Shown piece after piece: positions 1 through 46,379 of a stretch of DNA of 46,379 nt. The notes beneath the pieces are model-generated. The model did no database searches. It was not told the DNA's origin and was given only the letters and a program-made list of their open reading frames with translations. Every line of letters starts with the position of its first letter. Position 1 is the first letter of the stretch. A program made the translations under genes and the position numbers. This stretch comes from a virus: positions 1 to 46,379 of the IMG/VR virus record IMGVR_UViG_3300027976_000063; one strand, 5' to 3'.

Positions 1-158
1 CTGAATATCGAATCCCTAAGAAATTTACTGACGTTGTTATGACAATGGACCCATTACCTAGAATAGAACATGTTAAGGAATTTAAAAAACTTCAGGAATA
101 TAAGGAGTTGGAAAGGTTGAGAAAGTTAGATATTTTAATTAATGGATATAATGATTAG
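1..158 (+). CDS. C-terminal end of an unknown protein (partial)
   Basis: The frame starting at base 3 is open to a TAG at 156-158 and gives the last 51 residues of a protein whose start lies outside the window. The piece is rich in Lys, Glu and Leu and ends in a predicted charged helix (EFKKLQEYKELERLRKLD). No family is recognisable from so short a piece. It is read on the same strand as the following genes and is separated from them by a strong terminator, so it probably closes an upstream operon. Confidence 0.55.
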   Translation, partial: EYRIPKKFTDVVMTMDPLPRIEHVKEFKKLQEYKELERLRKLDILINGYND

Positions 159-292
159 GAAAATCAATATAAGTTTTCTATCTTAGTAAAAAATTAAATA
201 CAAACCAACATGGAAAAAGTGATTGAATAACTGAAAATGGGTTAGATGATTTATTAGAGATATATAATTTAAATAGATAAAATTGACTAAGT

Positions 293-328
293 AAAAAGTA
301 TACGTATTTAACGTATACTTTTTTTTTG
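293..328 (+). terminator. Intrinsic terminator after the first partial gene
   Basis: A perfect 13-base-pair inverted repeat (293-305 with 311-323, stem AAAAAGTATACGT) encloses the loop ATTTA and runs into a T tract. It is nearly symmetrical, so it could also act on the other strand. The 159-292 stretch before it contains no supported gene. Confidence 0.8.
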
Positions 329-358
329 TTCTTACATACTTTTATCTAAAAACGGATT

Positions 359-1237
359 ATGGTAAGTAAATTAAAACCACTATATAAGTGGACAGGTGGT
401 AAACGAAAAGAGATAAAAGTTTTTTCCGATTACTACCCAAATTTTGTTAAGAATTCAAATGAGTATACGTTCGTTGAACCTTTTTTTGGTGGTGGGGCTG
501 TTTATTGGAGTTTAATGGCTAAAAACAATGTAATAAATGATGTTGATTTTGATTTAATTAATTTTTTAAATCAAATAAAAATAAATAAAGAAGGTGTTAT
601 GGCACCAATTAATGAACTCTCTAACACAATAAAAAACATAACAGAAAAAGAAAAGTTAGGTGAATTAAGTATTGGTGAGTCTAAAACTGAGAGAGGTAAG
701 TCATATTATGAGTGGAGGAATTTAGATAGAAACGAGGGTGGATTGGATAACTTATCATTAACACAAAGAGCTTCTAGATTTTTTATATTAAACCAATTAG
801 CCTTTAGTGGGATGAGACGTTTCAATAGTAAGGGTCAATTCAATGTACCATACGGTAATTACAAAACATTTAATATAAATATATGTGACGACCATACTAA
901 CCATTTAACTAATACACAAATAAACCAAGGTTCCTACGAACAAATTATGTTAGATAATGATACTGATAATACGTTTATGTTTTTAGACCCACCATATACT
1001 AGAACCTTTAAGGAGTATAGTCACGGTAATGTGTTCGGTAATGATGAACAAATTAAATTAGCTAATATATTTAAAAAAATAACTAAGGCTAAAGTTATGA
1101 TTATAATTAATAAAGATGAGTTCACTAGTGGGTTATACGATGGTTACGTAAAACACGAATATGATTTACAATACGCAAATAACATAAAAAATAGGTACGA
1201 TAATTCAGTAAAACATTTGATTATAACAAATTATTAA
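359..1237 (+). CDS. D12-class DNA N6-adenine methyltransferase (Dam-like)
   Basis: Transfers a methyl group from S-adenosylmethionine to the N6 of adenine in a short DNA target. Visible motifs are the N-terminal KWTGGKRKE (10-18), the AdoMet-binding motif VEPFFGGGAVYW (39-50), the FNVPYGNYK segment (161-169) and the catalytic DPPY (210-213), in the order and spacing of Dam/DpnM-type enzymes; 292 residues is the normal length. It starts 30 bases after a strong terminator and is followed after 14 bases by a protein with a PD-(D/E)XK nuclease signature, so the two look like a restriction-modification pair. The target sequence cannot be read from the protein alone; Dam-like members often use GATC. 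A second, distant D12 enzyme lies at 24778-25530. Confidence 0.9.
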   Translation: MVSKLKPLYKWTGGKRKEIKVFSDYYPNFVKNSNEYTFVEPFFGGGAVYWSLMAKNNVINDVDFDLINFLNQIKINKEGVMAPINELSNTIKNITEKEKLGELSIGESKTERGKSYYEWRNLDRNEGGLDNLSLTQRASRFFILNQLAFSGMRRFNSKGQFNVPYGNYKTFNINICDDHTNHLTNTQINQGSYEQIMLDNDTDNTFMFLDPPYTRTFKEYSHGNVFGNDEQIKLANIFKKITKAKVMIIINKDEFTSGLYDGYVKHEYDLQYANNIKNRYDNSVKHLIITNY

Positions 1238-1251
1238 ATTATGTTTCCAAC

Positions 1252-1809
1252 ATGAGTGATATAAAAGAAATAACAAAAATGTTAATACATGTTGGGGGTG
1301 TTGAACTAATGAAAAAAACACATAATAACCACTACAACGTTAAAAAATTATTAAACAACGATAACCTAAATCAGTCACAGTCAATTAAATTTGGTAAGGT
1401 GTTTGAGGCGTTTGTAAAAAAGTTGGTCATTAATAAGTCATTGAAACTATCAACCGAACAATATATTCATTTTGGTGGTGATACTCGTAAGGGTTCTAAA
1501 GATGTTGATATACGGTTTAGTATGGAAGGTGTTTTATATTATTTTGAGTGTAAGACGAACCTACAACTAGATTCAGAGAAATCAAAAGTTACTGATGAAA
1601 AAATAAAAAAAATAACATCATATTTTAATGAAAATAACGATAACGTTATTAGTGGTTTATTAACACCTTGGTTTGAAAAAGAAAATGGTTTTAAAATTAC
1701 ACCCAAAACAAGGGTTTATTTTATGTCGGACCTATTTAAACTTTTGGGTTATGTGATAACCAAAAAAGAGTACACACAAATGTTAATGAATTTTGGTAAA
1801 CAACTTTAA
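1252..1809 (+). CDS. Putative PD-(D/E)XK endonuclease partner of the adenine methylase
   Basis: 185 residues without a confident family match. The stretch KGSKDVDIRF (80-89) followed by a hydrophobic strand and FECKTN (98-103) reads like the Asp...Glu-X-Lys active site of PD-(D/E)XK nucleases, with a plausible upstream Glu in FGKVFEAF (47-54). It follows the D12 methylase by 14 bases and both are closed by one terminator, which is the arrangement of a compact type II restriction-modification operon. It could instead be a solitary phage nuclease that degrades host DNA protected by the neighbouring methylase on the phage genome. The nuclease reading is inference from the motif and context. Confidence 0.55.
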   Translation: MSDIKEITKMLIHVGGVELMKKTHNNHYNVKKLLNNDNLNQSQSIKFGKVFEAFVKKLVINKSLKLSTEQYIHFGGDTRKGSKDVDIRFSMEGVLYYFECKTNLQLDSEKSKVTDEKIKKITSYFNENNDNVISGLLTPWFEKENGFKITPKTRVYFMSDLFKLLGYVITKKEYTQMLMNFGKQL

Positions 1810-1810
1810 A

Positions 1811-1842
1811 AAAAACCCACACTATAAGATGTGGGTTTTTTG
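1811..1842 (+). terminator. Intrinsic terminator closing the methylase/nuclease unit
   Basis: The stem AAACCCACA (1813-1821) pairs with TGTGGGTTT (1830-1838) around an 8-base loop and is followed by a T run. It sits immediately after the nuclease-like gene. Confidence 0.8.
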
Positions 1843-1850
1843 GTTATATC

Positions 1851-1858
1851 TATTTATA
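1851..1858 (+). promoter_or_regulatory. TATTTATA box, candidate late promoter
   Basis: The octamer TATTTATA lies just after the terminator and 45 bases before the next start codon. The same box precedes many other genes in the window (for example at 12673, 16772, 28894, 36998 and 45312). It resembles the T4 late promoter core in base composition but not orientation. The promoter role is inferred. Confidence 0.35.
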
Positions 1859-1903
1859 TAACGAAAAACATTAATTACCCTTATATAAAAAAACACACAA
1901 GAT

Positions 1904-3079
1904 ATGTCAGAAGAAATAAAGGGTATAAGAAAAAATATTCCATTAGAGATTAAACTAACTGAAAAGGAAACACTTGACCTAACAGCAAGATTAACAAATT
2001 TTTATGAAGGTGTTGATACTATTCAAGATTACTTTCTTGAAAGGAAAAAAGAAAAGGTAATTAACATTAATGCTGATGATTACATAGATGAATTCTTCAT
2101 GGATTACACTATTGAACCTAAGGATATGGACATATCAGTAGAGGTTATTGATGGTAAAACATTTTCACCATCAGTACAGTTGGTTACATCATTACCATTG
2201 GAATCACAAATCGGTAGACAAATCACATTAGGTGTTAGGGAAAACAATACAAACAAATGGATTGGGTTTATTAGATTAGCATCACCCGTATTAATGATTA
2301 AACCAAGGAATGAAGTATTTGGTGGTGTTGTAAGAGCAACACAAGTTAATAGAAGTATGTTAAATGGTGCGATTATTGTACCGGTACAACCATTTGGTTA
2401 CAATTATTTAGGTGGTAAGTTATTAGCTTTAATCTCTTCATCACACTATGTAAGGGACCTATGGAAGGAAAAGTACCAAGAGAAGGTTGAACCATGTTAC
2501 ATGGAGACAACATCACTATATGGTGACCTTAAAGGTGTATCACAATACGATGGGCTAAAACCATTTATTAAATATGGGTCAATGACCGAATCTGATATAT
2601 TCCTATTTCCAACGGAGGATATATACATGTCACTTAGAAATTACCTTAGACCAATTTATGGTAAGGAGGAATGGGGTGGTAATTTAGTGGACCCAAAAGG
2701 GTCAGGACCTAAAATGAGAGAATTTAATAAAATGATATCAATCTTAAAAAACCACCTTAAAGTTTATAATAAGGAAATTCTTGATGATTTTAATACTTTC
2801 GCTAAGACTAAAATGAAAGCCAAAACCAAGAAAAGATACTACTATTGTACATATGGTTATGAGAATGTTGTTGAACATGTTATGTCTGAGGGTGAAATCC
2901 CATTAAGAAAAAAAGATAATTACGAACGATACAATCTTGAATCTGTTATTGAATGGTGGAGACCTAAAGCACAACGAAGATATGAAAAATTAGTCGAAAA
3001 CGGTAAGTTAAGACATGACATGGAGATATACACAACGGAATCCATAAATAGTGATGTTAAAATAGATATGGTTAGGTAA
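1904..3079 (+). CDS. DruA/DUF4338-like protein
   Basis: 391 residues. Two segments recall the DUF4338 family, which includes DruA of the Druantia defence system: WIGFIRLASPVL (119-130), and QPFGYNYLGGKLLAL (162-176), where the NYLGGKLLA block is the most characteristic. The family is of unknown biochemical activity and some members occur in phages outside any defence operon. The N-terminal 100 residues and the basic C-terminal 120 residues (KTKMKAKTKKRYYY, then a region rich in Arg and Trp) suggest nucleic-acid contact. It starts a run of same-strand genes and is followed after 2 bases by a P-loop ATPase. None of the other Druantia genes is nearby, so a defence role is not supported here. Confidence 0.5.
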   Translation: MSEEIKGIRKNIPLEIKLTEKETLDLTARLTNFYEGVDTIQDYFLERKKEKVININADDYIDEFFMDYTIEPKDMDISVEVIDGKTFSPSVQLVTSLPLESQIGRQITLGVRENNTNKWIGFIRLASPVLMIKPRNEVFGGVVRATQVNRSMLNGAIIVPVQPFGYNYLGGKLLALISSSHYVRDLWKEKYQEKVEPCYMETTSLYGDLKGVSQYDGLKPFIKYGSMTESDIFLFPTEDIYMSLRNYLRPIYGKEEWGGNLVDPKGSGPKMREFNKMISILKNHLKVYNKEILDDFNTFAKTKMKAKTKKRYYYCTYGYENVVEHVMSEGEIPLRKKDNYERYNLESVIEWWRPKAQRRYEKLVENGKLRHDMEIYTTESINSDVKIDMVR

Positions 3080-3081
3080 TT

Positions 3082-3675
3082 ATGGGATATCATGAAGTTT
3101 CGGGTAGACAAACTGGTAAAACAACCAGGTTGATTAAGGATATGACAGAGGTGATAATTCAAAACAGTCATAACGTAGATTTCAGTATTGGTTTAATCAC
3201 ACCTAATGGACAGAATACTGAATTAATTTTAGAAAAAGTTAAAACAAATATTCTATCGACCTTAGATAATACACAAGTACACTCATTAATCACACCTATT
3301 CATATTTTAGTGGATAGGTGTGTTACAACAAGCTTTAGGAATGGTTGTAGGTTGATTGATATGTTATATATTGATGAATATGATTTTATTTCTATTCGTG
3401 AGTATGTGTCAGCTGACAGTTCATTAAAACCAACAGGAGACAGATACATTTGTACTACACCTAATGGTTCTAATTTTAGTGGGTTTAGAGGTGATTATAC
3501 AAGTGATATTATTTCATATGATATATCCCAAAAAATGAGATTAGAAAATCACCAAAATCCTGATGTAGAAACATGGGATACATATTGTACTATCCAAGGA
3601 GTTATACCATTTTCTCACCCATTCGAGGTTTACCAAATAATAACAAAAGGTTTAAAAAGACACAGATTTATATGA
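3082..3675 (+). CDS. Small P-loop NTPase
   Basis: 197 residues with a Walker A motif GRQTGKTT (8-15) and a Walker B motif LYIDEYDF (95-102). The block resembles the ATPase half of terminases and of helicase-like phage proteins, but the protein is too short for a full terminase or helicase and lacks later helicase motifs, so the partner or reaction is unknown. It lies 2 bases after the DUF4338-like gene, and its stop codon overlaps the next start (ATGA), so the two are translationally coupled. Confidence 0.65.
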   Translation: MGYHEVSGRQTGKTTRLIKDMTEVIIQNSHNVDFSIGLITPNGQNTELILEKVKTNILSTLDNTQVHSLITPIHILVDRCVTTSFRNGCRLIDMLYIDEYDFISIREYVSADSSLKPTGDRYICTTPNGSNFSGFRGDYTSDIISYDISQKMRLENHQNPDVETWDTYCTIQGVIPFSHPFEVYQIITKGLKRHRFI

Positions 3676-4067
3676 ATGATGAAGAAGTAATAAAAAAATG
3701 GTCATTATTGTTCGGTTTCAATTTTGATTCCGTATCTCATGATTTAATATCAGAAATTTGTTGGGCCATGGAGGGTATGGCGAAATCAATAATAATAAGG
3801 ACTACATCAAATCGGTTGATTGATGTGCTGGTATTCCCAGTCCTTTATAGGTTAATAATGGGTGGTGTTAAGATTTACGATTACATTTATTTATATGATG
3901 AACTCGAAAGTTTTATGAATATAAACAGTGGTAAAATGGTTGAGTTAAACGTAATTGGGGTAGATGCTGAGGCTCAGTTTACGCTTTTGTTCTGTAACAA
4001 TTATATAGAAAATTACAAAAGAACCCCAATAAAACCAATTAAGAATATTAAAAAATGGATGAAATAA
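3672..4067 (+). CDS. Hypothetical protein
   Basis: 131 residues, no recognised family. I chose the start at 3672 because it forms an ATGA overlap with the preceding stop; a longer frame runs back to 3573 inside the previous gene but would overlap it by about 100 bases. It is predicted to be a soluble mixed alpha/beta protein. The next small gene begins inside its last 13 bases. Confidence 0.65.
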   Translation: MNDEEVIKKWSLLFGFNFDSVSHDLISEICWAMEGMAKSIIIRTTSNRLIDVLVFPVLYRLIMGGVKIYDYIYLYDELESFMNINSGKMVELNVIGVDAEAQFTLLFCNNYIENYKRTPIKPIKNIKKWMK

Positions 4068-4183
4068 ATTTACCATTATTGAACAATTTGAACATTTATG
4101 GGTTTCTAACACCTTCAGAGTGGACTAATAACTTTACTCCTATCAAAAAATTGTGTAGGTTTGTCTTTAAAAAGGATATATGA
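4055..4183 (+). CDS. Small hypothetical protein (42 residues)
   Basis: An open frame of 42 residues (MDEINLPLLNNLNIYG...) starts 13 bases before the end of the previous gene and ends in an ATGA overlap with the gp47-like gene. The gene fills what would otherwise be a 112-base gap in a tightly packed operon, which is the main reason to accept it. No family is recognised. Confidence 0.5.
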   Translation: MDEINLPLLNNLNIYGFLTPSEWTNNFTPIKKLCRFVFKKDI

Positions 4184-4992
4184 TTAAAAAATTGTACCAT
4201 TGTGCTGATATACATATTAGATTATATCAACGACACGAAGAATATCGAGAACAAATAACAAAGTTTCTTACAGGTGTTAAGGAACACATGGAAGAAAATA
4301 GTTTAAATCGTGATGAAGTTCGAATTGCTATTGTCGGTGATGTGGTACATTCTAAAAATCAGATGACACCTGAGTTGATTGACATTGTTACGTGGTTCTT
4401 CAATGGGTGTTGTGATATATGTGACACAGTTGTTATTCTTGGTAATCACGATTTTCTAGCTAATAACATGGATAGAATGGATGCTTTAACACCTATCATA
4501 AACACAATGAATGACACAAGACTTAAATTCCTTAAACACACAGGGTGTTACGAAGATGATAATCTTGTTTGGTGTGTGTATGGTCACATGGAAGGTTCTA
4601 AACGACCTGAGATAGATGAGGCAAGAACTAAACACGGTGAGGATAAAACTTATGTTGGACTTTACCACGACCCATTAGTTGGACTTAAAACAAATATTGG
4701 TTTTGCGTTTGAGGATGGACAAGATATATCAATATTTGATGGGTGTGATATGGTATTATGTGGTGATATACACCTATATCAAGTTATGGAATATCATGGG
4801 GTACCTATTGTACAACCATCTAGTTTGGTACAACAAGATTTTGGTGAAGGTGTAGAAAATCATGGATATGTTGTTTGGGATGTTGATAGTCGTGAACATA
4901 AACACTATCATTTAGAGACAGACTATGGATTTTACACATTTAAAGTTACTTCATACGATGTCATGGAATTAGAAAACGAGAAATTAACATAA
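4180..4992 (+). CDS. 47: Recombination endonuclease subunit, T4 gp47 / SbcD / Mre11-like
   Basis: Nuclease subunit of the complex that resects DNA ends for phage recombination and recombination-dependent replication. The five phosphodiesterase motifs are present in order: DIH (10-12), GDVVHSK (53-59), GNHD (88-91), YHD (162-164) and GDIH (195-198), giving the residues that bind two metal ions. At 270 residues it is close to the T4 gp47 core and shorter than bacterial SbcD. Its ATPase partner gp46 is encoded 2 kb downstream at 7007-9370, with a helicase between them. It is coupled to both neighbours: ATGA at its start and TAATG at its end. Confidence 0.9.
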   Translation: MIKKLYHCADIHIRLYQRHEEYREQITKFLTGVKEHMEENSLNRDEVRIAIVGDVVHSKNQMTPELIDIVTWFFNGCCDICDTVVILGNHDFLANNMDRMDALTPIINTMNDTRLKFLKHTGCYEDDNLVWCVYGHMEGSKRPEIDEARTKHGEDKTYVGLYHDPLVGLKTNIGFAFEDGQDISIFDGCDMVLCGDIHLYQVMEYHGVPIVQPSSLVQQDFGEGVENHGYVVWDVDSREHKHYHLETDYGFYTFKVTSYDVMELENEKLT

Positions 4993-6362
4993 TGGAAGAT
5001 ACTACACTAACAGAAGGTACAATAGTACCACTAAATGACGAACAAAAAATAGCTATAAAGGATTTAACAGAATTCCTAAAAAAAGGTAAACCTAATGAAT
5101 GGATTGTGTTGGAAGGAAAAGCTGGTACGGGTAAAACAACAATCATGACAAAAGTCATTGAACAATTTATCGGGAAAAAAAGGGTTGAAATTTGTGCTCT
5201 ATCACATAAAGCTAAAAAAGTACTATGGGATAAAGTAAGATATGGTTTAACAGATATTCCAGCTGGTTTATCTTCACATAGTGTCGCTGGATTATTGGGT
5301 ATGTCACTTAATATGGAGACAGGTGTATTCACTAAATCGTATGATAAAAGGAAACCACCAATCAGGTGGGCGGATATTATAGTTGTTGATGAAGCTTCCA
5401 TGATTAATGAGGAGGCGTTAATCCATATTATGGATGCTAAAAAACCTAACGCAAAAGTTGTCTTTGTTGGTGACATAGGTCAATTACCACCTATTCGTGA
5501 TAATAACGACCCAATGAGGGGAAAACCAAGTCCAGTATTTTTAACACACAATAAAGTAAAGTTAATTAATAGAGTTAGACAATCCGAGGGTTCATCAATA
5601 TTACCATACTCTGATTATTACTGGGAAAACTCCGTAATTAACGATGGTGTAGATGAAGACCCAGTTCCGTTAAGTGCTAGAAAAAATGAAGAACAAATTG
5701 AATTTTCAAAAGACTTAGAAAAAGTGTTAACTAATAATAAACATCTATTTATAAGAGCTAATGAGGAGAAAAACCCTGATTTAATTAAAACGATTGTTTA
5801 TAGAAACAAAACTAAAAAATCGGTAAATTGGTTTATTAGAAAATTAATATACGACAACCCGAAAGATTATGAGATTGGTGATGCTTTAATTTTCAACGAC
5901 AATTACTTTCGTAATGAAGTTACCGTGTTTGAGAACTCAACAGAGGTTAGTGTTTTAGATATTAAACCTAGGGAATTCTTAGGTGAATACCATGGACACA
6001 TTTTGAGGGTAACAAACGGTGAGACTACTGATAATATTGAGGTTATATCAGAAGTATCCGTACCAGCTTGGGGTAAACATGTGTCTGAGTTGTTTGATAT
6101 ATCTAAAAAAATACCTATGGGGGTTGCTAGAAATAGAGCATTAAGAACGGCATGGAACGCTAAAAATAGGTTCGCTAATATCGATTACGCTTATACACTA
6201 ACATCACACAAAGCACAAGGAAGTACCTACCACACAGTTGTTGTTGTTGAGGATGATATCCTTGAGGTTTCAATGATTGATAACGTAGAAAAATCACAAG
6301 CAATGTATGTTGCAATAACAAGAGCATCTGATATGGTACACATAGTTTCTGAACTGAATTAA
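4992..6362 (+). CDS. dda: SF1 DNA helicase, Dda/RecD2-like
   Basis: 5'-to-3' DNA helicase of the RecD/Dda group, expected to act in replication initiation or fork remodelling. Visible motifs are Walker A EGKAGTGKTT (41-50), motif II VVDEAS (131-136), motif III VGDIGQLPPI (159-168), the C-terminal YAYTLTSHKAQGST block near 400 that matches the UvrD_C_2/RecD motif V, and AMYVAITRA (motif VI) close to the end. At 456 residues it matches T4 Dda in length. Its start overlaps the stop of the gp47-like gene. Confidence 0.9.
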   Translation: MEDTTLTEGTIVPLNDEQKIAIKDLTEFLKKGKPNEWIVLEGKAGTGKTTIMTKVIEQFIGKKRVEICALSHKAKKVLWDKVRYGLTDIPAGLSSHSVAGLLGMSLNMETGVFTKSYDKRKPPIRWADIIVVDEASMINEEALIHIMDAKKPNAKVVFVGDIGQLPPIRDNNDPMRGKPSPVFLTHNKVKLINRVRQSEGSSILPYSDYYWENSVINDGVDEDPVPLSARKNEEQIEFSKDLEKVLTNNKHLFIRANEEKNPDLIKTIVYRNKTKKSVNWFIRKLIYDNPKDYEIGDALIFNDNYFRNEVTVFENSTEVSVLDIKPREFLGEYHGHILRVTNGETTDNIEVISEVSVPAWGKHVSELFDISKKIPMGVARNRALRTAWNAKNRFANIDYAYTLTSHKAQGSTYHTVVVVEDDILEVSMIDNVEKSQAMYVAITRASDMVHIVSELN

Positions 6363-6371
6363 TTAAATTAT

Positions 6372-6761
6372 ATGATTAAAGATAAACTTAAAAACGAAAT
6401 TTGGGATTACTGTCGATTAAATGACATAACAGATGTTAATGGGTTTATCGAAAGAATGGTTCAACAAGGTTACAATGTAGAAAAATACGGTAACACACCA
6501 GCCAACATAAAACCTGAGGTTATTGAGACCATTGTGGAAAAAGAAGTTCAGGTGATTAAGGAGGTATACATCACCAATGACGATGTGGTTAATAAATTAC
6601 AAGACGAGTTGGTGAGTGTTAAATTAAAATTAGATTTAGAAAAAAAGAAAGTAAAAAAGTTGAGAACCGACATTAACCCCCCTAAATCTGACACAACCAA
6701 AAGTTCAATAACTTGGGTAACAAAAAACGAAAGGAATAAAGATAACCTTTACGATGACTAA
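6372..6761 (+). CDS. Hypothetical coiled-coil protein
   Basis: 129 residues. The N-terminal third is globular and the middle (about 50-105) is a repeated Glu/Lys/Val heptad region (IETIVEKEVQVIKEVYI, then KLQDELVSVKLKLDLEKKKVKKL) that should form a coiled coil. The C-terminal tail is charged. It lies 9 bases after the helicase gene and overlaps the next gene by 8 bases. No family is recognised; its place between the helicase and gp46 genes suggests a replication or recombination accessory role, which is only inference. Confidence 0.65.
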   Translation: MIKDKLKNEIWDYCRLNDITDVNGFIERMVQQGYNVEKYGNTPANIKPEVIETIVEKEVQVIKEVYITNDDVVNKLQDELVSVKLKLDLEKKKVKKLRTDINPPKSDTTKSSITWVTKNERNKDNLYDD

Positions 6762-6951
6762 CATATTTATCTATAAAAACCCCATGGAACAAATTACTGG
6801 ATATGAGTATATTGATGAACAAATCAACAACACATTAACCTCATTAACTGAGGAAGAAAAGAAAAATATATATAAAATATATAAATTAGTTTATTCAGCT
6901 GGTAGGTCAGAGGGTATTGTTATCGGTAAAAAAATGACCAATAATAGCTAA
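6754..6951 (+). CDS. Small hypothetical protein
   Basis: 65 residues, acidic in the middle, no recognised domain. It overlaps the previous gene by 8 bases and ends just before a Bacteroidetes-type promoter, so it closes the operon that starts at 1904. Confidence 0.55.
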   Translation: MTNIFIYKNPMEQITGYEYIDEQINNTLTSLTEEEKKNIYKIYKLVYSAGRSEGIVIGKKMTNNS

Positions 6952-6957
6952 AAATAC

Positions 6958-6988
6958 TTGATTTAGTTATTTACTTTAACTAAGTTTG
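6958..6988 (+). promoter_or_regulatory. Bacteroidetes-type promoter for the gp46-like gene
   Basis: TTG (6958-6960), a 20-base spacer, and TAAGTTTG (6981-6988), which fits TAnnTTTG. The start codon at 7007 lies 18 bases downstream, so the leader would be very short. Confidence 0.65.
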
Positions 6989-7006
6989 TCATAAAATACA
7001 TTGTTT

Positions 7007-9370
7007 ATGGCTACATTAAAAAGTAAAAAAGTAAGTATACCGAGTAAGGCTAAAGTTCGTGTTGTGTGGGAAGATAAACCTGAAAACTACACTAAAGAAC
7101 GACAAAAAAGTATGCACACATACTTTGCTGAAAAATACAATAATAATAATATACAAGTAATATTCAAACCTAAAAAGGTTGATATCGAAGGGACCGAAGT
7201 TGAAATGACTATGGCTGATAATGTCATGGACCCGAATTACCAACAAAAATTATTTAAAGAGTGGATAAAGATTAACAATGTTGATGTCCAATGGGACCGT
7301 CTATTAAGTTTAGATGAAAAAGTTAATGAAAAATTATCACAAGAAAGGGAAACTGATTATCGATATAAAAATTGGTTCATCAAAGAATTAGAGTGGGAAA
7401 ACTTTTTATCATTTGGTGATAATAATAAATTATCATTTAAAGAGTTAGAGGGTATTACAACTGTTGATTCATTCCCCGAAAACATGGGTGGTAAAACAAC
7501 ATTAACGTTGGATTTATTATTGTTCTTATTCTTCAACACAACAACCAAAGGTACCACAGCAATCAAAATATTTAATAGATATCGTGATTGTGATGAGGTT
7601 AAGGTTAAAGGTGTTGTTACAATTGATGGTATGGATTACATCATCGAAAGAGTTGTGACTAGAAAATTAAAAAGAAATAGTACGGATTACACAACAAAAA
7701 CTGACCTTAATTTCCATAGGGTATTACCTGATGGTTCCATTGAGAATTTAGAGGGTGAACAAAGGAGAGAAACTGACGACCTAATTAAAAGGTCTATTGG
7801 TACTGTTGATGATTTTCTTTTAACTATTATAGCTGATGCTGATAACCTTGAAGATATAATTAAGGCTAAGACAACCGAAAAAGGGAGAACTTTATCTAGA
7901 TTTATTGGGTTGGAAGTTATCGAGGATAAAGAAAAGATATGTAAGGAAATGAAATCTAATTGGTCCAAGAGTTTAAAATCTGACCAATACAATACGCAGG
8001 ACCTTAAAACCATTATCACCACATCCAAAACAGATATTGAAGGAAGGTTATTAGATATTGAAACCAACACTGACAATATTACTGTTGTAAACCAAAAAAT
8101 CACAGATACAACCGAAATTAAAGAAAGTTTAATAGCACAAAAGAAAGAAATCGATAAAGATGTTATTAGTCTAAGACTTGATGACATTGAAAATGAAATA
8201 ATAAAAATCACATCAAACGGTAAAAAAGTTAAGGAAAAGTTTGTAAAACTTTCAACTGAATTTGAAGAGATGGTGGATATTGTTTATGATGAAGATAAAC
8301 ACGATGAATTGATTAAAGATGAAAGAAACCTTAGATTGAAAAGAGGTACACTTGGCAATGAAATCACTAATATTGAATCACTAATTAAAAACTTAGAAGA
8401 TGGTGAGTTTTGTAATACATGTAAACAACCGTTAGTTGACGTTGACCATACCAACGAAATTAAAGAAAATAATAAACTATTAGTTCAAACACAAAAAGAA
8501 TGGTTGGATATGTTGGATACAATTTCTAAAGCAGCTAAATTAGTTGAAGAACAAGATGGTGTTAAAAAAATAGCTGACGAATACTATAAACATGAGATGA
8601 TGATTTCTAAGTTAACCTTAGAGTTAGAGAACATGAGATTAAACCTTAAGGAACAAACTGAACTTAAGAAAAAGTATGAATCAAACATCGAAAACATCGA
8701 AAAAAATAAAGAAATTGATACTAAAATATTAGGGTATACATCAAAATTATCTAATTTAAATAGTGATAAAACTGGATATGAAAGGGTTATAACCATTAGT
8801 GGTTCCAAGATTGAATCATTGGAAAAAGATATAAAGAAAAATGAAGAGTTAATTGAAACCATTAAATTAGAGGAGGATATTAAAATAATATTTGACATAT
8901 ATACTAGAATGGTTGGTAAAAATGGTATTACTAAACTTATAATGAAAAGTGTTATACCAATGATTAACTCTGAGTTAGAAAGGTTATTAAATGACGTTGT
9001 CACTTTTAAATTAAGGGTAGATATAAACGATAAACAAGAGGTTGATTTCCTACTATGTAACGTAGAAAAAAACGTAGAGTACCCAATTAGTGAAGGTAGT
9101 GGATTGGAAAAAACAATTTCATCATTAGCCCTAAGGGTTGTGATGTCAAAAATTAGTTGTTTACCAAAACCAAACATCATAGTATTTGATGAATGTTTCG
9201 GTAAAGTAGCTAATGTGAACTTAGATTTTATAGGTGATTTCTTCCAAAAGTGTTCAGAAATGTTTCCGAACATATTTATAATCAGTCACAACCCATTAGT
9301 TAAGGATTGGTCGAAGAATATTATCACCGTTACGAAAATAAATGATGTATCTTCTTTGACATTAACTTAA
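7007..9370 (+). CDS. 46: Recombination endonuclease ATPase subunit, T4 gp46 / SbcC / Rad50-like
   Basis: SMC-like ATPase that drives the gp47 nuclease. I chose the ATG at 7007 over a TTG six bases upstream. Numbering from that ATG, an N-terminal extension of about 120 residues precedes the ATPase head. A divergent Walker A, PENMGGKTTL, sits near 157-166. Two long coiled-coil arms flank a zinc hook, CNTC, near 468-471. The signature motif is SEGSGLEKTISSLALR near 697, and Walker B is NIIVFDECFGKV near 723. At 787 residues it is longer than T4 gp46 (about 560), mainly because of the N-terminal extension and longer coils. It has its own promoter, although its partner gene lies 2 kb upstream. Confidence 0.92.
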   Translation: MATLKSKKVSIPSKAKVRVVWEDKPENYTKERQKSMHTYFAEKYNNNNIQVIFKPKKVDIEGTEVEMTMADNVMDPNYQQKLFKEWIKINNVDVQWDRLLSLDEKVNEKLSQERETDYRYKNWFIKELEWENFLSFGDNNKLSFKELEGITTVDSFPENMGGKTTLTLDLLLFLFFNTTTKGTTAIKIFNRYRDCDEVKVKGVVTIDGMDYIIERVVTRKLKRNSTDYTTKTDLNFHRVLPDGSIENLEGEQRRETDDLIKRSIGTVDDFLLTIIADADNLEDIIKAKTTEKGRTLSRFIGLEVIEDKEKICKEMKSNWSKSLKSDQYNTQDLKTIITTSKTDIEGRLLDIETNTDNITVVNQKITDTTEIKESLIAQKKEIDKDVISLRLDDIENEIIKITSNGKKVKEKFVKLSTEFEEMVDIVYDEDKHDELIKDERNLRLKRGTLGNEITNIESLIKNLEDGEFCNTCKQPLVDVDHTNEIKENNKLLVQTQKEWLDMLDTISKAAKLVEEQDGVKKIADEYYKHEMMISKLTLELENMRLNLKEQTELKKKYESNIENIEKNKEIDTKILGYTSKLSNLNSDKTGYERVITISGSKIESLEKDIKKNEELIETIKLEEDIKIIFDIYTRMVGKNGITKLIMKSVIPMINSELERLLNDVVTFKLRVDINDKQEVDFLLCNVEKNVEYPISEGSGLEKTISSLALRVVMSKISCLPKPNIIVFDECFGKVANVNLDFIGDFFQKCSEMFPNIFIISHNPLVKDWSKNIITVTKINDVSSLTLT

Positions 9371-9385
9371 AATTTTGTATATTTG
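9356..9385 (+). promoter_or_regulatory. Bacteroidetes-type promoter for 9421
   Basis: TTG (9356-9358), a 19-base spacer, and a perfect TATATTTG (9378-9385). The promoter overlaps the last codons of the gp46-like gene and lies 35 bases before the next start. Confidence 0.8.
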
Positions 9386-9420
9386 TGATAATAATTATTT
9401 ATTAAAAAATAAAAAAAAAT

Positions 9421-9906
9421 ATGGAAGATATGAACCGTTACCTGATTGTATTAATCGGAAATTCTAAAGGTATTGAAAAAGACCTAAATGAGATAGCTGA
9501 TAGAGACCATGGTGTTGATTTTGTTGATAGTAAGGTGTTATTCTTGGGTACATTTTTTAGCCCATACGATACATTAACGATACACGAAAAATTAGCACAT
9601 AGACCAGCTTTTCTTTTATTTGACATAACAGATACAGACAACTATGGGGTTAATTTACCAGCTAAATATTATATTGGATTATTCCCTGAAGCTAAAGAAA
9701 TTTTAGATAATCTTGAAGATTTAGAAAGTGATAAACCAGGTCGTACTAATGGTACATCAAACGCTAAATCTAAAGCAGGAAGTAAATCTAAAAAAATAGA
9801 GGAGTGTGACACTGTTAATGATATTCTAGATAAACTAGGTAGAAACAATTATAATAGGGAATGTTTAACCGAGAACGAACTTGAAATTTTGGACTCACAA
9901 AAATAG
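9421..9906 (+). CDS. Hypothetical protein
   Basis: 161 residues. The N-terminal part (1-95) looks like a compact alpha/beta domain. A low-complexity Lys/Ser/Gly linker follows (about 117-130). The C-terminal stretch CDTVNDILDKL...LTENELEIL (about 136-157) resembles the short 'iLdKi...gydsLt-eEk' helix pair found at the C-terminus of many Bacteroidetes proteins. A strong promoter stands directly in front. Function unknown. Confidence 0.7.
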   Translation: MEDMNRYLIVLIGNSKGIEKDLNEIADRDHGVDFVDSKVLFLGTFFSPYDTLTIHEKLAHRPAFLLFDITDTDNYGVNLPAKYYIGLFPEAKEILDNLEDLESDKPGRTNGTSNAKSKAGSKSKKIEECDTVNDILDKLGRNNYNRECLTENELEILDSQK

Positions 9907-9910
9907 ACAT

Positions 9911-10402
9911 ATGTTTAGAAAATTGTTTAATAGGTATTTTAGAAAAAAACGTAGACCCAACATAGTTGAAATGACACAAAAACTCACTCAGGCGTTAAAA
10001 CCGAGTGGTGGGTTAACTGTGGTTTATGAGGAACTAACGGAGTATGAAATCAAAGGTGTTTTATTTAAGTTACAAGATAAAGTCATTTGTCGTTCTAACG
10101 AATGTGGTCCATTATTGGTGGGGAGTATATTATCATTTTGGGACAACAATGGAAAATGGTCTAATTGTATTCCACAAATTTTGTGTGACAATGGTAGTGG
10201 TACTTGGAGTGTCATGGGTCACATTAAACCCTACACTGAGGAGTTAATAGAAATACTAACCCCAATGAGACCCCTAGAACAGTGGAATTATCTTTTATCC
10301 GATGATGTTAAGGAACTATATTCCTATACTAAGGAACAAATGGATAAAAAAGAAAAACAATATCAAATGGTACAAAAAAAGAAAGAAACCATTGCCAACT
10401 AA
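9911..10402 (+). CDS. Hypothetical protein
   Basis: 163 residues from the ATG at 9911, which leaves a 4-base gap after the preceding gene; a start 30 bases upstream would overlap that gene. The N-terminus is very basic (FRKLFNRYFRKKRRP), and the C-terminus is a Lys/Gln-rich helix. No family is recognised. Confidence 0.65.
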   Translation: MFRKLFNRYFRKKRRPNIVEMTQKLTQALKPSGGLTVVYEELTEYEIKGVLFKLQDKVICRSNECGPLLVGSILSFWDNNGKWSNCIPQILCDNGSGTWSVMGHIKPYTEELIEILTPMRPLEQWNYLLSDDVKELYSYTKEQMDKKEKQYQMVQKKKETIAN

Positions 10403-10443
10403 AGCATTATTAATACCTTTGACTAAAAAAAAATATCACACTT

Positions 10444-10911
10444 ATGACATTTGATGAATATAGGGAAGAGATAATAAACGGTAATAAAGTTGAATGGTAT
10501 GAAACAATGGTACCTGAAAAATTAATCACTCGAAGAGTTATGGCAATAGCTGACATGATGATGGAAGGGATAACCAAATTAGAAGGTGAAATTACAGACC
10601 ACAAAAAAGGTTCAAAAGAAAGAGGTAGTAAGGAAGGTTACTTAGCTAGTCAACTACATACCATAAGACACTTACCATTTAATCACAACGGATTAATCGA
10701 TGATTTTTATTTAATTAAATATAGAAAAATTACAGATGAACTTGAAAAAGACAAACCAAAAAAACAAACCACTCGTAAACTTAAACCACCCATAGTGGAT
10801 GATGAGGTTCCTAAAGTGGAACCTAAGGTAGAGACCGAGGGTAAACCTAAACCCGTAGTAACTAAGAGTAGAAAGAGTAAAAACAATGATTTAATATTTG
10901 GTAAAAAATAA
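10444..10911 (+). CDS. Hypothetical protein with Lys/Pro-rich tail
   Basis: 155 residues. The first 100 are predicted helical; the last 50 are a low-complexity tail of Lys, Pro, Val and Glu that ends in a basic cluster. It precedes the sigma factor gene by 14 bases and is probably cotranscribed with it. No family is recognised, so a link to transcription is only suggested by position. Confidence 0.65.
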   Translation: MTFDEYREEIINGNKVEWYETMVPEKLITRRVMAIADMMMEGITKLEGEITDHKKGSKERGSKEGYLASQLHTIRHLPFNHNGLIDDFYLIKYRKITDELEKDKPKKQTTRKLKPPIVDDEVPKVEPKVETEGKPKPVVTKSRKSKNNDLIFGKK

Positions 10912-10925
10912 ATAAATAAATAAAT

Positions 10926-11768
10926 ATGTCAAACACAAAACGTTTTATTGATACAACGGAGGATTCAATATCTAAATACCTTAAAGATGTAAGGAAACTT
11001 GATATGTTAACTGTTGATGAGGAGTCAGAATTAACTAAGTTAGTAGCTGAGGGTAATCAAAAAGCCACAGAAAAGTTGGTAACATCGAATTTAAGATTTG
11101 TTATTTCAGTAGCTAAAGAATATCAAAATCAAGGGTTACCCCTACCTGATTTAATTAATGAGGGTAATTATGGTTTAATAAAGGCAGCACACAAATTCGA
11201 CCCTACGAGAGGTTTTAGATTTATTTCATACGCTGTATGGTGGGTTAAACAATCAATAATCCAATCACTTAATGACCATTCTAGAACAGTTAGATTACCT
11301 GTTAACATCAACAACCAAGTTTCTAAATTGAAAAAAGAGATGTCTAGGTTCGAACAAGAAAATGGTAGGAAAGCAACTGGTAGTGATACACTTAGTGATG
11401 AGAAAGGTAATTTATTAGACATGAGTTTATTACTACACCCAAAATGTAGTTCCCTTAATGATAAAATTAATGAAGATGGTGATGAAGTTTTGGATGTAAT
11501 TGCTGACAACTCATTAACTAGACCTGATGAAGATGTTTACTCTGAGGATGTATTAAAATCTGAGTTGGGTAAAACATTATCGGTTTTATCTGAAAGAGAA
11601 AGAAAAATTATTGAAATGTATTTTGGTATGGATGGTAATCCTATGACCTTAGAACAAATTGGTGATGAGTTTGGGTTGACTAAGGAACGTATCAGACAGG
11701 TAAAGGAGAAATCTTTGAGAAAATTAAAAAACAATTGTGAGAACCTTTTTGACTTCATGTATAAATAA
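10926..11768 (+). CDS. RNA polymerase sigma-70 factor (primary-type, regions 1.2 to 4)
   Basis: Directs RNA polymerase to promoters. Region 1.2 is at about 11-45. Region 2 (50-120) carries the core-binding and -10 melting signature DLINEGNYGLIKAAHKFDPTRG... followed by FISYAVWWVKQSI. Region 3 begins at TVRLPVN (121-127). Region 4 (about 218-275) ends in the helix-turn-helix MTLEQIGDEFGLTKERIRQVKEKSLRKL. This resembles a full bacterial primary or group 2 sigma rather than the reduced T4 gp55. It lacks region 1.1, like Bacteroidetes primary sigmas. In T4 the late sigma gene also lies near genes 46 and 47, so this protein may be the functional counterpart. Its promoter target is unknown; the TATTTAT(A/G) box seen in front of many genes here is one candidate. 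Confidence 0.93.
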   Translation: MSNTKRFIDTTEDSISKYLKDVRKLDMLTVDEESELTKLVAEGNQKATEKLVTSNLRFVISVAKEYQNQGLPLPDLINEGNYGLIKAAHKFDPTRGFRFISYAVWWVKQSIIQSLNDHSRTVRLPVNINNQVSKLKKEMSRFEQENGRKATGSDTLSDEKGNLLDMSLLLHPKCSSLNDKINEDGDEVLDVIADNSLTRPDEDVYSEDVLKSELGKTLSVLSERERKIIEMYFGMDGNPMTLEQIGDEFGLTKERIRQVKEKSLRKLKNNCENLFDFMYK

Positions 11769-11788
11769 AACATAAAAAAAAACATAGT

Positions 11789-12076
11789 ATGATAACAGTA
11801 GATGATTTAAAAGATTGGATGGATGAAAATGGTGAAGACGTTGTTATGGACGGACCATATGATATACAGGATTGGGATGGTTTTGGTAGTAAAGTTATAA
11901 CGGAATTTAAAAAAGTTTATAACATCAAGACACCAATTAACCCTGAAGAATGGTATGATAATCTTTGGAATATCATTGGAGATGAGGGGTTAGATTATGA
12001 TGATGTTACGGACTTGGTGTTAAATGTTATGGCTAAATATCTTAACGAAAATAACATCACAGAATTAAAATATTAA
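11789..12076 (+). CDS. Acidic hypothetical protein
   Basis: 95 residues, strongly acidic (many Asp and Glu) with several Trp (MITVDDLKDWMDENGEDVV...). It lies 20 bases after the sigma factor gene and ends the operon just before a strong promoter. A small acidic protein beside a sigma gene could be an anti-sigma or DNA-mimic protein, but nothing in the sequence proves it. Confidence 0.65.
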   Translation: MITVDDLKDWMDENGEDVVMDGPYDIQDWDGFGSKVITEFKKVYNIKTPINPEEWYDNLWNIIGDEGLDYDDVTDLVLNVMAKYLNENNITELKY

Positions 12077-12084
12077 TAAAGTTA

Positions 12085-12114
12085 TTGCCCAACGGAATAT
12101 TTATTGTATATTTG
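12085..12114 (+). promoter_or_regulatory. Bacteroidetes-type promoter of a short transcription unit
   Basis: TTG (12085-12087), a 19-base spacer and a perfect TATATTTG (12107-12114). No annotated gene follows on this strand before the terminator at 12204-12234. Confidence 0.8.
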
Positions 12115-12120
12115 ATGTAT

Positions 12121-12234
12121 AAACAAAAACAAAGGTACCCCTCGTCAGAATACGGGGAGGTCGGCCACACCGAGGATGAGATGTGGTTTATCATCAAAGT
12201 ATTAAAAGGTTAACGAAAGTTAACCTTTTTTTTT
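12121..12234 (+). ncRNA. Candidate small structured RNA
   Basis: The stretch between a strong promoter and a perfect terminator is about 110 bases and is visibly richer in G and C than its surroundings. It offers several nested pairings, including CCACA with TGTGG, TCGG with CCGA, and CCTCG with CGAGG. A 32-codon frame exists from an ATG at 12115, but that ATG lies before the likely transcription start, so a noncoding RNA is the better reading. No known RNA family is recognised. Confidence 0.5.
12204..12234 (+). terminator. Intrinsic terminator with GAAA tetraloop
   Basis: A perfect 11-base-pair stem (12204-12214 with 12219-12229, AAAAGGTTAAC) closed by the stable loop GAAA and followed by T residues. 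It could also end the convergent gene on the minus strand, which finishes at 12233. Confidence 0.88.
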
Positions 12235-12622
12235 ATACGTATATTTGTAATTGACCTCGACTAACTTTAAAATCTTCTTTTTTCATCACAGTTATCGTTA
12301 CTAGATTCCATTTTGTGGGACTTTTTTGTTCGGGTAAAATAACAACATTTAAAAAATCCCCATCATCCTGACTAACAATAAACCTTCGTTTATCTACTAT
12401 ATTACCATCAATTATATTATAAATAATTTCTTGATTAGCGTCCTCCAATAACTCAATAATATCATCATCAGTTATGGAACCAATACCATGTCGGTTTTTT
12501 CTAAGGTTAGTATGACCACCAACGTCATGATGTAAATCAAAAGTAAATGTTACTTGACTTTTCATGATATGATACATCTCTTCTCTTAGTATCTCTTTTT
12601 TTATAATTGACCTTATACTCAT
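12233..12622 (-). CDS. Hypothetical protein with N-terminal IIKKE leader
   Basis: 129 residues from the ATG at 12622 (a longer frame begins at 12649). The N-terminus MSIRSIIKKEILREE belongs to a recurring set of basic/amphipathic N-terminal peptides in this window that end in (I/L)-X-E. The rest is a mixed fold with HHDVGGHTN (about 33-41) and no recognised family. A TATTTATG box lies 3 bases before the start codon. The presence of the leader suggests a virion-associated protein, which is inference. Confidence 0.6.
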   Translation of the reverse strand: MSIRSIIKKEILREEMYHIMKSQVTFTFDLHHDVGGHTNLRKNRHGIGSITDDDIIELLEDANQEIIYNIIDGNIVDKRRFIVSQDDGDFLNVVILPEQKSPTKWNLVTITVMKKEDFKVSRGQLQIYV

Positions 12623-12625
12623 AAC

Positions 12626-12633
12626 CATAAATA
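12626..12633 (-). promoter_or_regulatory. TATTTATG box before the 12622 minus-strand gene
   Basis: On the minus strand the octamer TATTTATG ends 3 bases before the ATG. The same box at a similar distance precedes the minus-strand gene starting at 23368. If it is a promoter core, the mRNA would be leaderless or nearly so. Confidence 0.35.
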
Positions 12634-12672
12634 TGGACTTTACCAACAAACGTATTATTTTTAATGTTATAA

Positions 12673-12680
12673 TATTTATA
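12673..12680 (+). promoter_or_regulatory. TATTTATA box, candidate late promoter for 12694
   Basis: The octamer lies 13 bases before the start codon of the first gene of the 12694-16724 run, in a divergent intergenic region that has a second box for the minus-strand gene. Confidence 0.4.
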
Positions 12681-12693
12681 TAAAAGAAAAACT

Positions 12694-13020
12694 ATGAAAT
12701 TGATTGAAAAAATTAAAAAACACAAATTACATATCATGGTAGTACTACTGGTGATATTTTTTTTCCGTTCCTGTAGTAAATCATCACAGGTGATGAAAAT
12801 GGAAAAGGTTATAACTAATAAGGAAACCGTAATTGATAGTCTTAGAATGGTCATACTATCCCAAAAAGACACAATCACTAACTTCCCTAACATCTTAAAT
12901 GGTGAAAAAATTAAAATACACTCCGAGTATGACAACTACATATCACAAAAAGATAGAGGTGAACAACTAATGGGGTTACATATGATTGTTAAGGATAACA
13001 TTAAACAACTACTTAAATGA
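12694..13020 (+). CDS. Small membrane-anchored protein
   Basis: 108 residues: a basic N-terminus, one hydrophobic segment (about 13-25, IMVVLLVIFFFRS), a Cys at 27, then a predicted helical periplasmic or cytoplasmic region. This is the topology of an anchored coiled-coil protein such as an inner-membrane spanin, but no family is recognised. Its stop overlaps the next start (ATGA), so it is coupled to another membrane protein gene. Confidence 0.6.
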   Translation: MKLIEKIKKHKLHIMVVLLVIFFFRSCSKSSQVMKMEKVITNKETVIDSLRMVILSQKDTITNFPNILNGEKIKIHSEYDNYISQKDRGEQLMGLHMIVKDNIKQLLK

Positions 13021-13781
13021 TACAAACGTTAAAAAAATTCAACTGGACTAAAAATATGTTTTTAGTACCGATAGTATTGGTAGCTGTCATTTCCATTTCA
13101 CACGTTGTTAGTTGGTATAGTTTATCTAACCCGATTAATTGGGCAATATATCTATCGATAGCCATTGAGGTTGGTGCTATGACATCACTTATTGCCGCAA
13201 CTAAAAAAATACGGGGTGGTGTTTGGTTTATGTTTGGGTTAGTTACATTCATTCAGATGATTGGTAATATATTTTATTCATATGCACAAATAGATGAAAC
13301 TGGTGGGTTATTCAGGAATTGGGTGGAACTTACGACACCACTATTTGAACTAATGGGTACTGAATCTAGTGAGATTATATCACACAAAAGGTGGTTAGCA
13401 TTATTAGAGGGTGGGTTATTACCACTTATCTCATTAACAGCCTTACATTTCTATACTAGATACGATGATTCTAACGACACGGACGTTGTTGTTGATGAAG
13501 ATGTAACACCAAACAACCCAAACGAAGACACAGACGATGAACAACAACATGACTTGGTTATGAATTCCGTGGTTGATGATATTAAAGAGGAATGGGACAC
13601 GATTGAGGATTTACTAAATAAACCACTCGACGAATATGAAGATGAGATTGAACAAACAATTACACAAAAGACACAGGAAAAGTTTTACCCACATGTTATT
13701 GATGAGGATATTAGAAGTAGAAAAATTATAAAAAAAGAAGATGGTCACACTAACATAGTGTTCCCAAAAAGGGATAAATAA
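13017..13781 (+). CDS. Polytopic membrane protein
   Basis: 254 residues. Four hydrophobic segments are visible in the first 150 residues (about 14-33, 40-60, 68-87 and 125-142), then a long, very acidic cytoplasmic tail rich in Asp, Glu and Asn ends in a basic patch. No transporter or holin family is recognised. It is coupled to the preceding anchored protein and is followed after 1 base by an amidase-like gene, so a role in the cell envelope or lysis is possible. Confidence 0.65.
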   Translation: MIQTLKKFNWTKNMFLVPIVLVAVISISHVVSWYSLSNPINWAIYLSIAIEVGAMTSLIAATKKIRGGVWFMFGLVTFIQMIGNIFYSYAQIDETGGLFRNWVELTTPLFELMGTESSEIISHKRWLALLEGGLLPLISLTALHFYTRYDDSNDTDVVVDEDVTPNNPNEDTDDEQQHDLVMNSVVDDIKEEWDTIEDLLNKPLDEYEDEIEQTITQKTQEKFYPHVIDEDIRSRKIIKKEDGHTNIVFPKRDK

Positions 13782-13782
13782 T

Positions 13783-14388
13783 ATGATTATAGATAAAAAA
13801 ACATATAATCTCCCTAAAACCAACTACCACCAACAGGAGTACACAAAAAAACAAATTGTTATTGGTCATACTGGTAGACAAGATATGAATCATTATAATT
13901 CGTGGATAAATCGTCATAATGGTAACTACACAAAAACATCAGCTTTTACAATAGATAGAGATGGAAAGGTATACCAACATTATGACCCAAAGTTTTATAG
14001 TGATTACATTTCCCTACACGACATGGGTCCATTTACAATACCAATAACCTTAACAAATGTTGGGTGGGTTTTAAAAGATGACATAAATGAAAGGTATTAC
14101 GATTGGTTAGGGCATAATTATATATTAGACGACAACGAAATTGTTCGTAAAAGATGGAGAAATAAAGATTATTGGGTAAAGTATACCGATGAACAATTAA
14201 AATCACTACTAAACTTAACTGATAAACTTTGTAAAGACTTCGGAATAAATAATAATTGTATAAGTCATACGGTATTTAACGAAGATGTTGATATTTATGA
14301 AGGTATAACATTTAAGAGTAATTATTATCAAGAGGTAACTGACATTAGTCCGGCTTTTGATATGGAAATATTTAAAACAACAATGTAA
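13783..14388 (+). CDS. Amidase_2 / PGRP-like domain protein
   Basis: 201 residues with the layout of zinc-dependent N-acetylmuramoyl-L-alanine amidases: strand plus first ligand IVIGHTG (25-31), the 'serine-threonine-Ala-Phe-x-Ile-Asp-x-Asp-Gly-Lys-Val-Tyr' strand (SAFTIDRDGKVYQHYD), and a late His in NCISHTVF followed by DISPAFDM. The canonical second active-site region is degenerate (the usual His in 'sthY/F' is replaced), so the enzyme may be weak or act as a binding protein. It sits among envelope and putative structural genes, and a second, more canonical amidase is at 19811. Confidence 0.7.
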   Translation: MIIDKKTYNLPKTNYHQQEYTKKQIVIGHTGRQDMNHYNSWINRHNGNYTKTSAFTIDRDGKVYQHYDPKFYSDYISLHDMGPFTIPITLTNVGWVLKDDINERYYDWLGHNYILDDNEIVRKRWRNKDYWVKYTDEQLKSLLNLTDKLCKDFGINNNCISHTVFNEDVDIYEGITFKSNYYQEVTDISPAFDMEIFKTTM

Positions 14389-14900
14389 TGGATGAAAGAA
14401 AATTTTTAGACAAGATAAGAAAAATGAAAGAGGCCGGTAATTCAATTAAACTTACTGAAATACAAGACATCAACCTAACTAACGGAAAACAAAAATTGGT
14501 TGAAAGTTATTTGAAACCTAGTTTACTAGTTGAAGAAGGTGAATTCACCGAAGAAGATGCTGAGGATGGTCAAGACATCTCATCTGATGAACAAAGGGAA
14601 GAAGAGAATGCTTTTAAGGACAAGGTCTCACAGTTAGTTGAATTTGAAAAAATAAAGGTATTTACTAAAACCGTAACGTGGGGTGGTGCGTTAATTAGAG
14701 AAGGTATTAATTGGTCATACACATTGGATGATAAAGTTGGTGCCTTTATTAGTACTAATGAAGATGATACCCTACAATTAACTGATGACATCTTAAATGT
14801 GATTAAAAACATTAGAGCTTATTACGATGTGTGGTCTGAGGAATGGTCAGGTCGACTCGTCGGTTCACCGACTAAAAATTCTGATGAAGATACACTTTAA
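14388..14900 (+). CDS. Hypothetical protein, possibly structural
   Basis: 170 residues, with an acidic stretch at about 50-75 and a C-terminal conserved-looking domain (WGGALIREGINWSYTLDDKVGAFI, then helices containing Trp). Its start overlaps the previous stop (TAATG). No family is recognised. It is followed closely by a homing-type nuclease gene, which often inserts beside conserved structural or replication genes. Confidence 0.6.
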   Translation: MDERKFLDKIRKMKEAGNSIKLTEIQDINLTNGKQKLVESYLKPSLLVEEGEFTEEDAEDGQDISSDEQREEENAFKDKVSQLVEFEKIKVFTKTVTWGGALIREGINWSYTLDDKVGAFISTNEDDTLQLTDDILNVIKNIRAYYDVWSEEWSGRLVGSPTKNSDEDTL

Positions 14901-14902
14901 CC

Positions 14903-15646
14903 ATGGATAGATTTTGTTTATATATACATAAAAAAAAGATTGATGATACACCATTTTATGTTGGCATCGGTGTTAAAGGTCGACCATATCGAAAAGATGG
15001 TAGGAGTGATTATTGGGTAAAATTTACAAAAAAACACGAGTACCATGTTGTGGTACTTGAAGAAAATTTAAGTTGGTTAGACGCTTGTGATAAAGAAATT
15101 AAACTAATCAACCAAATTGGTAGGGTTAAGTTAGGGAATGGACCACTAATCAATCTAACTTCTGGTGGTGAGGGATTTAATGGGAAACACACTGAAGAAA
15201 CTAAAAAATTAATCGGTGAGAAGGGTATTGGTAGAATACCGTGGAATAAGGGGTTAACAAACGAAACCGATGATAGGATTAAATTGATGTCAGAAAAAAG
15301 TGTTGGTCGAATACCGTGGAATAAGGGGTGTAATGGGTGTCAAGAATATACTGAGGAAAGAAATAAAAAAATTAGTTTAGCTGTAAGTGGGTTCAAACAC
15401 ACCGATGAAACTATAGAAAAAATAAGGTTTAGTGGTGTAGGTAGGTCACATAAACAAGTGACTAAAAATAAAATAAGTGATAAATTAAAAAAACCAGTCC
15501 TACAAATCAAAGATGGTCAAGTAATTAAAGAATGGGGTTCAATACAGGACGCACAAAATGAAACTGGGATTATGAACATATCATACGTTTGTTTGGGTAA
15601 AAGAAATAAAGCTGGTGGGTTTGGTTGGGAATTTAAATTGGTGTAA
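14903..15646 (+). CDS. GIY-YIG endonuclease with NUMOD repeats (free-standing homing type)
   Basis: 247 residues. The N-terminal GIY-YIG domain shows LYI (6-8) and FYVGIG (18-23) with the following Arg (27). Two repeated modules with a GRIPWNKG core (about 109-116 and 133-140) match NUMOD3 DNA-binding repeats, a third weaker copy follows, and the C-terminus PVLQIKDGQVIKEWGSIQDA... matches a NUMOD1 helix-turn-helix. This is the layout of phage Seg-like nucleases that cut a related phage at the homologous site and spread their own gene. It stands between a putative structural gene and a spanin-like pair with almost no spacing. Confidence 0.9.
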   Translation: MDRFCLYIHKKKIDDTPFYVGIGVKGRPYRKDGRSDYWVKFTKKHEYHVVVLEENLSWLDACDKEIKLINQIGRVKLGNGPLINLTSGGEGFNGKHTEETKKLIGEKGIGRIPWNKGLTNETDDRIKLMSEKSVGRIPWNKGCNGCQEYTEERNKKISLAVSGFKHTDETIEKIRFSGVGRSHKQVTKNKISDKLKKPVLQIKDGQVIKEWGSIQDAQNETGIMNISYVCLGKRNKAGGFGWEFKLV

Positions 15647-15648
15647 CT

Positions 15649-16038
15649 ATGGGAATAATAAACATAAAAGAAATAATAATAATTGTTTTAGGTGTTGCTT
15701 TGGGTTTAAGTTTAATATTTAGACCTTCAAAAGACATTGATGTGTATGAAGGTAAAATCAATGACCTAAAAAAACAAAACAAACTATTATTGAATACTAA
15801 TGATAGTTTAATGTCTGAAAATGTGATATTATCACAAGAAATTACGGAAATACTAATAAAGGTTGATAGTAATGAGGTTAAAATAGCTATCACAGAAACT
15901 AAACTAAATAATTTAAAAAATGGGAAAGATAATGTTAATGATTGGGTTCGTATTCTCGATGCTGATGGTATCGCAAGTGAACTCACAAACTACCTCAACA
16001 AATACCAGGGTAAAGGTTATTGTAAATCAAAAAGGTGA
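15649..16038 (+). CDS. Membrane-anchored coiled-coil protein, possible inner-membrane spanin
   Basis: 129 residues: an N-terminal membrane segment (about 8-24, EIIIIVLGVALGLSLIF), then a coiled-coil region (about 32-95, DVYEGKINDLKKQNKLLLNTNDSL...) and a basic tail. This is the topology of an inner-membrane spanin (Rz-like). Its last 119 bases overlap the next gene in another frame, an arrangement typical of spanin pairs. The family cannot be confirmed by similarity because spanins diverge fast. Confidence 0.55.
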   Translation: MGIINIKEIIIIVLGVALGLSLIFRPSKDIDVYEGKINDLKKQNKLLLNTNDSLMSENVILSQEITEILIKVDSNEVKIAITETKLNNLKNGKDNVNDWVRILDADGIASELTNYLNKYQGKGYCKSKR

Positions 16039-16396
16039 CACTTTAGTTCAAATGAGTAAAGAAGATGCTAGAACTCTTTTAAGTCGTGCACTACATAGTG
16101 ATTACGCTGATAGTATGTTAGTTGTTTATAGTGAACGTGATAGTCTTAATAGAGAAACAATTACCTTTCAAAAGGAAGCTTTATTGAAGTTAACAAAAGA
16201 AAATGAGAATATTCAAAAAATAGTTGATAACCTTAACCAACTTATTATTAATAAGAATACTGAATCAACGTTGAAGGATGTAACAATTAATGAACAAAAA
16301 AGTGAAATAAAAAAACAAAAAACCTTTAAAAATATTGGTTTTACCACTAGCGTTATACTATCAATATCAATATTAATAACATTATTAGGAAATTAA
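15920..16396 (+). CDS. Exported coiled-coil protein with C-terminal membrane segment, possible spanin
   Basis: 158 residues in a frame that overlaps the preceding gene by 119 bases. It has a clear signal peptide (about 1-22, GKIMLMIGFVFSMLMVSQVNSQ), a long helical region (about 60-130), and a hydrophobic C-terminus (about 137-156, FTTSVILSISILITLLG). A signal sequence plus a C-terminal membrane helix is the topology of single-protein spanins, but the lipobox Cys of u-spanins is missing. It may be the outer partner of the 15649 protein in disrupting the outer membrane. Confidence 0.55.
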   Translation: MGKIMLMIGFVFSMLMVSQVNSQTTSTNTRVKVIVNQKGDTLVQMSKEDARTLLSRALHSDYADSMLVVYSERDSLNRETITFQKEALLKLTKENENIQKIVDNLNQLIINKNTESTLKDVTINEQKSEIKKQKTFKNIGFTTSVILSISILITLLGN

Positions 16397-16400
16397 CAAT

Positions 16401-16724
16401 ATGAATAAGAACAACCCACAAATTAAAAGACTACTTGAAGATATTACACTAAATAGTGATAAAAAATTAACACTATATTCTATACCAGGATGTCCAGCTT
16501 GTGATGAGTTTAAAGATAAACTGGGTCAACTAAATATTACATATGAAAGTATTGATATGGAAGGTAATGATGAAATGTGGTCTAAATTAGAAGAGATGGG
16601 TGGTTCTGAATTTGTCCCACAAATAAAAATAGATAAAAAATTAATAGTGGATTACAAAGATGTTAATGAGTTATTAAGTAAAACAATCTCAGAAATAATC
16701 AATCGAAATGTTATTTTAAAATAA
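16401..16724 (+). CDS. Glutaredoxin
   Basis: 107 residues with a thioredoxin fold: strand LTLYSIPGCPACDEF with the CPAC redox centre at 31-34 and the cis-Pro strand FVPQIKID. It reduces disulfides, in T4-like phages usually for ribonucleotide reductase; no reductase gene is in this window. It lies 4 bases after the spanin-like pair and is closed by a strong terminator. Confidence 0.85.
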   Translation: MNKNNPQIKRLLEDITLNSDKKLTLYSIPGCPACDEFKDKLGQLNITYESIDMEGNDEMWSKLEEMGGSEFVPQIKIDKKLIVDYKDVNELLSKTISEIINRNVILK

Positions 16725-16730
16725 AAAAAC

Positions 16731-16757
16731 AAAAAACCACCATCAGGTGGTTTTTTT
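16731..16757 (+). terminator. Intrinsic terminator after the glutaredoxin gene
   Basis: AAAAAACCACC (16731-16741) pairs with GGTGGTTTTTT (16746-16756) around the loop ATCA, followed by T. Confidence 0.88.
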
Positions 16758-16771
16758 ATGCCCCCCACTCA

Positions 16772-16779
16772 TATTTATA
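16772..16779 (+). promoter_or_regulatory. TATTTATA box, candidate late promoter
   Basis: The octamer lies between a terminator and the first gene (16835) of a putative structural operon, 55 bases from the start codon. Confidence 0.4.
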
Positions 16780-16834
16780 GTTAACAAATTAGGTCTAAAA
16801 TAAAAAAGACCACAACTAATAAAAAAAAACAATT

Positions 16835-16978
16835 ATGGCTAAGAAAACTAAAGTACTAAGATACACAGAAGAACAATTCGTTTCTTTATTAGAAAACATC
16901 GTGAAAAGAGTAAAGAATGACGAAAAATTAACTGAAGCTAGAAAATTATCTAAATCGAGACCAAGTAATAGAAAGTAA
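16835..16978 (+). CDS. Small hypothetical protein (47 residues)
   Basis: A 47-residue basic protein (MAKKTKVLRYTEEQFVSLLENIVKRVK...). The pattern 'LxYTExQFVxLLExIVKxV' recalls the short amphipathic helix found at the N-terminus of many phage virion proteins. It overlaps the next start as TAATG and lies directly downstream of a terminator and a TATTTATA box, so it is very probably a real gene. Confidence 0.65.
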   Translation: MAKKTKVLRYTEEQFVSLLENIVKRVKNDEKLTEARKLSKSRPSNRK

Positions 16979-17247
16979 TGAAAGACACTATACGTAAAAT
17001 ATTACGTGAGGAGTTAACAGCTACTGACAAGTCTGAAATTAAAGGCATTTTTAAGACTGAATTTGAAAAGAAATTGAAAAGTTCAGACTTAAAAGATGCT
17101 GTACAAGATATTGTCACTAAACAAATTGGTTCAGATAAAAAAACACAAAAAGAAATAGCTACTATTACACAAAAAGTATTAGTTAAACTATATAAAACTT
17201 TTTGGACTAGACGAAGTTTTTGGTCAGATAATTTAGAAAACGTATAA
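16978..17247 (+). CDS. Small hypothetical protein with N-terminal IRKILREE leader
   Basis: 89 residues, helical and highly charged. The N-terminus MKDTIRKILREELTA belongs to the recurring leader peptide set, with an (I/L)-X-E site (LRE). It is coupled to the preceding gene (TAATG) and followed after 1 base by the large DUF4314/DUF5661 protein. A minor virion or internal head protein is plausible, but nothing proves it. Confidence 0.65.
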   Translation: MKDTIRKILREELTATDKSEIKGIFKTEFEKKLKSSDLKDAVQDIVTKQIGSDKKTQKEIATITQKVLVKLYKTFWTRRSFWSDNLENV

Positions 17248-17248
17248 T

Positions 17249-18748
17249 ATGAACAGTGTTGAAGTTGGTGATAGGATTAAATTAATGTTTATGCCTGATG
17301 ACCCATATCCGTTGGATTCTGGGACTAAGGGTGTTGTTACATCTATTGATAAAAATGTGGGTGTCATTAACGTTAAATGGGATAATGGTAGTTCATTAAG
17401 TTTAATCATAGACGTTGACCAATATGAAATAATTAACGAGAGTGATAGCACAATTATTAATAATTCCATGCCTAAACCAACATTAACGGGTAAGGATATT
17501 TCACCAGCTCGTTCTAGTATGAACAACACCTTTAAAAAAGAACTCAGTAAAGGTAAGGTTCATGATATTAAGGTTGAAGATGATGTTAAGGTTATCAAAC
17601 CAACACCAAGTGGTATAGCCAAAAAACATAATATAGACCTTAATAAAATCCAAAAAGAAATTGAGTTTGGTATGGGAGTTGAAATGGAACACATGAGTGA
17701 CCCAGTTTTAGCTAAACAAACAACATTAGATAATTTAAATAAATCACCCAACCATTATTCTGAAGAAGAAAAAGGTTTAGGGGTGGTACAAGAAAACACA
17801 ATAGTTGAATTCTTTAACGCTTTCAACAACAAAGACAACCAATACAATACTCAAGAAATTGGTAAGGACTTAAAAAAAATTACTGGGAAAATTAAAAAAT
17901 CAAGTGGTCTTGATAAGGATAGTATTAAAGAACTGATTGAAGGTTTTAGAGTGAAATACTCAGAACACTCAATGATTGATACTATGATGAAATCTTTATA
18001 TCACGAGTTTGACGATATAAGTGATGTGGATATCGAAGAAACAACATCAATGGGTGGTATGGGTGCTGGTATGCAATACACAGCAAAACTAGAATCTAAA
18101 ATAATAAAACTTAAGGATTTGTTAGAGACTACAACAACCATTAATACTGGTAGATGGGATGTTTTATCTAAATCACCTTTTGATGAAAACGGTGATGGGT
18201 GGTATTGGAATGACAAACCATTTTTTGATGGTGGAAAAATTGTTGACGTTACAGCAAAACTTAAAACCGATTGGAAAGACATTGACTTAACCATCAAAAG
18301 TAAAACTAAAAAAATTAAAAAGGAAGATTTACTGAAAAAATTTAACTTGGTTGAGAGTGATATAATTGATGAGGAAGAAGTAGGTGGAACAACGACATCA
18401 TCTCCATCAGGTCAATTCTCAGGACCAATGTTTGCCGCTAAAGATGATAGTAGTTGGAATATGGGTAAGAAACCGATATGGACGGGTGGTAAAATAGTAC
18501 AAAAAGTAAAAAATAGTGGTGTACTTAGTGAACTTAATAAAGTTAAATGGCACAAAGATGGGACATATGTTAAATTAAAGGACACCTGTACTAAATACAA
18601 CAACCAACCGTGGTGTAGTAACGGTGACGCTGATAAACCATTAATACTGAGTAAAACAACATCAGATAATATATCGGAGGTGGCTAAGAAATTAGGTATT
18701 TCAGAAGAAGATGTAAAAAAAGTTGTTATTAAGAGATTAACAAGATAA
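17249..18748 (+). CDS. DUF4314 / DUF5661 protein, probably virion-associated
   Basis: 499 residues. The N-terminal 5-63 (VGDRIKLMFMPDDPYPLDSG...GVINVKWDNGSSL...DQYEII) matches DUF4314, a small beta-barrel. Residues 123-178 (IAKKHNIDLNKI...GMGVEMEHMSD...LDNLNKSPNHYSEEEKG) match DUF5661, common in T4-like and cyanophage proteins. Two related segments near 300-330 and 405-425 share 'GWYWNDKPFFDGGKIV' and 'SWNMGKKPIWTGGKIV' patterns, so they look like an internal duplication. The C-terminus is a conserved-looking Lys-rich helix pair. Function unknown; domain content and the leader-bearing neighbours point to the capsid or packaged proteins. Confidence 0.7.
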   Translation: MNSVEVGDRIKLMFMPDDPYPLDSGTKGVVTSIDKNVGVINVKWDNGSSLSLIIDVDQYEIINESDSTIINNSMPKPTLTGKDISPARSSMNNTFKKELSKGKVHDIKVEDDVKVIKPTPSGIAKKHNIDLNKIQKEIEFGMGVEMEHMSDPVLAKQTTLDNLNKSPNHYSEEEKGLGVVQENTIVEFFNAFNNKDNQYNTQEIGKDLKKITGKIKKSSGLDKDSIKELIEGFRVKYSEHSMIDTMMKSLYHEFDDISDVDIEETTSMGGMGAGMQYTAKLESKIIKLKDLLETTTTINTGRWDVLSKSPFDENGDGWYWNDKPFFDGGKIVDVTAKLKTDWKDIDLTIKSKTKKIKKEDLLKKFNLVESDIIDEEEVGGTTTSSPSGQFSGPMFAAKDDSSWNMGKKPIWTGGKIVQKVKNSGVLSELNKVKWHKDGTYVKLKDTCTKYNNQPWCSNGDADKPLILSKTTSDNISEVAKKLGISEEDVKKVVIKRLTR

Positions 18749-18767
18749 TTATATATAAAGAAAGACT

Positions 18768-19760
18768 ATGTCAAATATAAAAAAAATAATAAAATCAAGT
18801 ATTAAGAATTTATTCGAAGATAAATATTTCGACGAGATGGAATCAGCTTTTGGTGTTGGTAAAGAACTATCTGTGAAAGAAAAAGAACAATTCGATGATA
18901 TGGAAGAAACTGGTGTTGAAAACAATGGTAAAACATTACCAAAAGAGAAACACAATGGTGAAGTTGAAGTTGAAAAACAAGCTAAAGTAACTGGTAAAGA
19001 TTCTATTGCTTACTATAAAGACACAGCTAAGAAAATGAAAAAATTCCAAACACCTGACGAAAACCAACAACAACAATCTAGAATTGGTGAGGGTTTAACG
19101 GATTCACCTAAAGTTAATAGAAAAGAAGCTAGTGATGATTTTAACGCTTATGAAGTTGAAGCGTTAGGAGCTGGTAAAATGTCAAGTCTTAAATACGATG
19201 ATGAGGATAGTGAACAATATAAATCGTTCGAAAAAAGAAATGACGCTGAAATGGAAGGTGATGTAACATATAAAAAGATAAAAGATAATAGTAAAAAATA
19301 TAAAAAATATAAATACGGTGAACCTGATGCGTATCACAACTCACCTAAGGTAAGAGTACAAAAAGAAAACAAAAAAATGAAATATATAGGAATCGAAGAA
19401 AGTAACATTTTTAAAGCAAATGGTAAATTAATATCAGAGGAACAAGTTCTAAAAATAGCTAGTAAAGTTCCATCACGAGTTAAGGTCGATGAGTCAGTAT
19501 TTGCTATTACTGATGGTGAAAACTATTACAGATTAATGTGGGAAGGTACATCAAAAGAGGGTGAACCAACAATCACACACGTTAAGGAAACAAAAAAAGT
19601 TAATGAAACAATTAGTGATATGAAAACAATGTGGGAGTTTAACCCTAATGATTCAATATCAACAAAAAAGAATATAACAGAAAGTGCTGATGACGCATTC
19701 AAACGAATGTTTACTCAAATGAGGAATTCAGACGGGTTAGTTGGTGACAACGAAAAATAA
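18768..19760 (+). CDS. Highly charged protein with N-terminal IKKIIKSS leader, possible internal head protein
   Basis: 330 residues, very rich in Lys, Glu and Asp, with few hydrophobic stretches until about 205-275, where a small folded domain is likely (IEESNIFKANGKLISEEQVLKIASKV...). The N-terminus MSNIKKIIKSSIKNLFED is one of the recurring leader peptides and contains (I/L)-X-E as LFE. The composition resembles scaffold or internal head proteins. It ends the operon at a strong terminator. No family is recognised. Confidence 0.65.
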   Translation: MSNIKKIIKSSIKNLFEDKYFDEMESAFGVGKELSVKEKEQFDDMEETGVENNGKTLPKEKHNGEVEVEKQAKVTGKDSIAYYKDTAKKMKKFQTPDENQQQQSRIGEGLTDSPKVNRKEASDDFNAYEVEALGAGKMSSLKYDDEDSEQYKSFEKRNDAEMEGDVTYKKIKDNSKKYKKYKYGEPDAYHNSPKVRVQKENKKMKYIGIEESNIFKANGKLISEEQVLKIASKVPSRVKVDESVFAITDGENYYRLMWEGTSKEGEPTITHVKETKKVNETISDMKTMWEFNPNDSISTKKNITESADDAFKRMFTQMRNSDGLVGDNEK

Positions 19761-19765
19761 TAATC

Positions 19766-19792
19766 AAAAACCACTTATTAAGTGGTTTTTTT
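19766..19792 (+). terminator. Intrinsic terminator
   Basis: AAAAACCACTT (19766-19776) pairs with AAGTGGTTTTT (19780-19790) around a 3-base loop, followed by T. Confidence 0.87.
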
Positions 19793-19810
19793 ATGTAAAA
19801 AAGTTTTAAT

Positions 19811-20701
19811 ATGATATTAAAAATAGGTAGTAAAGGGAACCAAGTTAAACTCTTACAAGAGTATTTAGGGTTAACCACTGATGGTGTGTTTGGTAGGAAC
19901 ACACATAACACCGTTATGAAATGGCAGACTGTTAAAAATCTTTTAGTAGATGGGATAGTTGGTCCGAAAACTTGGGATGAGATGGGATTAGCTACAACAG
20001 ATAATTCTGAATTAAATAATAATGAACACCTAACATCAAGTGAATTGGTGATAGAAAGTCATTTTCTACCAAAGGGTGAATATAAAACAGGACCAACGAA
20101 CAAAGAATTTTTATTCTTACATCACACAGCCGGATGGCACAACCCACACAATACCATTACCCAATGGGGTAATGATACCAGAGGTTCGATAGCAACAGAA
20201 TTTGTATTAGGTGGACCATCAATTAAAAATGACGATAATAAATTTGATGGTAAAATATTACAAGCATTTCCTGAAGGTGGTTATGGTTGGCACTTAGGTA
20301 AAAATGGTTCACAACATATGCACACACATTCAGTTGGTATTGAGGTATGTAACTTTGGTCAATTAGTTGATGGTAAAACATGGTCTGGGTCAAAAGTACA
20401 TGAATCTCAAATGGTGACATTAGATAAAAAGTTTAGGGGTCATAAAACATGGCACAAATATTCAGATAAACAAATTGAATCACTAAGGTTATTTATTCTT
20501 TTTATTGCTGAACGTGATAACATAGATGTTAGACAAGGTTTAGTTAGTGAGATTAAGAAAAATGGTGTTAATGGGTTTGAATTTAATGAAGATGCTTATT
20601 ATGGAAAGGTTAAAGGTTTATTAACGCATACTAATACTAGGAAAGATAAATTTGATATGTTCCCACAACAAGAATTAATCGATATGTTATTATCACTTTA
20701 A
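19811..20701 (+). CDS. Endolysin: peptidoglycan-binding domain plus N-acetylmuramoyl-L-alanine amidase
   Basis: 296 residues. Residues 1-57 form a PG_binding_1 domain (LKIGSKGNQVKLLQEYLGL...DGVFGRNTHNTV...DGIVGPKTWDEMG). An Amidase_2 domain follows, with the first zinc ligand in FLFLHHTAGW (100-109), the central GWHLGKNGS and HSVGIEVCNFG strands, and a later His-containing helix region. It cleaves the bond between MurNAc and L-Ala in the host wall. There is no signal peptide, so release needs a holin or the spanin-like proteins upstream. It stands alone after a terminator. Confidence 0.9.
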   Translation: MILKIGSKGNQVKLLQEYLGLTTDGVFGRNTHNTVMKWQTVKNLLVDGIVGPKTWDEMGLATTDNSELNNNEHLTSSELVIESHFLPKGEYKTGPTNKEFLFLHHTAGWHNPHNTITQWGNDTRGSIATEFVLGGPSIKNDDNKFDGKILQAFPEGGYGWHLGKNGSQHMHTHSVGIEVCNFGQLVDGKTWSGSKVHESQMVTLDKKFRGHKTWHKYSDKQIESLRLFILFIAERDNIDVRQGLVSEIKKNGVNGFEFNEDAYYGKVKGLLTHTNTRKDKFDMFPQQELIDMLLSL

Positions 20702-20730
20702 TTACCACAAATAGGTACTATACTTTAATC

Positions 20731-21204
20731 ATGGATAATAACAAATTCAAAACAACAATAAATCTTATAGAATTTATATCAAAACCAATGAAAAAGGAAG
20801 ATATATACATATTATATAGGGTGAACAATGTCACACCAGAAAAAACGGAACTATACATGGACTTTATTAGGTCTATTTTTAACACCGTTGTATCAACATA
20901 TATGGGTGATGACATCATGAGTACGAATGACATTAAAAAACACTTTGGGTGGTGTTGGAATCAAGTTATAACGTCATTTAGAATGGAACATATATATTTT
21001 GAAGATAGTGTTGAGATGTATTCTTACTTTAACTCGTTATTTATGGAATCGTTTTATGATGAAGAAGACAAATCAAATGAAATCATCGGTGAACTTATGG
21101 AATTTTGGGAAACAAGTTTTACCTATTCATCAACTAAAACCCGTTCAGAATTGGAGACGTTTTTTGATTTATATAAGTTATTTGACAAAAGTATTCATGT
21201 GTAA
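20731..21204 (+). CDS. Hypothetical protein
   Basis: 157 residues, predicted mostly helical, rich in Phe, Tyr and acidic residues, with several Trp near the middle (FGWCWNQVITSF). No family is recognised. It stands between the endolysin and a group of small genes, 29 bases after the endolysin stop. Confidence 0.65.
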   Translation: MDNNKFKTTINLIEFISKPMKKEDIYILYRVNNVTPEKTELYMDFIRSIFNTVVSTYMGDDIMSTNDIKKHFGWCWNQVITSFRMEHIYFEDSVEMYSYFNSLFMESFYDEEDKSNEIIGELMEFWETSFTYSSTKTRSELETFFDLYKLFDKSIHV

Positions 21205-21254
21205 CCTTTAGATTTATACCTATAATCGTTAATATTAAATCAGATAATGAAATT

Positions 21255-21491
21255 ATGGCTGATATACGTTTAATGAATTTAGTAACAACAAGGTTAGTAC
21301 AGGATAAAAAAGAAGTTGAGTATCACTTAACAAGTTTACTAGACCCAACATCTAGTAAGGACGAACAAAAAGTCAGTACTATTATTAAAACCTTAGATGA
21401 TTACTCTAACATCATTAATAAAATTAAGTTATGGGAATCATTAATCGATGATATATCCGTTCCAGAGGGAAAAGAAAACGGGGACAAATAA
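21255..21491 (+). CDS. Small helical hypothetical protein
   Basis: 78 residues forming two or three charged helices (TTRLVQDKKEVEYHLTSLL, then VSTIIKTLDDYSNIINKIKLWESL). No family is recognised. It starts a run of short genes (21255-22702) on the same strand that ends at a terminator. Confidence 0.65.
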   Translation: MADIRLMNLVTTRLVQDKKEVEYHLTSLLDPTSSKDEQKVSTIIKTLDDYSNIINKIKLWESLIDDISVPEGKENGDK

Positions 21492-21516
21492 TAGAACAAA
21501 AAAAAAACAAATTAAA

Positions 21517-21705
21517 ATGAGCAACAGATTAGAAGAATTGAAAACAATGGTAGCTAACTTCGAAGAAGATTACGGTAAATTCCAAGAAAAAGGTAATAAA
21601 ACAGCTGGAACGAGAGCTAGAAAATCTTTACAAGAAATTAGAAATTTCGCTAAGGATGTAAGAATGGAAATTAGTGAAACTAAAAAAGATACCCCAGCTG
21701 TCTAA
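21517..21705 (+). CDS. Histone H1-like DNA-binding protein (Bacteroidetes type)
   Basis: 62 residues from the ATG at 21517; a longer frame from 21448 would overlap the previous gene. The sequence LEELKTMVANFEEDYGKFQEKGNKTAGTRARK with the following LQEIRNFAKDVRMEI matches the short histone H1-like (Hc1-type) proteins found in Bacteroidetes and some of their phages: an acidic helix, the 'GNKxAGTRxRK' core, then a second helix. The family is thought to bind DNA and may compact phage or host DNA. It is coupled to the next gene (TAATG). Confidence 0.8.
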   Translation: MSNRLEELKTMVANFEEDYGKFQEKGNKTAGTRARKSLQEIRNFAKDVRMEISETKKDTPAV

Positions 21706-21914
21706 TGTTTGAATCTTTAATAAATAAGATTTTTTTCCTAACATTTTTCATGAGTATACTCAATGTGGGTCTACATATATGGCAAGTGATTAGGAGACTA
21801 AGAGAAGAAGAGGGATGGAAACGAAAATACGAAGTATCTACGATACAACTTGTGTTATTCCTACTTTCCCTCTCCTACTTATTGTCCACGATATTTGTGG
21901 GGATTAAAATATAA
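21705..21914 (+). CDS. Small membrane protein with two transmembrane helices
   Basis: 69 residues with hydrophobic segments at about 8-28 and 46-66 and a basic loop (RRLREEEGWKRK) between them. The size and hairpin topology fit a class II holin or an antiholin, but no family is recognised. It follows the histone H1-like gene and is 1 kb from the endolysin gene, which is compatible with a lysis role. Confidence 0.6.
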   Translation: MFESLINKIFFLTFFMSILNVGLHIWQVIRRLREEEGWKRKYEVSTIQLVLFLLSLSYLLSTIFVGIKI

Positions 21915-21917
21915 GAT

Positions 21918-22376
21918 ATGATTGAAAGTATATTTAAAAAATTAAACCCTTATCTTCGTGGTATTAAAAAAGCTGATGAGTTCTCAGTGATAGAAGTACA
22001 TATGAAAAACACATGGACAATTCCTTCAGACGGAGTGTTCATGAGTCAACTACTACCAACAATAATCGAAAAGGGATGGTCACACTATATGATTTATAGT
22101 GAAACAGAGAGTTTTGATAACTTAATTGATTGGTTCAGTGTTGACGTTGTTGATAAGAATATTGAAGTAGAACAAAAGGAAGAGTTACTTAAAGAAAAAG
22201 TAGCTCAACTTAAAGAAGTATTTGAAACAAGTACTTTAGATGAGTTGAAAGTTCTAAGATTTAGTTCAGATACCGATGTATTAAAATTGGGTGGTCAGAG
22301 TAAAAATAATAACACAGATAAAGAGGAGAAATCTAAGGTAGTTACCGAAGATAAAAAAAAACCAGTAGAAGCGTAA
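21918..22376 (+). CDS. Hypothetical protein
   Basis: 152 residues: a globular N-terminal half with several Trp (NTWTIPSDGVF, IEKGWSHYMIYSE), a helical region (about 80-112), and a low-complexity Lys/Glu/Asn tail. It ends in an overlap with the next start (TAATG). No family is recognised. Confidence 0.65.
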   Translation: MIESIFKKLNPYLRGIKKADEFSVIEVHMKNTWTIPSDGVFMSQLLPTIIEKGWSHYMIYSETESFDNLIDWFSVDVVDKNIEVEQKEELLKEKVAQLKEVFETSTLDELKVLRFSSDTDVLKLGGQSKNNNTDKEEKSKVVTEDKKKPVEA

Positions 22377-22702
22377 TGGGGTTACCAAAAAATTATAACC
22401 AAACAGAACAAAGAGTTGAGGCATTAAATGACCTAAACTTTTACACCGTTAAGTACGAGTATGAGTTAACTGATATGAACGACTTTACGGAAGAACAGAT
22501 TGATGTTATATATAAAGAGGTGAACGGGACCAAAGAGTTCAGTGCATTAAATAGTATAGCAGCAGACAATAAAATTAATGAATGGTTACAATCGTTAGTA
22601 ACACAAAAGATACTTAAAGAACATAGTGTTACTGAAACACACTCGGTAAGTTTCCATGATAAACTTGTTGAAACACATTTATTTAATATATTAGAACTAT
22701 AG
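22376..22702 (+). CDS. Hypothetical protein
   Basis: 108 residues, acidic, mixed alpha/beta. The start overlaps the previous stop (TAATG). It is the last gene before a strong terminator. No family is recognised. Confidence 0.65.
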   Translation: MGLPKNYNQTEQRVEALNDLNFYTVKYEYELTDMNDFTEEQIDVIYKEVNGTKEFSALNSIAADNKINEWLQSLVTQKILKEHSVTETHSVSFHDKLVETHLFNILEL

Positions 22703-22720
22703 GTTAATTAACATAATGGT

Positions 22721-22756
22721 AAAAATCCTGAATCTTTTTGGTTCAGGATTTTTTTG
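22721..22756 (+). terminator. Intrinsic terminator
   Basis: AAAAATCCTGAA (22721-22732) pairs with TTCAGGATTTTT (22742-22753) around a 9-base loop, followed by a T run. Confidence 0.88.
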
Positions 22757-22771
22757 TTTCATTATTTTTTG

Positions 22772-22779
22772 TATATTTG
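22772..22779 (+). promoter_or_regulatory. TATATTTG -7 element of a Bacteroidetes-type promoter
   Basis: A perfect TATATTTG stands 43 bases before the ATG at 22823. The only TTG upstream (22754-22756) is at an unusually short 15-base distance, so the -33 part is weak. Confidence 0.5.
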
Positions 22780-22822
22780 TAATGTCATATGACTAAACAT
22801 AGAAAAATAAAAGCCAATAATT

Positions 22823-22992
22823 ATGTCAATTAAATCTAATGTAAAAACATTTGTAAGAGATGAAGTAGTTTTTCCAAATAAAACAGTTGTTGGTGTTTGT
22901 TTAGATAGTGATAACAACATTAATTGAAGATTACGGCCAAGAAAGATGGGAAGAAGGAAATGATGAAGGAAATCGCCAATGTGATTAATTAA
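22823..22992 (+). pseudogene. Small gene broken by a frameshift
   Basis: The frame from the ATG at 22823 reads 34 residues (MSIKSNVKTFVRDEVVF...DSDNNIN) and stops at 22925-22927. The frame that continues from 22924 reads LKITAKKDGKKEMMKEIANVIN to a stop at 22990-22992. Removing the two A bases at 22922-22923 would join them into a coherent product of about 56 residues (...DSDNNILKITAKKDG...). A promoter -7 element lies in front. Either the gene is mutated, or there is a sequence error. A programmed frameshift is unlikely because the downstream frame has its own stop directly before the junction. Confidence 0.5.
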
Positions 22993-23368
22993 CTATTGAC
23001 ATTAATATATTCAAATCACTTTCATCTGATGAACTTAGGATAATGTAGTTAACATTATCCATACGCCAACTCCAATCAAGTGGTTTATCATGATTTTCCA
23101 CGAATTCTAAATCAATAATATCCGAGGTGAAACCATTTACCATGAATAAACAATCGATGTAAATAAATTCACCAACTGAGTACTCCAAGTTACCTTTTAC
23201 GTGCACAACGGGTTTATCCTTTTTATTTATGGGTCCGTAATCACCAAATATTTCGGTAATTTCATCCACACCCATATTAAACCATGTACTCATAGGTAAA
23301 AACCCATCAATATTAGTAACCCAATCAAACTCAGATTCCTTTAATATTTTTTTAATAATACCCCTCAT
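22985..23368 (-). CDS. Hypothetical protein with N-terminal IIKKILKE leader
   Basis: 127 residues, transcribed opposite to its left neighbours. The N-terminus MRGIIKKILKESEFDW is one of the recurring leader peptides and holds an (I/L)-X-E site (LKE). The rest is an acidic mixed fold with no recognised family. On the minus strand a TATTTATG box ends 4 bases before the start. Its 3' end overlaps the broken gene on the other strand. Confidence 0.65.
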   Translation of the reverse strand: MRGIIKKILKESEFDWVTNIDGFLPMSTWFNMGVDEITEIFGDYGPINKKDKPVVHVKGNLEYSVGEFIYIDCLFMVNGFTSDIIDLEFVENHDKPLDWSWRMDNVNYIILSSSDESDLNILMSIVN

Positions 23369-23372
23369 ATAA

Positions 23373-23380
23373 CATAAATA
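23373..23380 (-). promoter_or_regulatory. TATTTATG box before the 23368 minus-strand gene
   Basis: Read on the minus strand, TATTTATG is separated by 4 bases (TTAT) from the ATG, matching the arrangement at 12626-12633. Confidence 0.35.
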
Positions 23381-23398
23381 TGTCTTAGTTTGGGTTAA

Positions 23399-23734
23399 TT
23401 AATCCCTTGGTGCGTTTAATTCAAACCATTCTTCAATAATGTGAATGAAAAAAACAGCTCCCGACGCAATACAACCATCTAAAAACACAGATAAATAGAT
23501 ATTATCAACACCTTGACTAGCTAACGGGGATAAATTATCATAACCCATCAATTGAAAAATTGTTGATACAATAAATCCCGACCATGTCGGGAAACATATC
23601 ATGCAGGAAAATAGTGTTCCAAAGAAACCAGGGTTTACCCTGTTCCAAAAACCTCTAAAACCGTTAAAGATTGACCCGTGAACAACTATATTAGATATTC
23701 CGTAATTGATTAGTATAAAAATTAATATTCCCAT
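23399..23734 (-). CDS. Polytopic membrane protein
   Basis: 111 residues from the ATG at 23734; a longer frame would run into the promoter and start of the divergent gene. Hydrophobic segments are at about 2-18, 42-65 and 80-100. The conserved-looking motif GFFGTLFSCMICFPTWSGF contains a Cys-X-X-Cys pair (SCMIC) before a Pro-Trp. It resembles small membrane proteins common in T4-like phages, but no function is known to me. Confidence 0.65.
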   Translation of the reverse strand: MGILIFILINYGISNIVVHGSIFNGFRGFWNRVNPGFFGTLFSCMICFPTWSGFIVSTIFQLMGYDNLSPLASQGVDNIYLSVFLDGCIASGAVFFIHIIEEWFELNAPRD

Positions 23735-23738
23735 TTTT

Positions 23739-23772
23739 TTGTGTCCTTTATTAGTAATTGTTATTATATTTG
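23739..23772 (+). promoter_or_regulatory. Bacteroidetes-type promoter for 23799
   Basis: A perfect TATATTTG (23765-23772) with a TTG (23739-23741) 23 bases upstream, at the long end of the usual spacing. The start codon is 26 bases downstream. Confidence 0.6.
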
Positions 23773-23798
23773 TAAGTATAAAGTAAAAACAATGATAT

Positions 23799-24323
23799 AT
23801 GTATAGTAGAGTAGCAATATTTGACTTTGATTCAACCATGGTTAATTCACCAATACAAACAAAGGGAAATGAACAAAAATGGGCTGATTATTACAACAAG
23901 GAAAAATGGCCTTTTCTATCATGGTGGACAAGACCACAGTCATTAGATATGGATGTTTTCGATATGACTACCAACCCTGAAGTTGTTAGGGATTATATGG
24001 AGGAATCAAAAAACCCAAATACATTAAAAGTTTTATTGACAGGAAGAGTTATAGAGTTGGAACCACAGGTTAGAAAAATTTTAGATAAAAAAGGTTTCAC
24101 TTTCGATATGTACCTTTTTAAAGAGGGTGGTTTAACCGAAAATAGTAAAATGAGACATATGGCTGACATTATTGATAAATACCCGTCTATTAAAGAGATG
24201 GAAATGTGGGATGATAGGAAAGAACACGTTGATGTCTTTGAAAGGTGGGGTAGATATATCGAACACACTGATAATATTAAATTTAAATTAAATAAAGTAA
24301 TAGATGGAAGACCCAAACATTGA
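23799..24323 (+). CDS. HAD-family protein of the RNA-repair (Swiss Army Knife, SAK) type
   Basis: 174 residues with HAD motifs: the nucleophile loop IFDFDSTMVNSP (7-18), motif II LLTGR, and the late acidic motif MWDDRKEHV. The arrangement 'LLTGR...FDMYLFKEG...WDDRKEH' matches the HAD_SAK_1 family, which accompanies polynucleotide kinase or ligase activities in predicted RNA repair proteins. It probably removes a phosphate from RNA or nucleotide ends; that activity is inferred from the family. It overlaps the next gene by 20 bases. Confidence 0.75.
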   Translation: MYSRVAIFDFDSTMVNSPIQTKGNEQKWADYYNKEKWPFLSWWTRPQSLDMDVFDMTTNPEVVRDYMEESKNPNTLKVLLTGRVIELEPQVRKILDKKGFTFDMYLFKEGGLTENSKMRHMADIIDKYPSIKEMEMWDDRKEHVDVFERWGRYIEHTDNIKFKLNKVIDGRPKH

Positions 24324-24507
24324 ATGGACCGTTAATCACGAAAGACGAAAAATGGAACAAGATGCGTTATCAACTGACGCTAACAAAAGAAAATTTATTC
24401 ACGATGTCCAAAACGGAATGGGTGACCTAATAAAAAACGAACCCAATAAACCACAAAAAAAAATAAAGTGGTACCATAAATTATTTAAATTATTTACAAA
24501 TGATTAA
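24304..24507 (+). CDS. Small hypothetical protein
   Basis: 67 residues, charged N-terminal part and a basic, aromatic C-terminus (KKIKWYHKLFKLF). It overlaps the HAD gene by 20 bases and the next gene by 8 bases, so it is part of the same operon. No family is recognised. Confidence 0.6.
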   Translation: MEDPNIEWTVNHERRKMEQDALSTDANKRKFIHDVQNGMGDLIKNEPNKPQKKIKWYHKLFKLFTND

Positions 24508-24745
24508 ACTTAAAAATTATGTAGATTTTGTTATTTCACTAATTGAAATGGATGAGGTTAAACAAGGTAAATTCATATTACCAACCGAAATGAATTTCAA
24601 TTTGGAAATATTAAATCATAGGGAGTTACAGAAAGAGGTGGCTAAGGTTAAGGAGTTGGAAATAGAAAAGGATGAATTAGTTGAACCATTTGAAATTAAC
24701 ATATTAGGTATCGTATTAAATTTTGAACATGAAGGTTATCAATAA
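24500..24745 (+). CDS. Small hypothetical protein
   Basis: 81 residues, rich in Glu and Lys with a central helix (HRELQKEVAKVKELEIEKDELV). It ends inside the first copy of a 34-base direct repeat. No family is recognised. Confidence 0.6.
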   Translation: MIKLKNYVDFVISLIEMDEVKQGKFILPTEMNFNLEILNHRELQKEVAKVKELEIEKDELVEPFEINILGIVLNFEHEGYQ

Positions 24746-24775
24746 ATTAAAAAAACTATAATAAAAATAATTTTA
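24742..24775 (+). repeat. 34-base imperfect direct repeat, left copy
   Basis: This segment matches 25760-25793 at 31 of 34 positions, with a core of ACTATAATAAAAAT shared exactly. The two copies enclose an adenine methylase and a small gene. The repeat may mark recombination that brought in the cassette. Confidence 0.65.
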
Positions 24776-24777
24776 AT

Positions 24778-25530
24778 ATGAAATATATGGGAAGTAAGGC
24801 ACGATTTAGTAAAGAGATTTTGCCGATTATTTTAAAAGACAGAAAACCTGAACAATGTTATGTTGAACCATTTGCTGGTGGTATGAATATGATTTGTGAT
24901 GTTGATGGAAGTCGAATAGCAAACGATAAAAACAAACACCTTATTGCCATGTGGAATGGTTTATTAGAAAATCGTGAACGACCATATGAAATACCAAAAG
25001 ATTTATATGATAAAGCAAGAACTGAATATAACAATGGAACTAATATAGAATTTGATGATTTTATGATAGGTTGGATAGGTTGGATGGGTTCCGCAAATGG
25101 GAGATTTTTTGATGGTGGTTATTCAGGAAAATCAAACACGAAAATTGGAACGGTTAGAGACTACATTGCTGAAGCGATAAGGAATATCGAAAAACAACTT
25201 CCAAGGATTAAAGGATGTCAGTTTAAAAGTGTTGATTATACTGAATTAGAGTTACCACCTAATAGTATTGTTTATTGTGATATCCCATATCAAGGAACAA
25301 AACAATATTCAACGTCAAAAGATTTTAATCATATTTATTTTTGGGATTGGGTAAGGGGTATTAGTAAACAAGGACATACAATTTATGTAAGTGAATACAA
25401 TGCACCGAATGACTTTAAATGTGTTTGGGAAAAACAAACTAAAAGTAGTTTAAGTGCGAACGGTAAAATAGGGGGAAGTAAGGAGAGTGTGGAAAAACTT
25501 TTTAAATTTTCTCCCACAAATGTTAATTAA
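24778..25530 (+). CDS. D12-like DNA adenine methyltransferase (second copy)
   Basis: 250 residues. It shows the D12 layout MKYMGSKARF (1-10), VEPFAGGMNM and IVYCDIPYQGT, the last being the DPPY motif with Ile in place of the first Pro. This DIPY variant is known in phage and plasmid-borne Dam-like enzymes. It differs greatly from the methylase at 359-1237, so the two probably have different origins or targets. It lies inside a repeat-flanked cassette of about 1 kb. No nuclease gene is next to it, so it probably serves to protect phage DNA. Confidence 0.85.
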   Translation: MKYMGSKARFSKEILPIILKDRKPEQCYVEPFAGGMNMICDVDGSRIANDKNKHLIAMWNGLLENRERPYEIPKDLYDKARTEYNNGTNIEFDDFMIGWIGWMGSANGRFFDGGYSGKSNTKIGTVRDYIAEAIRNIEKQLPRIKGCQFKSVDYTELELPPNSIVYCDIPYQGTKQYSTSKDFNHIYFWDWVRGISKQGHTIYVSEYNAPNDFKCVWEKQTKSSLSANGKIGGSKESVEKLFKFSPTNVN

Positions 25531-25563
25531 AAGTACGAATTACAAACTTTAAATAATAGAAAT

Positions 25564-25770
25564 ATGACAGTAGAAAGATTAAAAGAATTGCAATCAGAAA
25601 TGAGTAATGAAACCTTGATAAAAGAAGTAGAAAGACAAATTACAGAACTTGCAAGAACAGGGGGTAAGAGCCATAGAATGTGTGTACCGCCAACGCCCGA
25701 AGATACCGATATGATATTTTCCGAATTGGTAAAACGGTTTAAGCTTACGTTGGTATTAAATAAATTATGA
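25564..25770 (+). CDS. Small hypothetical protein in the methylase cassette
   Basis: 68 residues: an N-terminal charged helix (ERLKELQSEMSNETLIKEVERQITEL) and a segment GGKSHRMCVPPTPEDTDMIFSELVKRF. It uses codons richer in G and C than its neighbours (for example the CCGCCAACGCCCGAAG stretch), which supports transfer from another genome. It is 33 bases after the methylase and ends inside the right repeat copy. Confidence 0.6.
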   Translation: MTVERLKELQSEMSNETLIKEVERQITELARTGGKSHRMCVPPTPEDTDMIFSELVKRFKLTLVLNKL

Positions 25771-25793
25771 AAACTATAATAAAAATCATTTTT
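25760..25793 (+). repeat. 34-base imperfect direct repeat, right copy
   Basis: Matches the left copy at 24742-24775 with three mismatches. It overlaps the last codons of the small gene at 25564. Confidence 0.65.
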
Positions 25794-25800
25794 TATTAGG

Positions 25801-25827
25801 TTGTTAATACATAATACTGTATATTTG
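25801..25827 (+). promoter_or_regulatory. Bacteroidetes-type promoter for 25862
   Basis: A perfect TATATTTG (25820-25827) with TTG at 25801-25803. The 16-base spacing is shorter than the usual 19-20. Confidence 0.6.
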
Positions 25828-25861
25828 TAAACAAGTAATCAATAATAAAAACCAATAAAAA

Positions 25862-26098
25862 ATGGAAATTTCAAATTTAGTAACAGAAGAAAACAATGTG
25901 GCGATAAACCAAGTTTTGATAATCTCAAAACAAGATATCGCATTGCAAAATGCAATAAACATACTTAATGAATTAAGTCATTTAAATAAAATAGAATTTG
26001 AGGCATACGGAACGAGTTATGGTATAAATGAAAATCTCTTAGATGAGATTAGAAATTTAAAAGATAAATTAAATAAAGCTAAATATGGGAGATATTAA
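25862..26098 (+). CDS. Small hypothetical protein
   Basis: 78 residues, predicted helical, with no recognised family. A promoter of Bacteroidetes type stands 35 bases upstream. The following 99 bases before RNase HII hold no clear gene or hairpin. Confidence 0.6.
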   Translation: MEISNLVTEENNVAINQVLIISKQDIALQNAINILNELSHLNKIEFEAYGTSYGINENLLDEIRNLKDKLNKAKYGRY

Positions 26099-26197
26099 GA
26101 AACAAATGTGGAACTTAAATTATTTATCAAGTCTAAAATTTCGGAGTGGTCGGTAAAATAGTTGCTAACGGATAGTAATATGAACATTAAATAAATT

Positions 26198-26803
26198 ATG
26201 AAAAATAAACTAAAAAACTTCCCACCTCACTTAGGCCACTTAAAGTATATAGCTGGCCTAGATGAGGTGGGTAGAGGGTGTTTAGCTGGACCCGTTGTGG
26301 CATCAGCTGTAATCCTTCCACACGATTTCGACTACGACATTGTTAAGGATTCGAAGAAACTCTCGGAAAAGAAACGAAAAGAGGCTTATGAGTTGATTAA
26401 GGAACACGCTATCGACTATTCAATCGAGTTTATCAGTTCCGAGTACATTGACGAACATAATATTCTACAATCGACTATGAAAGCGATGCACAATTCATTG
26501 GATAATCTAAAAGTTAAGCCTAATCACTTATTGGTGGATGGGGATTACTTCAATCAATATAATCAAACACCACATACGTGTGTTATTAAAGGTGACAACA
26601 CTTACTATTCTATTGCTGCAGCATCTATTTTAGCTAAAGTAACTCGTGATGAATACATGAAAGAACAACATGAACTACACCCAAATTACGGTTGGGATAC
26701 TAACAAGGGGTACGGCACTAAAAACCATAGAGAGGCTATTATAGAACATGGCATCACACCACAACATAGAGATAGTTTTCTTAAAAATATACTTCAATCC
26801 TAA
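26198..26803 (+). CDS. rnhB: Ribonuclease HII
   Basis: 201 residues. It cleaves the RNA strand of RNA-DNA hybrids and single ribonucleotides in DNA, acting in primer removal and repair. Visible features are the catalytic block YIAGLDEVGRGCLAGPVVASAVI (Asp22 and Glu23), the substrate-binding KDSKKLSEKKR, the third acid in LLVDGD and the conserved AAASILAKVTRDEYM. It has full family length and all key residues, so it should be active. T4 uses a different type of RNase H, so this looks like a bacterial gene taken over by the phage. Confidence 0.95.
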   Translation: MKNKLKNFPPHLGHLKYIAGLDEVGRGCLAGPVVASAVILPHDFDYDIVKDSKKLSEKKRKEAYELIKEHAIDYSIEFISSEYIDEHNILQSTMKAMHNSLDNLKVKPNHLLVDGDYFNQYNQTPHTCVIKGDNTYYSIAAASILAKVTRDEYMKEQHELHPNYGWDTNKGYGTKNHREAIIEHGITPQHRDSFLKNILQS

Positions 26804-26827
26804 ATTAGGTTTAAGTATATTTTTACT

Positions 26828-27250
26828 ATGATAACAGATGAACAACATGAACAATTTTTATTAACCTTGGATAACGAGTTAAAAGACCTTAAAAGTCATT
26901 TCCTAAAAGATAAACTTGATGACCGACATATTGAACACTTCACTAACCTATACACCCGCAATCAATATGAAAAACAATTACCTATTGTGTGGGTTAAAAT
27001 GGGTAATCCAGTATTGACTGAATTTTATTCGTCGGAATTAAATCTAACGTGGTTAATGACATTTGTTGCATACCTCTATAATTTGAACATAAATAATGAT
27101 GAAATTGATGAAATTAAAAACACTTGTATTTATTTAACATTTGTTTTATTAAATGTTAAGGGTTTTAATGTTGTTGATGGTGTGGTTTATTTACTAAAAC
27201 ACGACTTAGATTTTATAACATATAATATAGATAGATGTTCGTTTATCTAG
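26828..27250 (+). CDS. Hypothetical protein
   Basis: 140 residues, acidic helical N-terminus and a hydrophobic middle (LTWLMTFVAYLYNLNI, about 75-90) that may be a buried core rather than a membrane helix. Its end overlaps by 8 bases the end of a convergent minus-strand gene. No family is recognised. Confidence 0.6.
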   Translation: MITDEQHEQFLLTLDNELKDLKSHFLKDKLDDRHIEHFTNLYTRNQYEKQLPIVWVKMGNPVLTEFYSSELNLTWLMTFVAYLYNLNINNDEIDEIKNTCIYLTFVLLNVKGFNVVDGVVYLLKHDLDFITYNIDRCSFI

Positions 27251-27884
27251 AACTTGAACGATATAATCTGTTATAGTTTGTTCCAGTCCTATTATGGATT
27301 TTTTTATACCACGATTTTTTGTTCTCCTTAGGAACCGTCCCAAAAAACACAACATGACCAACATTTTTATCAAAACAATGAACCCTCAGTTTATTGTAAA
27401 GTCTTGTGGCTTCATGAACATTTTTACATGTTACCATGAATATATTAAGACCCTCAACAACCACCTTATTGTTTAATATAACCACTTGTTTCATGTTGGA
27501 TTCCTTAGTATTATTCAATAATACATGTTCTAATATTTCACTACCATTAAGTTTTCTATTAGCACCCGTAACATTAAACACCTCTTCAATGTCATAATCA
27601 GTTTTACCCATCACAACCCAATCACCATCATCGGTTTTTATTTGAATAACATGACCAAACTTATTTTTAATCGAAACATTCTTATCACCATCCACATAAG
27701 TTTTTAGTAAAAGAACTTCATACGACACATCAACCAATACTTTTTCTTTATATACGGTTTTTTTAGACATAAACACATTATCAGATTCAATTTTATTAAA
27801 TCTATACATGGCGTCACGTTCTCTACCATAAGTGTGGAGAACCTTAACTTTAACCCTATTTTCCATTAAAACAATTTGATACAT
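27243..27884 (-). CDS. Hypothetical protein with an internal duplication
   Basis: 213 residues. Residues 1-40 (YQIVLMENRVKVKVLHTYGRERDAMYRFNKI) align with about 132-170 (KQVVILNNKVVVEGLNIFMV...HEATRLYNKL), so the protein seems to hold two copies of one small alpha/beta domain. The C-terminus is basic. A TATTTATA box on the minus strand ends 4 bases before the start. No family is recognised. Confidence 0.65.
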   Translation of the reverse strand: MYQIVLMENRVKVKVLHTYGRERDAMYRFNKIESDNVFMSKKTVYKEKVLVDVSYEVLLLKTYVDGDKNVSIKNKFGHVIQIKTDDGDWVVMGKTDYDIEEVFNVTGANRKLNGSEILEHVLLNNTKESNMKQVVILNNKVVVEGLNIFMVTCKNVHEATRLYNKLRVHCFDKNVGHVVFFGTVPKENKKSWYKKIHNRTGTNYNRLYRSSSR

Positions 27885-27888
27885 ATGT

Positions 27889-27896
27889 TATAAATA
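27889..27896. promoter_or_regulatory. TATTTATA (minus) / TATAAATA (plus) box between divergent genes
   Basis: On the minus strand the box lies 4 bases before the ATG of the 27884 gene. On the plus strand it reads TATAAATA, the exact T4 late promoter core, about 20-38 bases before the DnaJ start. It may serve one or both directions. Confidence 0.4.
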
Positions 27897-27934
27897 GATT
27901 GACATTACAAATCTATATGAATAAGTTTAATACT

Positions 27935-28888
27935 ATGAATCAATATTATGAAGTTTTAGGTTTAAAAAATAATGCATCTGAGGGTGATATAAAAAAGGCA
28001 TATAGAAAAATGTCAAAAAAATTCCATCCCGACATCAACAAAGACGATGACGCTGTTGAGAAAATGTCAAAAGTGAATGAAGCTTATGAAATTTTGACTG
28101 GTAAAAGAAAAGAACCCGAAAAACAAAGACGTAATCCATTCAATAATAACCCATTTAGTGGGTTTGGTGGATTTGGTAACCAATTCACTAAAAGAAGTGT
28201 CAGACCTATAGAATTAGTTGTTGAGGTTACATTGGAGGAAGTCTTTAGTGGTGTTGATAAGGAAGTTTCATTTAACCAATCAACGTCTTGTGATGATTGT
28301 TCAGGTAAGGGGGGTAAGGAACCTATGGTTTGCCCACATTGTCATGGTAAGGGTTATCTTACTGATTATCTACATAGTTTCATTTGTAATACCTGTAATG
28401 GTGGGGGTAGTGTTTTCACCAAACAATGTGGTGGTTGTCATGGTTCAGGTAATAAAAAATCTATTAAAAATGTAACCATTAACATCCCGAAAGGTATGAC
28501 GGGTGGTAACATTATAATGAGTGGTATCGGTAATCAAGTAAATGGTTCAAACCATGGTGATGTTATTTTTAAGATTGTATTGAAAAAACACCCATTATTT
28601 GAAATCGACGGACTTAACATTACCAAAAGAGAAAAAGTTAATATAATTGACCTAATGTTGGGTACTGAATTAGAAATCATAACACTTGATGGTAAAGTTA
28701 AAATAAAGGTTGATAAATTGTGTCCACCTAATAAAGTTTTTAGATTAATAGCTAAAGGATTAATGGATGGTCGTTCAGGTGTTAGGGGTAATTTGTTCAT
28801 CACAGTTGATGGGGTGATGCCTAATGCACTATCAAATGAACAAGAAGAGATGTTAAGGAATTTAAAATATAACACATCTATGGAGTAA
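27935..28888 (+). CDS. dnaJ: DnaJ co-chaperone (type I)
   Basis: 317 residues from the ATG at 27935 (MNQYYEVLGL); an in-frame ATG at 27917 is also possible. It has a J domain with HPD at 31-33, a Gly/Phe-rich linker (about 68-85), and a zinc-binding region with four CxxCxGxG-type repeats (CDDCSGKG, CPHCHGKG, CNTCNGGG, CGGCHGSG, about 119-172), then the two C-terminal substrate-binding barrels. The dimerisation tail is short. It would stimulate host DnaK, perhaps for folding of virion proteins. Phage genes for complete DnaJ are uncommon. Confidence 0.93.
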   Translation: MNQYYEVLGLKNNASEGDIKKAYRKMSKKFHPDINKDDDAVEKMSKVNEAYEILTGKRKEPEKQRRNPFNNNPFSGFGGFGNQFTKRSVRPIELVVEVTLEEVFSGVDKEVSFNQSTSCDDCSGKGGKEPMVCPHCHGKGYLTDYLHSFICNTCNGGGSVFTKQCGGCHGSGNKKSIKNVTINIPKGMTGGNIIMSGIGNQVNGSNHGDVIFKIVLKKHPLFEIDGLNITKREKVNIIDLMLGTELEIITLDGKVKIKVDKLCPPNKVFRLIAKGLMDGRSGVRGNLFITVDGVMPNALSNEQEEMLRNLKYNTSME

Positions 28889-28893
28889 TCACA

Positions 28894-28901
28894 TATTTAT
28901 A
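28894..28901 (+). promoter_or_regulatory. TATTTATA box before 28907
   Basis: The octamer ends 5 bases before the start codon of the zincin-like gene. Confidence 0.4.
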
Positions 28902-28906
28902 AGTGT

Positions 28907-30025
28907 ATGAAAAAGAAAGAACTTATAAATGAGATAATGGGTGTACCCACAGCAATAGATAAATGGGTTGGTTATGTATCAGAAATGGTGGTATCAACGG
29001 TTGATGTTATTATTAGTCGAGATAAATGGGAAGGTAGTGAGATAGAGTGGAGAGGTAATCAATACACAATGTATGAGGGTGCTTATCAAATTAATGGTAA
29101 AGAATTTACTAATATGTTGGTTGACATACACTTTGATGGTGATATGTTTGAATTTTTAAAATCCGAAACATTCAAAAATTTACCATTATATAACCCAAAG
29201 TTAACTGTTGAGTTGTGTGTTTTACCTGATGTAGTCTTTGAGGGTGGTAATTATGGTAAGAATTTTGAGGCAACACAAAGTTACACATCAGATGATTTAG
29301 CTAATATACAATTAAAAAAATTAGGTAAAGCAACAATATTCCCAAAAAATGAATTATTATTTATCGTTAACATACCATTTTCATTTATTAGTGAAAAAAA
29401 TAATGACCACGAAAAAAATTTATTCAACACATTAACACCTGTTGTTGGTCATGAACTAACACACATATACCAAACATATAGACAATTATTGGGTGGTAAA
29501 AAAACAATTGGTTTTGGTAAAGAGACTATACTTAATGTATTACCACAAAAACTAAAAATTTCGGATATGCCAACATGGAATAGATTTTTACACATTATGT
29601 ACCTTTCATTATCTTTTGAGGTTAACGCTAGGGTACCTCAGTTATATTATTCGATGAAACAACACAATGCAACTGATAAGGAATCAGCATTAAAGTTTCT
29701 AAAAACCAGTGAACCGTGGAAAGATTATCAGATGTTAAAAGGTTTCAACTCTAAAGAGTTTATGGATAAATTTGAATCCGAAATGGGTGATAATGTATAT
29801 GGTAAATTAATTGAACAGTGGGATTTAATAATACGGGATGCACAAGTACATCTTAAGAAAATGGGTATTGAAATCCCGTTTATGGAAAAAGTACCCGAAA
29901 ATGTGAAAAACAACCCAATCAAGTTCTTTGAATTTTTTGAAAAAAGGTTTCAATATAAAGCTGATAAAATGAAAAAGAAATTAAGTAAAGTTGTTAATAT
30001 GGTGATTCAAGAAGGACAAGAGTAA
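28907..30025 (+). CDS. Putative zinc metalloprotease with N-terminal ELINE leader
   Basis: 372 residues. The motif VVGHELTHIYQ (179-189) is an HExxH zinc site, and a second helix SLSFEVNAR (234-242) supplies a likely third ligand, Glu238, followed by the Asn-Ala-Arg seen in zincin-like phage proteins. The N-terminus MKKKELINEIMG resembles the recurring leader peptides, with INE as an (I/L)-X-E site. The rest is unrelated to known protease families that I can name. It may be a virion-borne or injected protease. The C-terminal 50 residues are strongly basic. Confidence 0.65.
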   Translation: MKKKELINEIMGVPTAIDKWVGYVSEMVVSTVDVIISRDKWEGSEIEWRGNQYTMYEGAYQINGKEFTNMLVDIHFDGDMFEFLKSETFKNLPLYNPKLTVELCVLPDVVFEGGNYGKNFEATQSYTSDDLANIQLKKLGKATIFPKNELLFIVNIPFSFISEKNNDHEKNLFNTLTPVVGHELTHIYQTYRQLLGGKKTIGFGKETILNVLPQKLKISDMPTWNRFLHIMYLSLSFEVNARVPQLYYSMKQHNATDKESALKFLKTSEPWKDYQMLKGFNSKEFMDKFESEMGDNVYGKLIEQWDLIIRDAQVHLKKMGIEIPFMEKVPENVKNNPIKFFEFFEKRFQYKADKMKKKLSKVVNMVIQEGQE

Positions 30026-30044
30026 AAAATAAAAAAAATAATAC

Positions 30045-30074
30045 TTGACAATTAGAATACTTTTACTATATTTG
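30045..30074 (+). promoter_or_regulatory. Strong Bacteroidetes-type promoter of tRNA leader 1
   Basis: TTG (30045-30047), a 19-base spacer, and a perfect TATATTTG (30067-30074). The core ACTTTTACTATATTTGTAGTATA is repeated almost exactly at 44629-44650 in front of the second tRNA array. Confidence 0.88.
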
Positions 30075-30101
30075 TAGTATACTTATAAAAAACAAGAAAC
30101 A

Positions 30102-30164
30102 ATGACAATAATTACTAACATAGAGAGAAGAGAAGAAAGAGAGACTTATTCACATCGGATATGA
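30102..30164 (+). CDS. Leader peptide 1 (20 residues, Glu/Arg-rich)
   Basis: A short open frame just downstream of a strong promoter encodes a peptide with the core ERREERE at residues 8-14, using GAG, GAA and AGA codons only, and a further Arg near the end. The two tRNA genes directly behind the attenuator read these codons: tRNA-Glu(UUC) reads GAA and GAG, and tRNA-Arg(UCU) reads AGA. The last codons of the frame contain the antiterminator half ATCGGAT. The layout is that of a leader peptide in transcription attenuation. Translation is inferred, not shown. Confidence 0.75.
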   Translation: MTIITNIERREERETYSHRI

Positions 30165-30201
30165 AGTAATATTGTATTATATAAACTTTAAAAAATCCGA
30201 T
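30154..30201 (+). promoter_or_regulatory. Antiterminator pairing of tRNA leader 1
   Basis: ATCGGAT (30154-30160), located in the last codons of the leader frame, is perfectly complementary to ATCCGAT (30195-30201), which is the 5' arm of the terminator. The two pairings exclude each other. A ribosome stalled on the Glu/Arg codons upstream would leave the first segment free to block the terminator; a ribosome at the stop codon would cover it. Confidence 0.65.
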
Positions 30202-30223
30202 TAGAAATAATCGGATTTTTTTT
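30191..30223 (+). terminator. Intrinsic terminator/attenuator before tRNA-Glu
   Basis: A perfect 13-base-pair stem (30191-30203 with 30208-30220) with a GAAA tetraloop and a T tract, placed 17 bases before the first tRNA and after the leader frame. Confidence 0.9.
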
Positions 30224-30239
30224 GTTCTAAAAATTAAAT

Positions 30240-30312
30240 ATTCCTATGGCCAAATTGGATAAGGCACCACACTTTCAATGTGAAGATTACGGATTCGAAT
30301 TCCGTTGGGAAT
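30240..30312 (+). tRNA. tRNA-Glu (anticodon UUC)
   Basis: Cloverleaf by hand: acceptor ATTCCTA with TGGGAAT (7 pairs, one wobble), D stem GCC/GGC, anticodon loop CTTTCAA, T stem ACGGA/TCCGT with loop TTCGAAT. The top pair of the anticodon stem is C-A. The 3' CCA is not encoded. It reads GAA and GAG and is the first gene behind the attenuator. Confidence 0.85.
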
Positions 30313-30325
30313 ACTAAAAAAACAA

Positions 30326-30397
30326 GCCCCTGTAGCTCAGTGAATAGAGCAACGTTTTTCTAAAGCGTCGGTCACTGGTTTGAATCCAGTCGGGGGT
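30326..30397 (+). tRNA. tRNA-Arg (anticodon UCU)
   Basis: Acceptor GCCCCTG with CGGGGGT, D stem GCTC/GAGC, anticodon stem ACGTT/AGCGT with loop TTTCTAA, T stem CACTGG-like with TTTGAAT loop. The anticodon TCT reads AGA and AGG, which are common codons in this genome and make up the Arg codons in the leader core. CCA is not encoded. Confidence 0.88.
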
Positions 30398-30414
30398 TCT
30401 AAAAATTAAATGAT

Positions 30415-30711
30415 ATGAATGTTAATGATGTAAAGAAAGACTTATATAAGTCAAAAGAAATAGCTAAATTAAGTCGATATGTAGCTGGAAACATTTACTA
30501 CAAAGTTAAAGTAGATGGAAATGTCTACGAATTCCCAATACCAACTGTGGTTGAGAGTGATACAGTTTATGACCAACCACAATATACCTTATCCGATGAT
30601 TTAGGTACAACAACTTTCTACGATGAAATGAAAGGTTCTGAATTGAATAGGTGGATTTCCAAAGCTATTAACAAAGATGAATTCACATTAATAGAATCAA
30701 CTTTAGTTTAA
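30415..30711 (+). CDS. Hypothetical protein
   Basis: 98 residues, mixed alpha/beta (GNIYYKVKVDGNVYEFPIPTV, then a helix), no recognised family. It starts 17 bases after the tRNA-Arg, so it may be transcribed with the tRNAs and come under the same attenuator. It converges with the minus-strand gene that ends at 30708. Confidence 0.6.
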   Translation: MNVNDVKKDLYKSKEIAKLSRYVAGNIYYKVKVDGNVYEFPIPTVVESDTVYDQPQYTLSDDLGTTTFYDEMKGSELNRWISKAINKDEFTLIESTLV

Positions 30712-31271
30712 AAATGTAGTTGGACGTTCTGTGGCTTAACGGTCATAGAACATTCAACTACACCACCATCATCGTAAGACAAATCTCCAAACCCAAAATT
30801 AATTATTTCAGAATTATTAATTGTCCACTTACTAACGACAACACCATTTGGGTCTAACATTTCTAAATTAAATGTTAACCCATTTACTCTAATATCGGAA
30901 TATCTATCACGATATTCGTTAAGTAAATCACCGTGAACGGTTAGTGTTTCCGTTTGTGATGTAACACCAATAAATAATTCCCATAATCTATTTGAAGTTG
31001 ATACACCTATTTGGTCCCTAAATTTAATCACCATTTCATCCCATTCATGACTACCATTTAATCCCATTGTGATACTTGGTCTAACCATCGATGACACAAC
31101 CCACGATTCTATATTTAGAACATCTGGAAAATGAATTATAAATCGATTTCCCCTCATTGTTTCATATAAGTGTGGTACATTAAAAGGTGTCATTTCGGGT
31201 ATAACTTCTTCATTTAATGGTATAACCTCATCATTTATAGGTAAGAACCTGTGTATATAATCAAATTTCAT
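30708..31271 (-). CDS. Tail-tube-like virion protein (T4 gp19-like fold)
   Basis: 187 residues. The order of elements recalls the T4 gp19 tail tube family: an early strand RFIIHFPDVLNIESWVV, the 'MVRPSI' turn, a long strand EWDEMVIKFRDQI, a helix with RLWELF, and C-terminal strands LEMLDPNGVVVSKWTI...VVECSMTVKPQNVQL. It is shorter or similar in length to gp19 (163) and could also be a baseplate-tube protein. A TATTTATG box lies on the minus strand 11 bases before the start. The call rests on pattern only. Confidence 0.5.
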   Translation of the reverse strand: MKFDYIHRFLPINDEVIPLNEEVIPEMTPFNVPHLYETMRGNRFIIHFPDVLNIESWVVSSMVRPSITMGLNGSHEWDEMVIKFRDQIGVSTSNRLWELFIGVTSQTETLTVHGDLLNEYRDRYSDIRVNGLTFNLEMLDPNGVVVSKWTINNSEIINFGFGDLSYDDGGVVECSMTVKPQNVQLHF

Positions 31272-31282
31272 AAAACTTTTAT

Positions 31283-31290
31283 CATAAATA
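31283..31290 (-). promoter_or_regulatory. TATTTATG box before the 31271 minus-strand gene
   Basis: On the minus strand the octamer TATTTATG is 11 bases from the start codon of the tail-tube-like gene, as expected if the box is a late promoter for a virion gene. Confidence 0.35.
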
Positions 31291-31293
31291 TCA

Positions 31294-31323
31294 TTGCCAA
31301 TCCAATTTAGTAAAGTATATTTG
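31294..31323 (+). promoter_or_regulatory. Bacteroidetes-type promoter for 31348
   Basis: TTG (31294-31296), a 19-base spacer and a perfect TATATTTG (31316-31323), 24 bases before the lipoprotein start codon. Confidence 0.82.
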
Positions 31324-31347
31324 TAGACAAACTAAAAGATAAACATT

Positions 31348-31680
31348 ATGAAAAACACATTTAAAAAAATCGTATTTATAGTTATTATAACATTAACAAT
31401 AATATCTTGTCAAAAAAGTAAAGATGTTTATGTGTATCGTTACAAGTTTAGAACAGAAAAAGTAGTTGAATCCGACGCAAAAAGAGGACCTAACTACAAA
31501 TCTTATGGTTCATATTTCCTTAAATTTGACAATAAAATGTCAGAAACAACAAGGCAAAATGAACAAGAAATTCAATCGAGAATGACATCAAAACAATCCA
31601 ATTCACCTATCGTTTACGATACATTAGAATTAGTACACATTGACACTAATGGTGATGGGTTATTATATGACCCTAACTAA
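31348..31680 (+). CDS. Lipoprotein
   Basis: 110 residues with a lipoprotein signal peptide: basic start, hydrophobic segment (about 8-20), and lipobox IISC with the modified Cys at 21. The mature part is a small soluble domain with no recognised family. A strong early-type promoter in front suggests expression soon after infection, so it may change the host surface, for example to exclude other phages. That role is inference. Confidence 0.75.
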   Translation: MKNTFKKIVFIVIITLTIISCQKSKDVYVYRYKFRTEKVVESDAKRGPNYKSYGSYFLKFDNKMSETTRQNEQEIQSRMTSKQSNSPIVYDTLELVHIDTNGDGLLYDPN

Positions 31681-31744
31681 AGGAACAACACCACAAAACA
31701 CATTTAAATTTGTTTAATTAAAAAATAATAACTAATATTACATT

Positions 31745-31819
31745 ATGAAACCAACGGAACTAGAACAAATAGACATTTTCATCACACAGTATGGACATTT
31801 TATAATTAACATGAATTAA
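31745..31819 (+). CDS. Very short open frame (24 residues), doubtful
   Basis: A 24-codon frame (MKPTELEQIDIFITQYGHF...) ends 1 base before the next gene's start. Nothing besides its position supports it. Confidence 0.25.
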   Translation: MKPTELEQIDIFITQYGHFIINMN

Positions 31820-31820
31820 T

Positions 31821-32129
31821 ATGAGTAAAGATAAAACAGAAATATCCTATTGGCTTGAGGATGAAAATATTTTAACAACACCAACATCTTGTGTACCATC
31901 AATAAATGAAATCATATTTTTTGACACAATGATGGATGAAATTTGGTATAACAAAAGGTTCCCAAATAAGGAACTATTCAAAAAAGGTGTTAAGAAAGAA
32001 TATCGAGTAGTTGACGTTAGGCGGTTTTATAAAAACTACGACTATGTGGATTATGTTGATAAATTTGGTGTACCATCACAAAGAACGGTTGAGACCTTTG
32101 AAGTTTTTTTATCTGAAATAAAAATTTAA
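31821..32129 (+). CDS. Hypothetical protein
   Basis: 102 residues, with several Trp and Tyr and a basic centre (FKKGVKKEYRVVDVRRFYKNYDYVDYVD). No family is recognised. It heads a run of small envelope-type genes. Confidence 0.6.
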   Translation: MSKDKTEISYWLEDENILTTPTSCVPSINEIIFFDTMMDEIWYNKRFPNKELFKKGVKKEYRVVDVRRFYKNYDYVDYVDKFGVPSQRTVETFEVFLSEIKI

Positions 32130-32151
32130 ATTAGGTATAACAATAAATATT

Positions 32152-32643
32152 ATGAAAAAGTTACTTTATGTATTAATTTTATTAACCTCAACACCATCTT
32201 TTGGTCAAGAAATAGAGGAGTATAGTAGAATGTGGTTTAATACAGCCGACACGACGAGAATGGATAGTCTAATCTTTATGACTGGGACATCTAATCGGAT
32301 ACACAATTCAATAAACGCTGATAGGGAACACCCATTACGGTGGGATAGTATACCTGGTGACTATGAAAGGGGGATTATGTGGGATTACCACTTCGAAGAT
32401 TTATTAGTAAAACACATTGACAGTTCCAAAGTACACATTATTTTTAATATTGATAATAAATATTCTGAGGATGAAAATATATATTGGGACGCAATTCAAC
32501 GAGACCCATATATACGAAAAATGTTAAAAAAAGACAAGGGATACATGTTTACATCATTTGTTCAATACGGAAAAACTTATTTCTTTTTTATAATAACCGA
32601 AATAAATGGTCACGTTAGGAGTAAAATCATAGAATTCGAATAG
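32152..32643 (+). CDS. Secreted hypothetical protein
   Basis: 163 residues with a cleavable signal peptide (about 1-18, KKLLYVLILLTSTPSFG) and a soluble mature region with many aromatic residues. No lipobox. No family is recognised. It is followed after 1 base by a small membrane protein gene. Confidence 0.65.
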   Translation: MKKLLYVLILLTSTPSFGQEIEEYSRMWFNTADTTRMDSLIFMTGTSNRIHNSINADREHPLRWDSIPGDYERGIMWDYHFEDLLVKHIDSSKVHIIFNIDNKYSEDENIYWDAIQRDPYIRKMLKKDKGYMFTSFVQYGKTYFFFIITEINGHVRSKIIEFE

Positions 32644-32644
32644 A

Positions 32645-32842
32645 ATGGGTAAAATTTTAGAAAAAATATCGAAAATAATTGTGTTTATATTAACATGGGT
32701 GGTTTGGGTCATTTTTTTATCCGAAATATACCATTGGTTATCATCTAAGCATGAATTATTGGGGTTAATGTCCCATTGTTTAACATTGGTCACAGGTGTT
32801 TGGTTATACCAAGTAACGAAGATTAGTTTTATTAAAAAATAA
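32645..32842 (+). CDS. Small membrane protein
   Basis: 65 residues with hydrophobic segments at about 10-28 and 38-56. Together with the preceding secreted protein it may form an envelope unit. No family is recognised. Confidence 0.6.
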   Translation: MGKILEKISKIIVFILTWVVWVIFLSEIYHWLSSKHELLGLMSHCLTLVTGVWLYQVTKISFIKK

Positions 32843-32848
32843 AAAAAA

Positions 32849-33241
32849 ATGACACTAAAAGAACAAATTAACAAAGATTTCATGACAGCTTTTAAAGCTA
32901 AAGACATGAATAAAAAGAATTTCCTTGGGGTAATTAAAGGAGAAATAGATGCCATGGGTGGTAAAGGTATTGAACCGACAGATGAAAATGTGTTGGTGGT
33001 GGTTAAGAAAATGGAAAAATCACTTAAAGAAACAAACAACAGTGAATCCGAAAAGGAATTAAGTTATATTGAAACGTATCTACCTATTTTAATGGGTGAA
33101 GATAGAATTCGTGAAATCATATCCACATATAGTAAGAATGGTTTAAATAACATCGGTCAAATGATGGGTGAATTTAATAAAAACTTCAAAGGTATGGCTG
33201 ATAACAAAGTTGTTTCACAAATCATAAAAGAATATATTTAA
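32849..33241 (+). CDS. GatB/YqeY-like domain protein
   Basis: 130 residues matching YqeY: N-terminal LKEQINKDFMTAFKAKDMNKKNFLGVIKGEI, a central helix with KKMEKSLKET, and the late QMMGEFNKNFKGMADNKVVSQIIKEY, which is the usual 'MGkvMkelk..g.adgk.v..ivk..L' C-terminus. The domain is the tRNA-binding tail of GatB; stand-alone YqeY has no settled function. A tRNA-related job would fit a phage that carries tRNA arrays. It is slightly shorter than bacterial YqeY (about 148). Confidence 0.85.
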   Translation: MTLKEQINKDFMTAFKAKDMNKKNFLGVIKGEIDAMGGKGIEPTDENVLVVVKKMEKSLKETNNSESEKELSYIETYLPILMGEDRIREIISTYSKNGLNNIGQMMGEFNKNFKGMADNKVVSQIIKEYI

Positions 33242-33249
33242 TAAAAACT

Positions 33250-33819
33250 ATGTTAGATAAATTAAAAATTTGGATTAGATTTGATGCTAAACACGTCCCT
33301 AGGAATTTTATATATGGGATTAAAAACTTAATTAAGTGGTTCCCAATCATATATAAAGACCGTGATTGGGATACTTTTTACATATATGAAATATTAAGGT
33401 TTAAGTTAAAAAATCAAGGTATTCATACTCAATCTAAACGTGATTCTGAACAAATATTATTATGTACTAAATTAATTAGACATTGTCAAGATGAGTATTA
33501 TAATATGGAATATCAGTCATACTATGAAAATAAAATTACTTTTGGTGAAAACTTAGATAAATTAAAAAGTGATATAAAGAGTTATGAAATTAACGATGTG
33601 TTTTTATCTGAAAATTTTAGTGAATACTTTAAAAAATATCCCCGACAATATAAAAAAGTTATTAGTGGGGAAATTAATCGTTTTAATCAACCATTAGAAA
33701 AAAAACAAGAAGATGGTGGTAAAATAATAGCGATGGAAATTGCACATGAAAACCAAGTAAGATGTAAAAATTTATTGTTCAAAATTCTAAATCAAAAAAT
33801 CGAGAATTGGTGGGATTAA
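33250..33819 (+). CDS. Conserved-looking phage hypothetical protein
   Basis: 189 residues, helical, rich in Trp and Tyr. The segment NFIYGIKNLIKWFPIIYKDRDWDTFYIYEILRFKL, described by positions about 19-53, is of a type I recall from other large phage genomes, where the function is unknown. It lies in the middle of a same-strand run. Confidence 0.65.
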   Translation: MLDKLKIWIRFDAKHVPRNFIYGIKNLIKWFPIIYKDRDWDTFYIYEILRFKLKNQGIHTQSKRDSEQILLCTKLIRHCQDEYYNMEYQSYYENKITFGENLDKLKSDIKSYEINDVFLSENFSEYFKKYPRQYKKVISGEINRFNQPLEKKQEDGGKIIAMEIAHENQVRCKNLLFKILNQKIENWWD

Positions 33820-33831
33820 AATAAATAAAAT

Positions 33832-34056
33832 ATGAGAAGAATAATGGTGTTAGGATTAGGGTTAGGAATGATGAGTTGTAGTGTATCTACATCTGGTAAT
33901 GTAGATGTTGATTCTAACGACATTCAATACGTGAGAGACAGTAGAACTAATTTATGTTTTGGTATTGTCGCATCAAGAAAATCTTTTAGTACAGATGCAA
34001 CTGGGTTAGGGGTTACATGTGTACCATGTGAAAGTGTTAAACATTTAATTAAATAA
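33832..34056 (+). CDS. Small lipoprotein
   Basis: 74 residues with a short signal peptide and a lipobox LGMMSC, lipidated Cys at 16. The mature part has three more Cys (LCFGI, VTCVPCE) that could form a disulfide or bind metal. It may be an outer-membrane protein or the lipoprotein half of a spanin pair. It is coupled closely (1 base) to the next gene. Confidence 0.65.
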   Translation: MRRIMVLGLGLGMMSCSVSTSGNVDVDSNDIQYVRDSRTNLCFGIVASRKSFSTDATGLGVTCVPCESVKHLIK

Positions 34057-34057
34057 T

Positions 34058-34744
34058 ATGGTAAAGAATTTATTCGAATTAACGGAAGAACAAATATCAA
34101 CATCAAAAATGATGTATGGTGGTAAAGTATTAAAATGTTTGGTAGCACCTTACCACTCAAATAAACAGATTGAGGAAATGTTGGAGTTTTCACCAACAAC
34201 ATTCTTATTCCCTGAAAAAGAAATGTCCTTACCACAGGTGAAGAATTTCATATCAATGATTGTTAGTTCAACAATCATAAACGATGAGGTTAGAATTATA
34301 ACAACAAGTCAAAATATAATTATGGATATGGTGGATGATTGTGTTAGGATTTTAACGGAAGGTGGTGATATTGTTGAATCACCTGAGAAAACATTCATGG
34401 CTAATATTCACACAATTAGATACTCTTTATTAGAAAATAAGTCACACCAAATATCTGTAAGTGAAAGAGAAAATGGTACCAAAATTATTAATAATTTAAT
34501 CACGGAGATTAATGAACATTGTGATAATAAAAACCCAATGGATAGAGTTGAGTTTGAGGCTTTAACAACTAAAATTAAACTCATAGGTGAACCAATTATA
34601 AGGGTTAAACTATTAGAGATGGCTTCAGAAATAAAAGTGGTGGGTGATGATAAGGCTGGATTATTAGTAAAAGCACAAGATGCACTCGATAATGGTGATA
34701 TTGAGACAGCTAAAAATTTAATTAATCAATTAGAAAATTTGTGA
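34058..34744 (+). CDS. Hypothetical protein
   Basis: 228 residues, alpha-helical with no membrane segment. The C-terminal 40 residues (DDKAGLLVKAQDALDNGDIETAKNLINQLENL) resemble a TPR-like helix pair of the kind that ends many phage structural proteins. No family is recognised. It is the last gene before the noncoding locus. Confidence 0.65.
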   Translation: MVKNLFELTEEQISTSKMMYGGKVLKCLVAPYHSNKQIEEMLEFSPTTFLFPEKEMSLPQVKNFISMIVSSTIINDEVRIITTSQNIIMDMVDDCVRILTEGGDIVESPEKTFMANIHTIRYSLLENKSHQISVSERENGTKIINNLITEINEHCDNKNPMDRVEFEALTTKIKLIGEPIIRVKLLEMASEIKVVGDDKAGLLVKAQDALDNGDIETAKNLINQLENL

Positions 34745-34764
34745 TTAAAAAATAGGGTAAACCC

Positions 34765-34795
34765 TTGACATTACGAAAAAAGATACATATTTTTA
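34765..34795 (+). promoter_or_regulatory. Possible promoter of the Ro60-linked noncoding RNA
   Basis: TTGACA (34765-34770) is followed at a 20-base distance from TTG by TATTTTTA (34788-34795), which matches TAnnTTTG except for the last base. It begins the 560-base stretch without a gene. Confidence 0.5.
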
Positions 34796-34800
34796 ATAAA

Positions 34801-35278
34801 CAAACAGAAACAAAGACTTTTAGGTTTATTCGAAGCGGTTAAAATAGATACTTCTTAAAATAGATAGGGATATTTGTCAATATTGTACCAACAACGGGAA
34901 GTGTAAAAACCAAAGTTGTGAATTAAAATTGTCGGACTAACATAAACGTCCTTAAATAAGATGTCAGAAACTTATGACACTGTAACTTAAGAGGATTACA
35001 TCCTATATCTGTAACGTGTCATACATTAGAGGTGAATAAAAGTAACCAACAATAATATGTAACATATGAACTATTCTGAGTAAATCTCGAATAGACCTAA
35101 ATAAGTCTAAAATATTTACTGAAGCGGTGATACGAGTTACATCTATAGCTTATATATAAAAACCATACTCTATCAACTATTCTCAGTAAAGGATATTCCA
35201 AAAAACAACATTCCACTAATGTGGGGTGTTGTCTTTATAACCCCTTTACTACCCCACCAATCAGTAAAGGGGTTTTTT
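34801..35278 (+). ncRNA. Structured noncoding RNA upstream of the Ro60 gene (Y-RNA-like candidate)
   Basis: About 480 bases with stops in all frames lie between a possible promoter and a perfect terminator. Several strong pairings can be seen. TATGACAC (34973-34980) pairs with GTGTCATA (35016-35023) and encloses the hairpin AGGAT/ATCCT (34992-35004). A short palindrome ATATG/CATAT lies at 35055-35067. AGTAAAT (35079-35085) pairs with ATTTACT (35114-35120) and encloses TAGAC/GTCTA. A 12-pair hairpin spans 35205-35232 (two G-U pairs, loop TAAT). The octamer GAAGCGGT occurs twice (34832, 35121). Bacterial Y RNAs are typically encoded beside the Ro60/Rsr gene, so this is the obvious Y RNA candidate, although it is longer than known ones and may hold more than one RNA. 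An unrelated large phage RNA is also possible. Confidence 0.6.
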
Positions 35279-35279
35279 A
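35239..35279 (+). terminator. Intrinsic terminator of the noncoding RNA
   Basis: A perfect 12-base-pair stem AACCCCTTTACT (35239-35250) with AGTAAAGGGGTT (35263-35274), followed by T residues. The 12-base loop contains ACCCCAC (35251-35257), perfectly complementary to GTGGGGT at 35221-35227 in the preceding hairpin. The terminator separates the RNA from the Ro60 gene that starts 30 bases later. Confidence 0.88.
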
Positions 35280-35308
35280 TGTCTAAACATTAATAAAATA
35301 TTAAAACT

Positions 35309-36946
35309 ATGAGTAAATTTTCAAAATCTTCTAAGAAAACAGTGTCGAGTATTAGAACACACGAAGGAACGTCCGTAACAAATTTTATGGGAGGTACATC
35401 TTATACCTTAAAACCATTAGACACGTTAAGGATTGTAGCTGGGAGTTCAATATTCGGTGAACCATCTTACTACAAAGCATCACACGATAAACCAACCAAT
35501 ATTCAGACTATTATGAAGAATGACGTACTTGGGTTATATTCTGACGATGAAGTTGAAACAACAACAGATGTTTTTACTAAGTGTATTGATGAGGCATTAA
35601 CTGAAAACTTTATGGGGACTTTGGAATTAGCTCGTACTTTAAGACACGAGTATTTCATGAGGATGAACCCAGCTGTAATATTTATTAGAGCAGCAAGACA
35701 CGAAGGAAGGGTTGAATTTAACAAAGAAAACCCTGGTGTTATGAGAAAAATTGGTTCTGAACTTATTATCAGACCTGATGACATCACAAATCAGTTTGAC
35801 TACTACATGTGGTTAAATGTGACCAAAAAGGGTTTACCGTCAATCGTAAAAAGGGTTTGGGCTGACGCGTTAGGTGAGTTCGACGCTTACAGAATGAATA
35901 AGTATAAATCCAAAGGACTTATAGATTTAGTGAGAATTTCTCACGCTAAATCAGATGTCATTACAGAGATGATGACTACGGGTAATGTCACTGTGGAAGA
36001 AAGTTCACGAACATGGGAAAGTTTAAGGTCCGAAGGTAAAACATGGAAAGAGATTTTTGATACAATCAAAATACCTCATATGGCTTTACTAATAAATCTT
36101 AGAGGTATCTTCACAGAGGTTAATGACCTACTATTCACTAAAGATGTGTGTGAAAAATTAAAAGGCGGTGTACTTTACGGTAAACAATTCCCTTTTAGAT
36201 ATTACTCAGCGTTCAAAGCTATTGAAGGTGTTAATCACGAAGGTCTATTGAAAGATGCACTTGAAGAGTGTCTTGATATTTCGGTGAAAAATTTACCTAA
36301 ATTAAAGGGTAAAACAGTTTGTTTATCTGATAACTCTGGTTCGGCTTGGGGTTCTTTTAATTCTGAATATGGTACTGTTACTGTTGCTGATATAGGTAAC
36401 TTGTCTAGTATAATTACCGCGATACAATCTGATGAAGGTGAGGTTGGCGTTTTCGGTGATAAACTAGATTTAAAACCTGTTTCGAAAAGAAATGGTATCT
36501 TATCTCAAATGAAAGAAACCAAAGAACGAGGTAAAAAACAAGGTCCAAGAACTGAAAATGGTATTTGGTTGTTCTTCAAGGAGGCAATCGAAAACAAAGT
36601 TCACTACGACAATATCTTTATATACTCAGACCAACAAGCTGGACACGGTTCGTTGTTTGGGATAAACCGAAGTGACTATAAAGACTATATTTATGGTGGT
36701 ACTAGTTATGGGAACTACATCGATGTTCTTAAATTAGTTGAGAGGTATAGGAAAGATGTTAACCCGAAGGTTAATATGTTTACGATACAAACAGCTGGAT
36801 ATAATAACTCGGTTGTTCCTGAAAATTTATATAGAGGAGCTATATTGTCAGGGTGGACTGGGAAAGAAAGTCAGTTCGCTAAGGTACTAATAGACGCATG
36901 GGATGAAGTGGAAACTAACGTCTCTGTCGTTGAGGTAACTCAGTAA
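35309..36946 (+). CDS. Ro60/TROVE-family RNA-binding protein (Rsr homologue)
   Basis: 545 residues, the normal length of bacterial Ro60 orthologues. An N-terminal TROVE helical-repeat ring (about 15-320) shows the typical LDTLRIVAGSSIFGEPSYY, FTKCIDEAL, RTLRHEYFMRMNPAVIFIRAARHEG and KGLPSIVKRVWADALG segments. The C-terminal vWA domain begins near 332 and has the metal site DNSGS (341-345) in KTVCLSDNSGSAWGSF. Ro60 rings bind the ends of misfolded or structured RNAs and, with a Y RNA, guide exoribonucleases. A structured noncoding locus stands directly upstream, as in bacteria with Ro60 and Y RNA. A phage copy may steer RNA decay or tRNA/rRNA processing during infection; that is inference. Confidence 0.93.
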   Translation: MSKFSKSSKKTVSSIRTHEGTSVTNFMGGTSYTLKPLDTLRIVAGSSIFGEPSYYKASHDKPTNIQTIMKNDVLGLYSDDEVETTTDVFTKCIDEALTENFMGTLELARTLRHEYFMRMNPAVIFIRAARHEGRVEFNKENPGVMRKIGSELIIRPDDITNQFDYYMWLNVTKKGLPSIVKRVWADALGEFDAYRMNKYKSKGLIDLVRISHAKSDVITEMMTTGNVTVEESSRTWESLRSEGKTWKEIFDTIKIPHMALLINLRGIFTEVNDLLFTKDVCEKLKGGVLYGKQFPFRYYSAFKAIEGVNHEGLLKDALEECLDISVKNLPKLKGKTVCLSDNSGSAWGSFNSEYGTVTVADIGNLSSIITAIQSDEGEVGVFGDKLDLKPVSKRNGILSQMKETKERGKKQGPRTENGIWLFFKEAIENKVHYDNIFIYSDQQAGHGSLFGINRSDYKDYIYGGTSYGNYIDVLKLVERYRKDVNPKVNMFTIQTAGYNNSVVPENLYRGAILSGWTGKESQFAKVLIDAWDEVETNVSVVEVTQ

Positions 36947-36984
36947 AAAATGGGGTGATGATTTAATTATTACCCCATTTTTTA
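36945..36984 (+). terminator. Intrinsic terminator after the Ro60 gene
   Basis: AAAAAATGGGGT (36945-36956) pairs with ACCCCATTTTTT (36972-36983); a few inner pairs can extend the stem. It begins inside the stop codon of the Ro60 gene. Confidence 0.87.
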
Positions 36985-36997
36985 TGCGTTAACATTA

Positions 36998-37005
36998 TAT
37001 TTATA
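36998..37005 (+). promoter_or_regulatory. TATTTATA box before the lysozyme gene
   Basis: The octamer ends 3 bases before the start codon at 37009, so a transcript from it would be leaderless. Confidence 0.42.
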
Positions 37006-37008
37006 AAC

Positions 37009-37890
37009 ATGGATATAAGAAAAATAATTAAGGAGGAAGTGATATCATTCAACGAATGGTCATTCATTAATGACCTTATTGTTTTATCTGAGGATGAGAC
37101 ATCACCAACATTTGAGTGGGATGTGGTTAAAGATAAAATCGATAATACAAAAAAGAATGTTAAAACAAGTTCACAAGCTGAACAATATTTAATAACCTTT
37201 ATAAAAAAAGTGGAGAGCGTACCAAAAAATTTAAAAATAAAAATGATTAGGTATGTTATTACGGGATTAATTAGTATCTTAGGTCTCAATAGTGTTTCAA
37301 ACATCGTTTCAAACGGTGTTCCTGAAATTGAAAAAGAGGTTTTAATGACAAGTACATCCCTACCAACAACACCAAAGGTTAAGGGGGTTAAATATACTAA
37401 ACCAACCAAGGTGACTAAAAACCTAATTGACTTCCTTAAATATGAGGAGGGTAGTAGAAAAAATAAAGGTGAAGCTGTATTAAAAGCTTATCAATTAGGT
37501 GATGATATGGTTACAATTGGTTGGGGTCACGCTGAACGAATTAATCAGTCACAATTTAAAAAGGGTGATGTGATTACTATAGAAAGGGCTAAAAAATTAT
37601 TTAAAGCTGATGTTTTATACGCAAAAGATGGATTAGACCGATTGTTAAATGATTGGGATAAAAAGGGTGTTGGGTATGAAATAGACCAAGACATGTATGA
37701 AGCTATGATATCTATGATATTTAATATGGGTGTAAGTGGATTTAGGAACTCAGATTTTATACAAATAGTTAAACGAGGTGATTATGAAGAAGCTAGAGAA
37801 AAGATTAAAAACACACATATAACATACCAAGGTCACATACCTAGAAGAGCTAAGGAATCCGAAATGTTTGGTAAAAACATGGATACGTAA
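37009..37890 (+). CDS. T4-type lysozyme (GH24) with N-terminal IRKIIKEE leader and membrane segment
   Basis: 293 residues. The N-terminus MDIRKIIKEEVISF is the clearest example of the recurring leader peptide. A hydrophobic segment (about 79-100, IRYVITGLISILGLNSV) follows. The GH24 muramidase domain spans about 135-290 with the catalytic Glu in FLKYEEGSR (Glu146 or 147) and the TIGWGHAE block (169-176). It cleaves the glycan backbone of peptidoglycan. The leader, the membrane-like segment and the isolated TATTTATA box argue for a virion-associated entry lysozyme rather than the soluble endolysin, which is a separate amidase at 19811. Confidence 0.85.
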   Translation: MDIRKIIKEEVISFNEWSFINDLIVLSEDETSPTFEWDVVKDKIDNTKKNVKTSSQAEQYLITFIKKVESVPKNLKIKMIRYVITGLISILGLNSVSNIVSNGVPEIEKEVLMTSTSLPTTPKVKGVKYTKPTKVTKNLIDFLKYEEGSRKNKGEAVLKAYQLGDDMVTIGWGHAERINQSQFKKGDVITIERAKKLFKADVLYAKDGLDRLLNDWDKKGVGYEIDQDMYEAMISMIFNMGVSGFRNSDFIQIVKRGDYEEAREKIKNTHITYQGHIPRRAKESEMFGKNMDT

Positions 37891-37915
37891 TTGAGTAGAT
37901 AAATCATATATGACT

Positions 37916-38779
37916 ATGAATATAAAGAAAATAATAAAAGAGGAGATTAGTAAAACTAATTACAAAAGTTGTTCAAACTTTAGTGACCCAGAGGCTAGAA
38001 AACTATGTCAGAAAATTAGTAGTTTATCTTCATGGTTATATAGTGGGAGTGGTTTGGGTTTGAGGTGTATTGTTGATAACATGTTAAATACTATTAAGGT
38101 TATTGAGGATAGAACTGAAGAATACCAAGAACCACTAAAACTACTTTATGACACCGGAAAATTTAATTCTATTAAGTTGGTGGATGGTGTGTATATACAT
38201 GAAAAACTATTAGAAGCTGGTTTAGTTATAGATGAAGGTGGTGAGTGGCATTACGTTAATAAATTAAACACGAATTATAGTGATTTGGCTGAATTAGTGA
38301 CTGATTTAATAATAAAAAAAGGTCAACTTAGTAATTTGATGGATAAAGAATTAATTGGTGTTAAGAAGTATCTAGAAAGTATAAAACCCACATTATCACA
38401 ACTAATCAACGAGTATTACTCAATTGATGATATAAAGGTGTTTACTAGAAATTCAATCCATATGACAAATATAGGTGATGCTGCTGAATCTTATGTTTGT
38501 AAAGTTTTAGAAAAATTCGGTATGAAAAAATTATATCAAGGTGGTAATGGTGACTTCATTGATATGTTATTTGGGGCTGATTTAATAATGGAATATAAGG
38601 GTAGAACAATTACCTGTCAAGTTAAAAATTGGGAGGAACAAGCCATAGAAGCTAGTAAAAGTAGGTGGTATGTAGATATTGATTATTTTATGTCACCATT
38701 AAATGGTAATGGTGTTATAATATATAATAGAATGGGCACCAAAAGCTTTGTGTTAAGTGGTAATGGAAAAATATGGTAA
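37916..38779 (+). CDS. PD-(D/E)XK-like nuclease with N-terminal IKKIIKEE leader
   Basis: 287 residues from the ATG at 37916 (MNIKKIIKEEIS); an ATG 6 bases upstream is also possible. After the leader and a helical region, the segment DAAESYVCKVLEKFGMKKL is followed by GDFIDMLFGADLIMEYKG...TCQVKNW (about 215-237), the Asp...(Gln)-X-Lys site of Mrr/PD-(D/E)XK nucleases. It may degrade host or rival DNA, and with the leader it could be packaged and injected. It lies 26 bases after the lysozyme gene with the same type of leader, so they may be delivered together. Confidence 0.65.
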   Translation: MNIKKIIKEEISKTNYKSCSNFSDPEARKLCQKISSLSSWLYSGSGLGLRCIVDNMLNTIKVIEDRTEEYQEPLKLLYDTGKFNSIKLVDGVYIHEKLLEAGLVIDEGGEWHYVNKLNTNYSDLAELVTDLIIKKGQLSNLMDKELIGVKKYLESIKPTLSQLINEYYSIDDIKVFTRNSIHMTNIGDAAESYVCKVLEKFGMKKLYQGGNGDFIDMLFGADLIMEYKGRTITCQVKNWEEQAIEASKSRWYVDIDYFMSPLNGNGVIIYNRMGTKSFVLSGNGKIW

Positions 38780-38784
38780 TTAAT

Positions 38785-38812
38785 AAAAATGGGGTTTATA
38801 ACCCCATTTTTT
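38785..38812 (+). terminator. Intrinsic terminator after the nuclease gene
   Basis: AAAAATGGGGT (38785-38795) pairs with ACCCCATTTTT (38801-38811) around the loop TTATA, followed by T. It rules out a longer start for the next gene. Confidence 0.87.
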
Positions 38813-38829
38813 ATACCTATTATTATCGT

Positions 38830-39075
38830 ATGACACATCAAGAAATTATAGAATACAATGAAGAGGCGTTAACATGTGATGGTTTCGATGAGGCTATCAT
38901 TGGTATGGCTGAACGAATAGATTTAGGTCCAGTTGTGGCCTATAGTGTCTCCAAGATTATTGATATTTTAATAACGAGAGATAATATGTCTTTTGAGGAA
39001 GCTCATGAGTATTTTTCATTTAATATAATCCAAGCATGGATGGGTGAAAACACACCAATATTCATACACACATGA
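38830..39075 (+). CDS. Small conserved-looking hypothetical protein
   Basis: 81 residues from the ATG at 38830, after the terminator; the frame is open further upstream but would run through that hairpin. The sequence FDEAIIGMAERIDLGPVVAYSVSKIIDIL, at about 18-46, is of a type shared by many T4-like and cyanophage genomes, and its function is unknown. It overlaps the next start by 4 bases. Confidence 0.7.
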   Translation: MTHQEIIEYNEEALTCDGFDEAIIGMAERIDLGPVVAYSVSKIIDILITRDNMSFEEAHEYFSFNIIQAWMGENTPIFIHT

Positions 39076-39491
39076 GAATGTCAATTAAAATACTTGAATC
39101 TAATGTAATAAATAAGAATGATAGGGTGTACCCGTTTGAGTTATTATCTAAGTTATGTGTTAATAAAAAAACATACTTGGGTGGATATTTTGAACTATAT
39201 CAACCACAAACCCATTTAACCGAAAACCCAACACATCAGATAACTAATTTAAGAATGGTTGGGGGGACAATGGTTGGTGATTTACAAACAGATAACGAAC
39301 TAATTATCAATGGTATATTAAATGGTGAATTTGGTTTAGCGACCAGAGCTAATGGTTCTATAGAACCTAACGGGGTGGTGAGTGTTGATTACAACTTATT
39401 AGCTGTTGACATATCTAAAATAGAAAATCTATCAACAGTTTTTAGAATAAACATCGAACCCAATAAACACATATTAAGACATGAATTTTAA
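39072..39491 (+). CDS. Prohead-protease-like protein (T4 gp21-type fold), catalytic Ser apparently missing
   Basis: 139 residues. The pattern NVINKNDRVYPFELLSKL, then ELYQPQTHLTENPTHQITNL and NGILNGEFGLATRANGS follows the order 'N.ngRiYP..il', 'GEl.Hp...SH.I', 'll.gg..GvSSRg' of phage prohead proteases of the gp21/HK97 fold. The His of THQI is kept, but the expected Ser of 'GvSSR' is replaced (GLATR), so the protein may be inactive or a structural relative. It is coupled to both neighbours. Confidence 0.45.
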   Translation: MRMSIKILESNVINKNDRVYPFELLSKLCVNKKTYLGGYFELYQPQTHLTENPTHQITNLRMVGGTMVGDLQTDNELIINGILNGEFGLATRANGSIEPNGVVSVDYNLLAVDISKIENLSTVFRINIEPNKHILRHEF

Positions 39492-40389
39492 TGAAGAACA
39501 CACATTATTAGGTGATTTAAACCCTGGTGATGTTTTTTTAAGTAAGACTAATAATATCGGGGTTTATTTGAAACCGTTGGATGGTGGTCACCTAATCCAA
39601 GACAAAGATAGTGGTGATGAATACACAGTACCACATGGGAACTTCCCAATATTTAAGATGAAATCCGAACCTGAAAAAACACACAACAACGATTTTAAGA
39701 AAAAAGATTACGTAATTAAACTAATCGATAAAAAAATAGCATATGAGTTCATAAAGACCTATCATTACTTAGGTGCAGCTAAATTCTTTGCTAAATTTTC
39801 TTATGGTATGTATCATAAGGGTGGTGGTGAATTATTAGGTGTAACGGCGTTTTCTAACCCACAAGGTAATGTTGCACTAAAAGGTTGGTTTGGTTTGCCT
39901 AACACTGACCAATCGGTATTAGAACTAAGTAGATTATGTGTTATGCCAAACTTAAATGGAACCAACGCGACATCGTTTTTATTATCAACAAGTATTAAAC
40001 TCCTTAAAAAAGAAGAAATTAGAGCTGTAATCACTTTAGCTGATGATAGTAGACACACTGGTAGTATATACCAAGTATGTAATTTCAGTTATTACGGATT
40101 AACCAACAAAAAGAGTGATTTCTTTTCCTACACTGATGGTGGTAAAGTTAACCCAAGGGGTACTACTAAAGAAAAAGAGGGTGTTTGGATATCTAGAACT
40201 AGAAAACATAGATATGCCTTTATTATTAATAAAGACCTAATTTGTTTGTATGATTTAGTTAATGAAAAACCTAAAAAAGATGATACAAGTGTTTATGATT
40301 GTTGTAGTGGAACACAAATAGTGACCGATAAAAGATTTAATGTGAGTTATTCGTGCCCAAAGTGTACACATAATTTAGAAGTTATGTAG
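39481..40389 (+). CDS. Mom-like DNA adenine modification protein (GNAT fold) with C-terminal zinc site
   Basis: 302 residues. The central part resembles the phage Mu Mom family: FIKTYHYLGAAKFFAKFSYGMY, LLGVTAFSNPQG, VLELSRLCVMP with the conserved Glu-Leu-Ser-Arg-Leu, and VITLADDSRHTGSIYQVCNFSYYG. Mom converts adenine in DNA to a carbamoylmethyl-type derivative that resists many restriction enzymes. The C-terminus has CC...YSCPKC (about 278-296), a likely zinc knuckle. Together with two adenine methylases it points to several layers of adenine modification in this phage. It overlaps the preceding gene by 11 bases. Confidence 0.8.
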   Translation: MNFNEEHTLLGDLNPGDVFLSKTNNIGVYLKPLDGGHLIQDKDSGDEYTVPHGNFPIFKMKSEPEKTHNNDFKKKDYVIKLIDKKIAYEFIKTYHYLGAAKFFAKFSYGMYHKGGGELLGVTAFSNPQGNVALKGWFGLPNTDQSVLELSRLCVMPNLNGTNATSFLLSTSIKLLKKEEIRAVITLADDSRHTGSIYQVCNFSYYGLTNKKSDFFSYTDGGKVNPRGTTKEKEGVWISRTRKHRYAFIINKDLICLYDLVNEKPKKDDTSVYDCCSGTQIVTDKRFNVSYSCPKCTHNLEVM

Positions 40390-40400
40390 TATTTACTAAC

Positions 40401-40655
40401 ATGGACAACGTTTTAATAAAATGTGACAATATTCGTCATAATTTCATCACAGGTAAGGGTGTACACCTTAAAATAGGAAACAATTTTTTAGATGTTGGTT
40501 ATATGTTTGTACCATACATACCCATGGAACTTACGGAGGTAGTCTCGAATGAATACCAAACTAACCAATCAATCTCATCAAGGTACACAATCCGACCCAT
40601 AAATAACAGATTATACCAAACATTATCTGACACATTAACTAATGATAATGATTAA
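40401..40655 (+). CDS. Small protein paralogous to the N-terminus of the next gene
   Basis: 84 residues. Its HNFITGKGVHLKIG (about 13-26) matches HNFITGNYVHNGV in the following gene, so the two come from one ancestral segment. It overlaps that gene by 14 bases. Function unknown. Confidence 0.6.
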   Translation: MDNVLIKCDNIRHNFITGKGVHLKIGNNFLDVGYMFVPYIPMELTEVVSNEYQTNQSISSRYTIRPINNRLYQTLSDTLTNDND

Positions 40656-41148
40656 AAAAAGTTCTTACACACATAACTTTATAACTGGTAATTATGTTCA
40701 TAACGGAGTAGTAGAAATACGAACAAGGAACTTAAGAGTTACTTGGACACCTGAATTAACACAAGATTTAACAGCATTCCATAACATCGACGCTGAGGCT
40801 GAATTGACAGCATTATTATCTGAACAAGTTGCAACTGAAGTTAATAGACAAATATTGAATGATATTATGTACCCATTTATTAATGGTGAACCTATACATC
40901 ATAATACTTTATTACCAATGGCTGAACAAGTAATGGCTAGAACAATTGGTCAGGATTTAGTATCCGTTCGACCACTTAATTTAGTACCAATGGGTAGATT
41001 ATATTATATTGATAATCACAACCAAAATTTGGTGAGTTGGAGAGTTGAAGATGGGGTATATAAGTCAATAATTGGTGTGTCTATGGTGATAAAAAGATTA
41101 GAGTTTATACCTAAAAAAATTTGGGTGGGTATAGATATTTTTAATTAG
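40642..41148 (+). CDS. Protein with a T4 gp23-like capsid segment
   Basis: 168 residues. The segment TPELTQDLTAFHNIDAEAELTALLSEQVATEVNRQI (about 36-72) strongly recalls the 'ELAQDLKAxHGLDAEAELxxILSTEIxxEINRE' stretch of T4-like major capsid proteins, but the protein is far too short to be a capsid subunit. It may be a capsid-derived fragment, a decoration protein or a regulator of assembly. The N-terminus is shared with the upstream small gene. It ends before a Bacteroidetes-type promoter. Confidence 0.6.
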   Translation: MIMIKKSSYTHNFITGNYVHNGVVEIRTRNLRVTWTPELTQDLTAFHNIDAEAELTALLSEQVATEVNRQILNDIMYPFINGEPIHHNTLLPMAEQVMARTIGQDLVSVRPLNLVPMGRLYYIDNHNQNLVSWRVEDGVYKSIIGVSMVIKRLEFIPKKIWVGIDIFN

Positions 41149-41160
41149 ATTTCTAATTAC

Positions 41161-41191
41161 TTGTTTTATTAAGAAAAGTTTTTTATATTTG
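41161..41191 (+). promoter_or_regulatory. Bacteroidetes-type promoter for 41227
   Basis: TTG (41161-41163), a 20-base spacer and a perfect TATATTTG (41184-41191), 35 bases before the start codon. Confidence 0.83.
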
Positions 41192-41226
41192 TTTAAATAA
41201 ATGTTTAATCTTTTAAAACCCGTTGT

Positions 41227-41412
41227 ATGTTAAAACAAATAAGACAAATTGAGAAGAATATCACCGTTAAGATGAAACAAATTAAAAAAGGTGAAATTAC
41301 TATTTCTGAAAGTAGGATAGGGATTCAATTTAATAGGTTAAAAGAGATGGATGAGGCTTCTTATGAAAAATACCTAAAAGATTATAACCACTTAACTAAA
41401 ACACTAGTTTGA
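41227..41412 (+). CDS. Small helical protein
   Basis: 61 residues, basic, one long predicted coiled coil (LKQIRQIEKNITVKMKQIKK...). Its stop overlaps the next start (TGATG). It heads a set of small early-type genes behind a strong promoter. No family is recognised. Confidence 0.6.
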   Translation: MLKQIRQIEKNITVKMKQIKKGEITISESRIGIQFNRLKEMDEASYEKYLKDYNHLTKTLV

Positions 41413-41591
41413 TGGGTGTTTTTGACAATCACCTTTTAGGTAGACAAGAATCTGAATCAACCATCGAAATGGTAAAGGAGTGTGATATGGTTGGTCGTAG
41501 AATATATTTTAGTAATTTATTCTACTACACAGACACCATTGATAGTAAAGGTGATGTAATTTACATAAAAAAGAAATCCTATACCTTTTAA
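41412..41591 (+). CDS. Small hypothetical protein
   Basis: 59 residues from the ATG at 41412, which overlaps the preceding stop codon. Mixed composition, basic C-terminus. No family is recognised. The following 111 bases hold an open frame without a start codon, which I did not annotate. Confidence 0.55.
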   Translation: MGVFDNHLLGRQESESTIEMVKECDMVGRRIYFSNLFYYTDTIDSKGDVIYIKKKSYTF

Positions 41592-41702
41592 TACCACACC
41601 AATTATGTAATTATTATGATATTATCTATTCCATAGATGGGGTAGAAACAAAAAATTGTGATAGACAAGTTATTTCAATAATTTATTTAAAGTTACAAGA
41701 TT

Positions 41703-41936
41703 ATGTCGAAAAATACAATAGTTAAGTTTAAAAACACTTCATTACAGAATGATTCAAAAAACATAATTAAAAATGGTTACCATTTTTTTAAAAGTTCATA
41801 TGGTTTACCTTCCATTGAGGTGGTGGAAAAAGGTGGGGAAGTTGATTCTGAAACATCTTACCTATATCAGAATGAGGAAGATATGTGTTCTGATTTTGAT
41901 AAACTTAAAAACACTATACCAAATAAAATTAAATAG
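41703..41936 (+). CDS. Small hypothetical protein
   Basis: 77 residues, acidic in its second half (GGEVDSETSYLYQNEEDMCSDF). It is followed after 1 base by the next gene. No family is recognised. Confidence 0.6.
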   Translation: MSKNTIVKFKNTSLQNDSKNIIKNGYHFFKSSYGLPSIEVVEKGGEVDSETSYLYQNEEDMCSDFDKLKNTIPNKIK

Positions 41937-41937
41937 T

Positions 41938-42297
41938 ATGATAACAATAAATGACAGTACTAATGTAAGTTTACCAATAACGTGTAGTCGGGGTGTTTTA
42001 ACATGGGTTATTGAAACCCATCAAATGGATTGTTTTAGGAATAATAAACCTAGTTTAATGTCCGACCTCAGAAAAGAACTAACTAACACCTTTGGGGAAC
42101 AAGTTAAAACGATTACCGGTGAGTTTAGGAATAAATTATGGGTGTTAGAACACAATGGGTTAGTTTATAATGTGTTTAGTGCATCTAATAAGGGTACTTC
42201 GATTGAAGTGTGTAAAACATTTGAGGAAATTCGTTCGGGTGTCCACGACACACACATAATTGGGTTTTTGATGGAGTTACATAAAAAATTAATATGA
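41938..42297 (+). CDS. Hypothetical protein
   Basis: 119 residues from the ATG at 41938; the same frame is open further upstream but would overlap the preceding gene entirely. Mixed alpha/beta, with no recognised family. Its stop overlaps the phosphatase start (ATGA), so the two are coupled. Confidence 0.65.
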   Translation: MITINDSTNVSLPITCSRGVLTWVIETHQMDCFRNNKPSLMSDLRKELTNTFGEQVKTITGEFRNKLWVLEHNGLVYNVFSASNKGTSIEVCKTFEEIRSGVHDTHIIGFLMELHKKLI

Positions 42298-43043
42298 GAG
42301 AATTGGTGATTGGGGATATCCATGGTGGGTATAGGGCTTTAAAACAAGTATTAGAAGCTGTTAACTTTGATTATGAAAATGATAAGTTAATATCTTTGGG
42401 TGACGTTTGTGATGGTTGGCCTGATGTGGCTGAATGTATTGAGGAATTAATTAAAATTAAAAACTTAATAAAAATAAGGGGTAATCATGATGAATGGACA
42501 TTAGATTTTCTCAGACACACATTAAAAAATGGTGTGGATGAATATAGTGATACTTGGTACCACCAAGGTGGTAAAGCTACCCACCTCTCTTATTACAATA
42601 AACCCGAATTAGTTGATAAACACATTCAATACCTAGAGGAAACTGAATTATACCACATTGATGAACAAAATCGATTATTTTTACACGCTGGTTTTAATAC
42701 AGATATACCAGTCGATAAACAAGAAAAAACCACATATTTTTGGGACAGAGTTTTTTGGTCTGATTTAACAAATGGTTATTTAGAGGGTACGGACATGTTT
42801 AAAGAAGTTTATATCGGACACACACCAACCATTAGTACATTCAAACATGGAAGACCAGTGAACATTAGTAATGTGTGGAATATGGATACGGGAGCTACAT
42901 ATATTGGTAAATTATCCATTATGGATTTAAATACCAAAGAATTAACACAATCTGACCCCGTGTTCCAATTATACCCTGAACATATGGGTAGAAACGGTAA
43001 GTTAGTAATGGATGACCCTGAGTGGAATAAGTGGGGTAGTTGA
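42294..43043 (+). CDS. PPP-family metallophosphatase (lambda phosphatase / NinI-like)
   Basis: 249 residues with the PPP-family motifs in order: GDIHG (7-11), GDVCDGW (about 36-42), GNHDEW (about 61-66), a late HAGF and GHTP. These bind two metal ions and hydrolyse phosphate esters, on Ser/Thr phosphoproteins or on nucleotides such as diadenosine polyphosphates. The length is close to the 221 residues of lambda phosphatase. It is coupled to the preceding gene by ATGA. Confidence 0.88.
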   Translation: MRELVIGDIHGGYRALKQVLEAVNFDYENDKLISLGDVCDGWPDVAECIEELIKIKNLIKIRGNHDEWTLDFLRHTLKNGVDEYSDTWYHQGGKATHLSYYNKPELVDKHIQYLEETELYHIDEQNRLFLHAGFNTDIPVDKQEKTTYFWDRVFWSDLTNGYLEGTDMFKEVYIGHTPTISTFKHGRPVNISNVWNMDTGATYIGKLSIMDLNTKELTQSDPVFQLYPEHMGRNGKLVMDDPEWNKWGS

Positions 43044-43079
43044 TTAACATCGGACACATAATTATATAAACGAAAAAGA

Positions 43080-43508
43080 ATGGTAGTTAATGAATTAAAT
43101 AAACTTAGATTGGATTATTCTATTTTAATTAATTCAGTTGATTTGGATGATTTAAAATTATTCCTAAAGTCTCTTAATACTGAACGGTGGGTTCCATTCT
43201 GTTATTGGAATCGAGGAGAAATAAAAGATAAACCTAATATATTAACAGAGTTTGTTGGGAAAAACCCATTACGGTGGTCTATATATAGTTTTTTGGTTAA
43301 AAATGGGTATATGTTAATAGAAAACCCACATTGGTGTCAACGAAACCCAAGAAAAGGTAATAACCCAAATGAATTTTACGAATATTACTCATATTATAAT
43401 GAATTAGTTTACGATGAAATAATAAATAGACTACATGATGAGGGGTACCTAAAAAAAAAGGTGATAGTTACCAAATTAATAATAACACAAAACCAATCAA
43501 AAAATTAG
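43080..43508 (+). CDS. Hypothetical protein
   Basis: 142 residues. The middle is rich in Trp, Asn and Pro (RWVPFCYWNRGEIKD, then NPHWCQRNPRKGNNPNEFYEYY) and the C-terminus is basic. No family is recognised. Confidence 0.6.
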   Translation: MVVNELNKLRLDYSILINSVDLDDLKLFLKSLNTERWVPFCYWNRGEIKDKPNILTEFVGKNPLRWSIYSFLVKNGYMLIENPHWCQRNPRKGNNPNEFYEYYSYYNELVYDEIINRLHDEGYLKKKVIVTKLIITQNQSKN

Positions 43509-43535
43509 AAACACATAAATTTATAATTAAATAAT

Positions 43536-44603
43536 ATGAAAAAAGAAGAGTTTTTAGAAAAATACCTTAACGCCAAATCACCTACGGGGATGGAAACCGA
43601 AGGTCAACAAATTTGGTTGGATTATATAAAGGATTATGTTGATGAAACATTTACCGATGTATATGGAACAGCTGTTGGGGTTGTTAACCCAGGAAAAGAC
43701 TATAAAGTAGTTATTGAGGCTCACGCTGATGAGATTGGGTGGACGGTTAACCACATTGATAGTGATGGATTTATTAGGGTAGTTCGAAATGGTGGTTCAG
43801 ACCATCAAATAGCACCTGGAACGAGTGTTCAAATACTTGGTGAAAATGGTGTAGTTGAAGGTCACTTTGGTTGGTTAGCTATACACGAAAGAAAGAGTTC
43901 AAGTGAATTACAACCAAGTGTTGACAACCTATTTGTCGATGTTGAGGCATCATCAAAAGAAGAAGTTGAGGGTATGGGTATATTTGTAGGTTGTCCTATG
44001 GTATATAATACACAATTCAAAGAAAGAAAAGGAAAATACATATCAAGAGCGTTGGACAACAGAATTGGTGGGTATATGATAGCACAAGTCGCTAAAAAAT
44101 TAAAAGATAAAGGTGATAAATTACCTTACACTCTATACATCGTTAATTCAGTTCAGGAAGAAATTGGTTTATTCGGAGCTAAAATGATAGCTCAAACAAT
44201 TAAACCTAATGTTGCGATTATAACGGATGTATGTCATGATACACATACACCACACATGAACAAACAAACAGCTGGTGATACAAAGTCAGGTCTCGGTCCA
44301 GTTATTTTTAGAGGTGGAGACATCCAACTAAATTTACATAAGAAAGTAATTGGTGTAGCTAAGGAAAAAGAAATTAAATTCCAAAGGGGTACATATAATG
44401 GTAACTCTGGAACAGATACAAACGCTTTTTACACATCTAATGGTGGTGTTGCTTGTCAATTGATATCATTACCATTAAAATACATGCACACTACGGTTGA
44501 GACTGTGGATAAAAAAGATGTTAAAAATGTGATTAAATTGATATATCACACACTATTATCATTGGAAGAAAACGAAGATTTCAAGTATATTAAAAATAAA
44601 TAA
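43536..44603 (+). CDS. M42-family aminopeptidase
   Basis: 355 residues, the normal length for M42/FrvX glutamyl aminopeptidases. Metal and catalytic residues can be seen: His63 and Asp65 in IEAHADEIGW, SRALDNRIGG with the bridging Asp, VQEEIG with the catalytic Glu pair, ITDVCHDTHT, and the late His in YMHTTVE. It releases N-terminal residues from peptides. In a lytic phage it may recycle amino acids from host protein, which would fit the amino-acid sensing leaders next to it; that link is only inference. A phage gene of this type is unusual. Confidence 0.92.
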   Translation: MKKEEFLEKYLNAKSPTGMETEGQQIWLDYIKDYVDETFTDVYGTAVGVVNPGKDYKVVIEAHADEIGWTVNHIDSDGFIRVVRNGGSDHQIAPGTSVQILGENGVVEGHFGWLAIHERKSSSELQPSVDNLFVDVEASSKEEVEGMGIFVGCPMVYNTQFKERKGKYISRALDNRIGGYMIAQVAKKLKDKGDKLPYTLYIVNSVQEEIGLFGAKMIAQTIKPNVAIITDVCHDTHTPHMNKQTAGDTKSGLGPVIFRGGDIQLNLHKKVIGVAKEKEIKFQRGTYNGNSGTDTNAFYTSNGGVACQLISLPLKYMHTTVETVDKKDVKNVIKLIYHTLLSLEENEDFKYIKNK

Positions 44604-44612
44604 AAAAAATAC

Positions 44613-44643
44613 TTGACTTATAAGAGAACTTTTACTATATTTG
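44613..44643 (+). promoter_or_regulatory. Strong Bacteroidetes-type promoter of tRNA leader 2
   Basis: TTG (44613-44615), a 20-base spacer and a perfect TATATTTG (44636-44643). The region ACTTTTACTATATTTGTAG is identical to that of leader 1 at 30059-30077, so the two leaders are related by duplication or strong selection. Confidence 0.88.
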
Positions 44644-44678
44644 TAGTATATTTATAAACAAAGAAAATTAAAAACAAA

Positions 44679-44777
44679 ATGAAAACATTAACAAACATAT
44701 CTTTATTTACCCTGACGCAAGTCTTTATGGTACAGTTACAAACTGTATTCGGGTTTGGTGTGTCTAATGTCTCATGA
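44679..44777 (+). CDS. Leader peptide 2 (32 residues, Leu/Phe/Thr/Gln/Val/Met-rich)
   Basis: A 32-codon frame follows the strong promoter. Residues 9-24 read LFTLTQVFMVQLQTVF and contain only Leu, Phe, Thr, Gln, Val and Met. The tRNAs behind the attenuator are Gln(UUG), CAU (Met or Ile), Thr(UGU), Phe(GAA), Thr(GGU), Val(UAC) and Leu(UAA), so every residue in the stretch is served by an array member (the Met if the CAU tRNA is an elongator tRNA-Met). It could be mistaken for a hydrophobic toxin or signal peptide, but the position before an attenuator and the match in leader 1 favour a sensor peptide. Translation is inferred. Confidence 0.72.
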   Translation: MKTLTNISLFTLTQVFMVQLQTVFGFGVSNVS

Positions 44778-44839
44778 CAATTTAAGATATACAATCAAAC
44801 AAACCCGAATTCAAATTATTGAGTTCGGGTTTTTTTTTG
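44732..44839 (+). promoter_or_regulatory. Attenuator with antiterminator of tRNA leader 2
   Basis: Three mutually related elements are visible: a hairpin ACAGTT/AACTGT (44732-44746) within the leader frame; ATTCGGGTTTG (44747-44757), perfectly complementary over 11 bases to CAAACCCGAAT (44800-44810); and the terminator whose 5' arm is that same segment. Pairing of the first with the second would prevent termination. Ribosome stalling upstream of 44747 would favour antitermination. Confidence 0.7.
44801..44839 (+). terminator. Intrinsic terminator/attenuator before the second tRNA array
   Basis: A 14-base-pair stem with one G-U pair (44801-44814 with 44819-44832), loop ATTA, and a long T run, 24 bases before tRNA-Gln. 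Confidence 0.9.
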
Positions 44840-44862
44840 TTCTTTGATTTATTGGTAATATT

Positions 44863-44944
44863 GTCTCGTGGTGTAATTGGCAACACGTCCCGTTTTGACC
44901 GGGGAGAGAGAGAAATCCGTTGTAGGTTCGAACCCTACCGAGAC
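44863..44944 (+). tRNA. tRNA-Gln (anticodon UUG) with an expanded variable region
   Basis: Acceptor GTCTCGT with CCGAGAC (one mismatch at the base), the GGTGTAATTGGCAACAC D arm typical of tRNA-Gln, anticodon stem TCCCG/CGGGG with loop TTTTGAC, T stem GTAGG/CCTAC with loop TTCGAAC. The variable region is about 17 bases (AGAGAGAGAAATCCGTT), about 12 longer than usual for this class. CCA is not encoded. Confidence 0.8.
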
Positions 44945-44964
44945 AACTTTAAAATAATAGTAAT

Positions 44965-45033
44965 GGCGTAACTTAGTGAAAAAGGATTATCTCTCATAAG
45001 GATGATTAACCGAGTTTGAACCTCGGGTACGCT
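44965..45033 (+). tRNA. tRNA with CAU anticodon (Met or Ile2)
   Basis: Acceptor GGCGTA with TACGCT, anticodon stem TATCT/GGATG with loop CTCATAA, T stem CCGAG/CTCGG with loop TTTGAAC. The D arm is short and not well resolved by eye. CAU serves Met, or Ile AUA codons if the C is modified to lysidine. Confidence 0.7.
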
Positions 45034-45040
45034 ACAATAA

Positions 45041-45111
45041 GGTGAATTAGTATAGTGGTAATTATGTTGGTTTTGTAATCCAATGACGAGAGTTCGATTC
45101 TCTCATTCACC
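45041..45111 (+). tRNA. tRNA-Thr (anticodon UGU)
   Basis: Perfect 7-pair acceptor GGTGAAT with ATTCACC, anticodon loop TTTGTAA with stem TTGGT/TCCAA (one U-U at the loop end), T stem GAGAG/CTCTC with loop TTCGATT. It reads ACA. Confidence 0.85.
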
Positions 45112-45124
45112 TCAAATAAATAAT

Positions 45125-45198
45125 GGGACTATCGTATAGGTGGTTATTGTACACATGTTTGAAACACATGAGGCCTCAGCTCAACTCTGAGTGGTCCC
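45125..45198 (+). tRNA. tRNA-Phe (anticodon GAA)
   Basis: Acceptor GGGACTA with TGGTCCC, anticodon stem CATGT/ACATG (perfect) with loop TTGAAAC, T stem CTCAG/CTGAG with loop CTCAACT. It reads TTC and TTT. Confidence 0.85.
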
Positions 45199-45204
45199 AC
45201 AAAC

Positions 45205-45276
45205 GCTTACGAAGTTCATGCGGTTGAACACTCGGTTGGTATCTGAGAGGAAGTGGGTTCGAATCCCATCGTTAGC
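45205..45276 (+). tRNA. tRNA-Thr (anticodon GGU)
   Basis: Acceptor GCTTACG with CGTTAGC (one mismatch), perfect D stem GTTC/GAAC, anticodon stem CTCGG/CTGAG with loop TTGGTAT, T stem GTGGG/CCCAT with loop TTCGAAT. It reads ACC and ACT and complements the UGU tRNA. Confidence 0.82.
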
Positions 45277-45311
45277 TCTAAATAAATATCGAACTTTTAC
45301 AATACCACACG

Positions 45312-45319
45312 TATTTATA
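45312..45319 (+). promoter_or_regulatory. TATTTATA box before the HNH gene
   Basis: The octamer lies 16 bases before the start codon at 45336. Confidence 0.35.
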
Positions 45320-45335
45320 TGTAAAGGTTAGTATT

Positions 45336-46136
45336 ATGAGAGAACATGAAAAAAATATTATTAAAAAAAACTATAGTAAGTGTGGTCCGTTTATGGTGGC
45401 TAGTATGTTAAAAACACCTGTTAATGAAGTTTATGTATACGCTAATGATAATTTTATTGAATATAACCATAGAGTATATAACGAAAAAGTGTTAAGTTCT
45501 AAAATTAAAGATTATGGAAGTATTAGGGAACTATGTATTGATTTGGGTATTACAATCACTGGAGCATCATATAAAATAATTAAAAATTATATGAATTTAT
45601 ATAATTTAGATATATCACATTTTAATAATGGTATAACGAGGAAAAGGTTAAAAATACCAACAGAGGAAATTTTAGTTAGTGGTAGTACATACGGTACGTC
45701 AACACTAAAAAAAAGATTATATAAGGAAGGGATTAAAGAGAGAATATGTGAGTTGTGTGGTCAAAACGATGAATGGATGGGTAAAAAGATGTCTTTAATA
45801 TTAGACCATATAAACGGCATTAATACCGACAATAGAATTGAGAATCTTAGAATAGTTTGTCCCAACTGTGACACCACTTTAGATACTTTCTCAGGTAAAA
45901 ATAATAAAAGGTTAAAAAAAGAAAATTTTTGTAGTTGTGGTTGTAAAATAAACAATAAAAGTTTAAGGTGTGTTGGTTGTAGTGAAGTATCTAAACGAAA
46001 GGTTGTTAGACCAACATATAACCAACTACTTGAAGAGATAGAAACATTAGGTTATGTTGGTACAGGTAAAAAGTATGGTGTTAGTGATAACTCGATTAGA
46101 AAATGGAAAAAACATTACGAATATAAGGGGGTATAG
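45336..46136 (+). CDS. HNH endonuclease inserted in the tRNA array
   Basis: 266 residues. An N-terminal helix-turn-helix-like region (GPFMVASMLKTPVNEVYVYA) is followed by the HNH domain (about 138-180): CELCGQNDEW, ILDHINGINTDNRIENLRIVCPNC, with the catalytic His in LDHINGI and Cys pairs that bind zinc. A second Cys cluster (CSCGCK...RCVGCSE) lies near 200-220, and the C-terminus LGYVGTGKKYGVSDNSIRKWKK is a helix-turn-helix that probably reads the target site. Its stop codon lies 10 bases inside the tRNA-Val gene. It is likely a homing-type nuclease that uses the tRNA array as a niche. Confidence 0.88.
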   Translation: MREHEKNIIKKNYSKCGPFMVASMLKTPVNEVYVYANDNFIEYNHRVYNEKVLSSKIKDYGSIRELCIDLGITITGASYKIIKNYMNLYNLDISHFNNGITRKRLKIPTEEILVSGSTYGTSTLKKRLYKEGIKERICELCGQNDEWMGKKMSLILDHINGINTDNRIENLRIVCPNCDTTLDTFSGKNNKRLKKENFCSCGCKINNKSLRCVGCSEVSKRKVVRPTYNQLLEEIETLGYVGTGKKYGVSDNSIRKWKKHYEYKGV

Positions 46137-46200
46137 CTCAGTTGGTTTAGAGTGGTTGTCTTACAAACAATAGGCCGGGGGTTCGACTCCCTCTACCCTC
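46127..46200 (+). tRNA. tRNA-Val (anticodon UAC)
   Basis: Acceptor GGGGGTA with TACCCTC (one G-U), D stem GCTC/GAGT, anticodon stem GTTGT/ACAAT with loop CTTACAA, T stem GGGGG/CCCTC with loop TTCGACT. Its first 10 bases are also the last codons of the HNH gene. It reads GTA and probably other GTN codons. Confidence 0.87.
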
Positions 46201-46206
46201 ACAAAC

Positions 46207-46276
46207 GTCCTGTATATGTGGAGTTACGACCACTCAGGATTTTGAGTATGATGGTGGTTCGATTCCATCTGGGGAT
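46207..46276 (+). tRNA. Degenerate tRNA-like element
   Basis: The 3' half is a normal T arm (GGTGG/CCATC, loop TTCGATT) followed by TGGGGAT, which pairs only partly with GTCCTGT at the 5' end. A GTGG/CCAC D-type stem is present, but the anticodon arm does not form a 5-pair stem with a 7-base loop; the best pairing is ACTCA/TGAGT around a 6-base loop. It is either a decayed tRNA, a tRNA with an unusual fold, or a tRNA mimic. Confidence 0.4.
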
Positions 46277-46291
46277 ACAATAATTACACAT

Positions 46292-46374
46292 GGAGGTGTG
46301 GTGAAACTGGTATACACGTTGTTTTTAAGCGGCAATGTCCTTTGTGGCTTGTGGGTTCGACTCCCATCACCTCT
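46292..46374 (+). tRNA. tRNA-Leu (anticodon UAA)
   Basis: Acceptor GGAGGTG with CACCTCT, anticodon stem TTGTT/GGCAA with loop TTTAAGC, a long class II variable arm (TGTCCTTTGTGGCTT), T stem GTGGG/CCCAT with loop TTCGACT. It reads TTA and TTG, the commonest Leu codons in this DNA. The array may continue beyond the window. Confidence 0.85.
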
Positions 46375-46379
46375 ACTTT

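What the first reader, a model, noticed from the sequence alone, without database searches (positions are those of the whole stretch)
30045..30397. Phage tRNA genes behind a transcription attenuator whose leader peptide is made of the same amino acids (Glu/Arg)
Seen: a strong promoter, a 20-codon frame with the core ERREERE (GAG, GAA and AGA codons), the segment ATCGGAT in its last codons, a complementary ATCCGAT in the 5' arm of a perfect GAAA-loop terminator, and then tRNA-Glu(UUC) and tRNA-Arg(UCU). Known: in trp and his operons, a ribosome stalled on leader codons frees an antiterminator. Inference: when charged Glu or Arg tRNAs are short during infection, the ribosome stalls, the terminator does not form, and the phage transcribes the missing tRNAs. 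I know of no description of attenuation by codon-matched leader peptides controlling phage tRNA genes.
Basis: partly seen in the sequence, partly recalled or inferred. Interest (0 to 1): 0.96.

Follow-up and report, generated by a model that had tools for sequence, protein, structure and literature searches.

The report
Phage tRNA operons with codon-matched attenuators
A group of large viruses of bacteria puts a tiny gene in front of most clusters of its tRNA genes that spells out the amino acids the cluster serves, apparently so that a ribosome stalling for lack of those tRNAs switches the cluster on.

Summary
The window holds a second tRNA array (44862-46376) behind a copy of the same promoter, with its own leader peptide (MKTLTNISLFTLTQVFMVQLQTVFGFG...). 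That core uses Leu, Phe, Thr, Gln, Val and Met, matching downstream tRNA-Gln, Thr, Phe, Thr, Val, Leu and a weak tRNA-Met; its end again copies the terminator's 3' arm. Promoter scans of IMG/VR found the same promoter-leader-terminator-tRNA order on about 48 contigs of uncultured large phages, in at least 13 leader families. In genomes with two or more leaders, core residues lie in the own array's isotypes 67% of the time, against 10% when leaders are swapped within the genome; in all 11 such genomes the true pairing is the best possible. Codon boxes match too (AGA with tRNA-Arg(UCU), CGN with tRNA-Arg(ACG)). Leader end and terminator arm covary, and a leader start-to-end helix recurs: a trp-type 1-2-3-4 layout. 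No Rfam family, cultured phage or open paper found shows it. Best reading: ribosome-mediated transcription attenuation that turns on tRNA operons when their isotypes run short. No wet-lab data; sign and trigger are inferred.

The parts
30045..30074 (+). Promoter of array 1: TTGACA (-33/-35) and TATATTTG (-7), Bacteroidota type
   Evidence: similar copy upstream of array 2
30102..30164 (+). Leader peptide ORF 1: MTIITNIERREERETYSHRI
   Evidence: divergent counterpart in phage G008 (MTKATTYIVLTHREERERYLTNSRSGCRI before tRNA-Glu, tRNA-Arg)
30105..30122 (+). Segment 1: leader start (holds AACATA), pairs with 30160-30175 in the ribosome-free RNA
   Evidence: folding, (-9.6 kcal/mol, shuffle p 0.02)
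30123..30143 (+). Control codons GAG AGA AGA GAA GAA AGA GAG (Glu/Arg)
   Evidence: a ribosome held at codons 8-14 leaves the antiterminator free, at codons 16-18 or the stop it does not
30154..30160 (+). Segment 2 core: antiterminator strand ATCGGAT, a copy of the terminator 3' arm
   Evidence: duplex -9.2 kcal/mol, shuffle p 0.02, 0 of 24 swapped arms as good
30190..30221 (+). Intrinsic terminator (segments 3:4), GAAA loop, T tract
30240..30314 (+). tRNA-Glu(UUC)
30326..30399 (+). tRNA-Arg(UCU)
44613..44643 (+). Promoter of array 2, copy of promoter 1
44679..44777 (+). Leader peptide ORF 2: MKTLTNISLFTLTQVFMVQLQTVFGFGVSNVS
   Evidence: homologues in G008, G017, G019, G021 and G007
44700..44744 (+). 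Control codons S L F T L T Q V F M V Q L Q T
   Evidence: all but the first residue are isotypes of array 2 (Met only through the weak tRNA at 44965-45034)
44747..44757 (+). Antiterminator strand ATTCGGGTTTG
   Evidence: duplex -17.0 kcal/mol, 0 of 300 shuffles as good
44801..44832 (+). Intrinsic terminator of array 2
44862..44947 (+). tRNA-Gln(UUG)
44965..45034 (+). Weak tRNA-like sequence, anticodon CAU by eye (Met or Ile2)
   Evidence: cmscan 21.8 bits, below the 29-bit cut-off
45041..45113 (+). tRNA-Thr(UGU)
45125..45200 (+). tRNA-Phe(GAA)
45205..45278 (+). tRNA-Thr(GGU)
46127..46202 (+). tRNA-Val(UAC)
46292..46376 (+). tRNA-Leu(UAA), at the window end; G002 continues with tRNA-Leu(UAG)

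Best explanation
The tRNA operons of these phages are controlled by ribosome-mediated transcription attenuation. A strong promoter makes a leader RNA whose short ORF lists the codons read by the tRNAs encoded downstream. If all those aminoacyl-tRNAs are plentiful, the ribosome runs to the end of the leader, melts or covers the antiterminator strand (segment 2), the terminator 3:4 forms and transcription stops before the tRNAs. If any one of them is scarce, the ribosome stalls in the control codons, breaks the leader start-end helix (1:2) and leaves segment 2 free to pair with the terminator's 5' arm (2:3). The terminator then fails and the tRNA array is transcribed. Shown from sequence: the parts, their order, the codon/isotype match, the leader/terminator covariation, the recurrent 1:2 helix. 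Inferred: that leaders are translated, that stalling raises rather than lowers readthrough, and that scarcity is caused by infection, for example by host tRNA-cleaving defences or host shutdown.
For: Two cases in the window with the same order but unrelated leaders. Relatives found by promoter scan alone: about 48 contigs, at least 13 leader families. Leader-array match: own 0.67 vs swapped within genome 0.10; true pairing best of all permutations in 11/11 genomes; 0 of 20,000 family permutations as good; one per family OR 26, p 1.9e-27. Reading frame matters: 0.685 in frame, 0.342 and 0.283 in the shifted frames. Codon boxes: AGR codons in 5/5 leaders with tRNA-Arg(UCU), 1/11 without. Within-family gains and losses follow, e.g. 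Pro codons only where the array has tRNA-Pro (OR 6.6, p 0.002). A later scan with a looser promoter gave new families, e.g. ..NKQIVKHVIQFCQNWYLR.. before F,I,Q,K,V,Y,C,H,R,W,L,N. Antiterminator duplex own -12.0 vs swapped -7.5 kcal/mol. 1:2 helix own -11.7 vs shuffled -6.7. In leader 1, modelled stalls at the Glu/Arg codons 8-14 allow the antiterminator (about 0.5); codons 16-18 (0.0) and the stop (0.07) do not.
Against: No transcript, translation or infection data. In several leaders (G003_H, G013_S, G019_Q, G009_H) a ribosome parked at the stop codon does not cover the antiterminator in the simple model, so termination there must rely on the moving ribosome. Without any ribosome the model leaves the antiterminator partly formed (mean 0.58), so the untranslated state is not clearly terminating. 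Some leader residues have no matching tRNA detected, and a few arrays show no visible leader (G016 Glu/Leu/Arg, G017 Glu/Arg). Tight transcription-translation coupling is not well established for Bacteroidota (own knowledge).
Confidence: 0.88

Rival explanations
1. Chance: purine-rich or biased DNA happens to give codons like those of the tRNAs.
For: For array 1 alone the GA-rich run favours Glu and Arg codons in more than one frame.
Against: Leader 2 in the same window and at least 13 leader families match, in frame only.
Confidence: 0.01
2. The leader ORFs encode functional small proteins (for example tRNA-related peptides or toxins), and the terminator only insulates the operon.
For: Leaders within a family are conserved as peptides (for example LFVMTLTVLFQFTQT).
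Against: Across families the sequences are unrelated while composition follows the array; codon boxes also follow the tRNA anticodons; the terminator arm covaries with the leader end.
Confidence: 0.04
3. Opposite sign or other output: stalling in the leader lowers tRNA expression, or acts on RNA processing or decay instead of termination.
For: The sign is inferred from RNA geometry only; the no-ribosome state is ambiguous in folding.
Against: The antiterminator lies downstream of the control codons and copies the terminator 3' arm, as in trp/his leaders; in leader 1 stalls at the control codons free it.
Confidence: 0.06
4. T-box-like direct binding of uncharged tRNA by the leader RNA.
For: The output (tRNA supply) and the signal (tRNA charging) would suit it; no tool result supports it.
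Against: No T-box or other family reaches its cut-off; the match involves many codons in one reading frame, not one specifier.
Confidence: 0.01

Closest known systems
Ribosome-mediated attenuators of amino-acid operons (trp, his, thr, ilv leaders)
   Same: Promoter, short leader ORF rich in control codons, alternative 1:2, 2:3 and 3:4 pairings, intrinsic terminator before the genes
   Different: Controls tRNA genes, not biosynthesis enzymes; in phages; the leader carries up to 12 different amino acids, the isotype menu of the array, and arrays are partitioned so that different leaders watch different amino acids
T-box riboswitches
   Same: Sense tRNA charging and control termination
   Different: Direct tRNA-RNA binding; no T-box match here
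Phage tRNAs as counter-defence (T5-type tRNA-Tyr against retron-Eco7, PMC11555353; phage tRNAs resisting anticodon nucleases, PMC10264068)
   Same: Phage tRNAs replace host tRNAs lost during infection
   Different: Those papers describe a strong phage promoter or anticodon-loop changes; neither mentions attenuation or leader peptides
Trp_leader and Thr_leader (Rfam RF00513, RF00506)
   Same: General layout
   Different: Only sub-threshold scores (18.1 bits against a cut-off of 41; 17.3 on the other strand and 15.0 against 55)

Membership tests
Ribosome-mediated transcription attenuator (trp/his type) | Promoter followed by a leader region with a short ORF | tested here: met
Ribosome-mediated transcription attenuator (trp/his type) | Control codons in the leader match what the operon supplies | tested here: met
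Ribosome-mediated transcription attenuator (trp/his type) | Intrinsic terminator between leader and structural genes | tested here: met
Ribosome-mediated transcription attenuator (trp/his type) | Mutually exclusive antiterminator (2:3) | tested here: met
   mean own duplex -12.0 vs swapped -7.5 kcal/mol; about half of 25 leaders individually beat shuffles at p below 0.05
Ribosome-mediated transcription attenuator (trp/his type) | 1:2 pause or protector helix | tested here: met
   18 of 31 leaders at p below 0.05; ACATA near the leader start in 30 of 31, in varying frames. Predicted pairing only
Ribosome-mediated transcription attenuator (trp/his type) | Completed translation masks the antiterminator | tested here: inconclusive
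   clear for leader 1, G002_N, G003_K, G008_Q and G017_Q, not for leader 2, G003_H, G013_S or G019_Q
Ribosome-mediated transcription attenuator (trp/his type) | Leader is translated and readthrough responds to tRNA charging | not testable with these tools
   needs term-seq, ribosome profiling, reporters
T-box riboswitch | T-box family match and specifier architecture | tested here: not met
   no Rfam family above cut-off apart from tRNA; none in leader 1

The most novel reading that the evidence does not exclude
The leaders together form a genome-wide tRNA-supply sensor: in the window's phage (window plus record G002) the cores of four leaders between them contain all 20 amino acids, with Arg split by codon box (AGA in leader 1, CGT in the Asn-array leader), so that loss of any tRNA, above all by host anticodon nucleases, induces the operon that replaces it. 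This would be an inducible, self-limiting counter-defence.
Probability: 0.5. Interest if true: 0.97.

Novelty: new variant of a known kind. Interest (0 to 1): 0.94.

Why it matters
Why phages carry tRNA genes has been argued for decades (codon compensation versus replacement of tRNAs destroyed by the host). Here the phage itself appears to state when it wants each tRNA: when a ribosome stalls for lack of it. That favours replacement on demand, makes the question directly testable with reporters, and gives a sequence signature (leader composition) by which to find such systems. It would also extend attenuation from metabolic genes to the translation machinery itself and to viruses, and imply usable transcription-translation coupling in the bacteria infected.

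Tried and rejected
blastn of the region against named phages gave only tRNA matches. blastn and tblastn with leaders found no cultured phage with one. Dda helicase as a query found three fragments without tRNA genes. A promoter scan of the 84,980-genome cellular collection gave 27 sites, five with a tRNA directly behind the promoter and none with a leader before tRNAs. Of 36 looser promoter hits without tRNA nearby, two (L169, L172) are leaders cut by the end of the stretch held; the rest lack the leader-terminator order. T-box and known Rfam leaders rejected. Relatives cannot be drawn for a virus record; a leader peptide is too short for the search for related loci. No structure prediction was run: it would add nothing here.

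Full report
What is in the window. On its own this could be luck, because GA-rich DNA gives Glu and Arg codons easily.

A second case in the same window. A search of the record for the region showed that its promoter recurs at 44608-44666. Behind it lie a leader ORF 44679-44777 (MKTLTNISLFTLTQVFMVQLQTVFGFGVSNVS), a terminator 44801-44832, and tRNA-Gln, a weak Met-like tRNA, Thr, Phe, Thr, Val and Leu. The core L F T L T Q V F M V Q L Q T V F uses exactly the array's isotypes, Met counting through the weak tRNA. As in array 1, the leader's end (ATTCGGGTTTG) is a copy of the terminator's 3' arm.

Relatives. Scans of IMG/VR used promoter patterns only, so leader content played no part in the choice. 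About 48 contigs carry promoter, leader, terminator and tRNA array, including a 58 kb record of the same phage (G002) and clearly different phages on contigs of up to 363 kb. G002 adds MKTNNNIHNINISRNSWITKMTRCV before Asn, Ser, Ser, Ile, Arg(ACG), and MITNKPTYKPSDAKAGTDCGYNHNC.. before Tyr, Pro, Asp, Gly, Ala, Cys, Lys. Other striking pairs: G011/G020 ..NNIHISNRNQWYQPCFI.. before I,N,Y,W,F,P,Q,(H),S,I,R,C; G009 ..ILSVLCLCLLVLVSV.. before C,V,L,L; G010 ..FDFAIEAAEADF.. before F,E,D,E (its G009 sister array starts with Ala); G008 ..HREERERY.. before Glu and Arg, a divergent counterpart of array 1. A nearly whole relative, G011, is a T4-like myovirus by its sheath, baseplate, reductase and DnaB-type helicase; there is no close cultured relative, the best DNA polymerase match being about 25% identity to Salinibacter phages. 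The promoter type suggests Bacteroidota hosts (own knowledge of TTG/TAnnTTTG promoters).

Is the match more than chance? For 31 leaders, residues 5-22 were compared with the isotypes of the tRNAs downstream. In genomes with two or more leaders, the own-array fraction is 0.67, and 0.10 when leaders are swapped inside the same genome (28 and 50 pairs), which controls for base composition. The true pairing is the best of all permutations in each of 11 genomes. Across ten families 0 of 20,000 permutations reach the observed value. The signal sits in the ORF frame (0.685) and not in the shifted frames (0.342, 0.283), and it fades after residue 24 (0.28). With one leader per family in 13 families and codon boxes kept apart, a class present in the leader is present in the array with odds ratio 26 (p 1.9e-27). 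The looser second scan was analysed by an automatic rule and added unseen families, for example NKQIVKHVIQFCQNWYLR before F,I,Q,K,V,Y,C,H,R,W,L,N. Complete arrays of that family score 0.89-1.00; all 17 together score 0.65 against 0.35 for dissimilar arrays, some of those 17 arrays being cut by the locus end.

Codon level and evolution. Leaders with AGR codons in the core go with tRNA-Arg(UCU) (5 of 5, against 1 of 11 arrays whose Arg tRNA reads CGN). Two leader families use only AGY or only TCN serine codons in the core and their arrays hold only the matching tRNA-Ser. Inside families, gains and losses tend to go together: the one QFMTVL-type array with tRNA-Pro (G007) has the one leader with Pro codons, and the YDGACK-type array without tRNA-Pro (G003) has a leader without Pro (OR 6.6, p 0.002). 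The counts are not fully independent because leaders within a family are related; the one-per-family test avoids that.

RNA layout. The leader end pairs with the terminator's 5' arm: mean -12.0 kcal/mol for own pairs, -7.5 when swapped; the arm changes from phage to phage and the leader changes with it. The ribosome-free leader folds with its start against its end, typically AACATAC with GTATGTT; this helix is kept with different letters in G003_H, G008_ER and G013_E and averages -11.7 against -6.7 kcal/mol for shuffles. ACATA occurs near the start of 30 of 31 leaders although its frame relative to the ORF varies, so it is an RNA feature. This is the 1-2-3-4 plan of trp-type attenuators. Masking a ribosome footprint on leader 1 leaves the antiterminator free for stalls at codons 8-14, which are exactly the Glu/Arg codons, and blocks it at codons 16-18 and at the stop. 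In other leaders, leader 2 among them, the simple model is less clear at the stop codon, and without a ribosome the antiterminator forms in part; these points are open.

What it works like and what it is. It meets the sequence-testable features of a ribosome-mediated attenuator; translation, readthrough and response to charging were not testable here. No Rfam leader or T-box reaches its cut-off. Searches of 5.39 million open papers for phage tRNA genes with leader peptides or attenuation found no description; most subscription journals are not covered. Papers on phage tRNAs as counter-defence report a strong promoter or anticodon-loop changes, not attenuation (PMC11555353, PMC10264068).

Most likely mechanism. 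Ample aminoacyl-tRNA lets the ribosome pass and the terminator form; lack of any listed tRNA stalls it, frees the antiterminator and lets RNA polymerase into the array. The array then supplies the missing tRNAs and closes the loop. Shown: anatomy, codon match, covariation. Inferred: translation, sign, and the natural trigger, for which host tRNA cleavage or shutdown during infection is the best candidate.

Noticed in passing
window 44839-44847 and many relatives: GTTCTTTGA(T/C/A)..ATTGGTAA lies between terminator and first tRNA in many arrays; it resembles a boxA antitermination site of rRNA operons. TTCTTTGA was found within the short stretch examined in 5 of 31, and by eye in most loci of the Phe-Ile-Gln-Lys family.
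   Followed up: partly
window 45336-46136: HNH-endonuclease-like ORF sits inside array 2 between tRNA-Thr and tRNA-Val, possibly a homing gene.
   Followed up: no
window 46206-46281: Degenerate tRNA-like sequence by eye between tRNA-Val and tRNA-Leu, not called by ARAGORN.
   Followed up: no
window 30415-30711: 98-aa ORF right behind tRNA-Arg, probably co-transcribed; a similar protein by eye lies among the tRNA-Glu/tRNA-Arg genes of G017.
   Followed up: partly
window 35309-36946: TROVE/Ro60-like RNA-binding protein, 51% identical to gp540 of Bacillus phage G; the gap of about 560 bases upstream has no confident RNA family.
   Followed up: partly
L030 reverse complement about 15320-15490 (G002): A further terminator before tRNA-Lys preceded by a Lys-rich ORF end (KIKRIKRKNKVEIMVNKLKYKQ) and an extra hairpin; possibly another kind of leader.
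   Followed up: no
L010 (IMGVR_UViG_3300042691_016389) 3382-3775: Predicted phage-borne tmRNA with an unusually long tag ADLYPSQKASAKVIKLTPVAEQELELAA.
   Followed up: no
G010 contig 108281: Predicted tRNA with anticodon CUA (called tRNA-Pyl by ARAGORN), a possible amber suppressor.
   Followed up: no
window 1904-3079; 27899-28888; 43536-44603: DruA-like protein, DnaJ homologue and M42 aminopeptidase in the phage.
   Followed up: no
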